From Lacrimispora amygdalina (lineage in GTDB: Bacteria; Bacillota; Clostridia; Lachnospirales; Lachnospiraceae): 64,000 nt of DNA. The stretch is from the NCBI RefSeq assembly GCF_003432035.1, contig NZ_QOHO01000012.1, positions 62,001 to 126,000 on the forward strand, given 5' to 3'. Each line of letters begins with the position of its first letter. Position 1 is the stretch's first letter. The position numbers were made by a program, and so were the translations under genes. Below are positions 1 to 64,000 of this stretch, one piece after another. The notes below the pieces were generated by a model. That model was not told the origin of the DNA, made no database searches, and worked only from the letters and a program-made list of their open reading frames with translations.

Positions 1-352
1 CATGAATACTGATTAATGAGCTGATAGAAGCATGCATAATAAAAAATGCAATTGTCGCAGCCAAAGCTGCAACTTCCTTCTCTTTATTTGCCATACCGAT
101 CGCAACGCCTATTGCAAAGATAATTGGTAAATTTGAAAATACTATATTACCTGCACTATTCATGATCTGTAACAATGCATTGAGAACGGTTCCTTCGCCC
201 ATGAACGTTGTAAGCCCATAGGCGTCTAACATGGTTTTATTAGTAAAAGAACCACCTATTCCAAGCAGCAGACCAGCAACCGGTAAAATTGCTATTGGTA
301 ACATAAATGATCTGCCAATTCTTTGTAATACTCCAAAAATCTTGTCCTTCAT
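1..352 (-). CDS. PTS glucose/N-acetylglucosamine-type IIC component (5' part only)
   Basis: This is the N-terminal 117 residues of a membrane sugar permease of the glucose-family phosphotransferase system; the gene runs off the left edge. The protein opens MKDKIFGVLQRIGRSFMLP and continues with hydrophobic stretches (PIAILPVAGLLLGIG; NLPIIFAIGVAIGMA) and the family-typical NKEKEVAALAA. These are the first membrane segments of PtsG/NagE-type IIC proteins, which import a sugar and phosphorylate it. The start at 352 follows a good AAAGGAG site. The sugar cannot be told from this part, and IIB or IIA domains would lie outside the window. The leader has an antitermination signature (see 436-511), so expression is probably substrate-induced. 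Confidence 0.85.
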   Translation of the reverse strand, partial: MKDKIFGVLQRIGRSFMLPIAILPVAGLLLGIGGSFTNKTMLDAYGLTTFMGEGTVLNALLQIMNSAGNIVFSNLPIIFAIGVAIGMANKEKEVAALAATIAFFIMHASISSLISIH

Positions 353-435
353 TAATAAGACTCCTTTCAACTTCTTAATTATAATTATCTTTGATTTTGA
401 AATGCTTATCATGAAGCTTTTTCGTTTCCGGACAC

Positions 436-511
436 AAAAAAAGCACTAACCAGCATAAACATTCCAAAAATATTCATGCATAGTTAATGCCTGATTAATC
501 AGTAACACACT
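436..511 (-). promoter_or_regulatory. RAT-like antiterminator overlapping an intrinsic terminator (LicT/BglG/GlcT type)
   Basis: On the minus-strand transcript the leader contains GTTACTG, six bases, then CAGGCA (about 488-506). This matches the core of ribonucleic antiterminators bound by BglG/LicT/SacY/GlcT proteins. The 3' end of this element runs into GCATTAAC (483-490), which can pair with GTTAGTGC (plus-strand 443-450). Seven U follow (plus-strand A run 436-442), giving a terminator. The two structures are mutually exclusive, as in known PTS leaders. No antiterminator gene lies in the window. Confidence 0.7.
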
Positions 512-522
512 ATAACTGCTTA

Positions 523-551
523 ATTATATATTATTATCTCAATTTTGTCAA
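523..551 (-). promoter_or_regulatory. Sigma-A promoter of the PTS gene
   Basis: Read on the minus strand this is TTGACA, 17 bases, TATAAT, a full consensus match. It lies about 170 bases upstream of the PTS start and just upstream of the antitermination leader. It is divergent from the proC promoter at 579-606. Confidence 0.8.
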
Positions 552-578
552 TCAATATCTTCTTTCGTTTTCACGTCA

Positions 579-606
579 TTGACATTTGAAAAAATGGTGT
601 TAGAAT
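579..606 (+). promoter_or_regulatory. Sigma-A promoter of proC
   Basis: TTGACA at 579-584, a 16-base spacer and TAGAAT at 601-606. It sits about 40 bases upstream of the proC start and faces away from the PTS promoter. Confidence 0.75.
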
Positions 607-647
607 GGTGCTAATTGATAGCAGTAAAAAAAGCAGGAGGATATCAG

Positions 648-1442
648 ATGGCGAAAATAGGAATCATTGGAATAGGAAATATGGGATATGCAATCGCAAA
701 AGGCTTGCTGAAACAATATGAGAAAGAGGACATTGTTTTTACTGATGTAAATCAGGACCGCTGCAGGGAAGTAGCAGAAGAACTTGGAATTGACTGGGCG
801 GAATCTAACCAGGAATGTGCGGGTCTTGCAAAATATATCGTTCTTGCGGTAAAACCCCAGTATATGGATCCGGTATTGGCAGAACTTCGTGATGTGGTAA
901 CAGAAAAAAATGTTATGATGTCCATTGCACCCGGAATCACCACGGACCAGTTAAAGGAAAAGCTGGGAGAGGGAAAACGAGTGGTTCGTGCCATGCCCAA
1001 TACTCCTGCGCTGCTGGGCGAAGGCATGACCGGAGTCTGCTATGATGATAAGGTTTTCACAGAGGAAGAGAAAACTGCCATTGCCGGAATTTTCAGTTCC
1101 CTGGGCAAGATGAGGATCGTGGAAGAGCGGCTGATGAATGCAGTGGTCTGTGTCAGCGGCAGTTCTCCTGCTTATGTCTATATGTTTATTGAGGCTCTGG
1201 CTGACAGCGCAGTAAAGTATGGCCTGCCAAGGGATGCAGCCTATGAGATGGCAGCACAGGCAGTAGCAGGAAGTGCCAGAATGGTGCTGGAAACAGGGGA
1301 GCATCCGGGAGCACTCAAAGACAAGGTCTGTTCCCCGGGAGGAACCACCATTGCCGCAGTCTCTGCTTTAGAGGAATATGGTTTCCGCAATGCGGTGATA
1401 AAGGCATCCGATGCCTGTTTTAAGAAATGTGAGAAGATATAG
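648..1442 (+). CDS. proC: Pyrroline-5-carboxylate reductase
   Basis: This cytosolic enzyme reduces 1-pyrroline-5-carboxylate to L-proline with NAD(P)H, the last step of proline synthesis. The 264-residue protein is the normal family length. It opens with the Rossmann motif IGIIGIGNMGYAIAKGL, and has VLAVKPQ and MPNTPALLGEGM in the dinucleotide domain. The C-terminal signature GSSPAYVYMFIEALAD and GVCSPGGTT-like PGGTTIAAVSALE form the dimer/substrate domain. The start at 648 is chosen over an upstream TTG because AGGAGG lies at 635-640. The NUDIX gene follows after 27 bases and may be co-transcribed. Confidence 0.95.
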   Translation: MAKIGIIGIGNMGYAIAKGLLKQYEKEDIVFTDVNQDRCREVAEELGIDWAESNQECAGLAKYIVLAVKPQYMDPVLAELRDVVTEKNVMMSIAPGITTDQLKEKLGEGKRVVRAMPNTPALLGEGMTGVCYDDKVFTEEEKTAIAGIFSSLGKMRIVEERLMNAVVCVSGSSPAYVYMFIEALADSAVKYGLPRDAAYEMAAQAVAGSARMVLETGEHPGALKDKVCSPGGTTIAAVSALEEYGFRNAVIKASDACFKKCEKI

Positions 1443-1469
1443 GACGATGACAGGAAAGGAGAAGCTATC

Positions 1470-2018
1470 ATGGATCAGCTTCCGGTAAAACGATTAAACA
1501 GAACCTTTAAATATCAGGGGAGCATTTTGAAAATTTACGAAGATACAGTGGATGCAAACGGACATCTGGCGCACTGGGATTTTATTCATCATATTGGGGC
1601 GGCAGCAGTAGTTCCGGTCACAAAAGATGGAACCATACTTATGGTCAGGCAGTACCGCAATGCACTGGACCGCTATACTCTGGAAGTCCCGGCGGGAGCA
1701 CTGAATTATCCGGAGGAGCCGAAGATTGACTGTGCCCATAGAGAACTGGAGGAAGAGACCGGATTTAAGACAGAAAAAGAGAAGCTGGAATTTCTCATAA
1801 GAGTCAACACTACGGTTGCATTCTGTGATGAAGTAATTGATATTTTTGTGGCACGGGATTTAGAGCCGTCCAGACAAAATTTAGATGAAGATGAATATAT
1901 TGAAGTGGAAGAATGGACAGTAAAAGATCTGGAAGAAAAGATCTATCAGGGAGAGATTACAGACGGAAAGACCATTGGGGCGATTCTGGCATATGCCAGG
2001 AAGTATGATGTAAAATAA
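1470..2018 (+). CDS. nudF: NUDIX hydrolase, probable ADP-ribose pyrophosphatase
   Basis: The protein (182 residues) belongs to the ADP-ribose pyrophosphatase branch of the NUDIX superfamily, which splits ADP-ribose into AMP and ribose 5-phosphate with Mg2+. The NUDIX box is seen as G-x5-E followed by RELEEETGF (residues about 76-99), with the upstream VRQYRNALDRYTLEVPAG typical of this branch. A GGAAAGGAG site precedes the ATG. In Bacillus a nudF homologue also lies near spoIIM and xerD, which supports the assignment. Substrate preference is inferred from family, not shown. Confidence 0.85.
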   Translation: MDQLPVKRLNRTFKYQGSILKIYEDTVDANGHLAHWDFIHHIGAAAVVPVTKDGTILMVRQYRNALDRYTLEVPAGALNYPEEPKIDCAHRELEEETGFKTEKEKLEFLIRVNTTVAFCDEVIDIFVARDLEPSRQNLDEDEYIEVEEWTVKDLEEKIYQGEITDGKTIGAILAYARKYDVK

Positions 2019-2031
2019 GGGAATAAACAGA

Positions 2032-2075
2032 CCCTCTGCAGGCATAAATTATGACAAGACCTGTAGGGGGATTTT
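2032..2075 (+). terminator. Hairpin with U run that also contains the spoIIM ribosome site
   Basis: CCCTCTGCAGG (2032-2042) can pair along its whole length, with two G-T pairs, with CCTGTAGGGGG (2060-2070). ATTTTT follows. It resembles an intrinsic terminator after the NUDIX gene, yet its 3' arm is the only Shine-Dalgarno (AGGGGG) for the next gene at 2077. Confidence 0.5.
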
Positions 2076-2076
2076 T

Positions 2077-2676
2077 ATGGCTGATTATCTGATGCGATTG
2101 AAATACGGACTAAAGAGGAGAGCTTTAAGCAGCGGATATATTCCCGTATCAACGAAAGTCAGAGCGGATGACCGGTATCTGGTCTGTTTTTTCATCGGTC
2201 TGATGGCAGGAACAGTCATTGCCAACTTCTGGTATTCTTCTTTTGAAAATGAAGCAGTTTATTATCTGGGGCTTTTAGACAGAAACAGGAGCGCAGTCGG
2301 GCAGGAGAGCATGGGGCTTTTCTTGGAAGTCGTAAGACAGAGACTGGTTCAGATCTTTATCGCCTGGCTGATCGGGATGACTGCGTATGCGGTTTTTTTA
2401 TACTGTCTGCTCACTGCAGGACTGGGTTTTTCCATGGGATTTGTCATGTCTGTCATTACCGTACAGAAGGGATTAATGGGACTGCCGTTTTTTTTCATGA
2501 CAGTCATGCCTCAGTGGCTTTGCTATCTGCCGCTGTGGATTCTTTTGCTGTACTGGGGCCTGCAGAAGGGGAAACGTTTTCGGGCTGCCGTACTTTTTTT
2601 CATTCTTCTTCTGTCTGTACTGGGAAGTGCTCTGGAGACCTGGATTAATCCTGTTTTTTTGAAATTTGTCTTATAA
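2077..2676 (+). CDS. spoIIM: Stage II sporulation protein M-like membrane protein
   Basis: This 199-residue integral membrane protein has about five hydrophobic segments (near residues 33-52, 88-112, 115-130, 137-160 and 168-185). In Bacillus, SpoIIM works with SpoIID and SpoIIP in the complex that thins septal peptidoglycan during engulfment of the forespore. Length, topology, the internal TVIANFW-like region after the first membrane span and the neighbouring xerD match the family. Primary sequence conservation is low, so the assignment leans on topology and synteny. The ribosome site is buried in the hairpin at 2032-2075. Confidence 0.7.
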   Translation: MADYLMRLKYGLKRRALSSGYIPVSTKVRADDRYLVCFFIGLMAGTVIANFWYSSFENEAVYYLGLLDRNRSAVGQESMGLFLEVVRQRLVQIFIAWLIGMTAYAVFLYCLLTAGLGFSMGFVMSVITVQKGLMGLPFFFMTVMPQWLCYLPLWILLLYWGLQKGKRFRAAVLFFILLLSVLGSALETWINPVFLKFVL

Positions 2677-2895
2677 ACAGGGGATTATTTAAAAAAATAA
2701 TATAAAATGATTGATTAAAATTCACCATATCTTGCGAAATAACGGAGCATGCCACCAATATCTGGTATATGTTATGTAAAGTGCTTTTTCCGTTCAAAAA
2801 ATGTGTTTGATTTTATCGAAAATAGTCTATATAATGTTAGGAAGAAGCCTTATTTTAGGCCATTTTTTGAAACCGGAAGGTCAGGGGATATTGAA

Positions 2896-3783
2896 ATGGT
2901 AGCCGATATTAATCATTTTATAATTTATTTAAGAGAGATAAAAAAAACATCAAAAAACACTGAGGTGTCATACCAGAGAGATTTAATTCAAATGGCTTCT
3001 TTTTTAGGGAAGCAGGGAATTATGGAAGTGGACAAGGTGACGAAGACAAGTTTAAACTCCTATATCCTGTTTCTGGAAAAAGAAGGCAGAGCGACTACTA
3101 CCATTTCACGCTGTCTGGCTTCCATGAAGGCATTTTTCCATTATGAATGCAGGGAAGGTCTGATATCCAGAGATCCGGCAGAGCTTTTAAAGGCGCCCAG
3201 GGTTGAGAAGAAGGCACCTACCATATTGACCGTCGATGAAGTCAACTGCCTCTTAAGCCAGCCAAACGGGGACTCTCCCAAAGAGCTGAGAGACCGCGCC
3301 ATGCTGGAGCTTCTTTATGCAACAGGAATCAGGGTGTCGGAGCTGATTCATTTAGAGAGCAGGGATGTGAATCTTACCGTGGGATATATCACATGCCGGG
3401 ACGAGCATAAGGAGCGTATGATACCCTTTGGCAAGGTGGCAAAGCTGGCTCTTTCCGCTTATATGGAGCGGGGCAGGCAGACTCTTTTAAAGGGACAGGA
3501 ATCGGACTGGCTGTTTACTAACTGCAGCGGAAAACCCATGAGCCGTCAGGGCTTCTGGAAGATCATTAAATATTACGGTGATAAGGCGGGCATTCAGTCC
3601 GATATTACCCCTCATACGTTAAGACATTCTTTCGCGGCCCATCTGCTTCGCAACGGTGCGGATATTCATGCGGTACAGGCCATGCTTGGTCATTCTGATA
3701 TGGCTACCACACAGATGTATATGAACTACGCCCAGAAAGAAACTGTGCGGCGTAATTACGCAGGAGCGCACCCGAGAAGTTAA
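2896..3783 (+). CDS. xerD: Tyrosine recombinase XerD
   Basis: This cytosolic site-specific recombinase resolves chromosome dimers at dif during division. The 295-residue protein has an N-terminal SAM-like DNA-binding domain (residues 1-90; SYQRDLIQMASFLG) and a C-terminal catalytic domain. The active-site set is visible: Arg in TGIRVSEL, Lys in DEHKERMIPF, His-x-x-Arg in TPHTLRHSFAAHLL, His in LGHSDMATTQ and Tyr in MYMNYAQKE. The open frame extends upstream to 2749, but that extension is not XerD-like and the usual length favours 2896. The ribosome site there is weak (TCAGGGG). Its place after spoIIM is the Firmicute order, so this is a housekeeping recombinase, not an element integrase. Confidence 0.88.
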   Translation: MVADINHFIIYLREIKKTSKNTEVSYQRDLIQMASFLGKQGIMEVDKVTKTSLNSYILFLEKEGRATTTISRCLASMKAFFHYECREGLISRDPAELLKAPRVEKKAPTILTVDEVNCLLSQPNGDSPKELRDRAMLELLYATGIRVSELIHLESRDVNLTVGYITCRDEHKERMIPFGKVAKLALSAYMERGRQTLLKGQESDWLFTNCSGKPMSRQGFWKIIKYYGDKAGIQSDITPHTLRHSFAAHLLRNGADIHAVQAMLGHSDMATTQMYMNYAQKETVRRNYAGAHPRS

Positions 3784-3817
3784 CCGGAATATAATATAGA
3801 AGAATATAAAACAATAT

Positions 3818-3846
3818 TTGCCTGTGAAGACTCTTTGCGCTATAAT
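3818..3846 (+). promoter_or_regulatory. Sigma-A promoter of apt
   Basis: TTGCCT (3818-3823), 17 bases, TATAAT (3841-3846). It lies 55 bases upstream of the apt start in the gap after xerD. Confidence 0.75.
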
Positions 3847-3901
3847 AGGTGAGTCGGCGTGAAAAGCTGCAGGAAAATTTTATGATTATGAGGGATAAAA
3901 G

Positions 3902-4426
3902 ATGAAGAAATTAGAAGATTATGTCACAAGCATTCCGGATTTTCCGGAAGCAGGAATTGTATTCCGCGATGTGACTACCATTCTGGAAGACCCGGACGGA
4001 CTATCCATGGCTGTGGATGGCATCCGCCAGATGTTAAAAGGAGTGGAATATGATTCTGTAATCGGGCCTGAGTCCAGAGGCTTTATTTTTGGTGTGCCGG
4101 TAGCCTATGCAGAGCACAAGGGATTTATACCTGTGCGGAAAAAGGGAAAGCTTCCCAGAGAGGTTCTTTCTGCTGATTATGAACTGGAATATGGCAAGGC
4201 AACCGTAGAGATACACAAAGATTCCATTAAACCGGGACAGAAGGTGGTTATTATAGATGACCTGATTGCAACCGGAGGAACCATTGAAGCCATCATTAAG
4301 CTGGTGGAAGAACTTGGCGGTGAAGTGGTTAAGATCTGTTTTATCATGGAGCTTGCCGGATTAAACGGAAGAGACAGACTTACCGGATATGATGTGGAAG
4401 CGATGATTTCCTACGAGGGTAAATAA
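3902..4426 (+). CDS. apt: Adenine phosphoribosyltransferase
   Basis: This cytosolic purine-salvage enzyme makes AMP from adenine and PRPP. At 174 residues it is the usual length. The opening MKKLEDYVTSIPDFPEAGIVFRDVTTILED-type segment (residues 1-29), the GPESRGFIFGVPVAY loop and the PRPP-binding motif VVIIDDLIATGGT (about residues 115-127) are all present. It has its own promoter and is followed by a strong terminator at 4438-4502, so it is probably monocistronic. Confidence 0.95.
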   Translation: MKKLEDYVTSIPDFPEAGIVFRDVTTILEDPDGLSMAVDGIRQMLKGVEYDSVIGPESRGFIFGVPVAYAEHKGFIPVRKKGKLPREVLSADYELEYGKATVEIHKDSIKPGQKVVIIDDLIATGGTIEAIIKLVEELGGEVVKICFIMELAGLNGRDRLTGYDVEAMISYEGK

Positions 4427-4437
4427 TCAATTGGTTA

Positions 4438-4502
4438 GAGAATTTAAGGCTTTTTGCCGCCCGTTTTCATGGCTGCACAAAGGCTTTGAATTCTCTTTTT
4501 TT
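4438..4502 (+). terminator. Intrinsic terminator of apt
   Basis: GAGAATTTAAGGCTTTTT pairs imperfectly with ACAAAGGCTTTGAATTCTC across a 20-base loop, followed by TTTTTTT. Confidence 0.75.
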
Positions 4503-4573
4503 CAATAAGAATCCCTGATAAATCGATATTTTTTTGTCATAATTTATTTTTTTTTGAACATGCATGCAGCCTA

Positions 4574-4635
4574 TTGATTTTCTGATTTTGAGTGTGATAT
4601 GATGTGTCCAGCACATTGGATTGTATACAATGTGC
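4574..4635 (+). promoter_or_regulatory. Promoter with a GntR-type palindromic operator at the transcription start
   Basis: A promoter TTGATT (4574-4579), 18 bases, TATGAT (4598-4603) is followed at once by nested symmetry. ATTGTATACAAT (4620-4631) is a perfect 12-base palindrome. GCACATTG (4611-4618) and CAATGTGC (4628-4635) form an 8-base inverted repeat around its left part. GntR/FadR-family regulators bind TNGTNNNACNA-like palindromes of this kind. The position over the start site suggests repression. No regulator gene is adjacent. Confidence 0.6.
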
Positions 4636-4699
4636 AACATAAGAACAATTTAAAAACCGGAAAAAATAATAGAGAGCAAAAACGAAAGGATAATAAATT

Positions 4700-5923
4700 A
4701 TGGCTGTACATGTAATTGATGAAGCAAACAGATGCTTAAACTGCAAAAAACCATTATGCCGGCAGGGGTGTCCCATACAGACTAACATTCCCCAGATGAT
4801 TCAGGCATTTAAAGAGGGGAATTTAAATAAAGCTGGAGAGATGGTATTTGAAAATAATCCCATGTCTCTGGTTTGTTCTCTAGTCTGCAACCATGAGAAG
4901 CAGTGTGAAGGCCACTGTATATTAGGGAAAAAGGGGCAGCCAGTCCATATCAGCAGTATTGAAAACTATATTTCTGATACAATTTTTGACCAGATGAAGA
5001 TTGAATGTCTGCCTGCAAACGGGAAGAAGGTGGCGGTAATTGGTGCAGGACCGGCCGGTATCACCATTGCTATCCTGCTTACAAAAAAGGGCTACAGTGT
5101 GACCATTTTTGATGCCAGAGATAAAGTTGGAGGAGTGTTACAGTACGGTATTCCTGAATTCCGTCTTCCCAAATCCATACTGGAACGTTATAAGAAAAAG
5201 CTGCTGGAAATCGGTGTGAAGATACGTCCGAATACAGCCATTGGTACAGCGCTGGAAATAAAAGATCTGATCCGGGATGGATATCAGAGCATCTTTATCG
5301 GAACCGGTGTATGGAGACCAAAAACTCTTGGAGTAAAGGGAGAATCTCTGGGTAATGTCCATTATGCCATTGACTATCTGGCAAATCCGGACGCCTATCA
5401 TCTGGGAGATACCATTGCCATCATAGGAATGGGCAATTCCGCCATGGATGTGGCCAGAACTGCCATTCGCCACGGCGCGAGGAAAGTGACTCTTTATGCT
5501 AGAGGTATGGCAAGTAATGCCAGTGAACATGAAACAGCCTATGCCAGACTGGACGGTGCTGAATTTCAATTCGGAATGCAGATTGCGGAGATAACGGATG
5601 ATGGTCCGGTATTTGTAAAGGTTCGTTACGATGAAGAGGGAAAACAGACAGGACTGGGTGAGGAGCGGGAGCAGATCTTCGCCGATTCCACCATAATTTC
5701 TGTCAGCCAGGGGCCAAAGAGCAAACTGGTGAATACCACCGAGGGCTTAAAAGCCAGCCAGAACGGCCTGCTTATGACAGACGACAATGGGCAGACAACC
5801 ATACCAGGCATATTTGCTTCAGGTGATGTGGTGCTTGGAGCAAGAACAGTCGTTGAGGCTGTGGCCTATTCAAAAACAGTGGCAGAAGCCATGGATGAAT
5901 ATATGAAAACAAAAGAAGTGTGA
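4700..5923 (+). CDS. GltD-like NAD(P)/FAD-dependent oxidoreductase (glutamate synthase small-subunit family)
   Basis: This 407-residue flavoprotein resembles the small subunit of glutamate synthase and related electron-transfer oxidoreductases. The N-terminal cysteine-rich region (residues 13-25, CLNCKKPLCRQGCP, and a second set near CSLVCNHEKQCEGHC) would hold Fe-S clusters. An FAD-binding VIGAGPAGITIAIL (about 113) and an NAD(P)-binding IIGMGNSAMDVART (about 242) follow. It is shorter than classical GltD (about 470-490) and has no glutamate synthase large subunit beside it, so the electron acceptor is unknown. The next gene, a transporter, starts six bases after its stop and shares its promoter. 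Expression is probably under the GntR-type operator. Confidence 0.8.
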   Translation: MAVHVIDEANRCLNCKKPLCRQGCPIQTNIPQMIQAFKEGNLNKAGEMVFENNPMSLVCSLVCNHEKQCEGHCILGKKGQPVHISSIENYISDTIFDQMKIECLPANGKKVAVIGAGPAGITIAILLTKKGYSVTIFDARDKVGGVLQYGIPEFRLPKSILERYKKKLLEIGVKIRPNTAIGTALEIKDLIRDGYQSIFIGTGVWRPKTLGVKGESLGNVHYAIDYLANPDAYHLGDTIAIIGMGNSAMDVARTAIRHGARKVTLYARGMASNASEHETAYARLDGAEFQFGMQIAEITDDGPVFVKVRYDEEGKQTGLGEEREQIFADSTIISVSQGPKSKLVNTTEGLKASQNGLLMTDDNGQTTIPGIFASGDVVLGARTVVEAVAYSKTVAEAMDEYMKTKEV

Positions 5924-5928
5924 AAATT

Positions 5929-6837
5929 ATGATTAATAGCAGTCTCATAAACCTCCAGGGTATGCTGTTTTTGCTGGTTGCCTCCGGAGTGGTTTTAAGG
6001 AAACTGGGAATCCTTCCGGACAGTGCAAAACAGGTGCTGACAGATCTGGTTATTGATCTCATCCTGCCGTGCAATATTATCAGTTCCTTTCTCATTGAAT
6101 TTAATATGGATATTTTAAAAGGTTTTGCGGTTATTCTGGTGATTGCCACACTGATTCAGTTTGGCTGTCTGATAATAGCCAATACCTTTTATAAAAAGGA
6201 ACCGGAGCGGCGTAAGAAGGTGCTTCAGTATGGAACGGTCTGCTCCAATGCCGGTTTTATGGGAAATCCAATTGCAGAAGGGGTTTACGGGGCAGAGGGA
6301 CTGATGTATGCGTCCATCTTTCTCGTTCCCCAGAGAATTGTGATGTGGTCTGCAGGAGTCTCTTATTTTACAGAAAGTCCGGATAAGAAGACAGTGGTGA
6401 AGAAGGTTCTTACCCACCCTTGTATTGTTGCAGTATATATCGGTCTGTTTTTTATGATTACCCAGATATCAATGCCAGTATTTTTAGAAAATACCATTCG
6501 AAATGTGGGCGGTTGTACTACAACTGTATCCATGGTTTTAATCGGAACAATTCTTGCGGAGGTGAAAGCGGGCAGTATTTTTGATAAGGGGATTATGAAG
6601 TATACATTTATCCGTCTGTTTTTTATTCCCTTTCTGGTTTTTATATGCTGCCGACTCTTTCCCGTGAGTCCGATGATATCCGGCGTATCGGTGCTGCTGA
6701 CGGGTATGCCGGCAGGAAGCACCACAGCCATACTGGCGGCAAAGTACGACGGAGATTATATATTTGCCACCAAATGCGTGGTGGTAACTACCCTGCTGTC
6801 CCTGGTGACGATCCCTTTGTGGTGCATGGTTTTATAA
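5929..6837 (+). CDS. AEC-family transporter (auxin efflux carrier / malate permease type)
   Basis: The protein (302 residues) is an integral membrane carrier with about ten hydrophobic segments in two repeats. It shows the AEC-typical GNIQLPCNIISSF-like LILPCNIISSFLIEFN and the N-terminal half motif CSNAGFMGNPIAEGVYG. Family members export or import small carboxylates or amino-acid-like compounds, but the substrate here is unknown. The GTG at 5920 overlaps the stop of the flavoprotein; the ATG at 5929 has slightly better spacing to AGAAGTG. Translational coupling with the flavoprotein is likely, which suggests that both act on one metabolite. Confidence 0.8.
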   Translation: MINSSLINLQGMLFLLVASGVVLRKLGILPDSAKQVLTDLVIDLILPCNIISSFLIEFNMDILKGFAVILVIATLIQFGCLIIANTFYKKEPERRKKVLQYGTVCSNAGFMGNPIAEGVYGAEGLMYASIFLVPQRIVMWSAGVSYFTESPDKKTVVKKVLTHPCIVAVYIGLFFMITQISMPVFLENTIRNVGGCTTTVSMVLIGTILAEVKAGSIFDKGIMKYTFIRLFFIPFLVFICCRLFPVSPMISGVSVLLTGMPAGSTTAILAAKYDGDYIFATKCVVVTTLLSLVTIPLWCMVL

Positions 6838-6867
6838 TTGAACGGGCCATGAAAGGCGTAAACGGTG

Positions 6868-6923
6868 CCCTGATAGTAAAACACAGAAAAAGAGGCTGTG
6901 TTTTACTATCAGGGTATTTTTTG
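6868..6923 (+). terminator. Strong intrinsic terminator after the AEC transporter
   Basis: CCCTGATAGTAAAACACAG (6868-6886) pairs perfectly with CTGTGTTTTACTATCAGGG (6896-6914), followed by TATTTTTTG. Confidence 0.92.
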
Positions 6924-6972
6924 TTTTACGATACTAAAAATTGTTGGGATTTTTATGAGAGAGAAATAAATG

Positions 6973-7024
6973 TTGACCGAATCGGTTCATAGTGTTACAA
7001 TCAAGATATAGACCGATTCGGTCA
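6973..7024 (+). promoter_or_regulatory. Promoter flanked by two palindromic TetR operators
   Basis: TTGACC (6973-6978), 17 bases, TACAAT (6996-7001) is a good promoter. Site 1, GACCGAATCGGT (6975-6986), overlaps the -35. Site 2, GACCGATTCGGTC (7011-7023), lies just after the expected start. Both are near-perfect inverted repeats of ACCGA/TCGGT. This is the arrangement of an autorepressed TetR operon. Confidence 0.85.
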
Positions 7025-7047
7025 ATAACGTTTCAGAAGGTGAAAAT

Positions 7048-7659
7048 ATGGAAAAATATAGAGAACTATCAGAAGAAAAGCTGCAGCCCATTATTGAGGC
7101 AGCGTTAAAGTGTTTTGGAAAGCATGGATACAAGAAGGCATCCATGGGTGATATTGCCAAGAGCAGCGGAGTATCCAAACCCATGCTGTTCCATTATTTT
7201 GGCACAAAAAGAGATTTATACCTTTACCTGTCAGAATACGTAAGAAATGTTATGGTTGACGCTTACAAACGGAATGAAATAGATGTTTGCTGCGATTTGT
7301 TTGAGCGCATCACTGCAGCTTCAAGAATGAAAATGGGCATACTGGTAAAGTATCCGCAAATACTGAGATTTATTATCAGCATGTTTGAAGAAACGGATGA
7401 AGAGGTAATTGATATCACAAAAAAGATCATGCCGGAAGCTCAGCGGTTTTCTTATGATCTGGTGGTGAAAAAGGAGGACGCGGCCAAATTTAAGGAAGGT
7501 GTGGACATTGATGCGGTCATGCGTCTGCTGTTCCTTATGGCGGAAGGATACGCCCACGAAATGTCCGATGGCCGGTGTGATCTTGAAAAGATTACTGAAG
7601 AACTGGAAAAAACCATGCACATGCTGAAAAACAATCTATATAAGGAGGAATACCTGTGA
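7048..7659 (+). CDS. TetR/AcrR-family transcriptional regulator
   Basis: The protein (203 residues) has an N-terminal TetR helix-turn-helix: IIEAALKCFGKHGYKKASMGDIAKSSGVSK in outline (residues 13-42), then MLFHYFGTKRDLYLYL, the classic YFGTKRDL recognition/helix-4 motif. The C-terminal ligand domain (60-203) is not recognisable beyond the family. It is the first gene of the operon and lies behind two palindromic operators, so it almost certainly represses itself and the dikinase/ABC genes until it binds an inducer. The inducer may be the compound that the operon handles. Its stop overlaps the start of the next gene. Confidence 0.92.
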   Translation: MEKYRELSEEKLQPIIEAALKCFGKHGYKKASMGDIAKSSGVSKPMLFHYFGTKRDLYLYLSEYVRNVMVDAYKRNEIDVCCDLFERITAASRMKMGILVKYPQILRFIISMFEETDEEVIDITKKIMPEAQRFSYDLVVKKEDAAKFKEGVDIDAVMRLLFLMAEGYAHEMSDGRCDLEKITEELEKTMHMLKNNLYKEEYL

Positions 7660-10139
7660 TGTATATACTGAATATTCAGGATAAAGAGGCCGGTTCCGTC
7701 AGGATATCCGGTGGCAAGGGAGCCAGTCTTTCCAGACTTACCCGGCATTTTTCTGAGAAAGTTCCGGGTGGCTTTATTATTACAACAGAGTTTTTTAAGA
7801 ACTATATCCAGCCTGCCGTCATCCATGCCCAGGGTGATATAAAATCTGCCGTTGCCGGACTTACGCTGCCCGACGAAGCAGTAAAGTTAATTCAAACCGC
7901 CTATGACGGCCTGGGAGATAATATTTCCGTTGCAGTCCGATCCTCCGCCACAGCCGAGGATCTGCCGGATGCTTCTTTTGCAGGCCAGCAGGACACCTTT
8001 TTAAATGTTTCCGGTATGGAAGCAGTAACAAAAGCAGTCATCAACTGTTTTGCCTCTCTGTATAACCAGGGGGCAGTTTCCTACCGGGCAAAAAATGGAT
8101 TTGACGAAAGCGAAGTCCAAATGGCCGTAGTCGTACAAAAAATGGTGCAAGCAAAGGCGGCAGGGGTCATGTTTACCGCTGATCCCATAACCTCAGACCG
8201 TTTTACAACAGCCATTGAAGCAGTTGAAGGTCTTGGGGAAGAGCTGGTGTCCGGTCGTAAGACTCCGGTTACATGGACGGTCAAGGGAGGAATTGTTAAG
8301 AAAAGAAGCGGTGGGGAACCATGTCTTACGGAATCATTGGTAACCGCCCTTTCTGACATAGGGAAAAAAATTGAAAAGGTATTTGGCTGTCCACAGGATA
8401 TTGAATGGTGTTTTGACGGGGAGAAGTTCTACATCGTTCAGTCCCGGGCAATCACCACTCTTTTTCCATGTCCCCCATCTCCTGATGGTTTCAAACGCTG
8501 TTTTATTTCTGTCGGCCACTTACAGATGATGACCGACACCATGCTGCCCCTTGGCATGTCTCTTTGGAAATTGATGTCAAAAACTGTAAAGATCACGGAA
8601 GTGGGCGGGCGGCCCTATATGGAGATTACCCACAATCTAAACAGTCCGGCAGGCAAGATCCTGGTGAGGCAAAAGCTTTCCAATTCCGATGAACTTATGA
8701 ACAGCGCATTTAATCAGGTTCTGGAAAGAAAGGATTATATTAAATCCATTCCCAAAGGTCAGAAGAGCGACTTTGCAATACCAAAGGATGTGGCCAGGTG
8801 CATTACTGCCGGATTCAGAATCTACCGGAAAAACGATCCCGCCATCATTGACGGCTATAACCGACGCATGGAAGCGTTAATCCGGAAAACAAAAAAAGAA
8901 CTTGATCATCTGACCGGCAAGGCAGTGATCGATTACATTGTAAACGACACGGACAATCTCATGAAAAGCCTGTTTGACCCGGAAGGCCTTGGGCCTCTTA
9001 TGATCGCTTTCTTTCTCACAAAGCCTATAGATAAAGCGGGAAAACTCCTCCTTGGGAGGGACAATATAAGCGTTGATGTGTCAAAATCCATAAAGGGGAA
9101 CATCACCTCAGAAATGGGATTTTACGTCAGCCGTATTGCAGACGCAGTCAGAGATTATCCGGAGGCTGTAAAATACCTTGAAACAGCCGGGGACCGGTTT
9201 TGCATTGATGACTTAAAAAGACAGCAGGGCGGAGAGAAAGCTGCGAAAGCCTTTGAAGAATTTTTCTCCCGGTACGGTATGCGCTGTCCAGGGGAAATAG
9301 ATATTGCAAAGCTCCGTTTTGCCGAAGCACCAGGGAAAATCCTTCCTACCGTATTGGCCGATGTAAGACTCCCCAAGGGCCACGCAGAGCAAAGGTACCT
9401 TCAGGGACAGCGGGAAAGCAGGGAGGCGGTAAAAGCCATGGTTCTGGCTGCCAAAAAGAAATGGGGAATAAAGAAGGCCAGGAAGCTGGCAAAACAGCTT
9501 TCCTTTTACCGGAATTTCTTAGGCCTGAGGGAATCCCCGAAATATTACTGGATGAAACGCTATTGGGAATATAAACAGGCGGTCATCCGGGAATCTGAAA
9601 AGCTTGTGGAAACAGGCAGGCTAAGAAGAGTCGATGATGTTTTCTATTTAAGCCTTCCGGAGCTGGCCGGTTTATATAACAAAGAGCAGGAACCCGATTA
9701 TAAAAAAATCGATGCAATACGTGCAGATTATGAAAAGTACGCGTCTCTGACACCGCCCCGCCTCATCTTCTCTGACGGAGAAGTGGTGGAAGGGGAATAC
9801 AAACGCAAGGTTCCTGACGGGGCGCTTCCAGGGCTTGCCGTATCAGGCGGTATAACAGAGGGCCGGGCCAGGGTCATCCTGGACATAAAGGAAGCTGGAA
9901 AAATAGAAAAAGGTGATATTCTGGTAACAAAATTCACCGACCCCAGCTGGACCCCGGCATTTATTTCTGTGAGCGGACTTGTCACGGAGGTTGGCGGAAT
10001 GGCAACCCACGGAGCGGTCATCACACGGGAATACGGGCTGCCTGCGGTGGTGGGCGTGACCGATGCTACAAAGCACATAAAGGATGGTGACTGGATCCGT
10101 ATAAACGGCAATATGGGTTACGTTGAGTTTTTGAAATGA
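7659..10139 (+). CDS. Rifampin phosphotransferase-like PEP-synthase-family dikinase
   Basis: The protein (826 residues) has the three-part layout of rifampin phosphotransferase (Rph). It has an ATP-grasp domain like PEP synthase (about 1-275: SGGKGASLSRL, VRSSATAEDLPDASFAGQQDT, GVMFTADPIT, QDIEWCFDGEKFYIVQSRAI). A central helical substrate domain follows (280-705). The C-terminal swivelling phosphohistidine domain holds DPSWTPAF and GMATHGAVITREYGLPAVVGV, with His784 as the likely phospho-acceptor. Rph uses ATP and water to phosphorylate rifamycins. PEP synthase is the alternative, but the length and the DPSWTP motif favour the Rph group. A GTG at 7656 with better spacing to AAGGAGG is an alternative start. 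It is operon-linked to an ABC exporter. Confidence 0.78.
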   Translation: MYILNIQDKEAGSVRISGGKGASLSRLTRHFSEKVPGGFIITTEFFKNYIQPAVIHAQGDIKSAVAGLTLPDEAVKLIQTAYDGLGDNISVAVRSSATAEDLPDASFAGQQDTFLNVSGMEAVTKAVINCFASLYNQGAVSYRAKNGFDESEVQMAVVVQKMVQAKAAGVMFTADPITSDRFTTAIEAVEGLGEELVSGRKTPVTWTVKGGIVKKRSGGEPCLTESLVTALSDIGKKIEKVFGCPQDIEWCFDGEKFYIVQSRAITTLFPCPPSPDGFKRCFISVGHLQMMTDTMLPLGMSLWKLMSKTVKITEVGGRPYMEITHNLNSPAGKILVRQKLSNSDELMNSAFNQVLERKDYIKSIPKGQKSDFAIPKDVARCITAGFRIYRKNDPAIIDGYNRRMEALIRKTKKELDHLTGKAVIDYIVNDTDNLMKSLFDPEGLGPLMIAFFLTKPIDKAGKLLLGRDNISVDVSKSIKGNITSEMGFYVSRIADAVRDYPEAVKYLETAGDRFCIDDLKRQQGGEKAAKAFEEFFSRYGMRCPGEIDIAKLRFAEAPGKILPTVLADVRLPKGHAEQRYLQGQRESREAVKAMVLAAKKKWGIKKARKLAKQLSFYRNFLGLRESPKYYWMKRYWEYKQAVIRESEKLVETGRLRRVDDVFYLSLPELAGLYNKEQEPDYKKIDAIRADYEKYASLTPPRLIFSDGEVVEGEYKRKVPDGALPGLAVSGGITEGRARVILDIKEAGKIEKGDILVTKFTDPSWTPAFISVSGLVTEVGGMATHGAVITREYGLPAVVGVTDATKHIKDGDWIRINGNMGYVEFLK

Positions 10140-10155
10140 GAAAGGAGGTTCTCCA

Positions 10156-11028
10156 GTGAAAGCAATTCATATTAAAAACCTGACCAAGAACTATGGGGAT
10201 CACAGGGGCATTGAAGATGTGAGTTTTTCTGTAGAAGAAGGAGAGATTTTCGGATTTATCGGGCCAAACGGGGCAGGTAAATCCACTACCATCCGCACGC
10301 TTCTGTCACTGATCCGTCCCACCTCCGGCAGTGCGCAGATATTTGGCATGGACTGTATCAGACAGGCCGCAGAGATCGCAAAGGATGTGGGATATCTGCC
10401 CGGCGAGTCCGTGTATTATGATAATATGACGGTCCGGGAGCTGGTTAATTATGCGGCGGATTTATACGGTGTAAAGAACGATGACAAAATAAAAGAGCTT
10501 TCCAGACGCTTAAGCCTTGACTTGTCCCGTAAAATGGCCGATTTATCCCTTGGTAACAAAAAGAAAGCAGGGATCCTGTGCGCTTTGCTACACTCTCCCA
10601 GGCTCATCATATTAGACGAACCCACCAGCGGCTTAGACCCGCTGGTCCAGCAGGAGTTTTTTACAATTTTAAAAGAAGAAAATAAGCGTGGTGCAACGAT
10701 ATTCTTTTCATCCCACGTCCTGTCGGAGGTGCAGAAGATCTGCGACCGTGTGGCAATTTTAAAAGAAGGAAAGATGGTCGGTGTACAAAAAATCAGTGAG
10801 CTTCGGGCCAACAGCCATAAAAAAATCAGTGTCACGGCAGAAAAAATACCGGCAGGTTTTTTTGATCTTGGAGGAATTACCAATTATCATCAGGAAGGCA
10901 ATGGTGCCTCATTCATGTTTATGGGGAATATGGGAGAAATCCTGGCAAAACTATCCGCATTAGAGGTCCATGACCTTTTTATCGAAGAACCGGCGCTGGA
11001 AGAAATTTTCATGCACTATTACAGGTGA
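10156..11028 (+). CDS. ABC transporter ATP-binding protein
   Basis: This cytosolic ATPase (290 residues) drives an ABC-2 type exporter encoded by the next two genes. The Walker A GPNGAGKST (about residues 36-44), Q-loop region, signature LSLGNKKK (about 131) and Walker B LIILDEPTSGLD (about 150) followed by the H-loop SSHVLSE are intact. The C-terminal 80 residues form the regulatory extension common in drug/lipid exporters of this class. AAAGGAGG precedes it, 16 bases after the dikinase stop. Confidence 0.92.
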   Translation: MKAIHIKNLTKNYGDHRGIEDVSFSVEEGEIFGFIGPNGAGKSTTIRTLLSLIRPTSGSAQIFGMDCIRQAAEIAKDVGYLPGESVYYDNMTVRELVNYAADLYGVKNDDKIKELSRRLSLDLSRKMADLSLGNKKKAGILCALLHSPRLIILDEPTSGLDPLVQQEFFTILKEENKRGATIFFSSHVLSEVQKICDRVAILKEGKMVGVQKISELRANSHKKISVTAEKIPAGFFDLGGITNYHQEGNGASFMFMGNMGEILAKLSALEVHDLFIEEPALEEIFMHYYR

Positions 11029-11038
11029 GGAGAAGGGG

Positions 11039-11836
11039 ATGACTGTATTTAAATACGAATTGAAACAGCTAAAGAAAAATATCATTATCTGGTCCCTGTC
11101 CATGGGTGGTCTGATCTTTCTCATGCTGCCCACTTACCTTGGTTTCATCTCAGGGACAGATGATATGATAGCAGAGGCCATTAATAATAACCCTATGTTT
11201 GAAGCATTTGGAGTCAGTGCAGCCTTTGTAATGACCCCTCTTGGTATGTTCAGCTTTTTAAACAGCTTTGCAATGGCAGCGGCGGCGATTCATGGTATGA
11301 GCATTGCCTTTTCCTCCCATACCAAAGAATATTTGAACAAATCGGCAGAATTTTTGCTGACGAAGCCTCATTCCAGGAAAAGGGTTTTCTTTTGTAAGTT
11401 TCTTGCCTGTACGGCAGGCAGCCTGATTGTGGGAACAGTCTATATCACGGGAGCTGCACTCGCCCTTCTGACCGTAAAAGGAATCTCCGTTGATTGGAGG
11501 GCATTCCTGCTCATAGGGAAATCCCTTGTGCTGGTGGAGCTGATGTTTGTGGTTTTGGGGACAGCTGCAGGTACGTTTTTTCCCAATGTGCGGACGCCTG
11601 TGCTCCTATCCTCCTGCGTCATGTTTGCCTTATTTTGTTTAAGCTCCATGTCAAAGAAAATCCATGAACCGGTGCTGGGATATTTTACCCCTTTTGCTTT
11701 CTTTGATCCTATGAGCATTGCTGAAACCGGATTTTACCAGTGGAATTATGTGGTGTGGTATGTAATCCTGGCCGGTGGGCTGTTGTATGTCAGCTGCAGT
11801 GTATACCTAAAAAAAGATGTTGTATTTGGAGGCTGA
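11039..11836 (+). CDS. ABC-2 type transporter permease
   Basis: This 265-residue membrane protein has about six hydrophobic segments (residues about 20-40, 60-85, 105-130, 140-165, 170-190 and 235-258). The cytosolic loop HTKEYLNKSAEFLLTKPHSRKRVF is typical of ABC-2 permeases of the NatB/YhaP kind. The start at 11039 has AGGAGAAGGGG ahead of it; the open frame further upstream overlaps the ATPase gene and is not family-like. It ends two bases before the second permease, with which it probably forms a heterodimer. Confidence 0.85.
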   Translation: MTVFKYELKQLKKNIIIWSLSMGGLIFLMLPTYLGFISGTDDMIAEAINNNPMFEAFGVSAAFVMTPLGMFSFLNSFAMAAAAIHGMSIAFSSHTKEYLNKSAEFLLTKPHSRKRVFFCKFLACTAGSLIVGTVYITGAALALLTVKGISVDWRAFLLIGKSLVLVELMFVVLGTAAGTFFPNVRTPVLLSSCVMFALFCLSSMSKKIHEPVLGYFTPFAFFDPMSIAETGFYQWNYVVWYVILAGGLLYVSCSVYLKKDVVFGG

Positions 11837-11838
11837 AC

Positions 11839-12639
11839 ATGAAGACGATATACTTTAAAGAGCTGAAATTGACAAGAAAGCTGTTGATGATATGGCTGGT
11901 GCTGGTCGTAATGCTTACAGGATTTGCTGCAATAGAATTTGTAGTGCTAAAGGAAGCAATGGGGGAAATTGCAAAGTTGGCAGAAGGCTTCCCCAAGATC
12001 ATATTGATTTTGTTCGGACTGAATGGGATAAGAATTGATACTCCCCTGGGAGCCTATCAGTGCATGGTATTCTGGACTGACTTACTGGCCTTCTTTTATG
12101 CCGGATTTACAGGGGTATTTGCTGTTTCCAGGGAGGTAATGTTTGGCACCAGCGAGTTCCTGTTCACAAAACCTTATAAACGTTCCGCCATCATCTGGGC
12201 GAAAATCGGAGCGGCAGTAACAAATCTTGGTGTGTTTTCCATCACTGTGGGGATCATGTCGTATTTGTTTATCATCCTGCCACTGGGAGATACCAGTATT
12301 ACCGGCATCCATATCATCACTACCGCTGGAATATTTCTTACACAATTAGTGCTTTTCACTACCGGGCTTTTCATTTCCAGCCTTTCCAAAAACTATAAAA
12401 CCGCAAGCCTTTTTACAATGCTTACGGTAGCATTGTTTTATATGATCCGCTTTGCCCTTGATTATACCGGCAATGGGAATCTCTTAAACATGCTGACACC
12501 GGTTGGATATTTTAATGTGGTATCCATATCAGAAAAGGGATTAGATCCTTTTTATATCCTCCTATCCATGGGGATTATTCTGGCAGGCTGTTCCCTGGCG
12601 GCCGGTTTTTACGAAAAGAGGGATCTGATACCAAAATAA
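11839..12639 (+). CDS. ABC-2 type transporter permease
   Basis: This is the second membrane subunit (266 residues, about six hydrophobic segments). The segment SREVMFGTSEFLFTKPYKRS aligns with the corresponding loop of the preceding permease, so the pair are paralogues. The start at 11839 follows GGAGG within the end of the upstream gene. No terminator is evident after it; the adenosine deaminase gene beyond has its own promoter. The exported compound is unknown. Context with an Rph-like enzyme suggests an antibiotic or other amphiphilic compound. Confidence 0.85.
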   Translation: MKTIYFKELKLTRKLLMIWLVLVVMLTGFAAIEFVVLKEAMGEIAKLAEGFPKIILILFGLNGIRIDTPLGAYQCMVFWTDLLAFFYAGFTGVFAVSREVMFGTSEFLFTKPYKRSAIIWAKIGAAVTNLGVFSITVGIMSYLFIILPLGDTSITGIHIITTAGIFLTQLVLFTTGLFISSLSKNYKTASLFTMLTVALFYMIRFALDYTGNGNLLNMLTPVGYFNVVSISEKGLDPFYILLSMGIILAGCSLAAGFYEKRDLIPK

Positions 12640-12643
12640 ATAA

Positions 12644-12672
12644 TTGTTGCTTTCCTTATTATATGGTAGAAT
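12644..12672 (+). promoter_or_regulatory. Sigma-A promoter of the adenosine deaminase gene
   Basis: TTGTTG (12644-12649), 17 bases, TAGAAT (12667-12672), 30 bases upstream of the start codon. Confidence 0.6.
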
Positions 12673-12701
12673 GTTTCCATCGAATGAAGGAGGGATCAAT
12701 T

Positions 12702-13694
12702 ATGAAGCGACCGGAAACTGACCTCCATCTGCACCTTGACGGGTCCTTATCTATTGATGTGGTAAGGCTTTTAGCAGCGCAGATCGGATATGATTTTGAA
12801 GGACAGGATATAAAGGACAGTGTTTCAGTGGGGGAAAACTGTGAAAGCCTTGTGGATTATCTGAAATGTTTCGATTTACCAGGGCAGCTTCTGCAGACAG
12901 AAGAAGCTCTTACACTGGCATGTGAGGATTTAACCAGACGACTTGCTGACCAGGGACTTATTTACAGTGAAATCCGTTTTGCGCCTCAGCTTCATATGAG
13001 AAAAGGACTTTCGAAAGAAAAGGTTCTGGAAGCCGTTATAAAGGGAATGAATAAAGGAATGGAAGGCACCGCACTGAAAGCAGGGCTTCTGCTGTGCGCT
13101 ATGGTAAACGGATCGGATAAGGAAAATGAGGAGACCTTTGAACTGGCTTCTTCCTATCTTGGCAAGGGCGTTGCGGGCGTTGATATTGCAGGTCCGGAAG
13201 GCCTTGTCCCAATGGCTCATTTTGAGCCTCTTTTTAGAAGAGCCGGGCAGAAGAATATTCCATTTACCATACATGCAGGAGAATGCGGAGACTGTGAGAA
13301 TATTATAAAAGCCGTCTCCTATGGAGCAAAGAGAATCGGACACGGTTGTGCGGCAATTCAGTCCCAGTCCTGTATGGACCTCTTAAAAAAGGAAAAAATT
13401 ACCTTAGAGATGTGTGTGATCAGCAACCTTCAGACGAAAGCGGTTCCCTCCATCGAAAAACATCCGTTAAAAGCGTTTTACGACTGGGGGATACCGGTAA
13501 CCTATAATACGGATAACATGACGGTATCGGATACGACTCTGGAAAAAGAGGCGGAGCTGATTCAGAAGTATATGGGATTTACAGAAGCAGACTTAAGGCA
13601 GATGAACCGCTATGCGCTGGAAGCCGCTTTTATCGAAGCGGAGGAGAAAGAAAAAATAATTGCTTTTTTCGACAATAATACGTATAATGTATGA
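12702..13694 (+). CDS. add: Adenosine deaminase
   Basis: This zinc hydrolase converts adenosine and deoxyadenosine to inosine and deoxyinosine in purine salvage. The 330-residue TIM-barrel protein shows the metal-binding HLHLDGSL near the N terminus, catalytic HAGE (about 198) and RIGHG (about 222). Near the C terminus is NTDN (about 276), where some relatives have TDDP; this NTDN-x-TVS form is known from clostridial members. The start at 12702 follows GAAGGAGGG; the longer frame to 12663 overlaps the -10 box. Adenine deaminase of the same family is a less likely alternative. Confidence 0.88.
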   Translation: MKRPETDLHLHLDGSLSIDVVRLLAAQIGYDFEGQDIKDSVSVGENCESLVDYLKCFDLPGQLLQTEEALTLACEDLTRRLADQGLIYSEIRFAPQLHMRKGLSKEKVLEAVIKGMNKGMEGTALKAGLLLCAMVNGSDKENEETFELASSYLGKGVAGVDIAGPEGLVPMAHFEPLFRRAGQKNIPFTIHAGECGDCENIIKAVSYGAKRIGHGCAAIQSQSCMDLLKKEKITLEMCVISNLQTKAVPSIEKHPLKAFYDWGIPVTYNTDNMTVSDTTLEKEAELIQKYMGFTEADLRQMNRYALEAAFIEAEEKEKIIAFFDNNTYNV

Positions 13695-13749
13695 TAACTA
13701 CGTTTAAAAATCGGTGAAAACAGGAATGTTACAAAAAAGGTGACGGCAT

Positions 13750-16074
13750 ATGGCAGATAATCCAATGATGGAGAAACACAAGTTGACTGAATATGATAAA
13801 GAGCATAAAGAAATGAAGAAAGTAGACATTGATCTGGAGGCGCCCGCTGATTTTACAAGTCCGCAGGCGCTCTATGAAGAACTGGTTGCGAGCATAAAGA
13901 GATATCATCCTTCCGATGATATTTCCATGATAGAAAAAGCCTATCATATCGCGGCTGAAGCCCATAAGGACCAGGTACGCAAATCCGGAGAGCCCTACAT
14001 CATTCATCCTCTTTGTGTTGCCATCATTCTGGCTGATTTGGAGATGGACAAAGAGACCATAGCCGCAGGGATCCTCCATGATGTGGTAGAGGATACCATT
14101 ATGTCCTTAGATGAACTGAAGGCGGAATTCGGGGAAGAGGTGGCTCTTTTAGTTGACGGAGTCACCAAGCTGACCCAGATCTCCTGGTCTATGGATAAGA
14201 TGGAGATCCAGGCAGAGAATCTGAGAAAGATGTTCTTAGCGATGGCTAAGGACATTCGTGTCATTATTATCAAGCTGTCGGACCGCCTTCACAATATGCG
14301 GACGCTTCAGTACATGAGACCTGAAAAGCAAAAGGAAAAAGCCAAGGAGACCATGGAGATTTATGCTCCCATCGCCCACCGCCTTGGTATTTCCAAAATT
14401 AAGATCGAGCTTGACGATCTGTCTTTAAAATACTTAGAGCCGGACACCTATTATGAGCTGGCCGAAAAAATATCACTAAAAAAAGATGCCAGGGAATACT
14501 TTGTAAAGAGCATTGTTGATGAGGTGGAGGATCATTTAAAGGAAGCTGGAATAGAAGCAAGAGTGGACGGACGTGTCAAACATTTCTTCAGCATCTATAA
14601 AAAAATGGTCAACCAGAATAAGACACTGGATCAGATCTATGACTTGTTTGCAGTGCGTATTATTGTTGACAATGTAAAGGACTGTTACGCTGCCCTTGGT
14701 GTGATACATGAACTGTATAAGCCCATTCCAGGGCGTTTCAAGGATTATATCGCCATGCCGAAGCCCAACATGTATCAGTCTCTTCATACGACACTGATCG
14801 GCAACAATGGCCAGCCCTTTGAGATTCAGATCCGTACGTATGAGATGCACCGTACTGCAGAATACGGAATTGCGGCACACTGGAAGTATAAGGAGAGCGG
14901 AAGCGGTCAGGTTGCAGCCGGCAAAGAGCAGGAGAAGTTAAGCTGGCTCCGCCAGATTTTAGAATGGCAGAAGGACATGTCCGACAACAAGGAATTCTTA
15001 AACATGGTTAAGGGTGACTTAGACTTGTTCTCCGACAGTGTTTACTGCTTTACTCCGTCAGGTGACGTGAAGAATCTTCCCAGCGGCTCCACTCCCATTG
15101 ATTTTGCATACTCCATACACAGTGCAGTTGGAAACAAGATGGTTGGGGCCAGAGTCAATGGCAAGCTGGTGAACATTGAGTATGTCATTGAAAACGGCGA
15201 CCAGGTGGAGATCATCACCTCCCAGAACAGCAAAGGCCCCAGCCGCGACTGGCTCAATGTGGTCAAAAGCACTCAGGCAAAAAATAAGATCAACCAATGG
15301 TTTAAGACAGAGCTGAAAGAAGATAATATTCTCCGAGGCAAGGAGATGGTGGACCGCTACTGTAAGGCCAAAGGAATTAATTATTCTGAGATCAACAAGC
15401 CGGAATATCAGGGAAAGGTTATGAAGCGCTATGCCTTCCGCGACTGGGATTCTGTACTCGCCTCCATCGGCCACGGCGGTTTAAAAGAAGGCCAGGTCAT
15501 CAATAAGATGGTGGATGAGAGGGATAAGAAATTAAAGAAGGATGTAACCGACACCACCATACTAAATGACATTGAGGATATGGGCAGCAGACTGCCCATT
15601 AAGAGACGTTCCGGCAGCGGAATCGTTGTAAAGGGAATTCACGATCTTGCAGTCCGTTTCTCCAAATGCTGTTCTCCGGTACCGGGTGACGAGATTGTGG
15701 GATTTGTAACAAGAGGAAGAGGTATTTCCATTCACAGAACAGACTGTGTCAATGTTTTAAATCTACCGGAAGATGAAAGAAACCGCTTAATCGATGCAGA
15801 GTGGCAGGAGTCGGAAGGGGACAGCACAAAAGAACGTTATTCTACGGAAATCAAAATTTTTGCCAATAACAGGATCGGTATGTTTGTTGACATTTCCAAG
15901 GTATTTACTGAGAGGCAGATTGATATCACTTCCATGAATTCCAGAACCAACAAACAGGGAAAAGCAACCATTACCATGACCTTCGAGACTCATGGGGTGG
16001 AAGAACTTGGAAAACTGGTTGATAAACTGAGACAAATCGAAGGTGTAATTGACATTGAGAGGACTGCGGGATAA
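13750..16074 (+). CDS. relA: Bifunctional (p)ppGpp synthetase/hydrolase (Rel)
   Basis: This 774-residue stringent-response enzyme makes and degrades (p)ppGpp. Domains in order are the HD hydrolase (about 60-200; HPLCVAIILADL, GILHDVVEDT), the nucleotidyltransferase synthetase (about 255-370; PKPNMYQSLHTTL, EIQIRTYEMHRTAEYGIAAHWKYK), TGS (about 425-490), a zinc-finger-like region with CCSPVPGDEIVGF, and a C-terminal ACT domain (about 695-770). Both catalytic regions look intact, as in the single Rel of Firmicutes. AAAGGTGA precedes the start. The last codons lie inside a terminator hairpin (16063-16092). Confidence 0.95.
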   Translation: MADNPMMEKHKLTEYDKEHKEMKKVDIDLEAPADFTSPQALYEELVASIKRYHPSDDISMIEKAYHIAAEAHKDQVRKSGEPYIIHPLCVAIILADLEMDKETIAAGILHDVVEDTIMSLDELKAEFGEEVALLVDGVTKLTQISWSMDKMEIQAENLRKMFLAMAKDIRVIIIKLSDRLHNMRTLQYMRPEKQKEKAKETMEIYAPIAHRLGISKIKIELDDLSLKYLEPDTYYELAEKISLKKDAREYFVKSIVDEVEDHLKEAGIEARVDGRVKHFFSIYKKMVNQNKTLDQIYDLFAVRIIVDNVKDCYAALGVIHELYKPIPGRFKDYIAMPKPNMYQSLHTTLIGNNGQPFEIQIRTYEMHRTAEYGIAAHWKYKESGSGQVAAGKEQEKLSWLRQILEWQKDMSDNKEFLNMVKGDLDLFSDSVYCFTPSGDVKNLPSGSTPIDFAYSIHSAVGNKMVGARVNGKLVNIEYVIENGDQVEIITSQNSKGPSRDWLNVVKSTQAKNKINQWFKTELKEDNILRGKEMVDRYCKAKGINYSEINKPEYQGKVMKRYAFRDWDSVLASIGHGGLKEGQVINKMVDERDKKLKKDVTDTTILNDIEDMGSRLPIKRRSGSGIVVKGIHDLAVRFSKCCSPVPGDEIVGFVTRGRGISIHRTDCVNVLNLPEDERNRLIDAEWQESEGDSTKERYSTEIKIFANNRIGMFVDISKVFTERQIDITSMNSRTNKQGKATITMTFETHGVEELGKLVDKLRQIEGVIDIERTAG

Positions 16075-16092
16075 CGCAGTTTTTCTCTTTTT
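16063..16092 (+). terminator. Intrinsic terminator overlapping the end of rel
   Basis: ACTGCG (16063-16068) pairs with CGCAGT (16075-16080), with the rel stop codon in the loop, followed by TTTTCTCTTTTT. Confidence 0.65.
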
Positions 16093-16114
16093 AATCGGAA
16101 AGGTGTTGCAGATC

Positions 16115-17122
16115 GTGGTATATCCTGTAAAATATCTTCCACAGACAGTGAAAAGCTTAACCAGACTTACCATGCCTGTTGCAGGCTTCGAGGATCGTTT
16201 TCCCTTTATGCAGATCGATAAAGACAGCTATATCGTGGGAGCGGAAATACAGTCAGGATTAAACTTTAACGTTGCGGAGGGGGTTCACTGTATACAGATC
16301 GGGAAGTACTGCGCCCTGGCTGATAAAATTACATTTCTTATTAATTTAAATCATAATTACAAAGCCGTTTTTCAGGGAAGTCCGTCTTTTATGACGATGC
16401 CGGTTCCTGAAAGGACCAGAAGAAAAGGCTCCCTGCTGATTGGAAATGATGTGTGGATCGGCAATGGAGCAACGATTATGAGCGGTGTTTCCATCCATAA
16501 CGGGGCTGTGATCGGAGCGGAGAGCGTGGTGACTAAATCAGTGCCTCCCTATGCCATGGCAGCAGGCAATCCGGCTAAGATCATCGGTTACCGGTTTGAC
16601 GAGGAACAGAGAAAAGCTTTAAACCGGATTGGCTGGTGGAACTGGCCGGAGGAAAAGCTTGTTAAGAATCAGAAGGAGTTTCTGCTGCCTGTGGAAGCTT
16701 TTATAGAAAAATTTGACCGGAGAGAAGAGTGGGATCAGATAGAACCGGTGATTCCCTCAACTGACAGGAAGACGATTCTGCTTATTGCAGATGTTTACAG
16801 GCCATTTTCCCTCTGGAAGAGGATTTTAACGGAATTTGCTGCGTCAGCCCCTGACTTTACCAGGCTTTTTATTTACATCAGTCCGTCTGCGGGTGAAGAA
16901 GGATACCGGGAGGTTTCCGGGGCTGCAAAGAACCTTAAAGAATGCGGCAAAGAGATTATGGTGAAATTGGGAACAATGGAAGATGATGTAAGATGTTTAT
17001 TTGCAGCAGCCGATTATTTTGTCACCACAAGAAGTGAAGACAATATTCTTTTTATGGAGTATGCAGATTATTATCAGGCAAAGCTTTTGTATGGGACGGA
17101 TATTCCGGTATTTACCATTTAA
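16115..17122 (+). CDS. CatB-like (left-handed beta-helix) O-acyltransferase with C-terminal extension
   Basis: The N-terminal 210 residues form a hexapeptide-repeat acyltransferase of the xenobiotic/Vat group: IGNDVWIGNGATIMSGVSIHNGAVIGAESVVTKSVPPYAMAAGNPAKII in outline, then RIGWWNWPEEKL. Such enzymes transfer acetyl groups from acetyl-CoA to sugars or drugs. The His expected for catalysis is likely in LNHNYKAV. The last 120 residues (ITST-like DRKTILLIADVYRPF onward) are not part of that family and are unrecognised. The GTG start at 16115 follows AAAGGTG; the open frame extends back to 16049, but that part lies in the rel terminator. A relative occurs in the glycan island at 39083. Confidence 0.7.
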   Translation: MVYPVKYLPQTVKSLTRLTMPVAGFEDRFPFMQIDKDSYIVGAEIQSGLNFNVAEGVHCIQIGKYCALADKITFLINLNHNYKAVFQGSPSFMTMPVPERTRRKGSLLIGNDVWIGNGATIMSGVSIHNGAVIGAESVVTKSVPPYAMAAGNPAKIIGYRFDEEQRKALNRIGWWNWPEEKLVKNQKEFLLPVEAFIEKFDRREEWDQIEPVIPSTDRKTILLIADVYRPFSLWKRILTEFAASAPDFTRLFIYISPSAGEEGYREVSGAAKNLKECGKEIMVKLGTMEDDVRCLFAAADYFVTTRSEDNILFMEYADYYQAKLLYGTDIPVFTI

Positions 17123-17163
17123 CTGACAGATCAAAGTAAACGATTGAAACAGGAGATAAGAAT

Positions 17164-17808
17164 ATGAGTGATTTCAGAATTAAAACATACCCGGTAGGGC
17201 AGATTGGGACCAACTGTTATATTATTTTCCGGGAACAATTCAATAAGGCAATTATTGTGGACCCCGGCGATGAGGGGGCAAATATCCTGGAACAGTGCAG
17301 GAAGCTTTCTGTTACCCCGGAAGTTATTTTATTAACCCATGGTCATTTTGATCATATTATGGGGGTTGAGGAGATCAAACGGGCGTTTCCGGAGGTAGTT
17401 GTTTATGCCGGAGAAAAGGAAAAAGTTCTGCTTACAGATCCGTCTGTGAATCTTTCTGCCAACATCGGCAGACCCTGCTCCTTTAATGCAGACCGGTATG
17501 TGACTGACGGGGAGACTTTAGAAGCCGCAGGGATTCTGGCTCATGTGATTGCCACTCCAGGTCATACGGAAGGGTGCGTCTGCTACTATATGAAAGAGGA
17601 AGATGTTTTAATCAGCGGAGACACACTTTTTCTGGAATCCCTTGGACGTACGGATCTGCCTACCGGAGACCAGTTTAAGATCATAAACTCCATTCGGCAA
17701 AAGCTGTTTCCCCTCCCTGGTGACACCATGGTTTATCCGGGACACGGGAGCGTAACTACCATCGGCCATGAAAAATCGTATAATCCGGTGGCATCATACA
17801 GAGGATAG
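17164..17808 (+). CDS. MBL-fold metallo-hydrolase (glyoxalase II-like)
   Basis: The protein (214 residues) has the zinc-binding THGHFDHIMG motif (about residues 59-68), a metal-ligand His in TPGHTEGCVCY, the bridging Asp in ISGDTLF and a final His in YPGHGSVTT. These define the glyoxalase II-like subgroup that hydrolyses thioesters such as S-lactoylglutathione. In this lineage the physiological thioester is uncertain. The hemZ gene follows after nine bases, and the pair occurs upstream of hisS-aspS in many clostridia. Confidence 0.9.
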   Translation: MSDFRIKTYPVGQIGTNCYIIFREQFNKAIIVDPGDEGANILEQCRKLSVTPEVILLTHGHFDHIMGVEEIKRAFPEVVVYAGEKEKVLLTDPSVNLSANIGRPCSFNADRYVTDGETLEAAGILAHVIATPGHTEGCVCYYMKEEDVLISGDTLFLESLGRTDLPTGDQFKIINSIRQKLFPLPGDTMVYPGHGSVTTIGHEKSYNPVASYRG

Positions 17809-17817
17809 GGAATAAAA

Positions 17818-19272
17818 ATGATAGGATTATTATTAGATGATCAATCCTTTGAACAGGACATCAGGGAACTGCTTATGGCATTTTATCCGGGGGAGAGGTT
17901 CCTTCATGAGGAGAATCCCGATGAAGAGTTCCGGCTTCTTGTACGTGGAGTGACGGGAGAGGATTTCTTCCGGCTGAGTCTTGAGGATAAGGAGCTTGGA
18001 ATAACGAAAACTTCTACAACTGAAGCAGACTTTTCGGACCGCTTTGAAACGAAAAACAGGATCAAGCGGATGCTTTATGGGATGGCAGGAGAGCTGACTG
18101 GCAGAAAACTTCCCTGGGGAACCCTTACCGGAATCCGCCCGGTTAAAATAGCCATGACAAAGCTTCTTTCCGGCAGCAAAGAAGAGGAAGTTTACGGATA
18201 TATGAAGGAGACGTATTTAACCAGTGATCAGAAAGTGGATCTAAGTCTGGATATTGCAAAAAGAGAGTTAAATCTGCTGTCTTCCATTGACTATGAAAAC
18301 GGATACAGCCTTTATATCGGAATTCCGTTCTGCCCAACCACCTGTCTGTATTGTTCTTTCACATCATTTCCCATCAGTCAGTGGGAAAAGCGAATGGATG
18401 ATTATCTGGAAGCCTTGTTTAAAGAGATGGAGTTTACAGCCAGGCGAATGGAAGGAAAAATTCTGGACACGGTGTATGTGGGAGGCGGAACACCTACATC
18501 ACTCAGTGCAGAGCATTTGGAAAAGCTGATGGAAAAGCTGAAGGAAACCTTTGATTTTAGAAGTGTAAAGGAATTTACCGTGGAAGCGGGAAGGCCGGAC
18601 AGCATTACAGAAGAGAAATTAAAGGTATTAAAGAAATACGGTGTGACCCGTATTTCCATTAATCCCCAGACAATGAAAGAAGAGACACTTAAGATAATCG
18701 GCCGCCGTCATACGGTGGAGATGGTAAAGGACCGGTTCCGGTCAGCCAGATCATTGGGATTTGATAATATTAATATGGATTTAATTATCGGACTGCCTGG
18801 AGAAGATTTAGAAGATGTGAGAAGGACCATGGAGGAAATTAAGTCCCTGGGACCTGACGGCATCACGGTTCACACTCTGGCGATTAAGCGGGCAGCCCGC
18901 CTTAATATGTATAAGGAACAGTACGGAGATTTAAAAATCACGGGAACTCAGGAAATGATTGATCTAACAGCTTCCTATGCCCGAAGCATGAGGCAGGAGC
19001 CCTATTATCTCTACCGCCAGAAAAACATGGCCGGTAACTTTGAGAATGTGGGATACTCAGTTCCCGGAAAAGCCTGTATCTACAACATTCTGATTATGGA
19101 GGAAAAGCAGACCATAGCAGCCTGCGGAGCGGGAACTACGACGAAAGTGGTATTTCCTTCCGAGAATCGGTTAGAGAGGGTGGAAAATGTCAAGGATGTG
19201 GAACAGTACATCGCCCGAATCGATGAAATGATAGAAAGAAAAGAAAAAATGCTTGCAAAATCAGAAATGTAA
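17818..19272 (+). CDS. hemZ: Radical SAM coproporphyrinogen dehydrogenase HemZ
   Basis: This 484-residue radical SAM enzyme resembles HemN/HemZ, which decarboxylate coproporphyrinogen III under anaerobic conditions. The 4Fe-4S motif C-x3-C-x2-C is in PFCPTTCLYCSF (about residues 171-182). YVGGGTPTSLS, VEAGRPDSI and NMDLIIGLPGE are the usual SAM-barrel signatures. The N-terminal 165 residues are the HemZ-type extension with LTGIRPVK. Since no haem genes are nearby, HemW-like haem chaperone or other functions remain possible. It is in the usual clostridial order before hisS and aspS. Confidence 0.88.
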   Translation: MIGLLLDDQSFEQDIRELLMAFYPGERFLHEENPDEEFRLLVRGVTGEDFFRLSLEDKELGITKTSTTEADFSDRFETKNRIKRMLYGMAGELTGRKLPWGTLTGIRPVKIAMTKLLSGSKEEEVYGYMKETYLTSDQKVDLSLDIAKRELNLLSSIDYENGYSLYIGIPFCPTTCLYCSFTSFPISQWEKRMDDYLEALFKEMEFTARRMEGKILDTVYVGGGTPTSLSAEHLEKLMEKLKETFDFRSVKEFTVEAGRPDSITEEKLKVLKKYGVTRISINPQTMKEETLKIIGRRHTVEMVKDRFRSARSLGFDNINMDLIIGLPGEDLEDVRRTMEEIKSLGPDGITVHTLAIKRAARLNMYKEQYGDLKITGTQEMIDLTASYARSMRQEPYYLYRQKNMAGNFENVGYSVPGKACIYNILIMEEKQTIAACGAGTTTKVVFPSENRLERVENVKDVEQYIARIDEMIERKEKMLAKSEM

Positions 19273-19340
19273 TTTAAAATAGAAAGCATGATTTGCGATT
19301 TCCATGAAAGACAGAAAATATAATAAACGGAGTGAAAAAA

Positions 19341-20609
19341 ATGTCATTAAAAAAGAAACCGGTTACCGGAATGAAGGACATACTTCCTGCTGAAATGCAG
19401 GTGCGGGAATATGTAATGAACCAGATTCGGGAGACATACGGCGGATTTGGATTTAATTCAATTGAAACTCCCTGCGTGGAACACATCGAGAACCTGACCA
19501 GCAAGCAGGGCGGCGACAATGAAAAGCTGATTTTCAAGATTATGAAGCGGGGAGAAAAGCTGAATCTGGAAACAGCGCAGATGGAGAATGATCTGGTAGA
19601 CAGCGGTCTGCGCTACGATCTTACCGTCCCCCTTTCCAGATATTATTCCAACAATGCGGCGGTTCTTCCATCTCCATTTAAATCACTTCAGATGGGAAGC
19701 GTCTGGAGAGCAGACCGCCCCCAGAGAGGACGTTTCAGACAGTTCGTCCAGTGTGACATTGATATCCTGGGAGATCCCACCAGACTGGCGGAGATCGAAC
19801 TGATTCTTGCGACCACCACCCTGCTTGGCAAGGTAGGATTTAAGGGATATACCGTGAGAATTAACGACCGGAACATTTTAAAGGGAATGGCAGCACACTG
19901 CGGATTTTCCGAGGAGTCATACGATCAGGTCTTTATCATTCTGGATAAGATGGACAAGATCGGCATGGATGGTGTGGCAGGAGAGTTAAAAGAAGCTGGT
20001 TATCCGGAAGAGAATATCAAAAAATATTTAGCCCTGTTTGAGACAGTGACCAGGGATGCAGCCGGTGTAAGAAGTTTAAAGGAAGTATTAAACGATGCCA
20101 TGGACCCGGAGCAGGCAGAGAATCTGGCGGCTATCATTGACAGTGTAAGCGAGATTACCACCAGCCAGTTTAAGATCGAATTCGACCCCACCCTGGTACG
20201 TGGTATGTCCTACTATACCGGAACCATCTTTGAGATCCTGGTAGACGGTTTCCCCGGTTCCGTCGGCGGAGGCGGGCGTTATGATAAGATGATCGGCAAA
20301 TTTACCGGAATAGATACGCCTGCATGCGGCTTTTCCATTGGCTTTGAGCGGATTATCACCATTCTCATGGAAGAGGGATTTACTGTACCTGGAAGTGAGG
20401 AGAGGATTGCATTCCTGATTGAAAAGGGAGTGAGCGATGGGGTCATGAATGAGGCCGTAAAAGAGGCCATGAGTGAGCGTGCCAAGGGTAAGACCGTACT
20501 GGTATCCCAGATGAATAAAAATAAAAAGTTCCAGAAGGAAAGCCTTCAGAAAGAAGGATATTCCCAGTTTAAGGAATTTTATAAAGAAGCACTGAAGGAA
20601 ACAAATTAG
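19341..20609 (+). CDS. hisS: Histidyl-tRNA synthetase
   Basis: This class II aminoacyl-tRNA synthetase (422 residues) charges tRNA-His. Seen are motif 1 near GFNSIETPCVEH, motif 2 in MGSVWRADRPQRGRFRQFVQCDIDI, the histidine motif LVRGMSYYTGTIFEI and motif 3 GFSIGFERI. The anticodon-binding C-terminal domain is short. The ATG at 19341 fits CGGAG spacing better than the GTG at 19332. aspS follows after nine bases, the common clostridial pair. Confidence 0.95.
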   Translation: MSLKKKPVTGMKDILPAEMQVREYVMNQIRETYGGFGFNSIETPCVEHIENLTSKQGGDNEKLIFKIMKRGEKLNLETAQMENDLVDSGLRYDLTVPLSRYYSNNAAVLPSPFKSLQMGSVWRADRPQRGRFRQFVQCDIDILGDPTRLAEIELILATTTLLGKVGFKGYTVRINDRNILKGMAAHCGFSEESYDQVFIILDKMDKIGMDGVAGELKEAGYPEENIKKYLALFETVTRDAAGVRSLKEVLNDAMDPEQAENLAAIIDSVSEITTSQFKIEFDPTLVRGMSYYTGTIFEILVDGFPGSVGGGGRYDKMIGKFTGIDTPACGFSIGFERIITILMEEGFTVPGSEERIAFLIEKGVSDGVMNEAVKEAMSERAKGKTVLVSQMNKNKKFQKESLQKEGYSQFKEFYKEALKETN

Positions 20610-20618
20610 GAGGAAATT

Positions 20619-22412
20619 ATGGCAGAGTCAATGTTGGGTTTAAAAAGATCCCATAGATGTACGGAAGTTACAGCAGCCTGTGCAGGAAAAGAAGTCACAG
20701 TAATGGGCTGGGTTCAGAAAAGCAGAAACAAGGGCGGAATTATTTTCGTTGATTTAAGAGACCGTTCCGGTATTCTGCAGATCATCTTCGAAGAAAGCGA
20801 CTGCGGGGCGGAGAATTTTGCAAAAGCGGAGAAACTGAGAAGTGAGTTTGTTATCGCTGTTACCGGTGTTGTGGAGAACAGAGCAGGCGGTGTCAATGAG
20901 AACCTGGCGACCGGCGCTATCGAAGTCCGGGCCAATGGACTGCGTATTCTTTCCGAGTCTGAAACTCCCCCGTTCCCGGTTGAGGAAAACAGCAAGACAA
21001 AAGAAGAACTGAGATTAAAATTCCGTTATCTGGATTTAAGAAGACCGGACATTCAGAAAAATATCATGATCAGAAGCCAGGTTGCCACATTAACAAGAGC
21101 ATTTCTGGCAGAAGAGGGATTTTTAGAGATTGAAACTCCCACACTGATTAAGAGCACACCGGAAGGTGCAAGAGATTATCTGGTACCAAGCCGAGTTCAT
21201 CCCGGTTCCTTTTATGCGCTTCCCCAGTCTCCCCAGCTCTTTAAGCAGCTTCTTATGTGCTCCGGTTATGACCGTTATTTCCAGCTGGCAAGATGTTACC
21301 GAGATGAAGATTTACGTGCAGACAGACAGCCGGAATTCACACAGATCGATATGGAGCTGTCCTTTGTAGATGTGGAAGATGTACTGGCAGTGAATGAAAG
21401 ACTTCTTAAAAAACTGTTTAAGGAAATCTGCAACTTCGACGTTGAACTGCCGATCACACGCATGACGTGGAGAGAAGCGATGGACCGTTTTGGTTCCGAT
21501 AAACCGGATATGCGTTTTGGAATGGAACTGAAGAATGTATCAGATGTGGTAAAAAATACGGAGTTTGCAGTATTTAAGGGAGCTTTGGAAAACGGCGGAT
21601 CTGTCCGCGGCATTAACGCAAAGGGACAGGCAGCCATGCCAAGGAAAAAGATCGATGCTCTTGTGGAATATGCAAAGGGCTTCGGCGCGAAGGGACTTGC
21701 TTATCTGGCAGTGAATGAAGACGGAACCTACAAATGTTCCTTCTCCAAATTTATGTCGGAAGAAGAACTTGAAACACTGGCGAAAGCCATGGATGGACAG
21801 CCGGGAGATCTCCTTTTATTTGCGGCAGACAGAGATAAGGTTGTATTTGATGTACTTGGCAACCTTCGTCTGGAACTGGCAAGGCAGCTGGAGCTTTTAA
21901 AGAAAGATGATTTTAAATTCTTATGGGTGACAGAATTCCCGTTACTTGAGTATTCCGAGGAACAGGGACGTTTTACAGCCATGCACCACCCATTTACCAT
22001 GCCGATGGAAGAAGACTGGGCGCTGATCGACACCGATCCGGGTGCGGTACGTGCCAAAGCTTACGATATTGTACTCAACGGTACGGAGCTGGGCGGCGGA
22101 TCTGTCCGTATCCATCAGGGCGATATTCAGTCCAAGATGTTTGAGGTACTGGGCTTTACCAAAGAGCAGGCAAATGAACAGTTCGGTTTCCTTTTAGATG
22201 CATTCCGTTTCGGCGTGCCTCCTCACGCAGGACTGGCTTATGGTCTTGACCGGGTCGTCATGCTGATGGTAGGAGCAGACAGCATCCGCGACGTGATTGC
22301 ATTCCCCAAGGTAAAGGACGCCTCCTGCTTAATGTCTGAGGCGCCGGCTCCAGTAGACCCAAGACAGCTGGAAGATCTTGGAATTAAAGTGAGCGAAGAA
22401 ACAGAATCCTGA
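20619..22412 (+). CDS. aspS: Aspartyl-tRNA synthetase
   Basis: This bacterial-type class II synthetase (597 residues) charges tRNA-Asp. It has an N-terminal OB-fold anticodon domain (1-105; VMGWVQKSRNKGGIIFVDLRDRSG) and motif 2 with CYRDEDLRADRQPEFTQID. A GAD insertion domain spans about 300-410, and motif 3 is GLAYGLDRVVMLM. PVDPRQLEDLGI at the end is typical. Whether it also charges tRNA-Asn cannot be judged from sequence alone. A strong terminator follows. Confidence 0.95.
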   Translation: MAESMLGLKRSHRCTEVTAACAGKEVTVMGWVQKSRNKGGIIFVDLRDRSGILQIIFEESDCGAENFAKAEKLRSEFVIAVTGVVENRAGGVNENLATGAIEVRANGLRILSESETPPFPVEENSKTKEELRLKFRYLDLRRPDIQKNIMIRSQVATLTRAFLAEEGFLEIETPTLIKSTPEGARDYLVPSRVHPGSFYALPQSPQLFKQLLMCSGYDRYFQLARCYRDEDLRADRQPEFTQIDMELSFVDVEDVLAVNERLLKKLFKEICNFDVELPITRMTWREAMDRFGSDKPDMRFGMELKNVSDVVKNTEFAVFKGALENGGSVRGINAKGQAAMPRKKIDALVEYAKGFGAKGLAYLAVNEDGTYKCSFSKFMSEEELETLAKAMDGQPGDLLLFAADRDKVVFDVLGNLRLELARQLELLKKDDFKFLWVTEFPLLEYSEEQGRFTAMHHPFTMPMEEDWALIDTDPGAVRAKAYDIVLNGTELGGGSVRIHQGDIQSKMFEVLGFTKEQANEQFGFLLDAFRFGVPPHAGLAYGLDRVVMLMVGADSIRDVIAFPKVKDASCLMSEAPAPVDPRQLEDLGIKVSEETES

Positions 22413-22425
22413 TAAAAATAGGAAG

Positions 22426-22467
22426 ACCTCTCTGTAAGCAGAAAAGCGAAGACAGAGAGGTTTTTTT
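22426..22467 (+). terminator. Intrinsic terminator of hisS-aspS
   Basis: ACCTCTCTGT (22426-22435) pairs perfectly with ACAGAGAGGT (22452-22461), followed by seven T. Confidence 0.92.
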
Positions 22468-22531
22468 ATGGAATAAAGAATCAGATAAATGGAAAATATT
22501 AACAAAATAATATGGAAATTTTACATTGATC

Positions 22532-22540
22532 TGATATAAT
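22532..22540 (+). promoter_or_regulatory. Extended -10 promoter of the 5'-nucleotidase gene
   Basis: TGATATAAT is TG, one base, TATAAT: an extended -10 box. No good -35 is seen 17 bases upstream. The start codon is 37 bases downstream. Confidence 0.55.
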
Positions 22541-22576
22541 ATAGGAAAAAGCACATGTTAAAGGAGGATTCAAGCA

Positions 22577-24406
22577 ATGAAAGGAAGTACAAAAAGAAGG
22601 TTTCTGTCTCTTTGCCTGTCCATGCTCATGGTTTTGTCCCTTGTCACAGGCCTTTCGTTTCCGGCCAGGGCTGCAGATCAGGATATTGTGATTCTGTATA
22701 CCAACGACGTTCACTGCGGCATTGATGACAAAATCGGGTATGCAGGTCTTTCTCTTTATAAGAAAGAGATGCAGGCTCAGACACCCTACGTGACTCTTGT
22801 TGATGCAGGCGATGCCATTCAGGGAGCTCCCATCGGAACACTTTCAGACGGCGGATATATCATTGACATCATGAATCAGGTGGGATATGATTTTGCCGTA
22901 CCGGGCAATCATGAATATGATTACGGTATGCCACGATTTTTAGAGCTGGCAGGCAAATTAAGCTGCGGATATTATTCCAGCAACTTTATGGATTTAAAGA
23001 CCAATACCCCTGTATTTGCTCCTTATAAGATATTTACATACGGCAGCACAAAGGTTGCCCTGGTTGGAGCGACCACACCGGAAAGCTTTACCAAATCAAC
23101 ACCTGCCTATTTCCAGGACGGAAGCGGCAATTACATTTACGGCTTCTGTGAAGATGAAACCGGTAAGAAACTATACGATCAGATCCAGCAGTCGGTAAAC
23201 AGTGCCAGAACAGAGGGCGCCCAGTATGTAATTTTAGTGGGCCATTTAGGGGAGAACGGCACAACTGACCGGTGGACCTCTGATAATGTTATTAAGAATA
23301 CAAATGGAATTGATGCGTTAATTGACGGTCATTCTCATGAAGAGTATACGAAATATTTAAAAAATAAGGATGGGAAGGACGTGCTCCTTACCCAGACAGG
23401 AACCAAGTTAAAGAACATCGGTAAGCTGACTATCCGCAAAGATGGAACTCTTGCCAATGAAATGGTTAACCAGGTACCTGCGGCTGCAGTATCCAGTACC
23501 TACACCGTAAAGAAAGGTGATTCTCTCAGCCGTATTGCAAAGAGAGAATTAGGTTCTTATGACCGCTGGAAAGAAATTTATAATGCAAACCGGGACAAGA
23601 TTAAAGATCCAAACGTTCTTACCCTGGGTAGCCAGCTTGTAATTCCGGGAAGAACGGCAGTATCCAAGGATGGAAAAGCCCTGGATTATGATACAGACCA
23701 GTATATTAAGAATATCCAGGCCCAGTATAATGAATCCTTAAAGGTAGTGCTGGGTCACACAGATGTAGAACTGACCATTAACAATCCTGCAACCGGAGAG
23801 CGGGCAGTCAGAAGCGGAGAAACCAATTTAGGTGATCTTTGTGCTGATGCATACCGTCAGGTGCTAGGAGCAGACATCGGTATTGTTAACGGAGGCGGTG
23901 TCCGTGCAGGTATCAAACCTGGAAATATTACATACAACGACACCCTTACCGTACACCCATTTGGCAATATGGGATGTGTTGTTGAGGTCACAGGACAGCA
24001 GATTAAGGATGCTTTAGAGATGGCTTCCCGTAACTATCCAAAGGAAAACGGCGGATTTTTACAGGTATCCGGTTTAAAATATACCATTAAGACTTCCGTT
24101 CCATCCAGTGTGCAGGTAGATGAAAAAGGCAACTTTGTAAAAGTAGCCGGAGCATACCGGGTAGCAGATATCATGGTAGGAGATTCTCCTCTTGATACTG
24201 CCAAAGTATATACCGTAGCTTCTCATAATTACATGTTAAAAATGGCAGGTGACGGTATGACTATGTTTAAAAACAGCAAGGTGATCCGTGATGATGTAAT
24301 GACAGATGTGGATATTCTGTCTGCTTTTGTCCGCAGCAACTTAGGCGGCAATGTAGGCGCTGACTATGCAAATCCGGCAGGACAGGGAAGAATCACCATT
24401 AAGTAA
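22577..24406 (+). CDS. Secreted 5'-nucleotidase/metallophosphatase with an internal LysM domain
   Basis: The protein (609 residues) starts with a signal peptide (KRRF, a hydrophobic core, cleavage likely after ARA near residue 32). It acts outside the membrane. The calcineurin-like metallophosphatase domain (36-295) shows ILYTNDVHCG, GDAIQGAPIG, PGNHEYDYG, VGHLGENG and GHSHEEY. The 5'-nucleotidase C-terminal domain (about 385-590) has GETNLGDLCADAYR and VNGGGVRAGI. Between them, residues about 309-358 form a LysM (YTVKKGDSLSRIAKRELG ... LVIPG), which binds peptidoglycan or chitin. No sortase motif or C-terminal anchor is seen, so LysM may be the cell-wall anchor. It likely hydrolyses nucleotides or cyclic nucleotides for phosphate and purine scavenging. 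Confidence 0.9.
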   Translation: MKGSTKRRFLSLCLSMLMVLSLVTGLSFPARAADQDIVILYTNDVHCGIDDKIGYAGLSLYKKEMQAQTPYVTLVDAGDAIQGAPIGTLSDGGYIIDIMNQVGYDFAVPGNHEYDYGMPRFLELAGKLSCGYYSSNFMDLKTNTPVFAPYKIFTYGSTKVALVGATTPESFTKSTPAYFQDGSGNYIYGFCEDETGKKLYDQIQQSVNSARTEGAQYVILVGHLGENGTTDRWTSDNVIKNTNGIDALIDGHSHEEYTKYLKNKDGKDVLLTQTGTKLKNIGKLTIRKDGTLANEMVNQVPAAAVSSTYTVKKGDSLSRIAKRELGSYDRWKEIYNANRDKIKDPNVLTLGSQLVIPGRTAVSKDGKALDYDTDQYIKNIQAQYNESLKVVLGHTDVELTINNPATGERAVRSGETNLGDLCADAYRQVLGADIGIVNGGGVRAGIKPGNITYNDTLTVHPFGNMGCVVEVTGQQIKDALEMASRNYPKENGGFLQVSGLKYTIKTSVPSSVQVDEKGNFVKVAGAYRVADIMVGDSPLDTAKVYTVASHNYMLKMAGDGMTMFKNSKVIRDDVMTDVDILSAFVRSNLGGNVGADYANPAGQGRITIK

Positions 24407-24435
24407 TGAACGGAAACAGCAAATTCTAAAATCTG

Positions 24436-24495
24436 CGCCCTGCCCGGGTAAATCTCCTGTCTGAATACAGGAGAGACCCGGGCAGGGCGTATTTG
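24436..24495 (+). terminator. Long GC-rich terminator hairpin after the 5'-nucleotidase
   Basis: CGCCCTGCCCGGGT (24436-24449) pairs with ACCCGGGCAGGGCG (24476-24489), with an inner TCTCCTGT/CAGGAGA stem. TATTTGT follows, so the U run is short. Confidence 0.8.
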
Positions 24496-24520
24496 TCTGC
24501 AAATACGGAAAATCTATGAT
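24493..24520 (+). promoter_or_regulatory. Possible promoter of the GNAT gene
   Basis: TTGTCT (24493-24498), 16 bases, TATGAT (24515-24520). The -35 overlaps the tail of the preceding terminator. The start codon is 56 bases downstream. Confidence 0.4.
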
Positions 24521-24576
24521 ACAATTATAAGGATAGTTTAAAAAATAGTATTAAAAAGAACCACAGGAGATAAAAA

Positions 24577-25104
24577 ATGTTAATCAGAAAACCACAGAAC
24601 CGCTTTGAAGAAATATATGCCATTTACGAGGAATCATTTCCGGATCAGGAAAGGCGCACGAAGGAAGGCCAAAGGAATGTGACTGACAATCCGGCCTATC
24701 AGATCCGGGCAGTGGAAGAAGACGGAAAGATTATGGCGTTTCTTGGATACTGGGATTTGCCAGGGTGCGTCTTTTTTGAGCACCTGGCTACGGCAAAGGT
24801 TTCAAGGGGGAAGGGCTATGGCAGGCTTCTGATAGAAGAAGCGGTCGGAGAAACAGAAAAACCCATATTTCTGGAAATAGAGCCAGTGACCCGGGAAAAC
24901 CCCACAACAGGAAAACGGGCGGTATTTTATGAGCGGCTGGGATTTTATGTCAATCATTTTTACTATGAGCAGATGCCCTTAAAGCCACAGGACAGTCCGA
25001 TGCAGTTATGGGTCACCAGCTATGGAGCACCAATCTCTGAAGCGGCATTTCTGCCCTACAAGAAAGAGATTTATAAAATAGTATACGGAGTCAGTCATTC
25101 ATAA
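24577..25104 (+). CDS. GNAT-family N-acetyltransferase
   Basis: The protein (175 residues) has the GNAT core: a strand with IMAFLGYWDL, FFEHLATAKVSRGKGYGRLLIEEAV with the acetyl-CoA-binding R-G-K-G-Y-G-R loop (about residues 73-84), and a late AVFYERLGFYVN. It would transfer an acetyl group from acetyl-CoA to a small amine or to a protein; the acceptor cannot be predicted. It stands alone between a terminator and the glycosyltransferase pair. Confidence 0.85.
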   Translation: MLIRKPQNRFEEIYAIYEESFPDQERRTKEGQRNVTDNPAYQIRAVEEDGKIMAFLGYWDLPGCVFFEHLATAKVSRGKGYGRLLIEEAVGETEKPIFLEIEPVTRENPTTGKRAVFYERLGFYVNHFYYEQMPLKPQDSPMQLWVTSYGAPISEAAFLPYKKEIYKIVYGVSHS

Positions 25105-25197
25105 AGAAACCGGATTGTCTTATTTTTATCACGGGACAGGCTGTTTTTGCATATATTGTATCTAGCAATCAGAATATTCTAAAAGGAGTTGGTTTGA

Positions 25198-26310
25198 TTG
25201 AACCGATATAAGATATGCGTTTATGCAATCAGTAAAAATGAGGAGCAGTTTGTGGACCGGTGGATGGATGCGGTATCTGAGGCTGATGAAGTAATTGTGG
25301 CAGATACAGGCTCTACAGACGGTACAGTTGAAAAACTAAGAGCAAGAGGGGCGACCGTATATGAGGACACCATTTCCCCATGGAGGTTTGACACAGCCCG
25401 CAATGCAGCTCTCAGTCATGTGCCGGAGGATGCGGATATCTGCGTATCCAATGATTTAGATGAAGTATTTATACCCGGCTGGAGGAATATCTTAGAATCT
25501 GCCTGGAAACCGGACCAGACCCGAGCCAGGTATTTGTTCACATTTTCCATGAATCCGGACGGAACACCAAAGAAGCAGTACCCCATGGAGAAGATTCATA
25601 AACGCCATGGCTACCGCTGGATTCATCCGGTTCATGAGATATTGGAATACAGCGGATCAGAGCCGGAAAAATCGGGCTGGGTGAACGGGCTTGTATTAAA
25701 TCATTACCCGGATAATTCAAAACCGAGAAGTCAGTATCTGCCCCTTCTGGAATTATCAGTGAAAGAAAATCCCTCTGATGACAGAGCTATGTTCTGGCTT
25801 GGAAGAGAATATGTATTCCACGGAAAATTTGACCAGGCTATCCAGACACTAAATAAACATCTTTCCATGCCGGCTGCCAGATGGGCAGAGGAACGAAGCG
25901 CCTCCATGCGGTTTATCGCTCACGCTTACGCAGAAAAGGGAAATAAAAGGGAAGAACTGGTCTGGCTGTACCGGGCTCTTGCTGAATGTCCGGATGTGAG
26001 AGAGCCTTACCTTGCGTTAGCAAAATTCGGTTATCTGGAATCCAACTGGGCCTTAAGCTTTGCCATGGCTCAAAAGGGGCTGCAAATTAAGGAAAGCACA
26101 GGAAGCTACCTGGCGGACCCTGCATGCTGGGGATATGCATTATACGATTATGCAGCAATCAGCGCTTACCGGCTGGGTATGAATGAAACAGCCGAAGATT
26201 ACGCGTCCCAGGCATTAAAGACGGATCCGGAAAATAAAAGGCTTCAAAGCAATCTTGCGCTGATACAGCAGAAAAGCAAAAAGCAGACGACTAAGGAGGA
26301 ATCCTTATGA
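25198..26310 (+). CDS. GT2 glycosyltransferase with C-terminal helical repeats
   Basis: The protein (370 residues) has a GT-A fold family 2 domain (1-180): ICVYAISKNEEQFVD, VADTGSTDGT (about 35-44) and the metal-binding DLDE (86-89). The C-terminal half (185-360) looks like TPR helices. Such fusions use a nucleotide sugar to decorate proteins or surface glycans. The start is a TTG, chosen because AAAGGAG lies 9 bases upstream and its paralogue begins at the equivalent residue. It overlaps that paralogue by four bases. It lies near chemotaxis and flagellin genes, which suggests flagellar glycosylation, but this is only context. Confidence 0.8.
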   Translation: MNRYKICVYAISKNEEQFVDRWMDAVSEADEVIVADTGSTDGTVEKLRARGATVYEDTISPWRFDTARNAALSHVPEDADICVSNDLDEVFIPGWRNILESAWKPDQTRARYLFTFSMNPDGTPKKQYPMEKIHKRHGYRWIHPVHEILEYSGSEPEKSGWVNGLVLNHYPDNSKPRSQYLPLLELSVKENPSDDRAMFWLGREYVFHGKFDQAIQTLNKHLSMPAARWAEERSASMRFIAHAYAEKGNKREELVWLYRALAECPDVREPYLALAKFGYLESNWALSFAMAQKGLQIKESTGSYLADPACWGYALYDYAAISAYRLGMNETAEDYASQALKTDPENKRLQSNLALIQQKSKKQTTKEESL

Positions 26311-27419
26311 GCGGTCTGAAAATCTGTGTTTATGCAATCTGTAAAAATGAAGAGGCATTTGTAGATAAATGGATGGATTCCATGAAAGAGGCGGATCTTA
26401 TTGTTGTCACAGACACCGGATCAGAGGATGATACAGTAGAAAAGCTGAAAGAACGGGGCGCCGTAGTATATGTGGATGTTGTAAAGCCATGGAGATTTGA
26501 TGTGGCAAGAAATATCTCTCTGGATCACGTACCGGAAGATGTGGATATCTGTGTCTGTACAGATCTTGATGAAAGGTTTGATCCAGGCTGGAGAAGCCGC
26601 CTGGAAGAAGCATGGCTGAACCATAAACCCCGCAATAAGGGAGCTATTGTAAAAACCGGCCGTTATCTTTATAACTGGAGTTTAAAGGAAGACGGGACTC
26701 CGGACATACAGTTCTATTATTTTAAGGTGCATGAGCGTAAGGATTTCCGGTGGAAATGCCCGGTTCATGAATTTGTCCAGTACTTCGGAAGTCTGCCTCT
26801 TGAGACAGTATATATTGATGGAATGGTATTAAACCATTACCCGGATCCCACCAAATCCAGAGGTTCTTATCTGCCGCTGCTGGAGCTGGCAGTGAAAGAG
26901 GCGCCGGGAGATGAGCGGATGCGGTACTATCTGGGCAGAGAGTATATGTATAAGGGCAAGTGGCAGGAAAGCATCAATACCCTGAAGGAGTATCTGCTGC
27001 TTCCAAATGCAAAATGGTGTGATGAGCGGTGTGCAGCCATGCGCTGGATTGCCAGATCGTACTATAGACTGGGAAATATAAAAGAAGCGTATCAGTGGTA
27101 TTTCAAAGCGATTGCAGAGGTTCCCGGCATGCGGGATCCTTATGTGGAATTTGCCAAAATCTGCTATGAGCAAAGTGACTGGCCGATGGTTTATTATCTG
27201 ACACTGGAAGCTCTGAAGGTGAAAGAGAAGTCAAGGACCTTTGTCAATATGGGCTATTCCTGGGATTATACACCGGATGACTTATGTGCAATTGCGGCTT
27301 ACCGGCTGGGTTTGTTTCATGAATCCCTGGAACATGCAAAAGCAGCTCTTCATTTTGCTCCCAATCATGAACGGCTGAAAAGTAATTTAAAACTGATACA
27401 GGCAGTCCAGAAAGAATAA
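26307..27419 (+). CDS. GT2 glycosyltransferase with C-terminal helical repeats (tandem paralogue)
   Basis: This protein has the same length (370 residues) and layout as the preceding gene: KICVYAICKNEEAFVDKWMD, VVTDTGSEDDT and DLDERFDPGW at the metal site, then TPR-like helices (LGREYMYKGKWQESINTL). The pair clearly arose by tandem duplication; their starts overlap by ATGA, so translation is probably coupled. Two similar but diverged enzymes may add successive sugars of one glycan. A terminator follows. Confidence 0.82.
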   Translation: MSGLKICVYAICKNEEAFVDKWMDSMKEADLIVVTDTGSEDDTVEKLKERGAVVYVDVVKPWRFDVARNISLDHVPEDVDICVCTDLDERFDPGWRSRLEEAWLNHKPRNKGAIVKTGRYLYNWSLKEDGTPDIQFYYFKVHERKDFRWKCPVHEFVQYFGSLPLETVYIDGMVLNHYPDPTKSRGSYLPLLELAVKEAPGDERMRYYLGREYMYKGKWQESINTLKEYLLLPNAKWCDERCAAMRWIARSYYRLGNIKEAYQWYFKAIAEVPGMRDPYVEFAKICYEQSDWPMVYYLTLEALKVKEKSRTFVNMGYSWDYTPDDLCAIAAYRLGLFHESLEHAKAALHFAPNHERLKSNLKLIQAVQKE

Positions 27420-27426
27420 GAATAGT

Positions 27427-27490
27427 ATTCCGGAAGAAAGATGCAGGTTTCAAAACCCCAAATTTGTATCTTTTTTCTGGAATTTTTTTA
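27427..27490 (+). terminator. Intrinsic terminator after the glycosyltransferase pair
   Basis: ATTCCGGAAGAAAGAT pairs imperfectly with ATCTTTTTTCTGGAAT, followed by TTTTTTT. Confidence 0.75.
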
Positions 27491-27549
27491 ATTGTTTAAA
27501 ATTTGACAAATATTTTACGAAAATTTAATGAACTTTCTGTAAACATCAG

Positions 27550-27578
27550 TTGCAGGATTTGAAAATACCGTGTATGCT
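27550..27578 (+). promoter_or_regulatory. Possible promoter of the chemoreceptor gene
   Basis: TTGCAG (27550-27555), 17 bases, TATGCT (27573-27578). A flagellar sigma-D promoter was looked for here and not found. Confidence 0.4.
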
Positions 27579-27619
27579 AATCCATATTGTATTAATTTGC
27601 AATCAGAAAGGGGTATTAC

Positions 27620-29357
27620 ATGAAGATACGAAGGAGTAAGAGATTGCAGGTAACAGGGAAGCTGGTTTTATTTGTGAGTGTTATGGTGATGCTGATTATA
27701 TTCACACTGACAGCCATTTTTTATACCAGTCTGGACCGGGTTTATCAAAACTGGATTGATCTACCAGAATTATGATTTAAATATCAAAACGGCTGCTGAA
27801 AATCTGGTAAGTGTTCTGAATGTTAATTATGAACGGTATCAGTCTGGTGAAATTACAGAAAAAGAGGCCCTTGACAATGCCAAGGCCATTGTCCGCAATA
27901 CGCGGTATAACGATGGAAACGGTTATTTCTGGGCCGACACTTCCACTGGTCTTTGTGCAGTTCATATGAATCCGGAATATGAAGGAAAAGAGCGTTATGA
28001 CGAGAAGGATCTGGCAGGCGATTACTATATCCGCAATTTTATTAAAAACGGATCCCAGGCAGGTGGTGGATTTACCAATTACTATTTTACAAAGCCAGGC
28101 CAGGAAGGAACATATGCAAAACGGGCCTATACCTTAAAATTTGAGCCTTATGACTGGTATATCAGCACAGGAAATTACATAGACGATATTGACCGGGCTG
28201 TTGCGGGATATCAAAGGGAAAAAATACTCAATATTATACTGCTGGCGGTTGTATCCATGGTAATATGTTTAACGGGTCTGTTTATTCTTAACAGGTTCCT
28301 GCACCGGATAACGGCGCCTTTAAGCCCCATTGCCGAAAGGCTGAAGCTTCTCTCTGACGGAGATGTCCATACGCCTCCCGTTTTGGTTGTTAAGAGCGGA
28401 GACGAGATGCAGGTGCTCTCCCAGGCGACAGATGAACTGATCGTTCAGATGAAAGAGGTGGTAGGAGATATTACGGTCCACTTAAAACATATGGCAGAGG
28501 GAGACATGACACTTCCCGTAACCAGGGAGTATGCCGGTGATTTTTCCTCCATCCATGATTCACTAATATTGATTTATAAGCAGTTGAACCGAACAATAGG
28601 CATGATCCGGCAGTCCGCCGAGCAGGTGAATGCAGGTTCATCCCAGATTGCTGACGCGGCATCTGCGCTGGCAGCAGGAGCGGCGGAACAGGCGGGAACC
28701 ATTGACCAGCTTTCTTCTTCCATAACAGAGATTACGGAGAAGGCGGAGCAAAGCTCAGCCCAGATCGGACAGGCCGCCGGGTATGCCAAACAGACGGTAG
28801 CCCGTGTGGAAGACAGCAACCAAAAAATGAGACAGATGCTTATGGCAATGGATGAGATTAAGAACACTTCCGATGAAATCGGAAAGATCACAAAAGATGT
28901 GGATGCAATTGCCTCCCAGACGAACCTTCTGGCACTGAATGCAGCTGTGGAAGCGGCCCGTGCAGGAGAAGCAGGCAAAGGATTTGCAGTGGTCGCAGAC
29001 GAAGTCCGCAGTCTGGCTGCCAAATCTGCAGAAGCTGCCAAACGGACAGCCCTGCTTGTTGAAAATGCTGCCCGCGCAGTGACTGAGGGTATGGGGACTG
29101 CAAAAGAAAATGCGGAAATTCTGGCTGATGTAAGGGAGCAGGCAAACCGTGCCAGAGGACTCATGGAATCTGTGGAGCAGGCATCCAGGGAGCAGACCAT
29201 TGCCATGGTTAATGTCAGCGAGGGAATCAATGAAATCTCTTACGTAGTCCAGAGCAATGCGGCTACGGCAGAAGAAAGCTCCGCTTCCAGTGAGGAATTA
29301 TCCGCTCAGGCAGCTCTCCTTCGGAAAGAAGTGGATAAATTTAAAATAATCCAATAA
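27620..29357 (+). CDS. Methyl-accepting chemotaxis protein, frameshifted near residue 43
   Basis: This inner-membrane chemoreceptor is split by a frameshift. The first frame (ATG 27620, behind AAAGGGG) gives a basic start and the first membrane span, then stops at a TGA about 27773. The second frame is open from 27756 to 29357. It holds a Cache-type sensor ([22 protein letters not shown]), a second span (about 28224-28290), HAMP, and the signalling hairpin with [33 protein letters not shown]. Removing one A from the run 27747-27750 joins both frames into a normal 578-residue receptor. Whether this is a real mutation, a reversible switch or a sequencing error cannot be told here. The ligand is unknown. 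Confidence 0.82.
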
Positions 29358-29436
29358 GATGTTGAATTAAAAACTGCCTTATGATACCATGGAGATGGTC
29401 AGTTATTTCAAATACAAATAAGGAGGCTTTTTATAA

Positions 29437-30279
29437 ATGGATATTCGTTACTCTGCTAATCAGAAAGATTTCAAGCGTTACACAACAGAAGAAACCAGAA
29501 ACGAATTTTTAATTGAGAACTTATACGTTGCCAATGAAGTGGTAGCTGTTTACTCCCATGTAGACCGTATGGTAACACTGGGCTGTATGCCAACAACAGA
29601 AACCGTTTCCATTGACAAGGGAATTGATATCTGGAAAAACTTTGGTACAGGCTTTTTCCTTGAGAGACGTGAGATCGGTATTTTCAACATCGGAGGATCA
29701 GGAAAGATCAAAGCTGATGGAGAAGAATTCACCATGGGTTATAAGGACTGCTTATACATCACAAAGGGAACCAAAGAAGTTTTATTCTCCAGTGATGATG
29801 CAAAGAATCCGGCTAAGTTTTATATGGTAAGTGCTCCTGCTCACAAGGCATGCAAGACTACCTTTATTCCGATTGAGAAGGCTGCGAAGAAGCCGCTGGG
29901 CGCGATGGAGACTTCCAATAAGCGCGTGATCAACCAGTTCATTCATCCGGATGTACTTGAGACCTGCCAGTTATCCATGGGAATGACAGTTCTTGATCCG
30001 GGCAGTGTATGGAACACCATGCCGTCTCATACTCATGAAAGACGTATGGAAATCTATATGTACTTTGAGATTCCGGAGAACAACGTGGTATTCCACATGA
30101 TGGGCGAAGGCAATGAGACCAGACACATCGTTATGCAGAATGAGCAGGCGGTTATCAGCCCATCCTGGAGCATCCATTCCGGAGCAGGTACAAGCAATTA
30201 TACCTTCATCTGGGCAATGGGCGGTGAGAACCAGGCGTTTGATGATATGGACACCATTCCTACAACAGAATTAAGATAA
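29437..30279 (+). CDS. kduI: 5-dehydro-4-deoxy-D-glucuronate isomerase
   Basis: This cytosolic cupin enzyme (280 residues) converts 5-keto-4-deoxyuronate to 2,5-diketo-3-deoxygluconate in the breakdown of pectin and glycosaminoglycan uronates. The start MDIRYSANQKDFKRYTTEE, the metal-binding region MPSHTHERRMEIYMYFEIP and the final GENQAFDDMD are family hallmarks at the expected length. Unlike most kduI genes it is not beside kduD, kdgK or lyases here. It is flanked by a chemoreceptor and a terminator, so it is a lone catabolic gene. Confidence 0.95.
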   Translation: MDIRYSANQKDFKRYTTEETRNEFLIENLYVANEVVAVYSHVDRMVTLGCMPTTETVSIDKGIDIWKNFGTGFFLERREIGIFNIGGSGKIKADGEEFTMGYKDCLYITKGTKEVLFSSDDAKNPAKFYMVSAPAHKACKTTFIPIEKAAKKPLGAMETSNKRVINQFIHPDVLETCQLSMGMTVLDPGSVWNTMPSHTHERRMEIYMYFEIPENNVVFHMMGEGNETRHIVMQNEQAVISPSWSIHSGAGTSNYTFIWAMGGENQAFDDMDTIPTTELR

Positions 30280-30290
30280 GAAAAGATTGG

Positions 30291-30328
30291 ACAGGCAGAT
30301 GCTTTTTGTGGGCATCTGCCTGTTTTTT
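30291..30328 (+). terminator. Intrinsic terminator of kduI
   Basis: ACAGGCAGATGC (30291-30302) pairs perfectly with GCATCTGCCTGT (30312-30323), followed by TTTTT. Confidence 0.92.
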
Positions 30329-30457
30329 GCATTTTCGGAAGTAAATACGGAAATGGTGTGAAATCTCTGTGAAAATGTAGATATCCTTCCTGCAATTTGG
30401 TACAATATGTTTCAGAAATATAAGAAAATAGTTGAGATCTGATTTCGGGAGGTTTTT

Positions 30458-31132
30458 ATGGAACAGTTAAAAATATTAGTGGTAGATGACGAAGCGAGAA
30501 TGAGAAAGCTGGTAAAAGATTTCCTCAGTGTAAAAGGATTTACGGTTGTGGAAGCATCAAATGGAGAGGAAGCAGTTGATCTGTTTTTTGAACAGAAAGA
30601 CATAGTGCTGATTATACTGGATGTTATGATGCCGAAGATGGATGGATGGGAGACTTGTAAGACCATCCGCAAATATTCTCAGGTTCCGATTATCATGCTG
30701 ACTGCCAGAACAGAAGAACGGGATGAGCTTCAGGGCTTTGATTTAGGCGTGGACGAATACATTGCAAAGCCATTCAGCCCCAAGATCCTTGTTGCACGAG
30801 TAGAGGCTATATTAAGACGCAGTAATGCCGTTAATACGGATTCCGTGGAGATCGGAGGTATCTGCATTGATAAGGTGGCACATCAGGTAACAATCGATGG
30901 AAAGGATATTGAATTAAGCTATAAAGAATTTGAGCTTCTGGCATATTTCCTGGAAAATCAGGGAATAGCTCTTTCCAGAGAGAAAATTCTAAATAATGTA
31001 TGGAACTATGATTATTTTGGTGATGCGAGAACCATTGACACTCATGTGAAGAAATTAAGAAGCAAGATGGGAGAAAAGGGAGATTACATCAGGACTATCT
31101 GGGGAATGGGATATAAATTTGAAGTGACATAA
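30458..31132 (+). CDS. OmpR/PhoB-family response regulator
   Basis: The protein (224 residues) has a receiver domain (1-120) with acidic DD pair at 10-11, phospho-acceptor Asp55 in IILDVMMPKMDG, and Lys in YIAKPFSP. A winged-helix output domain follows (about 130-224; ELSYKEFELLAYFLENQG, RTIDTHVKKLRSKMG). It is a DNA-binding regulator phosphorylated by the kinase encoded 18 bases downstream. The regulated genes are not evident. Confidence 0.93.
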   Translation: MEQLKILVVDDEARMRKLVKDFLSVKGFTVVEASNGEEAVDLFFEQKDIVLIILDVMMPKMDGWETCKTIRKYSQVPIIMLTARTEERDELQGFDLGVDEYIAKPFSPKILVARVEAILRRSNAVNTDSVEIGGICIDKVAHQVTIDGKDIELSYKEFELLAYFLENQGIALSREKILNNVWNYDYFGDARTIDTHVKKLRSKMGEKGDYIRTIWGMGYKFEVT

Positions 31133-31149
31133 TCATTAGAGGTGAGTGA

Positions 31150-32688
31150 ATGAAACATTCCATAAAGGCGCGTTTTGCCATGATATTTGTCTGTCTGATG
31201 GCATTTGTTCTTTTGACCACATGGTGCGTGAACAACTGGTTTTTAGAGGGATTTTATACCAGAGCCAAGGTCCATATACTGGAAATGGCCTATACAGAGA
31301 TTGACCAGGTAGTCGCCCAGGCCAATGAAAGCGGAAAAGGAATTATCGAGTATTACCATGATTCCTATGACCCCGATTTTAAAAATGAGGGACCCATACA
31401 GAAGATGTTCCGGACGATGGGCGAAAAATACAATTTGATGATGATTTTAATCGACAGTTCAACTGACGAATACCTGATGTCTACAAGCGGTGACCGGCAG
31501 TTCTTAAAAAACAGGGTGGAAGATTACATTTTCGGCAAAGATATGCCCCAGGCCAGCGTTTTGAAAAAGCATGACAATTATATTGTTCAAAAAACCTATG
31601 ATAAACGTTCAGATTCCTATTATCTGGAAAGCTGGGGATATTTTTCTGATAATAAAACCATTTTTCTTATTTCAATTCCGTTGTCGAGCATCCGGGACAG
31701 TGTGGCTTTGTCAAACCGTTTCCTGGCATATGTAGGGTCTATGGCATTGTTTATAGGCAGTTTGTTTATCTATTTTACGACCAAGCGGATCACGACCCCA
31801 ATCCTTCAGCTGGCAAATTTATCCGAGAAGATGTCCAGTCTGGACTTTGAAGCGAAATATACCGGTAATGAAAAAGATGAAATTGGTGTTTTGGGCAACA
31901 GCATGAATCAGCTGTCTGACAAACTTAAGGATACAATCGGAAAACTTCGGAGTGCCAATGAGGAATTGCAGAAGGATATTGCAGAGAAAGTAAAGATCGA
32001 TGAAATGCGAAAGGATTTCATTGCCAATGTTTCCCATGAGTTAAAAACACCTATAGCTCTCATTCAGGGGTATGCGGAAGGTTTAACGGAGGGAATGGCA
32101 GAAGATCCGGAGAGCAGGGATTATTACTGTGAGGTGATAATGGATGAGGCCAATAAGATGAATAAAATGGTCCGGCAGCTGTTAAATCTCACGGCTCTTG
32201 AATTCGGAAATGATGATCTGCAGTTGGAAAGCTTTGATTTAACGGAACTCATTCGTGGAGTGATTGGATCTGCAGGCATTTTGATTCAGCAAAAGGAAGC
32301 GAATGTGAAATTGGAGACCTTTGATACCATCCGTGTCTATGCTGATGAATTTAAAATAGAAGAAGTGATCACCAATTATTTAAATAATGCACTTAATCAT
32401 CTGGGCGGAGAGCGGGAGATTATTATTACCGCTGAAGAGAATGGAAAAGAGGCACTTGTAACTGTATTTAATACGGGACAGAGTATACCGGAAGAAGATT
32501 TACCAAAGTTGTGGACGAAGTTTTTCAAAGTGGATAAGGCACATACACGGGAGTATGGAGGCAGCGGCATAGGTCTTTCCATTGTAAAAGCTATTATTGA
32601 CTCTCACAATAAGTCCTGTGGAGTACGCAATGTAGAAGGCGGAGTCGAATTCTGGTTTACTCTGGATTGTTATCAGGAACAGGAATAA
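31150..32688 (+). CDS. Membrane sensor histidine kinase
   Basis: The protein (512 residues) has a first membrane span (about 8-28), an extracytoplasmic sensor of about 160 residues without a recognised fold, and a second span (about 193-212). HAMP (213-265), a short coiled coil, the H-box FIANVSHELKTPIAL with His296, and an HATPase domain (N-box NYLNNALNHL, G-box GGSGIGLSIV) follow. It is the cognate kinase of the upstream regulator. The stimulus is unknown. Confidence 0.92.
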   Translation: MKHSIKARFAMIFVCLMAFVLLTTWCVNNWFLEGFYTRAKVHILEMAYTEIDQVVAQANESGKGIIEYYHDSYDPDFKNEGPIQKMFRTMGEKYNLMMILIDSSTDEYLMSTSGDRQFLKNRVEDYIFGKDMPQASVLKKHDNYIVQKTYDKRSDSYYLESWGYFSDNKTIFLISIPLSSIRDSVALSNRFLAYVGSMALFIGSLFIYFTTKRITTPILQLANLSEKMSSLDFEAKYTGNEKDEIGVLGNSMNQLSDKLKDTIGKLRSANEELQKDIAEKVKIDEMRKDFIANVSHELKTPIALIQGYAEGLTEGMAEDPESRDYYCEVIMDEANKMNKMVRQLLNLTALEFGNDDLQLESFDLTELIRGVIGSAGILIQQKEANVKLETFDTIRVYADEFKIEEVITNYLNNALNHLGGEREIIITAEENGKEALVTVFNTGQSIPEEDLPKLWTKFFKVDKAHTREYGGSGIGLSIVKAIIDSHNKSCGVRNVEGGVEFWFTLDCYQEQE

Positions 32689-32692
32689 TCAC

Positions 32693-32720
32693 TTATGCGT
32701 TCAATGATAATAGCCGATAT
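32693..32720 (+). promoter_or_regulatory. Candidate sigma-D (flagellar) promoter of yjfB
   Basis: GCCGATAT (32713-32720) matches the -10 element of sigma-D/FliA promoters exactly. The -35 element is poor: TTAT, 16 bases upstream. The location before a motility gene supports it. Confidence 0.5.
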
Positions 32721-32773
32721 AAATAGTGTTGGACCATGATTTCTTATGACATGTTATGTGAAAGGAGAAAGAT

Positions 32774-32965
32774 ATGGATATTGCAGCAATGAGTATGCAG
32801 TTAAGTTCTGCTAAAATTCAACAGAGTGCCAGCTTAAGCGTTACCAAAAAGGCAATGGATAACCAGGAAGCGCAGGCAGCCGATCTTTTAAAGATGATGG
32901 ATGCGGCAGTGCCAAACCAGATTAAGACAACTGGTTTAGGACAGTATGTTGATGTAAGAGCGTAA
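32774..32965 (+). CDS. Putative motility protein of the YjfB family
   Basis: The small 63-residue cytosolic protein starts MDIAAMSMQLSSAKIQQSAS and contains VTKKAMDNQEAQAADLLKMM, the family pattern of YjfB (putative motility protein), found in flagellated Firmicutes. Its biochemical role is not known. AAAGGAGAAAG precedes the start, a sigma-D-like -10 box lies upstream, and flagellin is two genes away. A terminator shared with the convergent gene follows at once. Confidence 0.8.
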   Translation: MDIAAMSMQLSSAKIQQSASLSVTKKAMDNQEAQAADLLKMMDAAVPNQIKTTGLGQYVDVRA

Positions 32966-32967
32966 GA

Positions 32968-33019
32968 GAAAAAGTTAAGGAGCTGAACCAGTTTATTGGT
33001 TTTGCTCCTTAACTTTTTT
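32968..33019. terminator. Bidirectional terminator between yjfB and the convergent glycosyltransferase
   Basis: AAAAGTTAAGGAGC pairs with GCTCCTTAACTTTT, with A-rich 5' and T-rich 3' flanks, so it can terminate transcription from both sides. Confidence 0.85.
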
Positions 33020-33033
33020 GTATGCATGGAAAG

Positions 33034-34854
33034 TTAAAGGTTACTTTGTTTTTCACAAATCAAAAAATAACGGTCCAGGTGTTCCGTATAACCGCCTTTT
33101 TGCTCAGCAGGTGGTGCAGTTTCCAGAATCGCTCTTAACTGTGGTTTTAAATTGAGACTGATAAGGAGAGGCAAAAGTTCCTGGATATTAATGAGTGTAA
33201 GGGAGGCTTTCCCGTTCAATATCCGTTCTTCGGAAAGTTCCCGTTTCAGATGGTAAGCATAGGGATTTGATACATAAAAATATATGAAACCTCCTGTTCT
33301 AAGATGTGCCGAGCATTCCTTAAGCAATTCTTTGTAATCAGGATAAACGGATAAATCTTTACCCAGACTTATATAGTTGTAAGTGCCTTCCGGAATATGC
33401 TTATGTGTCTCTAAGATAGAAGGAGACACAATGATAGTGCTGTTAAACGGATTTAAGTCGTCTTTCAGACCAGCGTCATTGATCAGGAATGAAAATGAAC
33501 TCTTTTTCTCCCTCCTTCTAAGCTGTGTTTTAAACTTCAGCACATCTGCACCAAATCCGGGATCAATGGCCAGCATGGAAACATCCACAGGCTGCTGTGG
33601 GATGGTAGGCTCAATGTGAGATAATTGGTAGGGATCATAACAAAAGTTATTTCCCCAGGGATCAATGCCATATTTTGTCTGAAACAGCACTCTGCCGTTG
33701 AAAAGGGTTCTGTTTTTGATCTGGTCAGCCTTACCGGAAATACTTCCATAATGATAACACCAGGTATCTAAACAGAGAATCTGCTGAAAGCCGGCTCTTC
33801 TCGCGCGCAGACTGAAATCATCATCCCAGAATTCCATGGTGTGGAAATAGCGGTCCGCGAATCCAAAGGTATTCACCTTCTCCACATCATACAATGCGAT
33901 TACAGGCATGAGTCTGCACCGCTCTTCCCAAAGGTATGGACAGGGGCGGTTATGATCTTTTGCTACTTCTTCTGCGTTTCCCGGTGTGAATTCGGCAATC
34001 ATACCCTGACGGTTGCTGGTGTTTGGTGTACTGGGGACAGACATGACTGCGTTTGGGTAAAACTGCAGGCAGGTGAGCAGATTATCCAGCCAGTGTTCTG
34101 TAAGAATGGTGTCGTTATTGACAAATGCTGCATATTTTCCTTCACAAACCCGGTATAGCAGAGAAAAGATCATTGTTTTTACATTTTGTTTTAAAGTTAT
34201 AACCTTTGTTATGCCAAGGCTTTCAAAGTATTCTTCCGTCCCATCGGTGGAACCGTCATTTAGCAGTATTAGTTCACAGGGGTATTTGGCCAGATCTGTA
34301 TTTCGGAAGAGGCTCTCCAGACATCTTTTCGTATATTCCAGCTTGTTGAAAACAGGTATCATAATGGAAATAAGATATTTTTCACCCCTGTTGCTGTAGG
34401 TGTTTTTGTGGTTCTCTGCAAATTCGGTTTGATAGTATTCCTCCATTTTCTCTTTATCAGGATAGATGAGCGTCCAGAAATAGGTGTCTTCCAGCCAGTC
34501 CTGAAGAAATGGAATCAGCTGATATTCTGTAAGTGCGGCGGCTTTTTCAGGATTTTTACTTAAAATTAGTGATGTAAGCTGTTCAACAGTCCAGCTCACG
34601 TTGTGGTACATAGCTTGGAAAGAGGCTGGTATATTTTGTATTGCAGGATGAATCAATGCAGGTTCTAAGTCAGTGATCAGGGATTCCATGATTTTCAGCT
34701 GGCTGATTAGTAGGCGGTCTTCCTGATGGGGTATTGTTGGAAGTAGGGTTGTGGCTATATGCAATAGAAAATTCTGGCTTTGAATTATCCGTTTCCAGAA
34801 ATTTATTGGGTCATCGGCAGATGCTGTATTTAAGGTTAGAAATTTGTGTGTCAT
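33034..34854 (-). CDS. Large GT2 glycosyltransferase, probable flagellin glycan enzyme
   Basis: The 606-residue protein has an unrecognised helical N-terminal region (1-155). A family 2 glycosyltransferase domain follows (about 160-400; SIMIPVFNKLEYTKRCLESL, LILLNDGSTDGT, FVNNDTILTEHW at the metal site, EFWDDDFSLRARRAGF). The C-terminal region (about 420-600) weakly resembles a degenerate Rossmann/methyltransferase fold (LLKECSAHLRTGGFIYFYVS) without a clear SAM motif. GAAGGAATC precedes the ATG. It is divergent from hag across a 418-base gap. Position suggests transfer of sugar to flagellin. Confidence 0.78.
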   Translation of the reverse strand: MTHKFLTLNTASADDPINFWKRIIQSQNFLLHIATTLLPTIPHQEDRLLISQLKIMESLITDLEPALIHPAIQNIPASFQAMYHNVSWTVEQLTSLILSKNPEKAAALTEYQLIPFLQDWLEDTYFWTLIYPDKEKMEEYYQTEFAENHKNTYSNRGEKYLISIMIPVFNKLEYTKRCLESLFRNTDLAKYPCELILLNDGSTDGTEEYFESLGITKVITLKQNVKTMIFSLLYRVCEGKYAAFVNNDTILTEHWLDNLLTCLQFYPNAVMSVPSTPNTSNRQGMIAEFTPGNAEEVAKDHNRPCPYLWEERCRLMPVIALYDVEKVNTFGFADRYFHTMEFWDDDFSLRARRAGFQQILCLDTWCYHYGSISGKADQIKNRTLFNGRVLFQTKYGIDPWGNNFCYDPYQLSHIEPTIPQQPVDVSMLAIDPGFGADVLKFKTQLRRREKKSSFSFLINDAGLKDDLNPFNSTIIVSPSILETHKHIPEGTYNYISLGKDLSVYPDYKELLKECSAHLRTGGFIYFYVSNPYAYHLKRELSEERILNGKASLTLINIQELLPLLISLNLKPQLRAILETAPPAEQKGGYTEHLDRYFLICEKQSNL

Positions 34855-35003
34855 AATAGATTCCTTCTTAATGAAAGGCAGTGTCAGGTATAGAGAAACG
34901 TGTGAATGACGCTGCCAGGTATGCAGGTATCACTTTATTATATGGCTACTGTCCGGGTTCTTTGAATCCTGAAAAAATATTTTAATTTTCTACAAAAAAT
35001 GAC

Positions 35004-35031
35004 TTAACTTTTTAAGCCTCCGACTCGATAA
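35004..35031 (+). promoter_or_regulatory. Candidate sigma-D promoter of hag
   Basis: TAAC (35005-35008), 15 bases, CTCGATAA (35024-35031), close to the sigma-D consensus TAAA-N15-GCCGATAA. It would give a leader of about 235 bases. This sits in the 418-base gap between the divergent glycosyltransferase and hag; the rest of the gap is leader hairpins (see 35122-35264). Confidence 0.6.
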
Positions 35032-35121
35032 AGTATGTGAAAGGAAGATGAAGATGATTTTCTTCTGCAAAGCTGTTTTAACCTGATTTTGCAGGGCAGT
35101 TCATTGTACACGCTTCTTGCA

Positions 35122-35218
35122 GACACAAGTGTCAGATTTTTACGAAACCCGTAACGCGGCTGGTACCCCGCAGAGGTTTCAAACTTCTTAACGCTTTATC
35201 TGGAAAACCAGAAAGCGT
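35122..35218 (+). other. Structured part of the hag mRNA leader
   Basis: Several hairpins lie in a row: GACAC/GTGTC (35122-35133), GCGG/CCGC (35156-35171) and ACGCTTTATCTGG/CCAGAAAGCGT with an AAAA loop (35191-35218, two-base bulge). None has a U run, so stability or regulation of translation is more likely than termination. Confidence 0.55.
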
Positions 35219-35227
35219 CCTATCATC

Positions 35228-35264
35228 CAGGGAAAAGGATTTCCCTGATACATATTCAAGGAGG
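35228..35264 (+). promoter_or_regulatory. Candidate CsrA-binding leader: GGA-loop hairpin plus Shine-Dalgarno site
   Basis: CAGGGAAA (35228-35235) and TTTCCCTG (35240-35247) form a perfect 8-base stem with loop AGGA. CsrA binds GGA presented in such loops. The second GGA site would be the ribosome site AAGGAGG (35258-35264), eight bases before the hag start. In Bacillus subtilis, CsrA represses hag translation through a leader hairpin and a second site over the ribosome site. csrA and fliW are not in the window. Confidence 0.6.
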
Positions 35265-35272
35265 AAAAACAC

Positions 35273-36547
35273 ATGAGAATTCAGCACAATATCGCAGCTT
35301 TAAACTCTTACAGACAGTTAGGAAGCAACAATGGTTCCGTATCTAAGAACCTTGAGAAATTATCTTCTGGTTACAGAATCAACCGCGCAGGTGATGACGC
35401 AGCTGGTCTTGCTATTTCTGAGAAGATGAGAGCACAGATCACAGGTCTTGAGACAGCTTCTAAGAACGCAAACGACGGTATTTCCTTAGTTCAGACCGCT
35501 GAAGGTGCTTTAACAGAAGTTCACTCCATGTTAAACCGTATGGTTGAGCTGGCTACACAGTCTGCAAACGGAACCTATCAGGATAATGTTGACCGTGAGA
35601 ACCTTAAGAAAGAGGTTGACTCTTTAAAGAGTGAAATTAACCGTATTTCTGAAGGTACAAACTTCAATGGAATCAACCTGTTAGATGGTAGCCTTGGTAA
35701 GACAACTGGAGCACCAAATACCATGGTTGCAACTGGAAGTACCATTGGAGCTACTGCTATAGTAACAAAGGCATCAGGTGCGTCTCTTTCTGTTAATGAT
35801 CCTGCAACCGCTGCTGTAAATGAATCTCAGACGGTTGGAATCACTGCTAACGCAGGCAAGATTACAGTAACAGTTACTAATAATGCTGATGGATCTTCCA
35901 AGACTTCAGTTATTGATTTGGCAGAAGTTACCACTCGTACGAATGGAGCAAATGCAGGACAGGCATTGGGTTCTGGTGCTAATGCTTTAAAAATAGGTGA
36001 AACAGCAAGCATCGATCTATCAAGTGTAGGTCTTGGTAGAATTGAGATTACAGGTGCTGGAGCAGGTGCAGATGCAGCATCTCTTGCAACTGGTTTAGCA
36101 AGTGCAATTTCAGGTCAAGGAACAGCACCTGTAGGATCAACTGTAGGTTCTGGTCTGGCATTGCAGATTGGGGATTCAGGTGAAGACTTTAATGCACTGA
36201 CAGTGAGCGTTGGTTCCATGAGTTCAAAAGCTCTTGGTCTTGATACCGTAGATGTCAGCACTCAGAGTGGTGCTAAAGCTGCTATTAAGACAATTAAAGA
36301 TGCAATTAATACAGTTTCTTCTACTCGTGGTGATTTAGGAGCTTTACAGAATCGTCTTGAGCATACAATTAACAACTTAGGTGTAACAACAGAGAACATG
36401 TCTGCAGCTGAGAGCCGTATTCGTGACGTAGATATGGCAAAAGAGATGATGAACTATACCAAGAATAACATTCTGGTTCAGTCTTCTCAGGCTATGTTGG
36501 CTCAGGCAAATCAGCTTCCTCAGGGTGTATTACAGTTATTAAAATAA
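35273..36547 (+). CDS. hag: Flagellin
   Basis: This secreted filament subunit (424 residues) has conserved terminal D0/D1 helices: MRIQHNIAALNSYRQLG, KLSSGYRINRAGDDAAGLAISEKMR and, at the end, AESRIRDVDMAKEMMNYTKNNILVQSSQAMLAQANQ. The middle (about 145-340) is a variable, Ser/Thr/Ala-rich surface domain, where glycans are usually attached. Length is somewhat above the shortest Firmicute flagellins. A sigma-D promoter and a structured leader precede it, and glycan genes lie on both sides. Confidence 0.96.
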   Translation: MRIQHNIAALNSYRQLGSNNGSVSKNLEKLSSGYRINRAGDDAAGLAISEKMRAQITGLETASKNANDGISLVQTAEGALTEVHSMLNRMVELATQSANGTYQDNVDRENLKKEVDSLKSEINRISEGTNFNGINLLDGSLGKTTGAPNTMVATGSTIGATAIVTKASGASLSVNDPATAAVNESQTVGITANAGKITVTVTNNADGSSKTSVIDLAEVTTRTNGANAGQALGSGANALKIGETASIDLSSVGLGRIEITGAGAGADAASLATGLASAISGQGTAPVGSTVGSGLALQIGDSGEDFNALTVSVGSMSSKALGLDTVDVSTQSGAKAAIKTIKDAINTVSSTRGDLGALQNRLEHTINNLGVTTENMSAAESRIRDVDMAKEMMNYTKNNILVQSSQAMLAQANQLPQGVLQLLK

Positions 36548-36579
36548 TATAATTTTCTAACTTATTTAAAACTAATTGT

Positions 36580-36608
36580 CCCTCGAAAAGCATAGATCTT
36601 TTCGGGGG
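36580..36608 (+). terminator. Weak terminator-like hairpin after hag
   Basis: CCCTCGAAAAG (36580-36590) pairs, with one G-T, with CTTTTCGGGGG (36598-36608). The tail ATATTCT is U-poor, so partial read-through into the glycosyltransferase gene is possible. Confidence 0.5.
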
Positions 36609-36638
36609 ATATTCTATAGAATTAGTGAGGTAACTGAT

Positions 36639-37961
36639 ATGTTACATTCTGTACGATTGTCTCAATGTATGATTGTCAAAAATGAGGAAAAAAACATCAG
36701 GAAAGCTTTGGAGTGGGGGAAAGGTACTGTTTTTGAACAGATTGTTGTTGATACAGGTTCAGATGACCGTACTGTTGAGATTGCCAAAGAGATGGGAGCG
36801 AAAGTTTTTCATTTTCCATGGATTGATGATTTTTCAGCAGCAAAGAATTTTGCAATCAGTAAAGCTAAAGGCTCTTGGATTGTATTTTTGGATGCAGATG
36901 AGTATTATTCAGCGGAAAGTACTACAAAGTTAATTCCCATCCTGGAGCAAATAGAAAATGGTATCTATGAAGCCAAAAGACCTCATGCAGTGAGGAGTTC
37001 ATTGTTGAATTTGGATGATAAGGGACAGGTTTTTTCAACTGGGATACAAGACAGAATATTTTGCAATATGCCTACATTGCGTTATCAGAATCGAATACAT
37101 GAATCGTTATATATTTCAGATGGTAGTGAAATGCTTGTCGTAGACGCATCAAGAGAGCTGATTATTTACCATACTGGTTATACAAAACAAATTTATCAAG
37201 AAACCGGCAAACTAGAACGAAATGTTCGAATGCTTCGAAGCGAAGTAGCGGAGCACTCTGATGATTATAATGCATGGTCTTATTTAGGGGATTCTCTGTT
37301 TGCGATGGAATCTTATGACGAAGCAGAAGAGGCTTATTTACATGTAATAGCCAATGGGGACAGAGTCCTTTCGGAGGGAAGAAAGGAAGCAGTATTCTGC
37401 AATTATTTTAAGTTGAAATATCTAAATGATTCGGGGATAGAAGAAGAACTTTGTGATATTTATGAGAAAGCAAAAGCCATTGGGTGTACATCTCCGGATT
37501 TGGAATGTTGGTTTGGTTACTGGTACTATAAAAAAGAGGATAAAAAGAAAGCTGTTTTATATTTTGAAAGAGCACTGCAATTACTTGATCAATACCATGG
37601 AACTAGTTTTTTAGATATATCTGGTGCATTAATTGAAATATACCAAATTCTGTTTTATATATATAGGGAATTTGGACAGGTTTCTGAAATGATAAGGTAT
37701 GGTGTATTGGCGCTAAGGATGGATTTGTACTTAATGCCGATACTTAAAGATATTATTTGTCTTTTAAAGACTGAAAAGGGAGAAATCCTTACTGGAGAGT
37801 CAACTTTTAATTTTCTTTTAAAATTATATAATCCAACTTCGCTGAAAAATAAGTTGTTTTTGTTGAAAGCAGCGGAATTAGCAGATTTTTCTGCATTGGA
37901 AAGACGGATTTATGGATTGTTCTCAGTAGAAGAAAAAAGTATACTGGATAATAGTCAATAG
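36639..37961 (+). CDS. GT2 glycosyltransferase with TPR-like region (SunS-like)
   Basis: The protein (440 residues) opens with a GT2 domain (1-230): LSQCMIVKNEEKNIRKAL, VVDTGSDDRTVEIAKEMGAKVFHFPW and the metal site FLDADEYY (about 83-90). Helical TPR-like repeats fill 215-430 (AWSYLGDSLFAMESYDEAEEAYL). It resembles peptide/protein S- or O-glycosyltransferases of the SunS type, so protein glycosylation is likely. The start at 36639 follows GTGAGGT; the frame extends to 36576 through the hag terminator and is not family-like. It is directly downstream of hag, and flagellin is the obvious acceptor. Confidence 0.82.
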   Translation: MLHSVRLSQCMIVKNEEKNIRKALEWGKGTVFEQIVVDTGSDDRTVEIAKEMGAKVFHFPWIDDFSAAKNFAISKAKGSWIVFLDADEYYSAESTTKLIPILEQIENGIYEAKRPHAVRSSLLNLDDKGQVFSTGIQDRIFCNMPTLRYQNRIHESLYISDGSEMLVVDASRELIIYHTGYTKQIYQETGKLERNVRMLRSEVAEHSDDYNAWSYLGDSLFAMESYDEAEEAYLHVIANGDRVLSEGRKEAVFCNYFKLKYLNDSGIEEELCDIYEKAKAIGCTSPDLECWFGYWYYKKEDKKKAVLYFERALQLLDQYHGTSFLDISGALIEIYQILFYIYREFGQVSEMIRYGVLALRMDLYLMPILKDIICLLKTEKGEILTGESTFNFLLKLYNPTSLKNKLFLLKAAELADFSALERRIYGLFSVEEKSILDNSQ

Positions 37962-38163
37962 GAAAGAGCCTTTGGTTTTTAAGGTGATGAATATTAAGAA
38001 AATATCAATATATGTCGAAATATATTTTGCAATAAAGGATAAGGTCGACGTAGAAAGTGTTTTTATGTACATATGGGATTGGGTTTGTTATAAAAATTTA
38101 ATGATGATGATAAATTAGTTCATTGTAAATAAATGGCAATTTGCCATGGGAGGTGTGGCGAGA

Positions 38164-39090
38164 TTGAAGATTTCCGTGATTATGCTTACATATAACCGGG
38201 GAAAGTTGGTTAGCAGAGCTATAGAGAGTATATTAAATCAGACCTTTCGTGATTTTGAGTTTATAATTGTCGATAATGGCTCTACGGATCTAAGCGGTGT
38301 AATAGCTGATTCATATGCTGCCAAAGACAGCCGTATTCGAGTCATTCATAGGGAACGTGGTAATATTGGTTCCGGACGCAATACGGGCCTCGATATTGCA
38401 AATGGTGAATGGATTGCTTTTGTTGACGATGATGATTGGTGTGAGCCAGATTTCCTTGAATTTCTGATAGATTTGGCCATGGAAAATAATGCTGATATAG
38501 CAATTTGCGGGGCAGAAAAGGAGGAAAATGGTCGACATTCACTTATTGGCATTGAGGAAAAGGTTGTGCTTAATGCTGAAGAGGCAATAATTGAATTAAT
38601 GTGGCGTAAACGTTTTAATAACGGATTTCCTACAAAGCTGTTTAAAAGTTCCCTGCTATCAGAACTTCGTTTTCCAGAAACCGGGCTTTATGATGATATT
38701 CACTTAATGTATAAGGCGATAGCAGCTGCAAATTCTATAGTTTCATATGGAATAGTAAAATATCATGTTTATCGTCATGAGGGAAATAATTCTGCTGCAA
38801 CTTCACAAGACAGAATGATTACTTCACAGTACCTTTGTGATTACCGCGCAGCTTATCGTGAACGGACAATTTGGCTCTGTGAACGATTCCCGTCTAACAC
38901 TTATTATTGGTGTTATTTTGAATGGTCATTTATGATCTCTATGGTGAATAAAATCATTAAAAATGACCTTACGGGTTGTACAATTCACCTTAACGAAATG
39001 CAACAGGAGCTTTCGAGACATCGTGAAAAATTTATAAATGCGCCATGGATACTTGAATATGAAAGAGAGTGGGTATGCAAATATGCGTAA
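38164..39090 (+). CDS. GT2 glycosyltransferase
   Basis: The protein (308 residues) is a classic GT-A family 2 enzyme: KISVIMLTYNRGKLVSRAIESIL, FIIVDNGSTD, NIGSGRNTGLDIANGEW and the metal site FVDDDDWCEPDF (about 88-99). The acceptor-side region (200-308) is unrecognised. The start is uncertain: TTG at 38164 is ten bases after GGAGG and gives the family-typical opening, whereas the ATG at 38146 precedes that ribosome site. It begins a run of tightly packed genes up to 43362. Base composition here is clearly more AT-rich than in the flanks. Confidence 0.82.
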   Translation: MKISVIMLTYNRGKLVSRAIESILNQTFRDFEFIIVDNGSTDLSGVIADSYAAKDSRIRVIHRERGNIGSGRNTGLDIANGEWIAFVDDDDWCEPDFLEFLIDLAMENNADIAICGAEKEENGRHSLIGIEEKVVLNAEEAIIELMWRKRFNNGFPTKLFKSSLLSELRFPETGLYDDIHLMYKAIAAANSIVSYGIVKYHVYRHEGNNSAATSQDRMITSQYLCDYRAAYRERTIWLCERFPSNTYYWCYFEWSFMISMVNKIIKNDLTGCTIHLNEMQQELSRHREKFINAPWILEYEREWVCKYA

Positions 39091-39904
39091 ACTCGCAGAA
39101 CAACTGATACAAAAGGCAAACGGTAGAAAAATCGTTGTAATTGGTGCAGGGACATTTACTTCTGTTAATATGCGTTTGTTAATAGAACTTGGAATTGAAA
39201 TAAGCTTTTTTGTTGATGCAGATTACAGTAATCGGAAATTTTTTGAATATCAGACTGGTTTTAAGGTAATGCCGTATTGTTCGATTAATCGTGATGAGCA
39301 TTATGCTTTTATATTTCAGATAACCGATAGTGTAGTGAGTTCAATAATTTCTGAGTTAAAAGAAATTGGATATAAAGAACAGGATTATTCCTCATGGACG
39401 GAACTCTCTAATCGTAATTTAGTATATAAAAATATGACTATTGGTAAAAGGGTAAGTTCGTACGATGCTATTTTGGGCTGGAGTTCATTGGTAAACTCTA
39501 TTGGGCATTATTCATCAATAAATCGCACTGTTCAAGTCGTAGCTGACCATAATATACAACATCTTACAATTTCTTCCTGCATGAGTGCTGCTCCTCCTGC
39601 AATGACACACAGCTTAACAATAGGAAATGATGTCTGGATAGGCGCAAATGTGATTATTAACGCTTCACGAGTAAAAAGCATTGGTAATGGAGCTATCATT
39701 GGTTCTGGAGCAGTTGTGCTTGAAGATGTTCCAGCTTATGCAGTTGTAGCAGGAGTACCGGGAAAAGTAAAGAAGTATCGTTTTAGCAAACCCCAAATCG
39801 ATATACTCCAACGAGTGAGATGGTGGGACTGGGATGAACTTACGTTAAAAGCAAACTCAGACTGTTTTACTGATATCAATATATTTTTTGAAAGATTTTG
39901 TTAG
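39083..39904 (+). CDS. PglD-like sugar O/N-acetyltransferase (Rossmann N-terminus plus left-handed beta-helix)
   Basis: The protein (273 residues) has an N-terminal nucleotide/sugar-binding Rossmann-like part (about 12-110; KIVVIGAGTFTSVNMRLLIELG). A hexapeptide-repeat acetyltransferase domain follows (about 130-255; IGNDVWIGANVIINASRVKSIGNGAIIGSGAVV, VVAGVPGKVKKYRF, RVRWWDWDE). It would acetylate a sugar nucleotide or glycan with acetyl-CoA. The catalytic His is probably in ADHNIQHLT. Its start overlaps the previous stop by eight bases (ATGCGTAA), so translation is coupled. The helix part resembles the acyltransferase at 16115. Confidence 0.8.
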   Translation: MRKLAEQLIQKANGRKIVVIGAGTFTSVNMRLLIELGIEISFFVDADYSNRKFFEYQTGFKVMPYCSINRDEHYAFIFQITDSVVSSIISELKEIGYKEQDYSSWTELSNRNLVYKNMTIGKRVSSYDAILGWSSLVNSIGHYSSINRTVQVVADHNIQHLTISSCMSAAPPAMTHSLTIGNDVWIGANVIINASRVKSIGNGAIIGSGAVVLEDVPAYAVVAGVPGKVKKYRFSKPQIDILQRVRWWDWDELTLKANSDCFTDINIFFERFC

Positions 39905-39954
39905 CTGACTAACAAGTTCAGTTGGTTGAAGCGTGAAATGGAGGATTATTTATA

Positions 39955-40989
39955 ATGGCACAAATCAGTAACATTTATCATAAGAAGCGGGTTCAGCTTT
40001 GGACCGTAATACCACTGGACACTCCATTTGTAATTGAAGTGGAACCTGTAAGTTATTGCAATATTAAATGTAAGTACTGCCTGCATTCGCTTCCAAAGAA
40101 AGAAATATTAGACAGTGGTCATAAGTTTGAGTATATGAGCGATGAATTATTTGATCTCATGTTAAAACAAATTAATGAGTTCCCCAATCGGATAAAACAA
40201 ATTGGGTTTGCTGGGATGGGAGAACCATTATTACATAAAAAACTGCCTTTTATGATTGAAAAGTTAAAAAAGTATGCGGGTATTCAAAGAATAACAATAA
40301 CAACAAATGGTATTGCGTTGTCTCATCAACTTACAGATGATTTAATAAACGCGGGATTAGACCATATTAAGATTTCAGTCAACGGAATTTCAGAAGAGGA
40401 TTTTAGAAAAAATTGTGCAGCGGAAGTTGATTTTGATAAGTATCTTGAACAAATTGAATATTTTTACCATCACAAAGGCGGAGCCGAAATCGCCTGTAAA
40501 ACTATGGATACTTGTATTGGTGAAGATGAAAATGTTTTTTATGAAATGTTTAAAAATATTTGTGATACTATGAGTATTGAAAAAACAATCAAGGTTTTTC
40601 ATGAAGTTTCATACGACAATATGATAAGTGATGATAATAAAGTGTTAAGTCGATATGATATGCGGAATGAAGAGGTGAGAGTTTGCGCTTCACCATTTTT
40701 TAGATTCGCAGTGAAGGCAGATGGTCAGGTATCTGCATGCAGGTTATATAATGGTTTGACTTTTCCTGACTTTAATATTAAAAACAGGAGTCTTTTCGAT
40801 ATATGGAATAGTGAGGAACGTCACAATATGCTGTTAGGTGTGTTAAAAGAAAAAACCGATGGGTTAAATTCCTATTGCAAAGACTGCACATTAAAAGATG
40901 ATTTTGCTTTTGAATCGGATTTGTTAGACGATCATGCAGAAGAATTATATAATAAATTAATTCGCGCGTGGGAGGAGAGAAATTTATGA
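39955..40989 (+). CDS. Radical SAM/SPASM-domain enzyme of the glycan island
   Basis: The protein (344 residues) shows the radical SAM C-x3-C-x2-C motif in EPVSYCNIKCKYCLHS (about residues 31-42), a glycine-rich GFAGMGEPLLHKKL, and TITTNGIAL. The C-terminal SPASM-like segment carries extra cysteines (RVCASPFFRF, VSACRLYNG, YCKDCTL) for a second Fe-S cluster. Relatives modify sugars (epimerisation, deoxygenation) or peptides. In this context, modification of a nucleotide-sugar or glycan is the best guess. GGAGGATT precedes the ATG. It overlaps the pyruvyl transferase by four bases. Confidence 0.8.
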   Translation: MAQISNIYHKKRVQLWTVIPLDTPFVIEVEPVSYCNIKCKYCLHSLPKKEILDSGHKFEYMSDELFDLMLKQINEFPNRIKQIGFAGMGEPLLHKKLPFMIEKLKKYAGIQRITITTNGIALSHQLTDDLINAGLDHIKISVNGISEEDFRKNCAAEVDFDKYLEQIEYFYHHKGGAEIACKTMDTCIGEDENVFYEMFKNICDTMSIEKTIKVFHEVSYDNMISDDNKVLSRYDMRNEEVRVCASPFFRFAVKADGQVSACRLYNGLTFPDFNIKNRSLFDIWNSEERHNMLLGVLKEKTDGLNSYCKDCTLKDDFAFESDLLDDHAEELYNKLIRAWEERNL

Positions 40990-42104
40990 AACAAAGATTC
41001 CTCATATATGGTCATGGAGGTTGTTATAACCATGGTGGAGAAGCATTAGCGCTGTGCGGAATAGAGGTTTTGCGCGAACGTTTTCCAGATTGTCACATTA
41101 TAGTTTCTTCACATAATCCGGATCAAGACCATGAATTCCATCTGCCTGCTGATGAAGTAGTAGGGCGTGATGAGACTTATTTGTCTTCTGAAATCAGTTC
41201 TAAATATTCGATTGAGAATAATGACAAAATATATAAGTCAACAATAGATCGAATAACTTCAGATACAATTTGTATTCATCTTGGTGGTGATAATTATTGC
41301 TATTCTAATTGGATGAGATACGCCAATATTCACTATAGGGCTATTGAAAAAGGTGCTAAAAGTATATTATGGAGTTGTTCAGTAGATCCGGATAAAATAG
41401 ATAAGGATATGCTTGAAGCATTAAGAACGCATCATTTAATTACTGCAAGAGAAGATGTAACTTATAAAGCATTAATAGAACGTGGAATAAAACAAGTCGT
41501 AAAAGTATCCGACATCGCGTTTCGGCTTGCGCCGAGTGCAGTTCCATTTGAACTTGACAATTATGTCAGTATAACATTTGGTCCGCTTGCTGCAAAAAAA
41601 GAAAAGGTTAGTGGAATAGCTTTACACTGTTTTCAGAATTTAGTGGATTACATACTTGCTGAAACGGACCTGAATATAGCTTTAGTACCCCACGTTATTT
41701 GTAAAACAGATAGTGATATTGAAATGATGTCACAGATTAATACACATAATTCACCACGTATTCGCCTTATATCTGAACGTTATTCAGCATCGCAGTTAAA
41801 ATACATTATCGGTGGTGCGAGATTTTCTGTTACACTTCGGACTCACGCGTCCATTGCCGCATATTCATCCTATGTTCCAACGTTAGTAATAGGTTATTCT
41901 GTTAAATCTAAGGGGATAGCCAAAGATTTAGATTTATCGGAATACGTACTACCAGTTAAAGAATTACGAAGGGATTTTGATATAGTAAATGCTTTTAAAA
42001 AACTTGTTGATGATGAAAATGTCATAAAAAATAAGTTACTTCAAAATATTCCACAATACGTAAAAAACTCAATTACAGAAGAATCGTTTGATTTTAATAG
42101 TTAG
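40986..42104 (+). CDS. Polysaccharide pyruvyl transferase family protein
   Basis: The protein (372 residues) matches the pyruvyl transferase family: MKQRFLIYGHGGCYNHGGEALALCGI at the start, HLGGDNYCYSNWMRYANIH, and late ISERYSASQLKYIIGGARFSVTLRTHASIAAYS. CsaB/WcaK-type members attach a pyruvate ketal from PEP to cell-surface sugars, adding negative charge. The ATG overlaps the previous stop (ATGA), and GGGAGGAG precedes it. Amid glycosyltransferases it probably caps the same glycan. The catalytic His is likely the one in LRTHAS. Confidence 0.82.
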   Translation: MKQRFLIYGHGGCYNHGGEALALCGIEVLRERFPDCHIIVSSHNPDQDHEFHLPADEVVGRDETYLSSEISSKYSIENNDKIYKSTIDRITSDTICIHLGGDNYCYSNWMRYANIHYRAIEKGAKSILWSCSVDPDKIDKDMLEALRTHHLITAREDVTYKALIERGIKQVVKVSDIAFRLAPSAVPFELDNYVSITFGPLAAKKEKVSGIALHCFQNLVDYILAETDLNIALVPHVICKTDSDIEMMSQINTHNSPRIRLISERYSASQLKYIIGGARFSVTLRTHASIAAYSSYVPTLVIGYSVKSKGIAKDLDLSEYVLPVKELRRDFDIVNAFKKLVDDENVIKNKLLQNIPQYVKNSITEESFDFNS

Positions 42105-42114
42105 GTAGGAGATA

Positions 42115-43362
42115 ATGAGCCGTATTTACATTCAAACAATCGCATATAACGCACAATCAACAATTCACCGTTGTGTAAAAAGTATATTGAATCAGACTTA
42201 CAGAGGGGATATAACCTGGGATATATTAGACAATGGTAGCAATGATGACACATTACAGATCCTGCTTAAGTATGCGGAACAAAATCCTCAGTTGAATATA
42301 TATCATATTGATAAGAATTGCAGTCCTAACGATGATAAAGAACATGCTATTTGGGATAGATTTTACCGAAGAACCGGACTTGACATTTGCGATGATAATT
42401 ATTTTTGTTTATTAGATAGTGATGATGAGTATAAATGTGACTTTATTGAAAAAGCACTTTATTTTATGAACGAAAATAGTCTGGATATAGTTGCGGTTGG
42501 AAGTGATTTTATAAACTCAAAAACGAATACTATTGGGGGGATTAGAAAAATCCAACAGAATTTAGTTTTATCAGATGCAAAAGCATATAGTGAATATTTT
42601 TCGGAGTATCATCAGTTCTTCCGGACGGTTTGGGGAAAGTTATATAAGATGTCTCTTTTAAAAGATTATTTACGAAACGATATGTTAAGTTACGGTAATG
42701 ATACATGGTTTGCTTTTTACACTATGGCTCAAGCTGAACGCGTTGGAATCCTTGCCGAATCTTTGCATAAATACTATATTTCACCTAAATCTGTATCATA
42801 TAAATGGGACTCAAAACGCATAGATTCTGATGTTATCCTTCATAAAATGGCAAATGATTTTCTAATGAATAGATGTGGAATTGTTACATCTCATAATGAA
42901 GAATTTTTGTTATTGGTTTATATGAATGCAATTAAGGATACGCTGAATGTGTTATTGAATTCAGATGTTTCAGATGAGGAGAAACTCGTTAATGTTCTTA
43001 ATATCTTTTCACATCAATACACAAAGCAACTTGCAGCTCGCAATCAGCTCGGGGCATTGTGCGGTAGTATTTCTTTATTTACCGGACAGCGTAAAGACTT
43101 ATTTAAGATTGTTATGGATTGGTTACTTGCACGTGAAGAAGTGCAGGATGAGCAAATGGAGCACTTTTGTCAGGTTGGCGAATTTATATGTGCTGTGGTG
43201 GAGAATGCGAGTGGTTGGGTGTTTTTCAACAAAATATTAATAGAATATCTAATTGACATGGGGCGTGTAGACGATGCGAAAATTAAATTGTTCGATATTC
43301 TGGAATTGATACCCGATGACAATGAACTTTTATCTATGAAAGAAAAATTAGAGTCTAATTAA
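42115..43362 (+). CDS. GT2 glycosyltransferase with helical C-terminal region
   Basis: The protein (415 residues) has a GT2 domain (1-235): YIQTIAYNAQSTIHRCVKSILNQTYRG, WDILDNGSNDDT and the metal site LLDSDDEYKCDF (about 100-111), intact. Residues 240-415 are helical, with LLAREEVQDEQMEHFCQVGEF. That half is shared with the N-terminal half of the 799-residue protein at 44719, so the two are paralogues. It ends the tightly packed run; an IS66 remnant begins four bases after its stop. Confidence 0.82.
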   Translation: MSRIYIQTIAYNAQSTIHRCVKSILNQTYRGDITWDILDNGSNDDTLQILLKYAEQNPQLNIYHIDKNCSPNDDKEHAIWDRFYRRTGLDICDDNYFCLLDSDDEYKCDFIEKALYFMNENSLDIVAVGSDFINSKTNTIGGIRKIQQNLVLSDAKAYSEYFSEYHQFFRTVWGKLYKMSLLKDYLRNDMLSYGNDTWFAFYTMAQAERVGILAESLHKYYISPKSVSYKWDSKRIDSDVILHKMANDFLMNRCGIVTSHNEEFLLLVYMNAIKDTLNVLLNSDVSDEEKLVNVLNIFSHQYTKQLAARNQLGALCGSISLFTGQRKDLFKIVMDWLLAREEVQDEQMEHFCQVGEFICAVVENASGWVFFNKILIEYLIDMGRVDDAKIKLFDILELIPDDNELLSMKEKLESN

Positions 43363-43369
43363 GATGTAA

Positions 43370-43621
43370 GTGCTTCAAAAGATGGCGTCATTCCATATGC
43401 ATTTTAAAAATGGTATTCTTCCACAATATGATTATCAACTGGTGTTACTGGAAGATACATTTGTTGAAGTCCTGGTCAATGATCCGTCAAAAGAAAAGAA
43501 AACTGGTGCAGCCAGCCGCGAAATAATCGTCAATTGGAAGGACTTTTCAATTTTTGTAAATGACGCACAACACATTCCATTCTTGGCAGAACTGATGCAA
43601 AAGCTGGTGAGAGAATGCTGA
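43370..43621 (+). pseudogene. IS66 accessory protein TnpA remnant
   Basis: This is an 83-residue frame whose last part (REIIVNWKDFSIFVNDAQHIPFLAELMQKLVREC in outline) has the pattern of the TnpA C terminus of IS66 elements: a short beta segment, then a helix of the LLAELI-x-x-L kind. The DNA-binding N-terminal part found in full TnpA is missing. The stop overlaps the TnpB start as in intact elements. It is probably not functional. Confidence 0.5.
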
Positions 43622-43936
43622 ATCGTTTTACTGCTGTGCGGGCATATCTATCTTGCGATTGGAGCTACCGACTTTCATAAACAGATCAGCCGGAATGCGC
43701 GTAAGTGCAGGGAAGTTGTCCGCGATGAGGTTATCATAAGAATCTTGGGATATGGGATTGAAAAATTAGTGGATAAGGTTATCATAAGCATGTATGCAGT
43801 TGAGCAAATGCGTGAGAGTGCAGGAAGAATGTATAAGTATGTATGTGTGTTTATGGCAGGAATCCAAACTTTGGTCGGGGCGGGTCCTGCCATCGCTGTT
43901 TTCTGGTATCAGGGGTATAATACCACAGGGAAGTAG
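43615..43936 (+). pseudogene. IS66 TnpB/TnpC remnant, frameshifted
   Basis: ATG 43615 gives MLNRFTAVRAYLS, the TnpB opening, then a stop. A shift to another frame at about 43650 continues LAIGATDFHKQIS, which matches the TnpB core (GxTDLRKxIDG). The same frame runs to 43936 with segments resembling a TnpC part (ESAGRMYKYVCVFMAG; PAIAVFWYQ). The TnpC match is weak. A short direct repeat GGTTATCATAAG (about 43731 and 43780) lies inside. Confidence 0.5.
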
Positions 43937-44123
43937 GATAAAACAATCTGCTGTGAAATACATCAGATAATCCCATTTTTATTTGACTGAAAGATTTAAA
44001 ATCAGAGGTGAGAATTTGCTTTGTTTACACAAAGGGAATCCATACGCAGATAAATTTAAGCATCATATGCCATTAAGGGATGCGCCCCCCGGCTTTTTCC
44101 GATGTGTTGATTAAATTCGTGAT

Positions 44124-44460
44124 TTACTGACACTTTTTAGCACCAGTACTATGCTGATGAACTTTTACAGAGGTAGAGTCTATACTCAGATTTTTATATT
44201 CAGCATCTTCATTTAGAGACTGAAAAATCTTCAATAATGTTCCATCATCACGCCATTTGCAAAAACGGCTATATACCGTTTTCCATGAGCCAAAGCGCTC
44301 TGGGAGGTCACGCCAGGCAGGGCCACTTCTTGCAAGCTATAGAATTGTATTAAACATAAGGTGATTATCTAATAGGAGGACGCCCTGTCTTTGCAGCTGG
44401 AAATAAATTTTGAATTTGTATCCATTGTTCTTCTGATATTTCAAAACGCTTTTGTGCCAT
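44124..44460 (-). pseudogene. IS5-family transposase remnant (N-terminal part, frameshifted)
   Basis: On the minus strand the ATG at 44460 gives MAQKRFEISEEQWIQIQNLFPA, then GRPPI and a frameshift. It continues with WRDLPERFGSWKTVYSRFCKWRDDG, SLNEDAEYKNLSIDSTSVKVHQHS and GAKKCQ before a stop. This is the start of an IS5 (IS427-like) DDE transposase. Only the first catalytic Asp region (IDSTSV) remains; the rest is gone. It is inactive debris inserted within the glycan island. Confidence 0.8.
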
Positions 44461-44718
44461 ATTAAAAATATCTAAGTTTTTTCTTTATATTTTAACTAAA
44501 ACTTGATCTTTGTTCAATTTATAGTTTTCAGATACGCCCTAGGCGAAAACTTGTCGAATTTGATATTAATGATATTACTGCGTTTTACTTCAAACATTGT
44601 AGACTGGTAAAGAATTTAAATATCTTATACCCAATTTTTTATTTAAGTTTGAAGGTTCATGCTGAGTCATAATAAGTATATCAGTTAGAAATAGCCTTTC
44701 TAGAAAGAGGAAAATGAA

Positions 44719-47118
44719 ATGATATATATAATTACAACAACCCATAACTCAAAAAAAATGTTAAGTCGAGCTGTAGATAGTGTGCTTAGGCAATCATATA
44801 GTGATTTTGTGTATTATCTTATAGACTGTGCAACAACAGATGAAACAAGGCAAATGATTTGTAACTATGCATTAAAGGACAAGCGAATCCGTGTGGTTTA
44901 TGATAATGATAGCTCAAATATAGAAAATATATTGTCGCGTAAATTTTCTGAAAATGATTATATCTGCACTCTTGATGTCAATCATGCATACGATCCAATA
45001 TTTCTAGAAACGATGTTGCAGTTTGCGTCTGAATATGATTTAGATATTGCATGTTGCGGTAGCGATAAGTTCGGTATCGCAGAAGAAGTAAATTCCTCAG
45101 TAAGTGTAGACAAAACACTTGTATTAAAAGCTGAAGAATTCTCCACGTATTTCACTGAATACTTTGAGTTTATGAAGTTTATTGAAGGAAAGCTATATAG
45201 GGCGACGTTAGGGAGTAAATGTATTGAGAAAAATAAAGATTCACTAGGGAATTGTACAGACTTAGATGATTTTGAAAAAGTATCATCTGCGTTTCAAAAC
45301 TCACAACGTATTGGATTTTTTTCGAAAATATTGCATTATGAATATGCTAACCCAGAAGTAATCACAAACGCAGAAAAATTAGATAATTTTCATAAAGATA
45401 ATCTTCGCTATGAACAAGTTTTCAACTATCTTATGCAGATTAAAGCCGATTGCCCACGTAATATAGAGTTTTTACTCTATTTATACATGAACGGAATGGA
45501 AGAAACACTTCAAACATTGCTGACAAAAACTATTAAGGATTCCGAAAAAATTGACATTCTATTTGAGATTCTTATGTGCCCAGCCTCAAGAAAATTAGCA
45601 TCAGAATCGCAATTAGGTACGCATTTCGGTCAAAATGAGCAATGGACCGCAAAACGTAACCGGATATTTGTTGCTTTGAGGGATTGGTTGCTCTCGCGTG
45701 AGGAAGTGTCGGATGAGCAGGTTGAGCGTTATTGTGCTATTGGAGAAATCGCAGCTGCAATAACGGAAACTTCAGATGCATGGATATCGTTCAAAAAAAT
45801 TCGTGTGCAATTTTTGGTGGAAAATAAACGCTACGGGGAAGCTAATACATATATAAAAGAACTTAGAGAATTAATACCGCAGGATTCTGAGGTGGCTTCC
45901 ATTAACTATAAATTAGAATCAATTATGTCTCGTCATCCCCAAAAAGTAGCTATTATAGGCGTAAATGATTATGGAATGTTCCTTAAACAGAGAATTGACC
46001 AAAGTGGTGATGAATATAACCTTATCGTTTTCTGTGATGAGACAGGGAAAAGTATAGATAAGTATTTAGATAACAAGAAAATAGTATCATTAGAAGTTCT
46101 TACTCAAATGTATAAAAATCTGGAAATTGACACTATTATTATTGCTAATGTTTGTAATGCATATCGAGCGATACAAAATGCGCTTCGTTTACTTGGAGTT
46201 CCTGAATTCTATGTAGTAAACCAGTTTTATTACATGCGCCACGTTGAAAAAGGTGATTTGGCAAGTGAACTGATTAGAGTAGATGTCAATAAGCCGGATT
46301 TAAAATACTATGAGACACACGTTGTAGATCATTGCAACCTAAATTGCAAGGCCTGTAGTCACTATTGTAATTTAATTAAAGAACCTAAAATGTGCGATCT
46401 GGAACAGTATCATAAGGATGTACGGAAGCTGGGTGATCTTTGGTGGAATGTATCAAGGTTAAGGCTCATGGGTGGTGAGCCATTACTGAATCCTGAGCTG
46501 CCAGAATGGATTAAGGTTACACGCGAGGTGTTTCCGGCAGCCGATTTGTCTGTTGTTACGAATGGATTGCTTCTTGGCGAGCATCTGGCTCCGTTATTTG
46601 AAGTTATGAGAAACTGTCGCTGTGTATTTCATATCTCGGCATATCCTCCGATCTATGAAAAACGTGAACAAGTTGCTGCCCTTCTAAAAAAGCATGGTGT
46701 ATATTGGGGGTGGAGCGGTGATACTATCCCAATACAATCCTTCAACAAGTCCGTTATACTGAATGAATCGTATATTGGAGATCCTGCTGATTCGTGGACA
46801 CGTAGAAAATGCGGCTCAACTATATTATGTAATTTTTTGCGTGATGGTTACCTATATCCTTGTGGTTCTGGTGCACTAAATTACATATTTGAAGATTGTT
46901 ATGGGGTGAAAACGAGGCAGTATTTCGATACCGAAGTATCAAAACTCAGGATTGACTTGCACAATACTAAGCTTGATGGATGGGAGCTAAATAATATACT
47001 AGATAAACCGCATGAGGCATGCAGATACTGTAACCCTGATCGAAAAATCGAAACTGTCCCTTGGACAGCACGTGGAAAAATTAATGTACCAATGTGTGAT
47101 TGGGTGATCGATTGCTAA
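44719..47118 (+). CDS. Three-part fusion: GT2-like, Rossmann-like and radical SAM domains
   Basis: The 799-residue protein joins modules that are separate elsewhere in the island. Residues 1-230 are a GT2 domain (IYIITTTHNSKKMLSRAVDSVLRQSY), but the usual DNGSxD is DCATTDE and the metal site is LDVNHAYD, so catalysis is doubtful. Residues 240-405 are helical and paralogous to the C-terminal half of the gene at 42115. Residues 409-520 are Rossmann-like (KVAIIGVNDYGMFLKQRI). Residues about 530-790 are a radical SAM domain with Cys539, Cys543 and Cys546 (HCNLNCKACSHYC), LMGGEPLLNPEL and later cysteines (LYPCGSG, CRYCNPD). A sugar- or glycan-modifying role is inferred from context. AGAGGAAAA precedes the ATG. 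Confidence 0.8.
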   Translation: MIYIITTTHNSKKMLSRAVDSVLRQSYSDFVYYLIDCATTDETRQMICNYALKDKRIRVVYDNDSSNIENILSRKFSENDYICTLDVNHAYDPIFLETMLQFASEYDLDIACCGSDKFGIAEEVNSSVSVDKTLVLKAEEFSTYFTEYFEFMKFIEGKLYRATLGSKCIEKNKDSLGNCTDLDDFEKVSSAFQNSQRIGFFSKILHYEYANPEVITNAEKLDNFHKDNLRYEQVFNYLMQIKADCPRNIEFLLYLYMNGMEETLQTLLTKTIKDSEKIDILFEILMCPASRKLASESQLGTHFGQNEQWTAKRNRIFVALRDWLLSREEVSDEQVERYCAIGEIAAAITETSDAWISFKKIRVQFLVENKRYGEANTYIKELRELIPQDSEVASINYKLESIMSRHPQKVAIIGVNDYGMFLKQRIDQSGDEYNLIVFCDETGKSIDKYLDNKKIVSLEVLTQMYKNLEIDTIIIANVCNAYRAIQNALRLLGVPEFYVVNQFYYMRHVEKGDLASELIRVDVNKPDLKYYETHVVDHCNLNCKACSHYCNLIKEPKMCDLEQYHKDVRKLGDLWWNVSRLRLMGGEPLLNPELPEWIKVTREVFPAADLSVVTNGLLLGEHLAPLFEVMRNCRCVFHISAYPPIYEKREQVAALLKKHGVYWGWSGDTIPIQSFNKSVILNESYIGDPADSWTRRKCGSTILCNFLRDGYLYPCGSGALNYIFEDCYGVKTRQYFDTEVSKLRIDLHNTKLDGWELNNILDKPHEACRYCNPDRKIETVPWTARGKINVPMCDWVIDC

Positions 47119-47137
47119 GCAAAATGCGAAAAAGTGT

Positions 47138-47220
47138 TTAAGTGCTTCAAAAGATGGTGTACTATTCGGTTTACATTATTTATGCTAAGCTGAAGGCATC
47201 ATTTTTTGAAGCATTTTTTA
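47138..47220 (+). repeat. IS66-end-like repeat forming an imperfect hairpin with a T run
   Basis: TTAAGTGCTTCAAAAGATGGTGT (47138-47160) repeats the sequence at 43366-43388 with two differences. TGCTTCAAAAGATGGTG (47143-47159) is also inverted as CATCATTTTTTGAAGCA (47197-47213), followed by TTTTTTA. It may be a leftover element end that now terminates transcription after the fusion gene. Confidence 0.55.
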
Positions 47221-47660
47221 TGTTTTAATGTAAGCTGGCATCTGTAAGGCAGTTCTTTTGACCACGGAAGATACTCAACCAGAAGTTCTGGATATTGAGA
47301 TGATGATTTACGACATGATTTGCCGATTAAAAATATTTCTCTAAAAATTTGACTTAAAAATTTTTGCAGAAATTATCTATACAATATCAAAGATTTATTA
47401 TACGAGTAGTTCTATCGTAATTATATAGTAAAATTGTTACATATATGAATAAAACAATATTATAAACTTAGAACTGGTAACTGAAAAACGAACGAAATGC
47501 GCAAAAATTACCAAAGAATTAACCCACATTTACCCACCCCACCTTAAAAAATATAGTAAAATTTAGCTCTCCCAATCCCAGAAAACCCCGTAAATACGGG
47601 GTTTTCTGCTATTTCCTAATTTTTCCTTACGAAAAACCGTGTCGAATTCTTAGAACTTTC
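47221..47660. other. Intergenic gap before the flagellar operon, no gene seen
   Basis: This AT-rich stretch (with a short relic-like frame near 47260-47345) contains no supportable gene. Its one clear feature is the perfect hairpin CAGAAAACCCCGTA / TACGGGGTTTTCTG at 47579-47608. That hairpin lacks a U run (CTATTTCC follows) but probably ends read-through before the operon promoter. Confidence 0.5.
47579..47608 (+). terminator. Perfect 14-base-pair hairpin upstream of the flagellar operon promoter
   Basis: CAGAAAACCCCGTA (47579-47592), a two-base AA loop, TACGGGGTTTTCTG (47595-47608). The tail is only moderately U-rich. The A-rich 5' arm means it could also act in the other direction. Confidence 0.6.
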
Positions 47661-47689
47661 TTGACATTATTTGTAATAAAATGTAAAAT
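47661..47689 (+). promoter_or_regulatory. Sigma-A promoter of the flagellar operon
   Basis: TTGACA (47661-47666), 17 bases, TAAAAT (47684-47689): near consensus. It lies 135 bases upstream of flgB, leaving a leader with an inverted repeat at 47729-47769. Confidence 0.8.
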
Positions 47690-47728
47690 GGAGTAAGAAA
47701 ATTACAAAAAATGAATGATTTTGCATCT

Positions 47729-47769
47729 GACTGTTAAAATTTAACTATTTTTTCCATTTTGTAACAGTC
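47729..47769 (+). repeat. Inverted repeat in the flagellar operon leader
   Basis: GACTGTTA (47729-47736) and TAACAGTC (47762-47769) are perfect inverted copies 25 bases apart, downstream of the promoter. They could form an RNA stem or a regulator site. Confidence 0.45.
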
Positions 47770-47823
47770 CGAATACGTCATAATGGCAGATTGCCGGTAG
47801 AAATGAAAGTGAGGAACAATCCG

Positions 47824-48204
47824 ATGAATGCAATTTTTGGGAACAGCATTTCCATGGCGGAAAAATCTCTGGATTATTTGTGGTCAAAGCAGCAGACGAC
47901 ACTTAATAATATCGCGAATGGTGAAACCCCCGGCTATAAGGCCAAGTATGTGACCTTCGAAGACGAATTTCGCAACAGGCTGTCGGCAGCGAGGAGAGGT
48001 ACTTCTGCGGAAATCGGTAAGATTATCAATGGCTCCAGATACTATGTGCGAAACACCAATGATGAATCTGCAAGATTAGATGGCAATAATGTCAATACAG
48101 ATGTGGAGAATGTGGAACTTGCAAGGACTACCCTGCAGTATCAATATGAACTGAATTCTTTAAACAGTGATATCAGCAGACTTCGTACAATTATTAAAGG
48201 TTAA
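47824..48204 (+). CDS. flgB: Flagellar basal body rod protein FlgB
   Basis: This proximal rod subunit (126 residues) is exported through the flagellar type III system. It shows SLDYLWSKQQTTLNNIANGETPGYKAKYVTFEDEF, the rod-family N-terminal helix with NNIANxxTPGYK, and a C-terminal helix (VELARTTLQYQYELNSLNSDISRLRTIIKG in outline). GAGG at 47811-47814 decides the start at 47824; an upstream TTG at 47791 is not family-like. It leads the operon. flgC, which normally follows, is displaced to 61182. Confidence 0.92.
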   Translation: MNAIFGNSISMAEKSLDYLWSKQQTTLNNIANGETPGYKAKYVTFEDEFRNRLSAARRGTSAEIGKIINGSRYYVRNTNDESARLDGNNVNTDVENVELARTTLQYQYELNSLNSDISRLRTIIKG

Positions 48205-48221
48205 AACGGGAGGCACATAAG

Positions 48222-48533
48222 ATGGAACAGATGTTCATAACGCCCATTCGCTCATTGGATTCCATTGGGGATATAGGAGCAGATAAAAAGGTGGTATCCG
48301 GCCAGAATGGAGGCCCTTCATTTCAGGATATTTTTAAAGAGGCAGTTGAGAATGTAAATACAACGGAATCAGACTTAACCAGACAGCAGTATCTTTTGTC
48401 CACCGGACAGATTGATGACGCACATACAGTGCCTGCTGCAGCGGCAAAGGCCCAGTTATCCGTAGAACTTTTAACAGCACTTAGGAATAAGGCATTGGAA
48501 GCTTATACGGAAATTATTCGTATTAGTATTTAA
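48222..48533 (+). CDS. fliE: Flagellar hook-basal body protein FliE
   Basis: This 103-residue adaptor joins the MS ring to the rod. The conserved C-terminal half is present: FQDIFKEAVENVNTTESD, AKAQLSVELLTALRNKALEAYTEIIRISI in outline. GGGAGG precedes the ATG, 17 bases after flgB. Here it follows flgB directly, without flgC. Confidence 0.92.
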   Translation: MEQMFITPIRSLDSIGDIGADKKVVSGQNGGPSFQDIFKEAVENVNTTESDLTRQQYLLSTGQIDDAHTVPAAAAKAQLSVELLTALRNKALEAYTEIIRISI

Positions 48534-48559
48534 AACAGATAACAGGGCGGACGTACGCG

Positions 48560-50155
48560 ATGATGGAAAAAATTAAGGATTTATTGGGTAAACTAAGTGA
48601 TAAGACGAAAAAGATTATTATTGCGGGAGTAATTGGCGTATTGGTGATCAGCGGTGCGGTCGTTGCAGCACTGTCCATGCGGCAGAAACCGTATGAAGTT
48701 ATGTTTACCGGGGTGAGTAGTGAAGAAGCAAAACAGATTATTGGAAAACTGCAGGAAGACGGGGTCGATTATCAGTACGACAACGGTGATATAAAAGTTC
48801 CTACTGAGAAGATGGACACCACAAGAGCAAAGCTGGTGTCAGAAGGATATCCCAAGAGCGGTTTTACATATGACGTTTTCAGAAACAATGTTAATCTTAT
48901 GACTACAGATTCAGATCGTCAGACATTTAAACTGTATGATCTGGAGACAAGAATTGGATCTACGATTCAGATTTTTGATGGAGTAAAAGAAGCATACGTT
49001 ACAATAGCCCTGGGAGAAACTTCTAAATATGCACTGTCTGAAGACAGCGCCAAGGAAGCGAGTGCCCAAGCTGTTGTCGTTATGAAGGACGGTGGATCGC
49101 CGACGGAAGAACAGGCGAAATCCATTCAGCTATTAATTTCAAAAAGTATTCCCGGAATGGTAATCGATAATGTTTCCGTGTTTGACGGCAACGGACGTGA
49201 GGTATCAACCAATTCCAATGACAGTGATGCAGATTCCGGAAAAGCAGCCGATGAGATATCAAAACTGATCGAAGACCAGATCTCTGCTAAGGTTATGAAT
49301 GTACTGGGACCGGTATACGGAAACGGCAATGTGCGGGTATCCGTTAAAGGCACAGTCAACATGGAAAAGCTGATCAGGGAAAGTATCGTCTATAATACAC
49401 CGGAAAAGATTGATGAGAAGGATAAAACGGGTCTTACTTCTGAGGAATCCATTTTCAAGGAATATTCCGGAGACGGACAGACTGCATCAGGAGTTGCCGG
49501 TTCAGAGGCCAATGCTGATATTCCCCAGTATAATGCGGGTGGACAGAACTCCGATAATGCATATGGGTCCAGCAGCTTAGACAGAAAATACTTATTAAAC
49601 CAGATCAAGGAACAGGGACAGGTTAATCCGGGAAGTATCGAGAACCTTACCGTTTCTGTGGTAGTCAATGGCAATGACTTTGGTTCACTGTCTGTTGATG
49701 ATATACGTAATCTTGCAGGAAATGCTGCGGGAATTGCCCAGGCAGACCGGGCGGAAAAGATTACTGCTGTAGCAGCGCCATTCTACACAATTGAAGTGCC
49801 GAAAGAGCCTGATCAGCCTGCAGAGGCGAGCACCAATGGTATTCTGATTAATCAGTGGATTCTCATCGGGGCATTGGCTGGAGTACTGCTTCTTCTGGTT
49901 ATTATTATTCTTATTATTCGGCGCAGAAGAAGGAAAAGAGCGCTTGCTGAGGAGCTGGAAGACAGCCAGGAGGATATGCCGATTCTTCCGCAGATGCCTG
50001 ATACAGAGGAAAAGGAGATTGAGGTCCTTGCTCCTGAAGAAGACAAAGTTGCGGAACTGCGTGAAAGCGTCCGTGAATTTGCAGAACAGAATCCTGAGAT
50101 TTCAGCACAGCTATTAAAGACCTGGTTAAATGGAGGAAACAATAATGACGACTAA
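48560..50155 (+). CDS. fliF: Flagellar MS-ring protein FliF
   Basis: This membrane ring protein (531 residues) is the base on which the flagellum assembles. It has a first membrane span at about 18-38, a YscJ-type ring-building domain (about 45-215; VMFTGVSSEEAKQIIGKLQEDGVDY, GYPKSGFTYD), a second ring domain (240-410) and a second span (about 432-455). An acidic cytosolic tail ends ENPEISAQLLKTWLNGG, the FliG-binding helix. The ATG pair at 48560/48563 leaves the exact start ambiguous. The end overlaps fliG. Confidence 0.95.
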   Translation: MMEKIKDLLGKLSDKTKKIIIAGVIGVLVISGAVVAALSMRQKPYEVMFTGVSSEEAKQIIGKLQEDGVDYQYDNGDIKVPTEKMDTTRAKLVSEGYPKSGFTYDVFRNNVNLMTTDSDRQTFKLYDLETRIGSTIQIFDGVKEAYVTIALGETSKYALSEDSAKEASAQAVVVMKDGGSPTEEQAKSIQLLISKSIPGMVIDNVSVFDGNGREVSTNSNDSDADSGKAADEISKLIEDQISAKVMNVLGPVYGNGNVRVSVKGTVNMEKLIRESIVYNTPEKIDEKDKTGLTSEESIFKEYSGDGQTASGVAGSEANADIPQYNAGGQNSDNAYGSSSLDRKYLLNQIKEQGQVNPGSIENLTVSVVVNGNDFGSLSVDDIRNLAGNAAGIAQADRAEKITAVAAPFYTIEVPKEPDQPAEASTNGILINQWILIGALAGVLLLLVIIILIIRRRRRKRALAEELEDSQEDMPILPQMPDTEEKEIEVLAPEEDKVAELRESVREFAEQNPEISAQLLKTWLNGGNNNDD

Positions 50156-51149
50156 TCTAACGCCGGAACAGAAAGCGGCAACAGTTATTGTTTCACTCGG
50201 CGTGGATAAGGCTTCCAAAATATATAAGTATCTGAGTGAAGAGGAGATTGAAAAATTAACCGTCGAAGTTGCAAAACTCGGACATGTTGAGTCAGATACT
50301 ACCCATGCCGTATTGGATGAGTTCTATAAAACCTGTTTAACTCAAAAGGTGGTAACAGACGGCGGACTGGAATATGCAAGAACTGTTCTGGAAAAGGCAT
50401 TTGGAGAGAGTACAGCCAACAGCCTGCTTCAGAAAGTAACCCAGTCCCTTAAATCCAGATCCTTTGGCTTTATCCGGAAGAGTGATTCCAAGAATCTTTT
50501 CTCTATTCTACAGCATGAGAGAGCACAGACCATCGCGCTGGTTTTATCCTATACCAATGAAGAGATGACGGCACAGCTGATCTCTGAGCTTTCTCCTGAG
50601 AAGCGCCTTCAGGTAGTGGAATCCATTGCCAGAATGGAAAGCGCTTCTCCGGAAGCCATTAAGATTGTAGAGAATGAGATTAAGAAGAAATTCTCCGGTA
50701 TACTTACAACGGATTACACAACCGTTGGCGGTATCGATTACATAGCAAACGTAATGAACCATATGGACAGAGGAAACGAAAAACTTATCTTCGACGAATT
50801 GGGAAGAAAAGATGCAGAACTGGCAGATACCATCCGCAAGAAGATGTTCGTTTTCGAAGACATTATTACAATGGACGACAGATCCATTCAGCGTTTTATC
50901 CGCGAATGCGATATGAAGGATATGGTTTATGCGCTTAAGAATGCTAATAAGCAGATTACAGATGTTATTTTCAACAATATGTCAACCCGTATGAAAGAAA
51001 GCATTCAGTCCGACATGGAAGTTACAGTTAATGTACGTCTGAAAGATGTAGAAGAGGCACAGCAGAGAATTGTTGGCATTATCAGACGTCTGGAAGAAGA
51101 GGGCGAGCTGATAATCAGCAAGGGCGGAAAGGATGATATCATTGCCTAA
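50145..51149 (+). CDS. fliG: Flagellar motor switch protein FliG
   Basis: This cytosolic rotor protein (334 residues) binds FliF with its N-terminal domain. It carries the middle EHPQ-like region (LQHERAQTIALVLSYT) and a C-terminal torque domain with charged residues (FDELGRKDAELADTIRKKMFVFEDIITMDD). It meets MotA and sets rotation direction. The start at 50145 follows TGGAGG and overlaps fliF by 11 bases; the track of codons upstream belongs to fliF. Confidence 0.95.
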   Translation: MTTNLTPEQKAATVIVSLGVDKASKIYKYLSEEEIEKLTVEVAKLGHVESDTTHAVLDEFYKTCLTQKVVTDGGLEYARTVLEKAFGESTANSLLQKVTQSLKSRSFGFIRKSDSKNLFSILQHERAQTIALVLSYTNEEMTAQLISELSPEKRLQVVESIARMESASPEAIKIVENEIKKKFSGILTTDYTTVGGIDYIANVMNHMDRGNEKLIFDELGRKDAELADTIRKKMFVFEDIITMDDRSIQRFIRECDMKDMVYALKNANKQITDVIFNNMSTRMKESIQSDMEVTVNVRLKDVEEAQQRIVGIIRRLEEEGELIISKGGKDDIIA

Positions 51150-51903
51150 TATTATCAAGGGTCCTGAGGCTGCGGATCGGGTTCTGGAATATGGATTTAA
51201 AGAAAAATTTGAAGATATATTGGTGAAAAAAGAAGCAGCCGGTCCCGAAGCAGAACAGTTTGAGCCGGATGAGGAAGATGAGTATCTTCAGGTCGCCGAG
51301 ATTTTTGAAAAAGCGTCTGGCAGGGCAGAGGAGATTGTAAGGCAGGCAAAGGAAGAAGCTGAGAAGATACTCGCAGATGCCAGAGAAAACGGTTATCATG
51401 ACGGTTATGAAGCCGGATTGCAGGAAGGACGCGAGATTGCGTACGAAGAGCATAAGGAAGAACTGGATATGCGGATGAAGGAATTCCGTGAAACCATTAA
51501 ATCAACCATAGAAAGTGTTACAGAAGAAAAAAACAGGATTCTGGAAACCTACATTGATGATTTAAAACGGGTCACTTTAACCATAGCGGAAAAGGTGATA
51601 CAGACCAGCTTGAAATCAAGCGGTGAGATTATTAAAAGAATGATAGTCGCTGCTGCAGGAAAACTGAAAAAAACTCAGTGGGTGAAAATTTACGTGTCCC
51701 AAAAGGATGCCGGAATGATGATCCAGGGAGATGTGGGACTGTTAAATGAGCTCTCCCATATATCCGGAAATATCAAGATTATTGCCATGGACCATTCAGA
51801 AGAAGGGACATGCATCATTGAACTTCCGGAGGAGATTATTGATGTCAGCGTAAATACCCAGATAGAAAATATTAAGGGAATTCTTAATAACGCAAGACTG
51901 TAG
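51133..51903 (+). CDS. fliH: Flagellar assembly protein FliH
   Basis: This export regulator (256 residues) forms a stalk with FliI. It has a charged coiled-coil middle (about 55-125; AEEIVRQAKEEAEKILADARENGYHDGYEAGLQEGREIA, with the GxxxG-like GYHDGYEAG) and a FliH/VATPase-E-like C-terminal domain (about 135-256). It overlaps fliG by 17 bases and is followed by fliI after 14, so translation is likely coupled. Confidence 0.9.
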   Translation: MISLPNIIKGPEAADRVLEYGFKEKFEDILVKKEAAGPEAEQFEPDEEDEYLQVAEIFEKASGRAEEIVRQAKEEAEKILADARENGYHDGYEAGLQEGREIAYEEHKEELDMRMKEFRETIKSTIESVTEEKNRILETYIDDLKRVTLTIAEKVIQTSLKSSGEIIKRMIVAAAGKLKKTQWVKIYVSQKDAGMMIQGDVGLLNELSHISGNIKIIAMDHSEEGTCIIELPEEIIDVSVNTQIENIKGILNNARL

Positions 51904-51917
51904 CAGGAGGAATCCGT

Positions 51918-53219
51918 ATGTTCAAAGATTTATCGGACTTAATCATGAAAACAGAGACCATTGACCATATCGGCAAGATTGAAAATATTGTTGGTATGTC
52001 TATGGAAGCATCCGGAGGAAAGGCCAGCATTGGGGATATCGCTTATATTTACAATGAGGACAGGAAAGAACAGATCCCTGTGGAAGTGGTTGGATTTAAA
52101 GATGATAAGATTCAGCTTATGGCCTATGAAAACATGAGCGGAATAGCAGCAGGAAGCTTTGTAAGAAATACAAGAAGACGTTTGAAGATCCCTGTGGGAG
52201 ATTTTTTAAGAGGCCGGATTATAGATGCCAAGGGAGAACCCATGGATGGGAAAGGACCTTTTGAAAATCCCAAGTATTATTATGTTGAGAATCCTTATAT
52301 CAATCCCATGACCCGCCCTCCCATTACAGATCCGCTGGAATTCGGTGTCAAGGCAATCGATGGTATGAATACCATCGGTAAGGGCCAGCGTATCGGTATC
52401 TTTGCAGGCAGCGGTGTTGGAAAAAGTACTTTGCTTGGAATGATCGCCAGAAATGTCAAGGCAGATATCAATGTTGTGGCACTGGTTGGAGAGCGTGGCC
52501 GTGAGGTAAGAGAGTTTATTGAAAAGGACTTGGGTCCGGAAGGAATGAAACGATCTGTTTTGATAGTGGCGACTTCGGACCAGCCGGCTATGCTTCGCAT
52601 GAAATGCCCGCTGGTTGCTACCACGATTGCAGAGTATTTCAAAAACCAGGGGAAAGACGTACTCCTTATGATGGATTCTCTCACACGTTTTGCGATGGCT
52701 CAGAGAGAGATTGGTCTTGCCATCGGTGAACCTCCGGTAGCAAGAGGTTATACCCCTTCCATATATGCTGAATTTCCAAAACTTCTGGAACGAAGCGGTA
52801 ATTTTAAAGAAGGTTCCATTACCGGAATTTATACAGTTCTGGTAGAAGGTGATGACACCAACGAACCCATTGCCGATACCGTGCGTGGTATTGTAGACGG
52901 CCATATTGTACTGAGCAGAAAGCTGGCGAATGCCAATCATTTTCCGGCAATCGATGTAAGTGCCAGTATATCACGTCTTATGACCAATATTGTATCTGAT
53001 GAGCACAGAAAGATGGCCTCTGAAATCAGAGATATTTTGAGCCTGTATGAAAAGAATGAAGATTTAATTTCCATTGGCGCCTATAAGTCGGGAACCAATC
53101 CGAAACTGGATGTTGCCATAGCTAAGATAGAGAAGATCAATAATTTTTTGTGTCAGGGGATCAATGAGAATGACAGCTATGAAGAAATACTTGAGAAGAT
53201 GAGAGCAATTTTAAAGTAA
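51918..53219 (+). CDS. fliI: Flagellum-specific ATPase FliI
   Basis: This type III export ATPase (433 residues, F1-beta-like) shows Walker A GIFAGSGVGKST (about 157-168), the VALVGERGREVREFIE motif, Walker B VLLMMDSLTRFAMAQRE, and GYTPSIYAEFPKLLERSGN. It energises export of rod, hook and filament proteins with FliH and FliJ. AGGAGG precedes the start. Confidence 0.95.
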   Translation: MFKDLSDLIMKTETIDHIGKIENIVGMSMEASGGKASIGDIAYIYNEDRKEQIPVEVVGFKDDKIQLMAYENMSGIAAGSFVRNTRRRLKIPVGDFLRGRIIDAKGEPMDGKGPFENPKYYYVENPYINPMTRPPITDPLEFGVKAIDGMNTIGKGQRIGIFAGSGVGKSTLLGMIARNVKADINVVALVGERGREVREFIEKDLGPEGMKRSVLIVATSDQPAMLRMKCPLVATTIAEYFKNQGKDVLLMMDSLTRFAMAQREIGLAIGEPPVARGYTPSIYAEFPKLLERSGNFKEGSITGIYTVLVEGDDTNEPIADTVRGIVDGHIVLSRKLANANHFPAIDVSASISRLMTNIVSDEHRKMASEIRDILSLYEKNEDLISIGAYKSGTNPKLDVAIAKIEKINNFLCQGINENDSYEEILEKMRAILK

Positions 53220-53241
53220 ACTCTGTGAAAGAAGGCTGAAG

Positions 53242-53691
53242 ATGAAAAAATTCAATTTTCCTCTTGATACTGTTTTAAATTATAAAGACCAGGTGCTTGA
53301 GAATCTCAAAACGGAACATGCACAGATTCTTGCCAGTGTAGCACAGCAGGAAAAGCGGATTGAGGAATTGATGGAAAAGAGCCAAAGTGCGGCTGTCCGT
53401 TACCGGGAAGATACCCTCTGCGGGGTTACTGTCAATATCATGAGAGAATATGAACGCTATATAACGTTTATTCAGCAAAGAATTGTTACGGAACAGGGGA
53501 TACTTTTGAAGCTTAAGAAAAAAGAGGAACAAAAGCGCACCGAAGTGATTGAGGCTAAAAAAGAAAAAGCTTCCATTGATAAATTAAAAGAAAAAAAGCT
53601 GGATCAATACAACAAAGATGTGTTAAAAAGTGAAGAGCTGTTTATCGAAGAGTTTGTCTCTAATACGATGTCAGTTCGCAGCAGCAGGTAG
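53242..53691 (+). CDS. fliJ: Flagellar export chaperone FliJ
   Basis: This 149-residue, almost wholly coiled-coil protein begins FNFPLDTVLNYKDQVLENLKTEHAQILA, the FliJ pattern. FliJ is the stalk within the FliI ring and helps couple ATP and proton force to export. Position between fliI and fliK confirms it. A small hairpin follows. Confidence 0.88.
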   Translation: MKKFNFPLDTVLNYKDQVLENLKTEHAQILASVAQQEKRIEELMEKSQSAAVRYREDTLCGVTVNIMREYERYITFIQQRIVTEQGILLKLKKKEEQKRTEVIEAKKEKASIDKLKEKKLDQYNKDVLKSEELFIEEFVSNTMSVRSSR

Positions 53692-53693
53692 TC

Positions 53694-53715
53694 CTGCCGG
53701 TTCAAAATCCGGCAG
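53694..53715 (+). other. Hairpin between fliJ and fliK
   Basis: CTGCCGG (53694-53700) and CCGGCAG (53709-53715) form a 7-base stem with an 8-base loop and no U run; possibly an mRNA-stability element. Confidence 0.45.
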
Positions 53716-53765
53716 TTACCATAAAATCAATGCCTCAAGGCAGAATAGAGAAAGGAGGGAAAACA

Positions 53766-55016
53766 ATGGAGATGAAAACAAACAGTGTGGAAGTTATAAT
53801 CAGGCAGATGCCAAAATCTCAGAAGACAGAAGATACATCAATAAATGATTCTTCCGGTTTTAAGAAAATGATGAGAGAGAAAGATTTAAAGAAAGACACT
53901 GGAAGCAAAGACAAGAAGGATTTGAATAAGGATCTTGAAACTGCAGCTTCAAACGCAGGGGTACCTCAGGCGCAGCAGGATGGAATAACCCGTGAAACGT
54001 TTGATGCTCCTGATCAGCAGAAAAAAGATGCGCTGATTGCAGGCCTGGAATCTTTAAAAGGTCAGATGCCGGTTTCCTTAGATTCAAAGGAAGAATCCGG
54101 GGATACGAAATCTATGGATTCATTTCAGCTGCTTAAGGAATTTCGCCTTAAGAACTGGAATCCGAAGGATGACAGTACTTTGATTCAGGAAAAGGAAGAC
54201 TTCAATGCATTAAACAGTCTGATGCCAAAAAAGATGGTGCCGGATTCCCAAATCGGACTGGTGGAACAGGATAAAAATGCTGCTCCGTTAAAAGTTGGAG
54301 AAAAGGAAGAAGTAAAGGGACCTGGAGAAGCTCTTTTAAAAATGAGCGGACTGGAAAAATCTGTGTCAGAGAAGGTTATTACAGAGTATGGCCCCGGTGT
54401 GACAGAGAAAAAACTGGCGCAGGCTGATGGACCAGGATATCGGTTGAAAACAGATGAAAAGAATCGTCTGGATGACGAAGATGCCGCACAGGATAAGTTT
54501 CCTGGTATGTTTCAGGAAAAGCTTATTGCACCGAGGCAAATGTCTGAATTAAGTACCCACAAAGCTGAAACAGCTGCCACTGCCTTACCGGTTCAGAATC
54601 TGGAAGAATTGAATGCAAAGCTTTCAGAAAAAATTATATCACAGATTGAAACAGGCAGAAAGAGTCTGGAAGTGCAGCTGGAACCTCATAACCTGGGAAA
54701 GATTCTTATCAAAGTAGCCTACGAGAAAGATCAGGTGAGTGTATCTGTTGTCTGTACGGAAAGCAAGACCTTAAAGATGCTGTCCCAGTCGGCCGGAGAA
54801 TTAGGAAGTATCCTGGAAAACAACTTAGAACGTCCGATTCATGTGATTGTAGACAAACAGCAGCCGGATTACTTAAATAATAACCAGGAACATCAGGGCA
54901 ATGGGAGAGAACAGCAGGAACACAGGCAGAATCATTCCGAAAATTTTGGTGAAGATTTTGTACAGAAACTGAGACTTGGTATATCAGACATGGATTCTGA
55001 TGAGATCAGTGAGTAA
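53766..55016 (+). CDS. fliK: Flagellar hook-length control protein FliK
   Basis: The protein (416 residues) has a long, charged, low-complexity N-terminal region (1-270), thought to act as the ruler. The conserved C-terminal hook-length domain (about 285-375) is seen as EELNAKLSEKIISQIETGRKSLEVQLEPHNLGKILIKVAYEKDQVSVSVVC in outline. A Gln/His/Asn-rich tail follows. FliK switches export from hook to filament substrates when the hook is complete. The start at 53766 follows AAAGGAGG; the upstream ATG at 53730 precedes that site and is rejected. Confidence 0.88.
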   Translation: MEMKTNSVEVIIRQMPKSQKTEDTSINDSSGFKKMMREKDLKKDTGSKDKKDLNKDLETAASNAGVPQAQQDGITRETFDAPDQQKKDALIAGLESLKGQMPVSLDSKEESGDTKSMDSFQLLKEFRLKNWNPKDDSTLIQEKEDFNALNSLMPKKMVPDSQIGLVEQDKNAAPLKVGEKEEVKGPGEALLKMSGLEKSVSEKVITEYGPGVTEKKLAQADGPGYRLKTDEKNRLDDEDAAQDKFPGMFQEKLIAPRQMSELSTHKAETAATALPVQNLEELNAKLSEKIISQIETGRKSLEVQLEPHNLGKILIKVAYEKDQVSVSVVCTESKTLKMLSQSAGELGSILENNLERPIHVIVDKQQPDYLNNNQEHQGNGREQQEHRQNHSENFGEDFVQKLRLGISDMDSDEISE

Positions 55017-55036
55017 TTTACGATAAGGAGAAAAAA

Positions 55037-55603
55037 ATGGCTAGTACGAATGCAGTAGGCGGCACAGGCAATCTGCTATATAACTCAGCTGCAACAGATA
55101 CCGATTCAAAGGTTAAAGAAAAACAAAACAGTGAATTATCCACAGAAGGTTTTTTTAAACTTTTAGCGGCTCAGCTTCAGAACCAGGATATGTCAAGTCC
55201 AATGGACAACTCTGAGATGATGACCCAGATGACACAGATTGCCATGATGCAGGCAATGGATAACTTCTCCACATCAATGGATGATTTTGCGCAGGTAAAC
55301 ACAATCAATTACGGCACTTCCATGATGGGAAAGTCGGTTTTAGTGGGCGTTCTTGATAAAAACGGTAATGTGGAAAAGCATAACGGAACGGTAACCCGTG
55401 TGGATATTTATAATGGAATACCTACCCTTTATCTTGATGATGACGTGAAGACAGGATATCTGGTGTCTGGAGTAATGTCTGTTTACGAAAAGGGGCATGA
55501 GCCGGTTGATGAAACTAAAACGGATACAAACACTGAGAATACAGAAAACAACGCTGCTGATAGTGCTAACGTGGATTCAACGGATAATAAACAGACGGTA
55601 TAA
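55037..55603 (+). CDS. flgD: Flagellar hook assembly scaffold FlgD
   Basis: This hook cap protein (188 residues) is needed to polymerise FlgE and is lost from the mature hook. The conserved N-terminal motif is seen: GFFKLLAAQLQNQDMSSPMDNSEMMTQMTQIAMMQAMDN in outline (about 37-75). A short beta domain follows (GKSVLVGVLDKNGN, LYLDDDVKTGYLVSG). The tail (165-188) is Asn/Thr-rich and variable. It is in the usual place, between fliK and the hook gene. Confidence 0.92.
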   Translation: MASTNAVGGTGNLLYNSAATDTDSKVKEKQNSELSTEGFFKLLAAQLQNQDMSSPMDNSEMMTQMTQIAMMQAMDNFSTSMDDFAQVNTINYGTSMMGKSVLVGVLDKNGNVEKHNGTVTRVDIYNGIPTLYLDDDVKTGYLVSGVMSVYEKGHEPVDETKTDTNTENTENNAADSANVDSTDNKQTV

Positions 55604-55654
55604 ACAAGCAATATAGCTGAATGGTTTTCAGTATGATATGGTTGGTGATTGAAA

Positions 55655-56026
55655 ATGATAGGAAAAATAAATCAATTTGAAGATGTCCGGCAGCTGAAAC
55701 TTCGCAGTGCGGCAGGGGTAACGGAATGCGGCAACAGCTTCAGTGATGTTCTTAACAGCCGGATTGGAGAAGAAAAGCTTCACTTTTCCAAGCATGCGGC
55801 AGAACGGGCAAATCAGCGGGGGATCGACGTTACACCATCATTTTTAGATGATCTGCAATCTGCTGTGGAAAAAGCTCGTTTAAAAGGCGCGAAAGATGTT
55901 GTTATTATCAGTGAGCGGGGGGCGTTTATTGTGAATGTTCCTAATAACACAGTGGTAACAACCATGTCAGGAAATGAAATGAAAGAGAACATTTTTACCA
56001 ATATTGACAGTGCCGTTTTATTATAG
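55655..56026 (+). CDS. Flagellar operon protein of the TIGR02530/FlgX type
   Basis: This 123-residue protein carries FSKHAAERANQRGIDVTPSFLDDLQSAVEKARLKGAKDVVII in outline, then FIVNVPNNTVVTTM. It is the small conserved protein found between flgD and flgE in Firmicutes (flagellar operon protein, DUF3766-like). Its role is not settled; a part in hook assembly is assumed. The ATG at 55655 is preferred over TTG 55649; the ribosome site (GGTGA) is weak. Confidence 0.82.
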   Translation: MIGKINQFEDVRQLKLRSAAGVTECGNSFSDVLNSRIGEEKLHFSKHAAERANQRGIDVTPSFLDDLQSAVEKARLKGAKDVVIISERGAFIVNVPNNTVVTTMSGNEMKENIFTNIDSAVLL

Positions 56027-56109
56027 CTGGACCATTTATGGGGGCTTAACCTGGATGTCTGACTGACATCAGGAGGCGGCAGTTTCAAAGAGAGAAAGGA
56101 TAAAAAAAT

Positions 56110-57732
56110 ATGGTCAGATCAATGTTCGCTGGTGTTGCAGGACTTAGGGCACATCAGTCAAAGATGGACGTTATCGGTAATAATATTGCAAACGTAAATA
56201 CATGGGGATATAAAGCTGCGAGCATGTCTTTTAAGGATGCTATGTATCAGAACAGCAGTTCCGGATCTGGTGGTAACACCGAAACGGGAGGGATCGGTGC
56301 TGTAAATGCGAACCAAATCGGTTATGGAGTTACTACTGGCGCAATTACTTACGATTATTCAACTGGTAGCATGTCACCTTCTGCTAACGGTTTGGATTGT
56401 ATGATTGATGGAACCGGATTTTTCATTGTTGGTCCCATGCTAAATGGCGGATCCTTGTCATTAGAGAGGGATGATGCAGTAAAGTCAAGCGGTCTTTATT
56501 TATCGCGAGTTGGTAAATTTAAAGTGGATCCCAATGGTTACTTAACAGATGACAGTGGTAGTTACGTATATGGATTCAGTTATGACCAGGACAGCAAGGA
56601 ATATGCAACGGGATCACTGGTTCCATTAAAGTTGCCGAATCAATCGGTGATTAATAAGCTAAAAAATGATAATAACAACAATGCAGTAACTGCAGCTAAG
56701 AAAGCTCTTAGTGATGCACAGGCTGCATACAATAGTCAGAATGCGATTGTGTCAGCAGCAAGACAGGCATATGTAACAGCTCAATCTAATTATCAGGCGA
56801 AATATGATTCCATAGAAAATGCTGCAGGTACCATTAAAGGTATTGGTAATTTAGAGTTAGATTTAGCAGCTAAAGAAACGGCTAAGAATACTGCATATGA
56901 TAATTGGAAGAATGCTACAACAGACCCGAGTAATACCTTAAGAGATACTTATTACGCAAAGCTTAAGGAATATGAACAGGCTGATTATGAATTAATTGAG
57001 CTGAAGGCTCAGCTGATAGCACCTACTGCGGAGAGTACCATCCCAACTCCTGATGATTATTTTACCAATTATCAGGACAAATTAGAAGATTTTCGTGATG
57101 CTGATCCAACTTTACCAGGTTATGCTGGCATAAAGCAAGATTATGAAGATGCAAAAAAAGCAATGGTTGATTTTACAAACAAATTGAGTACATTGGAAGA
57201 TGGTTCTCTTCAAAGTGTTCGCGATGCAGCTAAAATTGCGGTGAGTACAGAAGAGACAAAACTTGAAGCAGCCAAGAATGCTGTAACGAAGGCACAGGCT
57301 AATTTGACCACAGCTCAGACCACTGCAGCATCTTCAAGCAGCAGCACTAGCAGTGGAACATCTACAGACGATGCTCTTGCAGAGTTTGCAAGCTATAAGA
57401 TTCAGACGGATGGAACTATTGTTGGTACTACCGCAAATTCTCAGCCAGTTAATATCGGTAAGATAGCGCTGGGAAGTGTTCAGAACATGGGCGGTCTGGA
57501 AAAAGATTCCGGCTATTATTACACTGTCGGTGCCAGTGCCGGTAATGTAAGCGTATTTGAGGGCGGTGGCTCAGAAGGCCGTATCATGGGCAATTACTTA
57601 GAAATGGCCAAAGTAGACCTCGCCACAGAAATGACAGATATGATTACCACTCAGAGAGGTTTCCAGGCGAACTCCAAAATCATCACTGTAACCGATCAGA
57701 TGCTGGAAGAATTAGTTAATATGAAACGATAA
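56110..57732 (+). CDS. flgE: Flagellar hook protein FlgE with a long helical insert
   Basis: The hook subunit (540 residues) has a standard N terminus (MVRSMFAGVAGLRAHQSKMDVIGNNIANVNTWGYK in outline) and D1 segment (GTGFFIVGPML, SRVGKFKVDPNGYLTDD). It has a standard C terminus (GGSEGRIMGNYLEMAKVDLATEMTDMITTQRGFQANSKII in outline). Between residues about 182 and 410 the expected beta-rich D2 domain is replaced by an Ala/Lys/Gln-rich, predicted helical stretch (AVTAAKKALSDAQAAYNSQN; AAKNAVTKAQANLTTAQTT) ending in a Ser/Thr run. It lies after flgD and flgX, so hook identity is secure. The insert's function is unknown. Confidence 0.9.
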   Translation: MVRSMFAGVAGLRAHQSKMDVIGNNIANVNTWGYKAASMSFKDAMYQNSSSGSGGNTETGGIGAVNANQIGYGVTTGAITYDYSTGSMSPSANGLDCMIDGTGFFIVGPMLNGGSLSLERDDAVKSSGLYLSRVGKFKVDPNGYLTDDSGSYVYGFSYDQDSKEYATGSLVPLKLPNQSVINKLKNDNNNNAVTAAKKALSDAQAAYNSQNAIVSAARQAYVTAQSNYQAKYDSIENAAGTIKGIGNLELDLAAKETAKNTAYDNWKNATTDPSNTLRDTYYAKLKEYEQADYELIELKAQLIAPTAESTIPTPDDYFTNYQDKLEDFRDADPTLPGYAGIKQDYEDAKKAMVDFTNKLSTLEDGSLQSVRDAAKIAVSTEETKLEAAKNAVTKAQANLTTAQTTAASSSSSTSSGTSTDDALAEFASYKIQTDGTIVGTTANSQPVNIGKIALGSVQNMGGLEKDSGYYYTVGASAGNVSVFEGGGSEGRIMGNYLEMAKVDLATEMTDMITTQRGFQANSKIITVTDQMLEELVNMKR

Positions 57733-57747
57733 TTGGTTCCACAACAA

Positions 57748-57778
57748 TCCGGGGAGGTATTAACTCCGCCTCCCCGGA
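57748..57778 (+). other. GC-rich hairpin between flgE and flbD
   Basis: TCCGGGGAGG (57748-57757) pairs perfectly with CCTCCCCGGA (57769-57778). No U run follows (CTTAAGG), so it probably stabilises the 3' end of flgE mRNA or marks a processing point rather than terminating. Confidence 0.6.
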
Positions 57779-57796
57779 CTTAAGGAGAGGTAATAT

Positions 57797-58000
57797 ATGA
57801 TTCGTCTTACAAGACTGAATGATGAGGAATTCATTATAAACTGTGCACAGATTGAGCGGGTGGAATCAATACCGGAATCCAATGTTATCCTGGTAAGCGG
57901 GAAGCATTATGTAGTGAAGGAAAGTGTTGAGGAAATTATAGACCGGGCGATCGATTACAATGCCCGAATCTATGCCCGCGGGAAGAATATGAAAGATTAA
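57797..58000 (+). CDS. flbD: Flagellar FlbD/SwrD-family protein
   Basis: This is a 67-residue protein with the family pattern MIRLTRLNDEEFIINCAQIERVE, then VLVSGKHYVVKESVEEIIDRAI-like text. In Bacillus the homologue SwrD raises motor torque for swarming. GGAGAGG precedes the ATG. It leads the stator genes motA and motB, which fits a stator-related role. Confidence 0.88.
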   Translation: MIRLTRLNDEEFIINCAQIERVESIPESNVILVSGKHYVVKESVEEIIDRAIDYNARIYARGKNMKD

Positions 58001-58033
58001 TCCGGGAAATGCCTGGACAGTTGGAGGTTATTC

Positions 58034-58849
58034 ATGGACATATCGTTGATTGTAGGCTGGGTAGTTGGTATCGCTCTGATAATAAATGGAATTGGCATGG
58101 ATAAGCTGGGAAATTTTATTGACATGCCCAGTGTACTTATTGTAGTTGGTGGTACAATTGCTGCTCTGATAGCAAGTTTTCCGTTTAAAACGTTAGCGCA
58201 GATTCCAAAGCACATTGCAATCATGCTCAATCCCAAGAGATACGATGCTGAAAAAGTAATTGATACTATGGTTGACATGGCAAAGACAGCCAGAAAAAAG
58301 GGATTACTGGTTTTGGAAGAGCAGGCTAATGGCATTAAGGATCCCTTTTTGAAACAGAGCATTATGCTGATCGTGGATGCGATGGATGCGGAAAAAATAA
58401 GAGAAATGTTGGAAAGTGAAGTTTCAGCTATGTCAGAGCGTCATGATCAGGACGTCAGCGTATATGAAAAAGGAAGCTCACTGGCGCCTGCATTTGGTAT
58501 GATTGGAACCCTGGTGGGACTGGTAAACATGCTGAAAGGTATGAATATGGATGGCAACGGATCCAACAGTATAGGAAAGGATATGTCGGTAGCCCTGATC
58601 ACCACTTTCTACGGCAGTGTTTTATCAAACTTGTTATTTGTTCCTATGGCAAAAAAACTCCGGCTTCGGAATGATGAGGAATTATTGTACAAGCAGATTA
58701 TAATCGAAGGGGTTTTGTCGATTCAGGCCGGAGACAATCCGAAATACCTGGAGGAAAAGCTATTATCTTATCTTTCCCAGGCGCAGCAGAACAAGATCCT
58801 GAAGAAACGGTCAGGCGGAGGCGGTTCAGGTAATAATGCAGATTCCTGA
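58034..58849 (+). CDS. motA: Flagellar motor stator protein MotA
   Basis: This membrane protein (271 residues) has four spans (about 2-22, 33-53, 150-172 and 183-205) and a large cytosolic loop, where residues contact FliG. It shows SLAPAFGMIGTLVGLVNML, the conserved third-span motif, and ALITTFYGSVLSNLLFVPMAKKL. MotA with MotB forms the ion channel that drives rotation. GGAGG precedes the start. Confidence 0.93.
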   Translation: MDISLIVGWVVGIALIINGIGMDKLGNFIDMPSVLIVVGGTIAALIASFPFKTLAQIPKHIAIMLNPKRYDAEKVIDTMVDMAKTARKKGLLVLEEQANGIKDPFLKQSIMLIVDAMDAEKIREMLESEVSAMSERHDQDVSVYEKGSSLAPAFGMIGTLVGLVNMLKGMNMDGNGSNSIGKDMSVALITTFYGSVLSNLLFVPMAKKLRLRNDEELLYKQIIIEGVLSIQAGDNPKYLEEKLLSYLSQAQQNKILKKRSGGGGSGNNADS

Positions 58850-58897
58850 TGAGCAGTAAATTTACAGCATTTATTTTAACAGGGAAACAGGTGGTTA

Positions 58898-59686
58898 ATG
58901 ATGAAGAAAAATAAAAAGCCGGAAGAGCTTGGAAGCTGGATGGATACATATGGAGACATGGTTACATTGTTGCTGTGCTTTTTTGTTCTTCTGTATTCAA
59001 TGTCCTCCATTGACCAGTCGAAATGGAAGATTCTGGTGCAGAGTTTTAATCCCAGTGCTGTTGAATCATCGGATCAGATTGTGTTGGATGCCAATGCGAA
59101 AGATGGTGAGGGGGAATTAAAAGGAAATCCACCTGCGGAAGGCGGAGAGAGTACAGATTTTGACGAATTGTATCTGATGCTGAAAAAAATAATTGATGAT
59201 CGGAATATGCAGGATTCTGTCGAAATTACACGTGGAGATGGCTTCACATTTATCTCATTTCGTGATAAAGTATTTTTTGATGGAGACAGTTCTGTGCTCA
59301 GGCAGGAAGGCAAGGATGTCCTCAGTGAGTTTGCAGCTGCCATGGCACAGGCCAATAACAATATTAAGGAAGTTCAGGTGTTGGGACATACCTCACAGGG
59401 TAATCCGGACAGACCAAATAACATACGTAATGACCGTATGTTGTCTGCGCAGCGTTCCGCAGAGGTCATTATCTATCTGCAGAGTCAGAATGCTGTTGCA
59501 CCGGAAAAACTGGTAGGGATGAGTTTTGGACAGTTTCGCCCTATCGCACCGTTTGATACCAATGAAGGACGTGCAAAAAACCGCCGTGTGGAGATCTTAA
59601 TAACTAAAAATGATACCGTTGAAAAGTCCCTGGAAGAGTATTACAATCAGGTGTATCACAATAGTGAGAACAATGCGGGCAATTAA
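58898..59686 (+). CDS. motB: Flagellar motor stator protein MotB
   Basis: The protein (262 residues) has one N-terminal span with the ion-binding Asp in WMDTYGDMVTLLLCFFVLLYSMSS (about 14-37). A plug/linker follows, then a C-terminal OmpA-like peptidoglycan-binding domain (about 115-240; VQVLGHTSQG, LSAQRSAEVIIYL, GRAKNRRVEILI) that anchors the stator. Whether it uses protons or sodium cannot be told with certainty. It is 48 bases after motA. fliL, often next, is not seen. Confidence 0.93.
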   Translation: MMKKNKKPEELGSWMDTYGDMVTLLLCFFVLLYSMSSIDQSKWKILVQSFNPSAVESSDQIVLDANAKDGEGELKGNPPAEGGESTDFDELYLMLKKIIDDRNMQDSVEITRGDGFTFISFRDKVFFDGDSSVLRQEGKDVLSEFAAAMAQANNNIKEVQVLGHTSQGNPDRPNNIRNDRMLSAQRSAEVIIYLQSQNAVAPEKLVGMSFGQFRPIAPFDTNEGRAKNRRVEILITKNDTVEKSLEEYYNQVYHNSENNAGN

Positions 59687-59708
59687 ATAAAAAGCGGGAG
59701 TGAAACAA

Positions 59709-60749
59709 ATGGCTGAAGTATTATCCCAAAGTCAAATCGATGCGCTTTTAAATTCCCTGAGTGGAACCAGCGAGCCTATTGAGGAGATAGAGAAAAAGGA
59801 AAATGAAGTAAAATACCGGAAATATGATTTTTACAGTCCGAAGAAATTTACCAAGGACAGACTGAAAATTTTAAAGAGTATATTCGACAATTATTCCAGA
59901 ATAGCAGGCTCCCAGATCAGCAGTATATTTCGGACTACCAGCGAATTGTCCGTAGTTACCGTTGAGGAACAGAGATATTATGAGTTTGGTAACGCACTTA
60001 GTGATAATGATGTTCTTACTGTAGTCAACGTAACACTGCCCAACAACAGTAAAAATCCTCCGCTTCTTATTAATGCAAGTATGACGCTGATGCTCAATTT
60101 AATTGACCGCATGCTGGGAGGTGTTGGGGCTGATATTAATGTAGATGAATCTTATACATATACAGAGATTGAAATGGCTCTGTATCACAGAGTGATTCAA
60201 TATATAATCGGTGCTTTAAGGGATTCCTGGTCCAGCTATATTAATTTAAATTTCGAACTGACAAGGCTGGAAGAAAATCCAAGTATGTTTCAGGAAATTG
60301 GTGTGGATGAAACCATTGTTATTGTAGTGATAGATGTAGATATGAAGGAGTGCTCAGGAAGACTGAATGTATGCATTCCAGGTTCTCTTCTTATGAATAT
60401 TTTTGACATCATGGACAAGCGCAAACATAGTGCGCTGGGTGAAGAAGCCAACAGCCAGGACAACAGGAGAGAGATTATGCATAGTATTAAATCCTCAGAT
60501 TTACTTGTCAGGGCCCAGCTTGATGATACCTCAATTTCACTTGATGATGTATATAATCTTCATGTTGGAGATGTAATCAATTTGAATACGCCAAAAGATT
60601 CTGATGTAAAGCTTTTTGTAGAAGGCCAGCCATGGTTTAAAGGTCAGCTGGGCGTTCATAAGCGGAATGTAGCTGTTAAAATTGATGATATGGCTGTTAA
60701 AATTGATGAGCAGGCTGAAAATGGAAATTACCAGACCAGTGAAAGCTGA
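59709..60749 (+). CDS. fliM: Flagellar motor switch protein FliM
   Basis: This switch protein (346 residues) has the N-terminal CheY-binding peptide AEVLSQSQIDALLNSL (residues 2-17). A CheC-like middle domain follows (about 40-230; ISSIFRTTSELSVVTVEEQRYYEF, MLNLIDRMLGG). The C-terminal SpoA domain (about 255-330; LVRAQLDDTSISLDDVYNLHVGDVINL) meets FliN/FliY. The ATG at 59709 fits GCGGGAG spacing; a GTG at 59700 is the alternative. A near-repeat VAVKIDD-MAVKIDE ends the SpoA domain. Confidence 0.94.
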   Translation: MAEVLSQSQIDALLNSLSGTSEPIEEIEKKENEVKYRKYDFYSPKKFTKDRLKILKSIFDNYSRIAGSQISSIFRTTSELSVVTVEEQRYYEFGNALSDNDVLTVVNVTLPNNSKNPPLLINASMTLMLNLIDRMLGGVGADINVDESYTYTEIEMALYHRVIQYIIGALRDSWSSYINLNFELTRLEENPSMFQEIGVDETIVIVVIDVDMKECSGRLNVCIPGSLLMNIFDIMDKRKHSALGEEANSQDNRREIMHSIKSSDLLVRAQLDDTSISLDDVYNLHVGDVINLNTPKDSDVKLFVEGQPWFKGQLGVHKRNVAVKIDDMAVKIDEQAENGNYQTSES

Positions 60750-60797
60750 GTCAGGGATTACATAAAGAATTATAGGATAATAAAGGAGATGTAAAAA

Positions 60798-61157
60798 ATG
60801 GCAAAAATATTATTGGTAGATGATGCAGCATTTATGAGAATGATGATTAAGGACACGCTGACAAAGAACGGATATACCGATCTGTATGAAGCAGCTGACG
60901 GAGCTCAGGCTGTTCAGATGTTTACAGAGATAAGCCCTGATCTTATCATCATGGATATTACCATGCCCAATATGGATGGACTGGAAGCGTTAAAAGCGAT
61001 TAAAGCAAAGGATCCCAATGCAGTCGTTGTTATGTGCTCAGCCATGGGACAGGAAAGTATGGTAATTGAAGCTATTAAATCAGGAGCAAAGGATTTTATT
61101 GTTAAGCCATTCAAACCGGACAGAATTTTAAAGACAGTTACTGGTATAATCGGTTAA
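60798..61157 (+). CDS. cheY: Chemotaxis response regulator CheY
   Basis: This single-domain receiver (119 residues) has the acidic pair DD at 8-9, phospho-acceptor Asp53 in IIMDITMPNMDG, Thr/Ser in VVMCSAMGQ, and Lys in FIVKPFKP. Phosphorylated CheY binds FliM (and FliY) to change rotation. It lies between fliM and flgC; in Bacillus cheY follows fliY, so the local order differs. Confidence 0.93.
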   Translation: MAKILLVDDAAFMRMMIKDTLTKNGYTDLYEAADGAQAVQMFTEISPDLIIMDITMPNMDGLEALKAIKAKDPNAVVVMCSAMGQESMVIEAIKSGAKDFIVKPFKPDRILKTVTGIIG

Positions 61158-61181
61158 GCTGATTCATTGAGGAGGGTACAA

Positions 61182-61628
61182 ATGTCGTTTTTAAGTTCGA
61201 TGAATATTAGTGCGTCAGCTATGACTGCTCAGCGTCTCAGACTTGATATTGCATCACAAAATATCGCGAATATCGATACCACCAAAACGGCTTCCGGCGG
61301 CCCATACCGAAGAAGAATGGTGGTCCTTGAAGCGCAGAATGAAAACAATTTCCGCAGAACCTTAATGAATGCAGCAGGAAAAAGCCGCCAGCAGAGCGCA
61401 GGCGGAGTCAGGGTATCACAGATAGTGGAAGATACCAGTCCTTTGAAATCCGTTTACGACCCGGAGCATCCGGATGCAGATGAGAACGGCTATGTTCAGA
61501 TGCCTAATGTGGATCTGATAAAGGAAACAGTAGACAGCATGTCTGCAACCAGGTCCTATGAAGCCAATATAACCGCATTTAATGCCATAAAAATGATGGC
61601 TTCCAAGGCTTTGGAGATTGGGAAATAA
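61182..61628 (+). CDS. flgC: Flagellar basal body rod protein FlgC (displaced in the operon)
   Basis: This rod subunit (148 residues) shows FLSSMNISASAMTAQRLRLDIASQNIANIDTTKT, the FlgC-type N-terminal helix, and a C terminus with VQMPNVDLIKETVDSMSATRSYEANITAFNAIKMMASKALEIG. GGAGGG precedes the ATG at 61182, and the TTG at 61167 lies before that ribosome site and is rejected. It normally lies between flgB and fliE; here it sits 13 kb downstream between cheY and fliY. Confidence 0.93.
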   Translation: MSFLSSMNISASAMTAQRLRLDIASQNIANIDTTKTASGGPYRRRMVVLEAQNENNFRRTLMNAAGKSRQQSAGGVRVSQIVEDTSPLKSVYDPEHPDADENGYVQMPNVDLIKETVDSMSATRSYEANITAFNAIKMMASKALEIGK

Positions 61629-61678
61629 GGTAAAATATGGCATAGAGGGCTAAATGAGTATAAAGGGAGAAAAGTTGT

Positions 61679-63049
61679 ATGGATTCGAATAATTTTAGCG
61701 CATTTGAGATTGATGCCATAGGTGAAATTCTAAACATAAGCCTGGGTGCCTCAGCCACTGCAGTATCTACCATGCTCAATGCCAGAGTTGATATCACCAC
61801 ACCAGTAGTAAGGGTTTTGACTAAAAGTGAGTTCGAAATATCAAACCTGGAACCGGCAGTGGGTGTGGAGATTACTTACATTGCGGGTCTTAGCGGAAGC
61901 AATATTATGCTCCTGAAAAAGCATGATGTTAAGGTTATCGTAGATATGCTGATGGGAACGGAAACCCCGGAAGAGGATTTTGAATTAAATGAATTAAATA
62001 TCAGTGCTATCTGTGAAGTAATGAATCAGATGATGGGGGCTTCGGCAACCGCTCTCAGCGAATTTTTAAGCAAGACGGTCAATATTTCAACCCCTACTTC
62101 TTTTGAGATTGAAGATGTGGGAGATTTTAAAGAAAAATACTATCATGACGAAGATTTAATGGTTGTTGTTGGCTTTAATTTAAAGATAGCGGATCAGATG
62201 GCCAGTGAGTTTATTAACGTGATGCCTCCCGCTCTTGCAAAAGAACTGGTGGCAGGATTCTTTCCTCAGGCAGAGAGCGAACCGGAAGTAGAAACTGCTC
62301 CTGTAAAGGCTCCGGAACCTGTTTCTGAACCGGCTTCATCAGGCGGCATTTTGTCCCAGGAAGAAATTGAAAAACTTCTTGCAGGCAGTTCAGCTCCAGA
62401 ACCACAGCCCCAGCCGCAGACACCTCCAAAGCAGGAGTCTTCAGGTGGTATCTTGTCCCAGGAGGAAATTGAGATGCTGTTAAACGGAAGCAATGCAACG
62501 GACGCAGCGCCGGCACCTACACCAACACCAGTCCCAACACCTGCACCTGCTGCACAGCCGGTATTTTCCATGCCGACAATGGCAAACCAGATGCCGGATA
62601 CAGACAATTCTGCCATGCAGCAGATGATGAATCAGATGCAGATGCAGCAGCAGATGATTAACCAGATGCAGCAGATGATTCTGCAGATGCAGAATTCACA
62701 GATGAACATGCCGAAGAAAGAAGCTTCGGAGCCAAAGACCATCAATGTAAAGTCCGTACCTCAGAATACCTTTACAGAAGGGCAGGTAAGCTTCGAGGAG
62801 CAGGAAGAAAACCGTGAGCTGATCATGGGAGTGCCTTTAGAGGTATCCGTGGAAATCGGCAGAACCAGAAAGCTGGTCAAAGAAATACTTGAATTTACAA
62901 AAGGTTCACTCGTTATTTTAGACAAGCTGGCTGGAGAACAGGTTGATCTGTATGTAAATGGAAGATGTATTGCAAAAGGCGACGTAGTGGTTGTTGATGA
63001 TAATTTTGGTATTCGTATCACCGAAATAATCAAAAAGAACGTTGAATAG
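61679..63049 (+). CDS. fliY: Flagellar motor switch phosphatase FliY (CheC-like plus SpoA)
   Basis: The 456-residue switch protein has two CheC-type phosphatase segments (IDAIGEILNISLGASATAVSTML near residue 11; ISAICEVMNQMMGASATALSEFL near 108), which dephosphorylate CheY-P. A long linker (205-370) follows, then a SpoA/FliN domain (about 375-456; MGVPLEVSVEIGRTRKLVKEILEF). The linker carries two copies of SGGILSQEEIExLL (224-234 and 258-268) like the CheY-binding peptide of FliM. It also has Pro/Thr runs and a Gln/Met-rich stretch (QMQMQQQMINQMQQM). The usual N-terminal CheY-binding peptide of FliY is absent. Confidence 0.92.
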   Translation: MDSNNFSAFEIDAIGEILNISLGASATAVSTMLNARVDITTPVVRVLTKSEFEISNLEPAVGVEITYIAGLSGSNIMLLKKHDVKVIVDMLMGTETPEEDFELNELNISAICEVMNQMMGASATALSEFLSKTVNISTPTSFEIEDVGDFKEKYYHDEDLMVVVGFNLKIADQMASEFINVMPPALAKELVAGFFPQAESEPEVETAPVKAPEPVSEPASSGGILSQEEIEKLLAGSSAPEPQPQPQTPPKQESSGGILSQEEIEMLLNGSNATDAAPAPTPTPVPTPAPAAQPVFSMPTMANQMPDTDNSAMQQMMNQMQMQQQMINQMQQMILQMQNSQMNMPKKEASEPKTINVKSVPQNTFTEGQVSFEEQEENRELIMGVPLEVSVEIGRTRKLVKEILEFTKGSLVILDKLAGEQVDLYVNGRCIAKGDVVVVDDNFGIRITEIIKKNVE

Positions 63050-63066
63050 AGAGGAAGGGCCTGTAG

Positions 63067-63423
63067 ATGAACAGTGTGATCAGTCTGTTATCGGTACTGA
63101 TTATGACCATTCTCATTCTGTACTTAAGCTATTTATTTACGAAAAGTATCGGAAAAGGAATGGGCTTAAAACGCGGGGGAACTTATATGCAGATGCTGGA
63201 CCGGCTTCCCCTTGGGCAGGATAAGTCTATTGCGGTAGTTCGTGCAGGCAGCCATTATTTTCTTATTGGTATTGCTTCTTCACAGATTACGATTCTTGCA
63301 GAACTGACGGAGGAGGATATTCAAAAAGGTCTGGATATCCCAAATCCTCAAGTGAGAGAGGGATACCCTGATTTCATCAGTATTCTGAAAAAATATACGG
63401 ACAAAAACCGGAAAGACATGTAG
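63067..63423 (+). CDS. fliO: Flagellar biosynthetic protein FliO
   Basis: This small bitopic membrane protein (118 residues) has one N-terminal span (about 3-25) and a cytosolic part with MQMLDRLPLGQDKSIAVVRAGSHYFLIGI, the FliO/FliZ pattern. FliO assists assembly of FliP in the export gate. fliP follows after ten bases, the usual order. Confidence 0.87.
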   Translation: MNSVISLLSVLIMTILILYLSYLFTKSIGKGMGLKRGGTYMQMLDRLPLGQDKSIAVVRAGSHYFLIGIASSQITILAELTEEDIQKGLDIPNPQVREGYPDFISILKKYTDKNRKDM

Positions 63424-63433
63424 GAGGAACAGA

Positions 63434-64000
63434 ATGAATACAGATGCCTTAGTTAATATTAATGGAGGCAGGGTGCCTACCCTGGAACTTTTCCTCATTC
63501 TGACCATCATATCGCTGATGCCTTCTATTCTGGTTATGATGACTTCCTTTACCAGAATCATCATTATCCTTTCTTTTACCAGGAATGCTCTTGGAGTACA
63601 GCAGACGCCGCCCAATATTGTTCTGGTAGGTATTGCGTTGTTTTTAACACTGTTTATTATGGATCCAGTTATAAAAGATATCAATACGGAGGCTTACCAG
63701 CCATACATTAAAGAAGAAATAAACCAGTCGGAGGCACTCAAACGGGCTCAGATACCCATGAAGCGTTTTATGCTGAAGCAGACGGAAACAAGTACGTTAA
63801 ATCTGTTTGTAGATCTATCCAAAACAGAAAAAACGGAAAAAATTGAAGATTTACCAATGACAGTAATCATTCCATCATTTATGACATCGGAGTTAAAACG
63901 TGCATTCACTGCAGGCTTTATGATTTTTCTTCCATTTATGCTGGTGGATATTGTAGTTTCCAGTACGCTGATGTCTATGGGTATGGTAATGCTGCCGCCG
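63434..64000 (+). CDS. fliP: Flagellar export gate protein FliP (3' end outside the window)
   Basis: The first 189 residues of FliP are present; the gene runs off the right edge. Seen are the first span (LELFLILTIISLMPSILVMM), then FTRIIIILSFTRNALGVQQTPPNIVLVGIALFLT and MDPVIKDINTEAYQPYIKEEI. Next come ALKRAQIPMKRFMLKQT and FMTSELKRAFTAGFMIFLPFMLVDIVVSSTLMSMGM, all FliP hallmarks. FliP with FliQ and FliR forms the export pore. TAGGAGGAAC precedes the ATG. This copy appears to lack an N-terminal signal peptide, as in many Firmicutes. Confidence 0.95.
   Translation, partial: MNTDALVNINGGRVPTLELFLILTIISLMPSILVMMTSFTRIIIILSFTRNALGVQQTPPNIVLVGIALFLTLFIMDPVIKDINTEAYQPYIKEEINQSEALKRAQIPMKRFMLKQTETSTLNLFVDLSKTEKTEKIEDLPMTVIIPSFMTSELKRAFTAGFMIFLPFMLVDIVVSSTLMSMGMVMLPP

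Follow-up and report, generated by a model that had tools for sequence, protein, structure and literature searches.

The window, by which we mean the whole stretch of 64,000 nucleotides analysed, carries one gene (44719-47118, forward strand) in which a GT2 glycosyltransferase domain, a helical region, a Rossmann domain and a radical SAM/twitch domain are joined in a single chain of 799 residues, and we confirm here its frame, folds, motifs, family, neighbourhood and distribution. Homology supports well the view that its C-terminal half is a twitch radical SAM enzyme, presumably acting on sugars. With about even confidence we propose that the fusion is a tailoring enzyme of flagellin or surface glycans, whose C-terminal half begins with a Rossmann domain and continues as a twitch radical SAM enzyme like SpeY. 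The novelty concerns the setting of the family and the fusion rather than the fold.

The fusion frame and its domains

The frame opens with an ATG immediately preceded by AAGAGG, which resembles a ribosome site. Pfam recognises Glycos_transf_2 in residues 4-127 (E 4e-15) and Radical_SAM in residues 536-628 (E 1.3e-6), the latter scoring 29.1 bits in the whole protein, where the cut-off is 29.5, and 31.6 bits in the C-terminal half alone. The AlphaFold2 models, in which the two halves were folded separately, reach a pLDDT of 90.7 and a pTM of 0.91 for the C-terminal half and of 83.1 and 0.73 for the N-terminal half. Domain search and models bear out the folds and the order that the earlier note had read, namely a GT-A (GT2) domain (residues 1-210, 44719-45348), helices (residues 217-400, 45367-45918), a Rossmann domain (residues 408-520, 45940-46278; nearest solved fold 3nkl) and, by Pfam, model and structure comparison, a radical SAM core (about residues 527-660, 46297-46700), all on the forward strand. 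Residues 325-399 of the helical region have a second, repeat-like match in a joined array from an Oscillospiraceae MAG (L063, discussed below).

A chance open frame is ruled out because homologues span both halves of these 799 codons, in which two families are matched. The whole genome carries the same frame, but it is the window's own assembly and hence not independent. As to origin, tblastn of the whole protein gave no match in plasmids and three weak partial matches only in phages.

The radical SAM half

The CX3CX2C motif noticed earlier at C539/C543/C546 (46333-46356, forward strand) is in place, and an alignment (A5) of the window protein and 48 relatives hand-picked from the best 80 loci has Cys at its columns in all 49 rows. 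The extra C-terminal cysteines reported with it proved conserved as well (C698, C704, C715, C768 and C771). Twitch auxiliary clusters generally follow a pattern of four cysteines, C-x11-G-x4-C ... CxxC; the twitch region (46810-47031, forward strand) has this as a sequence pattern, C698-x11-G710-x4-C715 ... C768xxC771, its four cysteines occupying the places of those of SpeY, with C704 as an extra one. A full SPASM enzyme with two auxiliary clusters, which has seven C-terminal cysteines with CX2CX5CX3C, was considered and rejected, since the fusion has five and no such run. Cobalamin-dependent radical SAM methylases have a cobalamin-binding domain at the N-terminus; no B12-binding Pfam domain matched at E 0.01 among 49 members.

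The model of the C-terminal half shows a SpeY-like fold across core and twitch. A profile of the twitch alone matched SpeY weakly (E 0.36), the equivalence of the cysteines being drawn from another comparison. The best matches of the Rossmann domain are Rex and 3nkl, the latter titled UDP-D-quinovosamine 4-dehydrogenase.

The GT2 half and the joint

The N-terminal half has the GT-A fold, yet its DxD motif reads D86-V87-N88, followed by His89. Asn88 (codon 44980-44982, forward strand) stands in place of the second Asp, and this column is Asp in 117 of 118 GT2 domains from the relatives' loci, or in 115 of 116 once near copies are removed (census of 126 domains, window proteins excluded). The claim that this half has lost its GT2 motifs thus holds at one residue, whereas Asp36, Asp41, Asp86 and Asp184 are retained; column 184, which we take to be the catalytic-base position of GT2, is Asp in 79 of the 81 relatives with a residue there. 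Judged from its residues, the site is impaired at one crucial position and activity has likely been lost. No close orthologue of the fused GT2 half was found by which selection could be gauged. A separate GT2 paralogue of 415 residues in the window (42115-43362, forward strand; identified by alignment) is 31-32% identical to the fused GT2 and has an intact DxD.

This paralogue aligns to residues 1-400 of the fusion, its end coinciding with that of the helical region, and it stops where the fusion continues. Stand-alone Rossmann-radical SAM proteins in other genomes start at about fusion residue 403-409, near Met403 (45925-45927, forward strand), and a purine-rich ribosome site is absent from the 25 bases upstream of Met403. 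From the paralogue's end, the stand-alone start and the bare Met403, two complete genes appear to have been joined end to start, and the product is likely a single polypeptide. In another locus (L039, 7697-10063) a GT2 gene with an apparent C-terminal Rossmann domain of its own lies directly upstream of a stand-alone Rossmann-radical SAM gene, an order from which a fusion could arise.

The glycan island

The gene belongs to an island that extends from flagellin to flgB/fliE/fliF, so that the glycan setting near flagellin is as had been supposed. Between flagellin (35273-36547; Flagellin_N E 7e-45, Flagellin_C E 3e-31) and the fusion lie six glycan-island genes: two GT2 genes found by Pfam (36576-37961 and 38146-39090), a hexapeptide-repeat acyltransferase-like gene (39038-39904; weak Pfam match, E 0.001), a second radical SAM gene, of the SPASM type (39955-40989; Radical_SAM E 3e-18, SPASM E 5e-9), a polysaccharide pyruvyl transferase family gene (40968-42104; Pfam E 6e-27) and the 415-residue GT2. 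At the far border is a flgB-like gene (47791-48204) recognised by sequence reading and with no Pfam match; all these genes are on the forward strand. The G+C contents of the fusion halves (0.345 and 0.385) are nearer to those of the island genes (0.33-0.38) than to those of fliF and fliI (0.43-0.44). A flgC-like rod gene (61167-61628; Pfam Flg_bb_rod and Flg_bbr_C) lies 13 kb from flgB rather than adjoining it.

Frame reading also reveals a broken insertion-sequence transposase-like remnant (about 44050-44470, minus strand) between the 415-residue GT2 and the fusion. A 22-base direct repeat with one mismatch (43367-43388 and 47139-47160) flanks remnant and fusion gene together; with such a repeat on both sides, recombination may allow this block to be excised or inserted.

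Across the genus the hag-flgB region (window 35273-48204; L161-L182) is a variable glycan island whose contents differ in most members examined. Upstream of fliF, 20 more stretches from the genus carry a cargo ahead of flgB that varies by species, some near relatives being alike. Eight of the 20 have a recognisable flagellin; for the others just nine frames before flgB were listed, and one stretch is short. A radical SAM frame with CX3CX2C occurs in one (L171). Such variation of cargo between genus members fits exchangeable glycan cassettes. One genome (G312) has two radical SAM genes within the hag-flgB interval, and in another (G306) a GT2-radical SAM-pyruvyl-GT2 set is located away from hag. 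Further radical SAM genes share the same glycan clusters (39955-40989 in the window; 8094-9807 in L161, reverse complement; 1777-2586 in L063), and several radical enzymes may therefore act on one glycan.

Among the 25 genus genomes searched, a few of them incomplete, the fusion is intact in that of the window alone. G321 (L055) shares the island, with 95.8% identity across 5.4 kb, but has only a 213-base remnant of the fusion, the missing stretch also removing the front of flgB; the remaining 23 members, a few of which are incomplete, gave no match to it. The gene is therefore dispensable.

Relatives and other joined arrays

At E 1e-40 or better the radical SAM family was found at 16 places in 15 of 299 genomes of the taxonomic family (one per genus). 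An open frame of 275-411 residues is present at 15 of these places, the sole fused one being the window's own; an apparent 788-residue frame in G264 is really two separate genes with stops between them. A scan of genome contigs with the single sequence gave no match, and a scan with a profile gave 584 stretches, at least 290 of them confirmed as relatives; the best 80 of these were used. BLAST found the radical SAM frame in 79 of these 80 loci, and among them (best 80 of at least 290) are loci from Elusimicrobia, Verrucomicrobia, Actinomycetota and archaea.

A flagellin gene lies within the fetched stretch at 8 of the best 80 of at least 290 loci (L064, L065, L067, L069, L092, L093, L101 and L108), at seven of them with E <1e-10; at the other 72 none is in the fetched stretch, many stretches being short. 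The earlier note had thought a radical SAM half beside flagellin new, which does not stand, as it belongs to a family of separate genes. On the radical SAM tree with the window included, the flagellin label requires 6 changes against a shuffled mean of 8.7, and 3 of 500 shuffles were as low; tree and 77-row census exclude three radical SAM rows of fewer than 180 aligned residues and the locus without a radical SAM frame. Glycosyltransferases are the commonest families among the neighbours scanned (a hand-picked 90 of 141), yet a minority overall, and LicD, DUF4422, FkbM and DUF3880 genes are present in the flagellin-linked loci. In Lachnospiraceae and in other phyla, the same fold recurs in genes that neighbour glycosyltransferases and in some cases flagellin. 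In L092, 0.4 kb after the flagellin gene, a PF01973 (MptE-like) gene (8124-9989), presumably of the Maf flagellin-glycosylation family, directly precedes a stand-alone radical SAM gene.

The joining of GT2 and radical SAM domains is not unique. In L063, one frame comprises a GT2 domain, helical repeats, an FkbM methyltransferase and a Rossmann domain, and a frame change then leads into a radical SAM domain that is the sister of the window's (support 100/99). Its Rossmann and radical SAM domains are about 50% identical to those of the fusion and its GT2 28%. L063 shares the GT2 subfamily and the domain order with the fusion; it differs in the inserted FkbM domain, the intact DxD and the frame change. 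In L139, a Gastranaerophilales MAG, a different GT2 is joined to a radical SAM domain, also with a frame change. That the halves might always be separate genes, which would have told against the earlier proposal, is true of 15 of the 16 family places but not of L063, where the sister follows, in one array and after a frame change, a GT2 belonging to the fusion's subfamily; and the search that had been suggested for the same fusion elsewhere yielded these two arrays but no intact copy. Because both carry frame changes, the window has the only intact fusion seen among the loci examined. The joinings in the window and in L063 may have arisen independently: the radical SAM tree unites them and the GT2 trees do not settle the matter, since only 16% of the bootstrap trees built from 17 rows group the fusion GT2s together, and 7 rows give support of 59/60 under a long-branch warning.

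Proposed function and alternatives

Concerning substrate, reaction, cluster ligands, the roles of C704 and of the GT2 half, and flagellin rather than another glycan as the target, we infer the following. A core [4Fe-4S] cluster at C539/C543/C546 would cleave SAM, and the resulting 5'-deoxyadenosyl radical would abstract hydrogen from a hydroxyl-bearing sugar carbon, with C698, C715, C768 and C771 holding an auxiliary cluster. As C704 is a candidate to return hydrogen on the opposite face, our first choice is inversion of the sugar carbon, as by HygY and NeoN, and our second guess is an oxidation like that of SpeY and BtrN, which would yield a keto sugar. Given that one metal-site Asp of DxD is lost and the fold is kept, the GT2 half of the window strain would most likely bind a nucleotide sugar or growing glycan rather than transfer well. 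The older form probably combined transfer and subsequent radical editing in one chain, seeing that the GT2 of the sister array L063 has an intact DxD. The glycan edited may be other than that of flagellin, given the G306 set away from hag, the 72 of 80 loci without flagellin (best 80 of at least 290) and the position of most of the 90 neighbours scanned outside the glycosyltransferase families listed. We know of no activity or glycan for any family member. The broader idea that twitch radical SAM epimerases form a widespread family, as yet without a name, which edits sugars of assembled flagellin and surface glycans, the fused former GT2 docking the glycan or its sugar nucleotide for the radical centre, we regard as an outside chance; presentation of a bound glycan to that centre, as the earlier note suggested, is a hypothesis.

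Of the alternatives, the one with the most in its favour, though still rather improbable, is that the radical SAM half is a SpeY/BtrN-like dehydrogenase whose auxiliary cluster takes part in turning a sugar hydroxyl into a ketone that other enzymes elaborate, which overlaps our second guess. By far the closest solved structure is that of SpeY, whose title calls it a twitch radical SAM dehydrogenase, and the next radical SAM structure is BtrN, which according to PMC9012708 performs a two-electron oxidation of 2-DOIA and has a four-Cys auxiliary cluster. However, the fifth twitch cysteine, C704, is shared by 71 of 77 rows and replaced by Ser in SpeY, a title cited in PMC10991966 has one HygY cysteine separating epimerase from dehydrogenase, and neither aminotransferase nor reductase for a keto sugar is among the island genes scanned. 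Less probably, the halves are independent catalytic domains that act in turn, the GT2 being active with its Asn/His-modified site; this departs from glycan tailoring by a binding GT2 half in that half only, and while the four retained Asp residues and the intact DxD of L063 are in keeping with it, the near-invariant Asp of column 88 in the relatives is not. Nor do we think it likely that the gene is an accidental join decaying in a variable island, with a degenerate GT2 and no useful product. The DxD loss, the adjoining insertion-sequence remnant, the loss in G321, the differing content before flgB in most of the 20 genus stretches and the frame changes in L063 and L139 speak for decay; 799 open codons with GGEP and the core and twitch cysteines intact, high model confidence and an old joining, suggested by a sister array in a distant family, speak against it. 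Least probable is a RiPP-maturase-like modification of an amino-acid residue in flagellin or some other protein with GT2 and Rossmann domains as accessories, as peptide enzymes score far below SpeY, Pfam names no peptide-binding domain in 49 members scanned and glycosyltransferases are the commonest neighbour families.

If glycan tailoring is correct, bacteria edit surface glycans through radical inversion or oxidation, giving sugar isomers beyond those predicted from nucleotide-sugar pathways, and a single cysteine, C704, should set epimerase apart from dehydrogenase. Among literature titles and abstract openings, with most subscription journals outside the scope, we found no radical SAM enzyme on a flagellin glycan. 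Published papers do mention a radical SAM metalloprotein encoded within a capsule cluster of Campylobacter jejuni (PMC8743553), phase-variable radical SAM genes in Campylobacter (PMC6321876) and glycosylated flagella of Pseudobutyrivibrio ruminis OR77, formerly Butyrivibrio fibrisolvens (PMC2914790).

Comparison with known systems

The closest known GT2 enzymes, CgT/GalT1 (5hea), TarP, TarS and SpsA, differ from the fusion, which has Asn for the metal-site Asp of DxD. Antibiotic pathways are where radical chemistry on sugars by SAM enzymes is known, and the substrates of SpeY, which works in spectinomycin synthesis, and of BtrN, HygY and NeoN are small antibiotic-type molecules, not protein-bound glycans. 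To our knowledge, neither HygY nor NeoN occurs as a fusion. SpeY (PDB 7wzv, 7wzx and 7x0b) shows 21% identity, its chain of 322 residues is too short to include the Rossmann and GT2 domains, and it has Ser where the fusion has C704. BtrN (4m7t and 4m7s), which performs carbinol oxidation, shares the twitch fold and the four-Cys auxiliary cluster proposed here. The sugar epimerases HygY and NeoN act on antibiotics, unlike an editor of surface glycans, and may yet resemble it in an extra cysteine as hydrogen donor, a role that PMC10991966 gives to Cys249 of NeoN and that C704 could play in the fusion.
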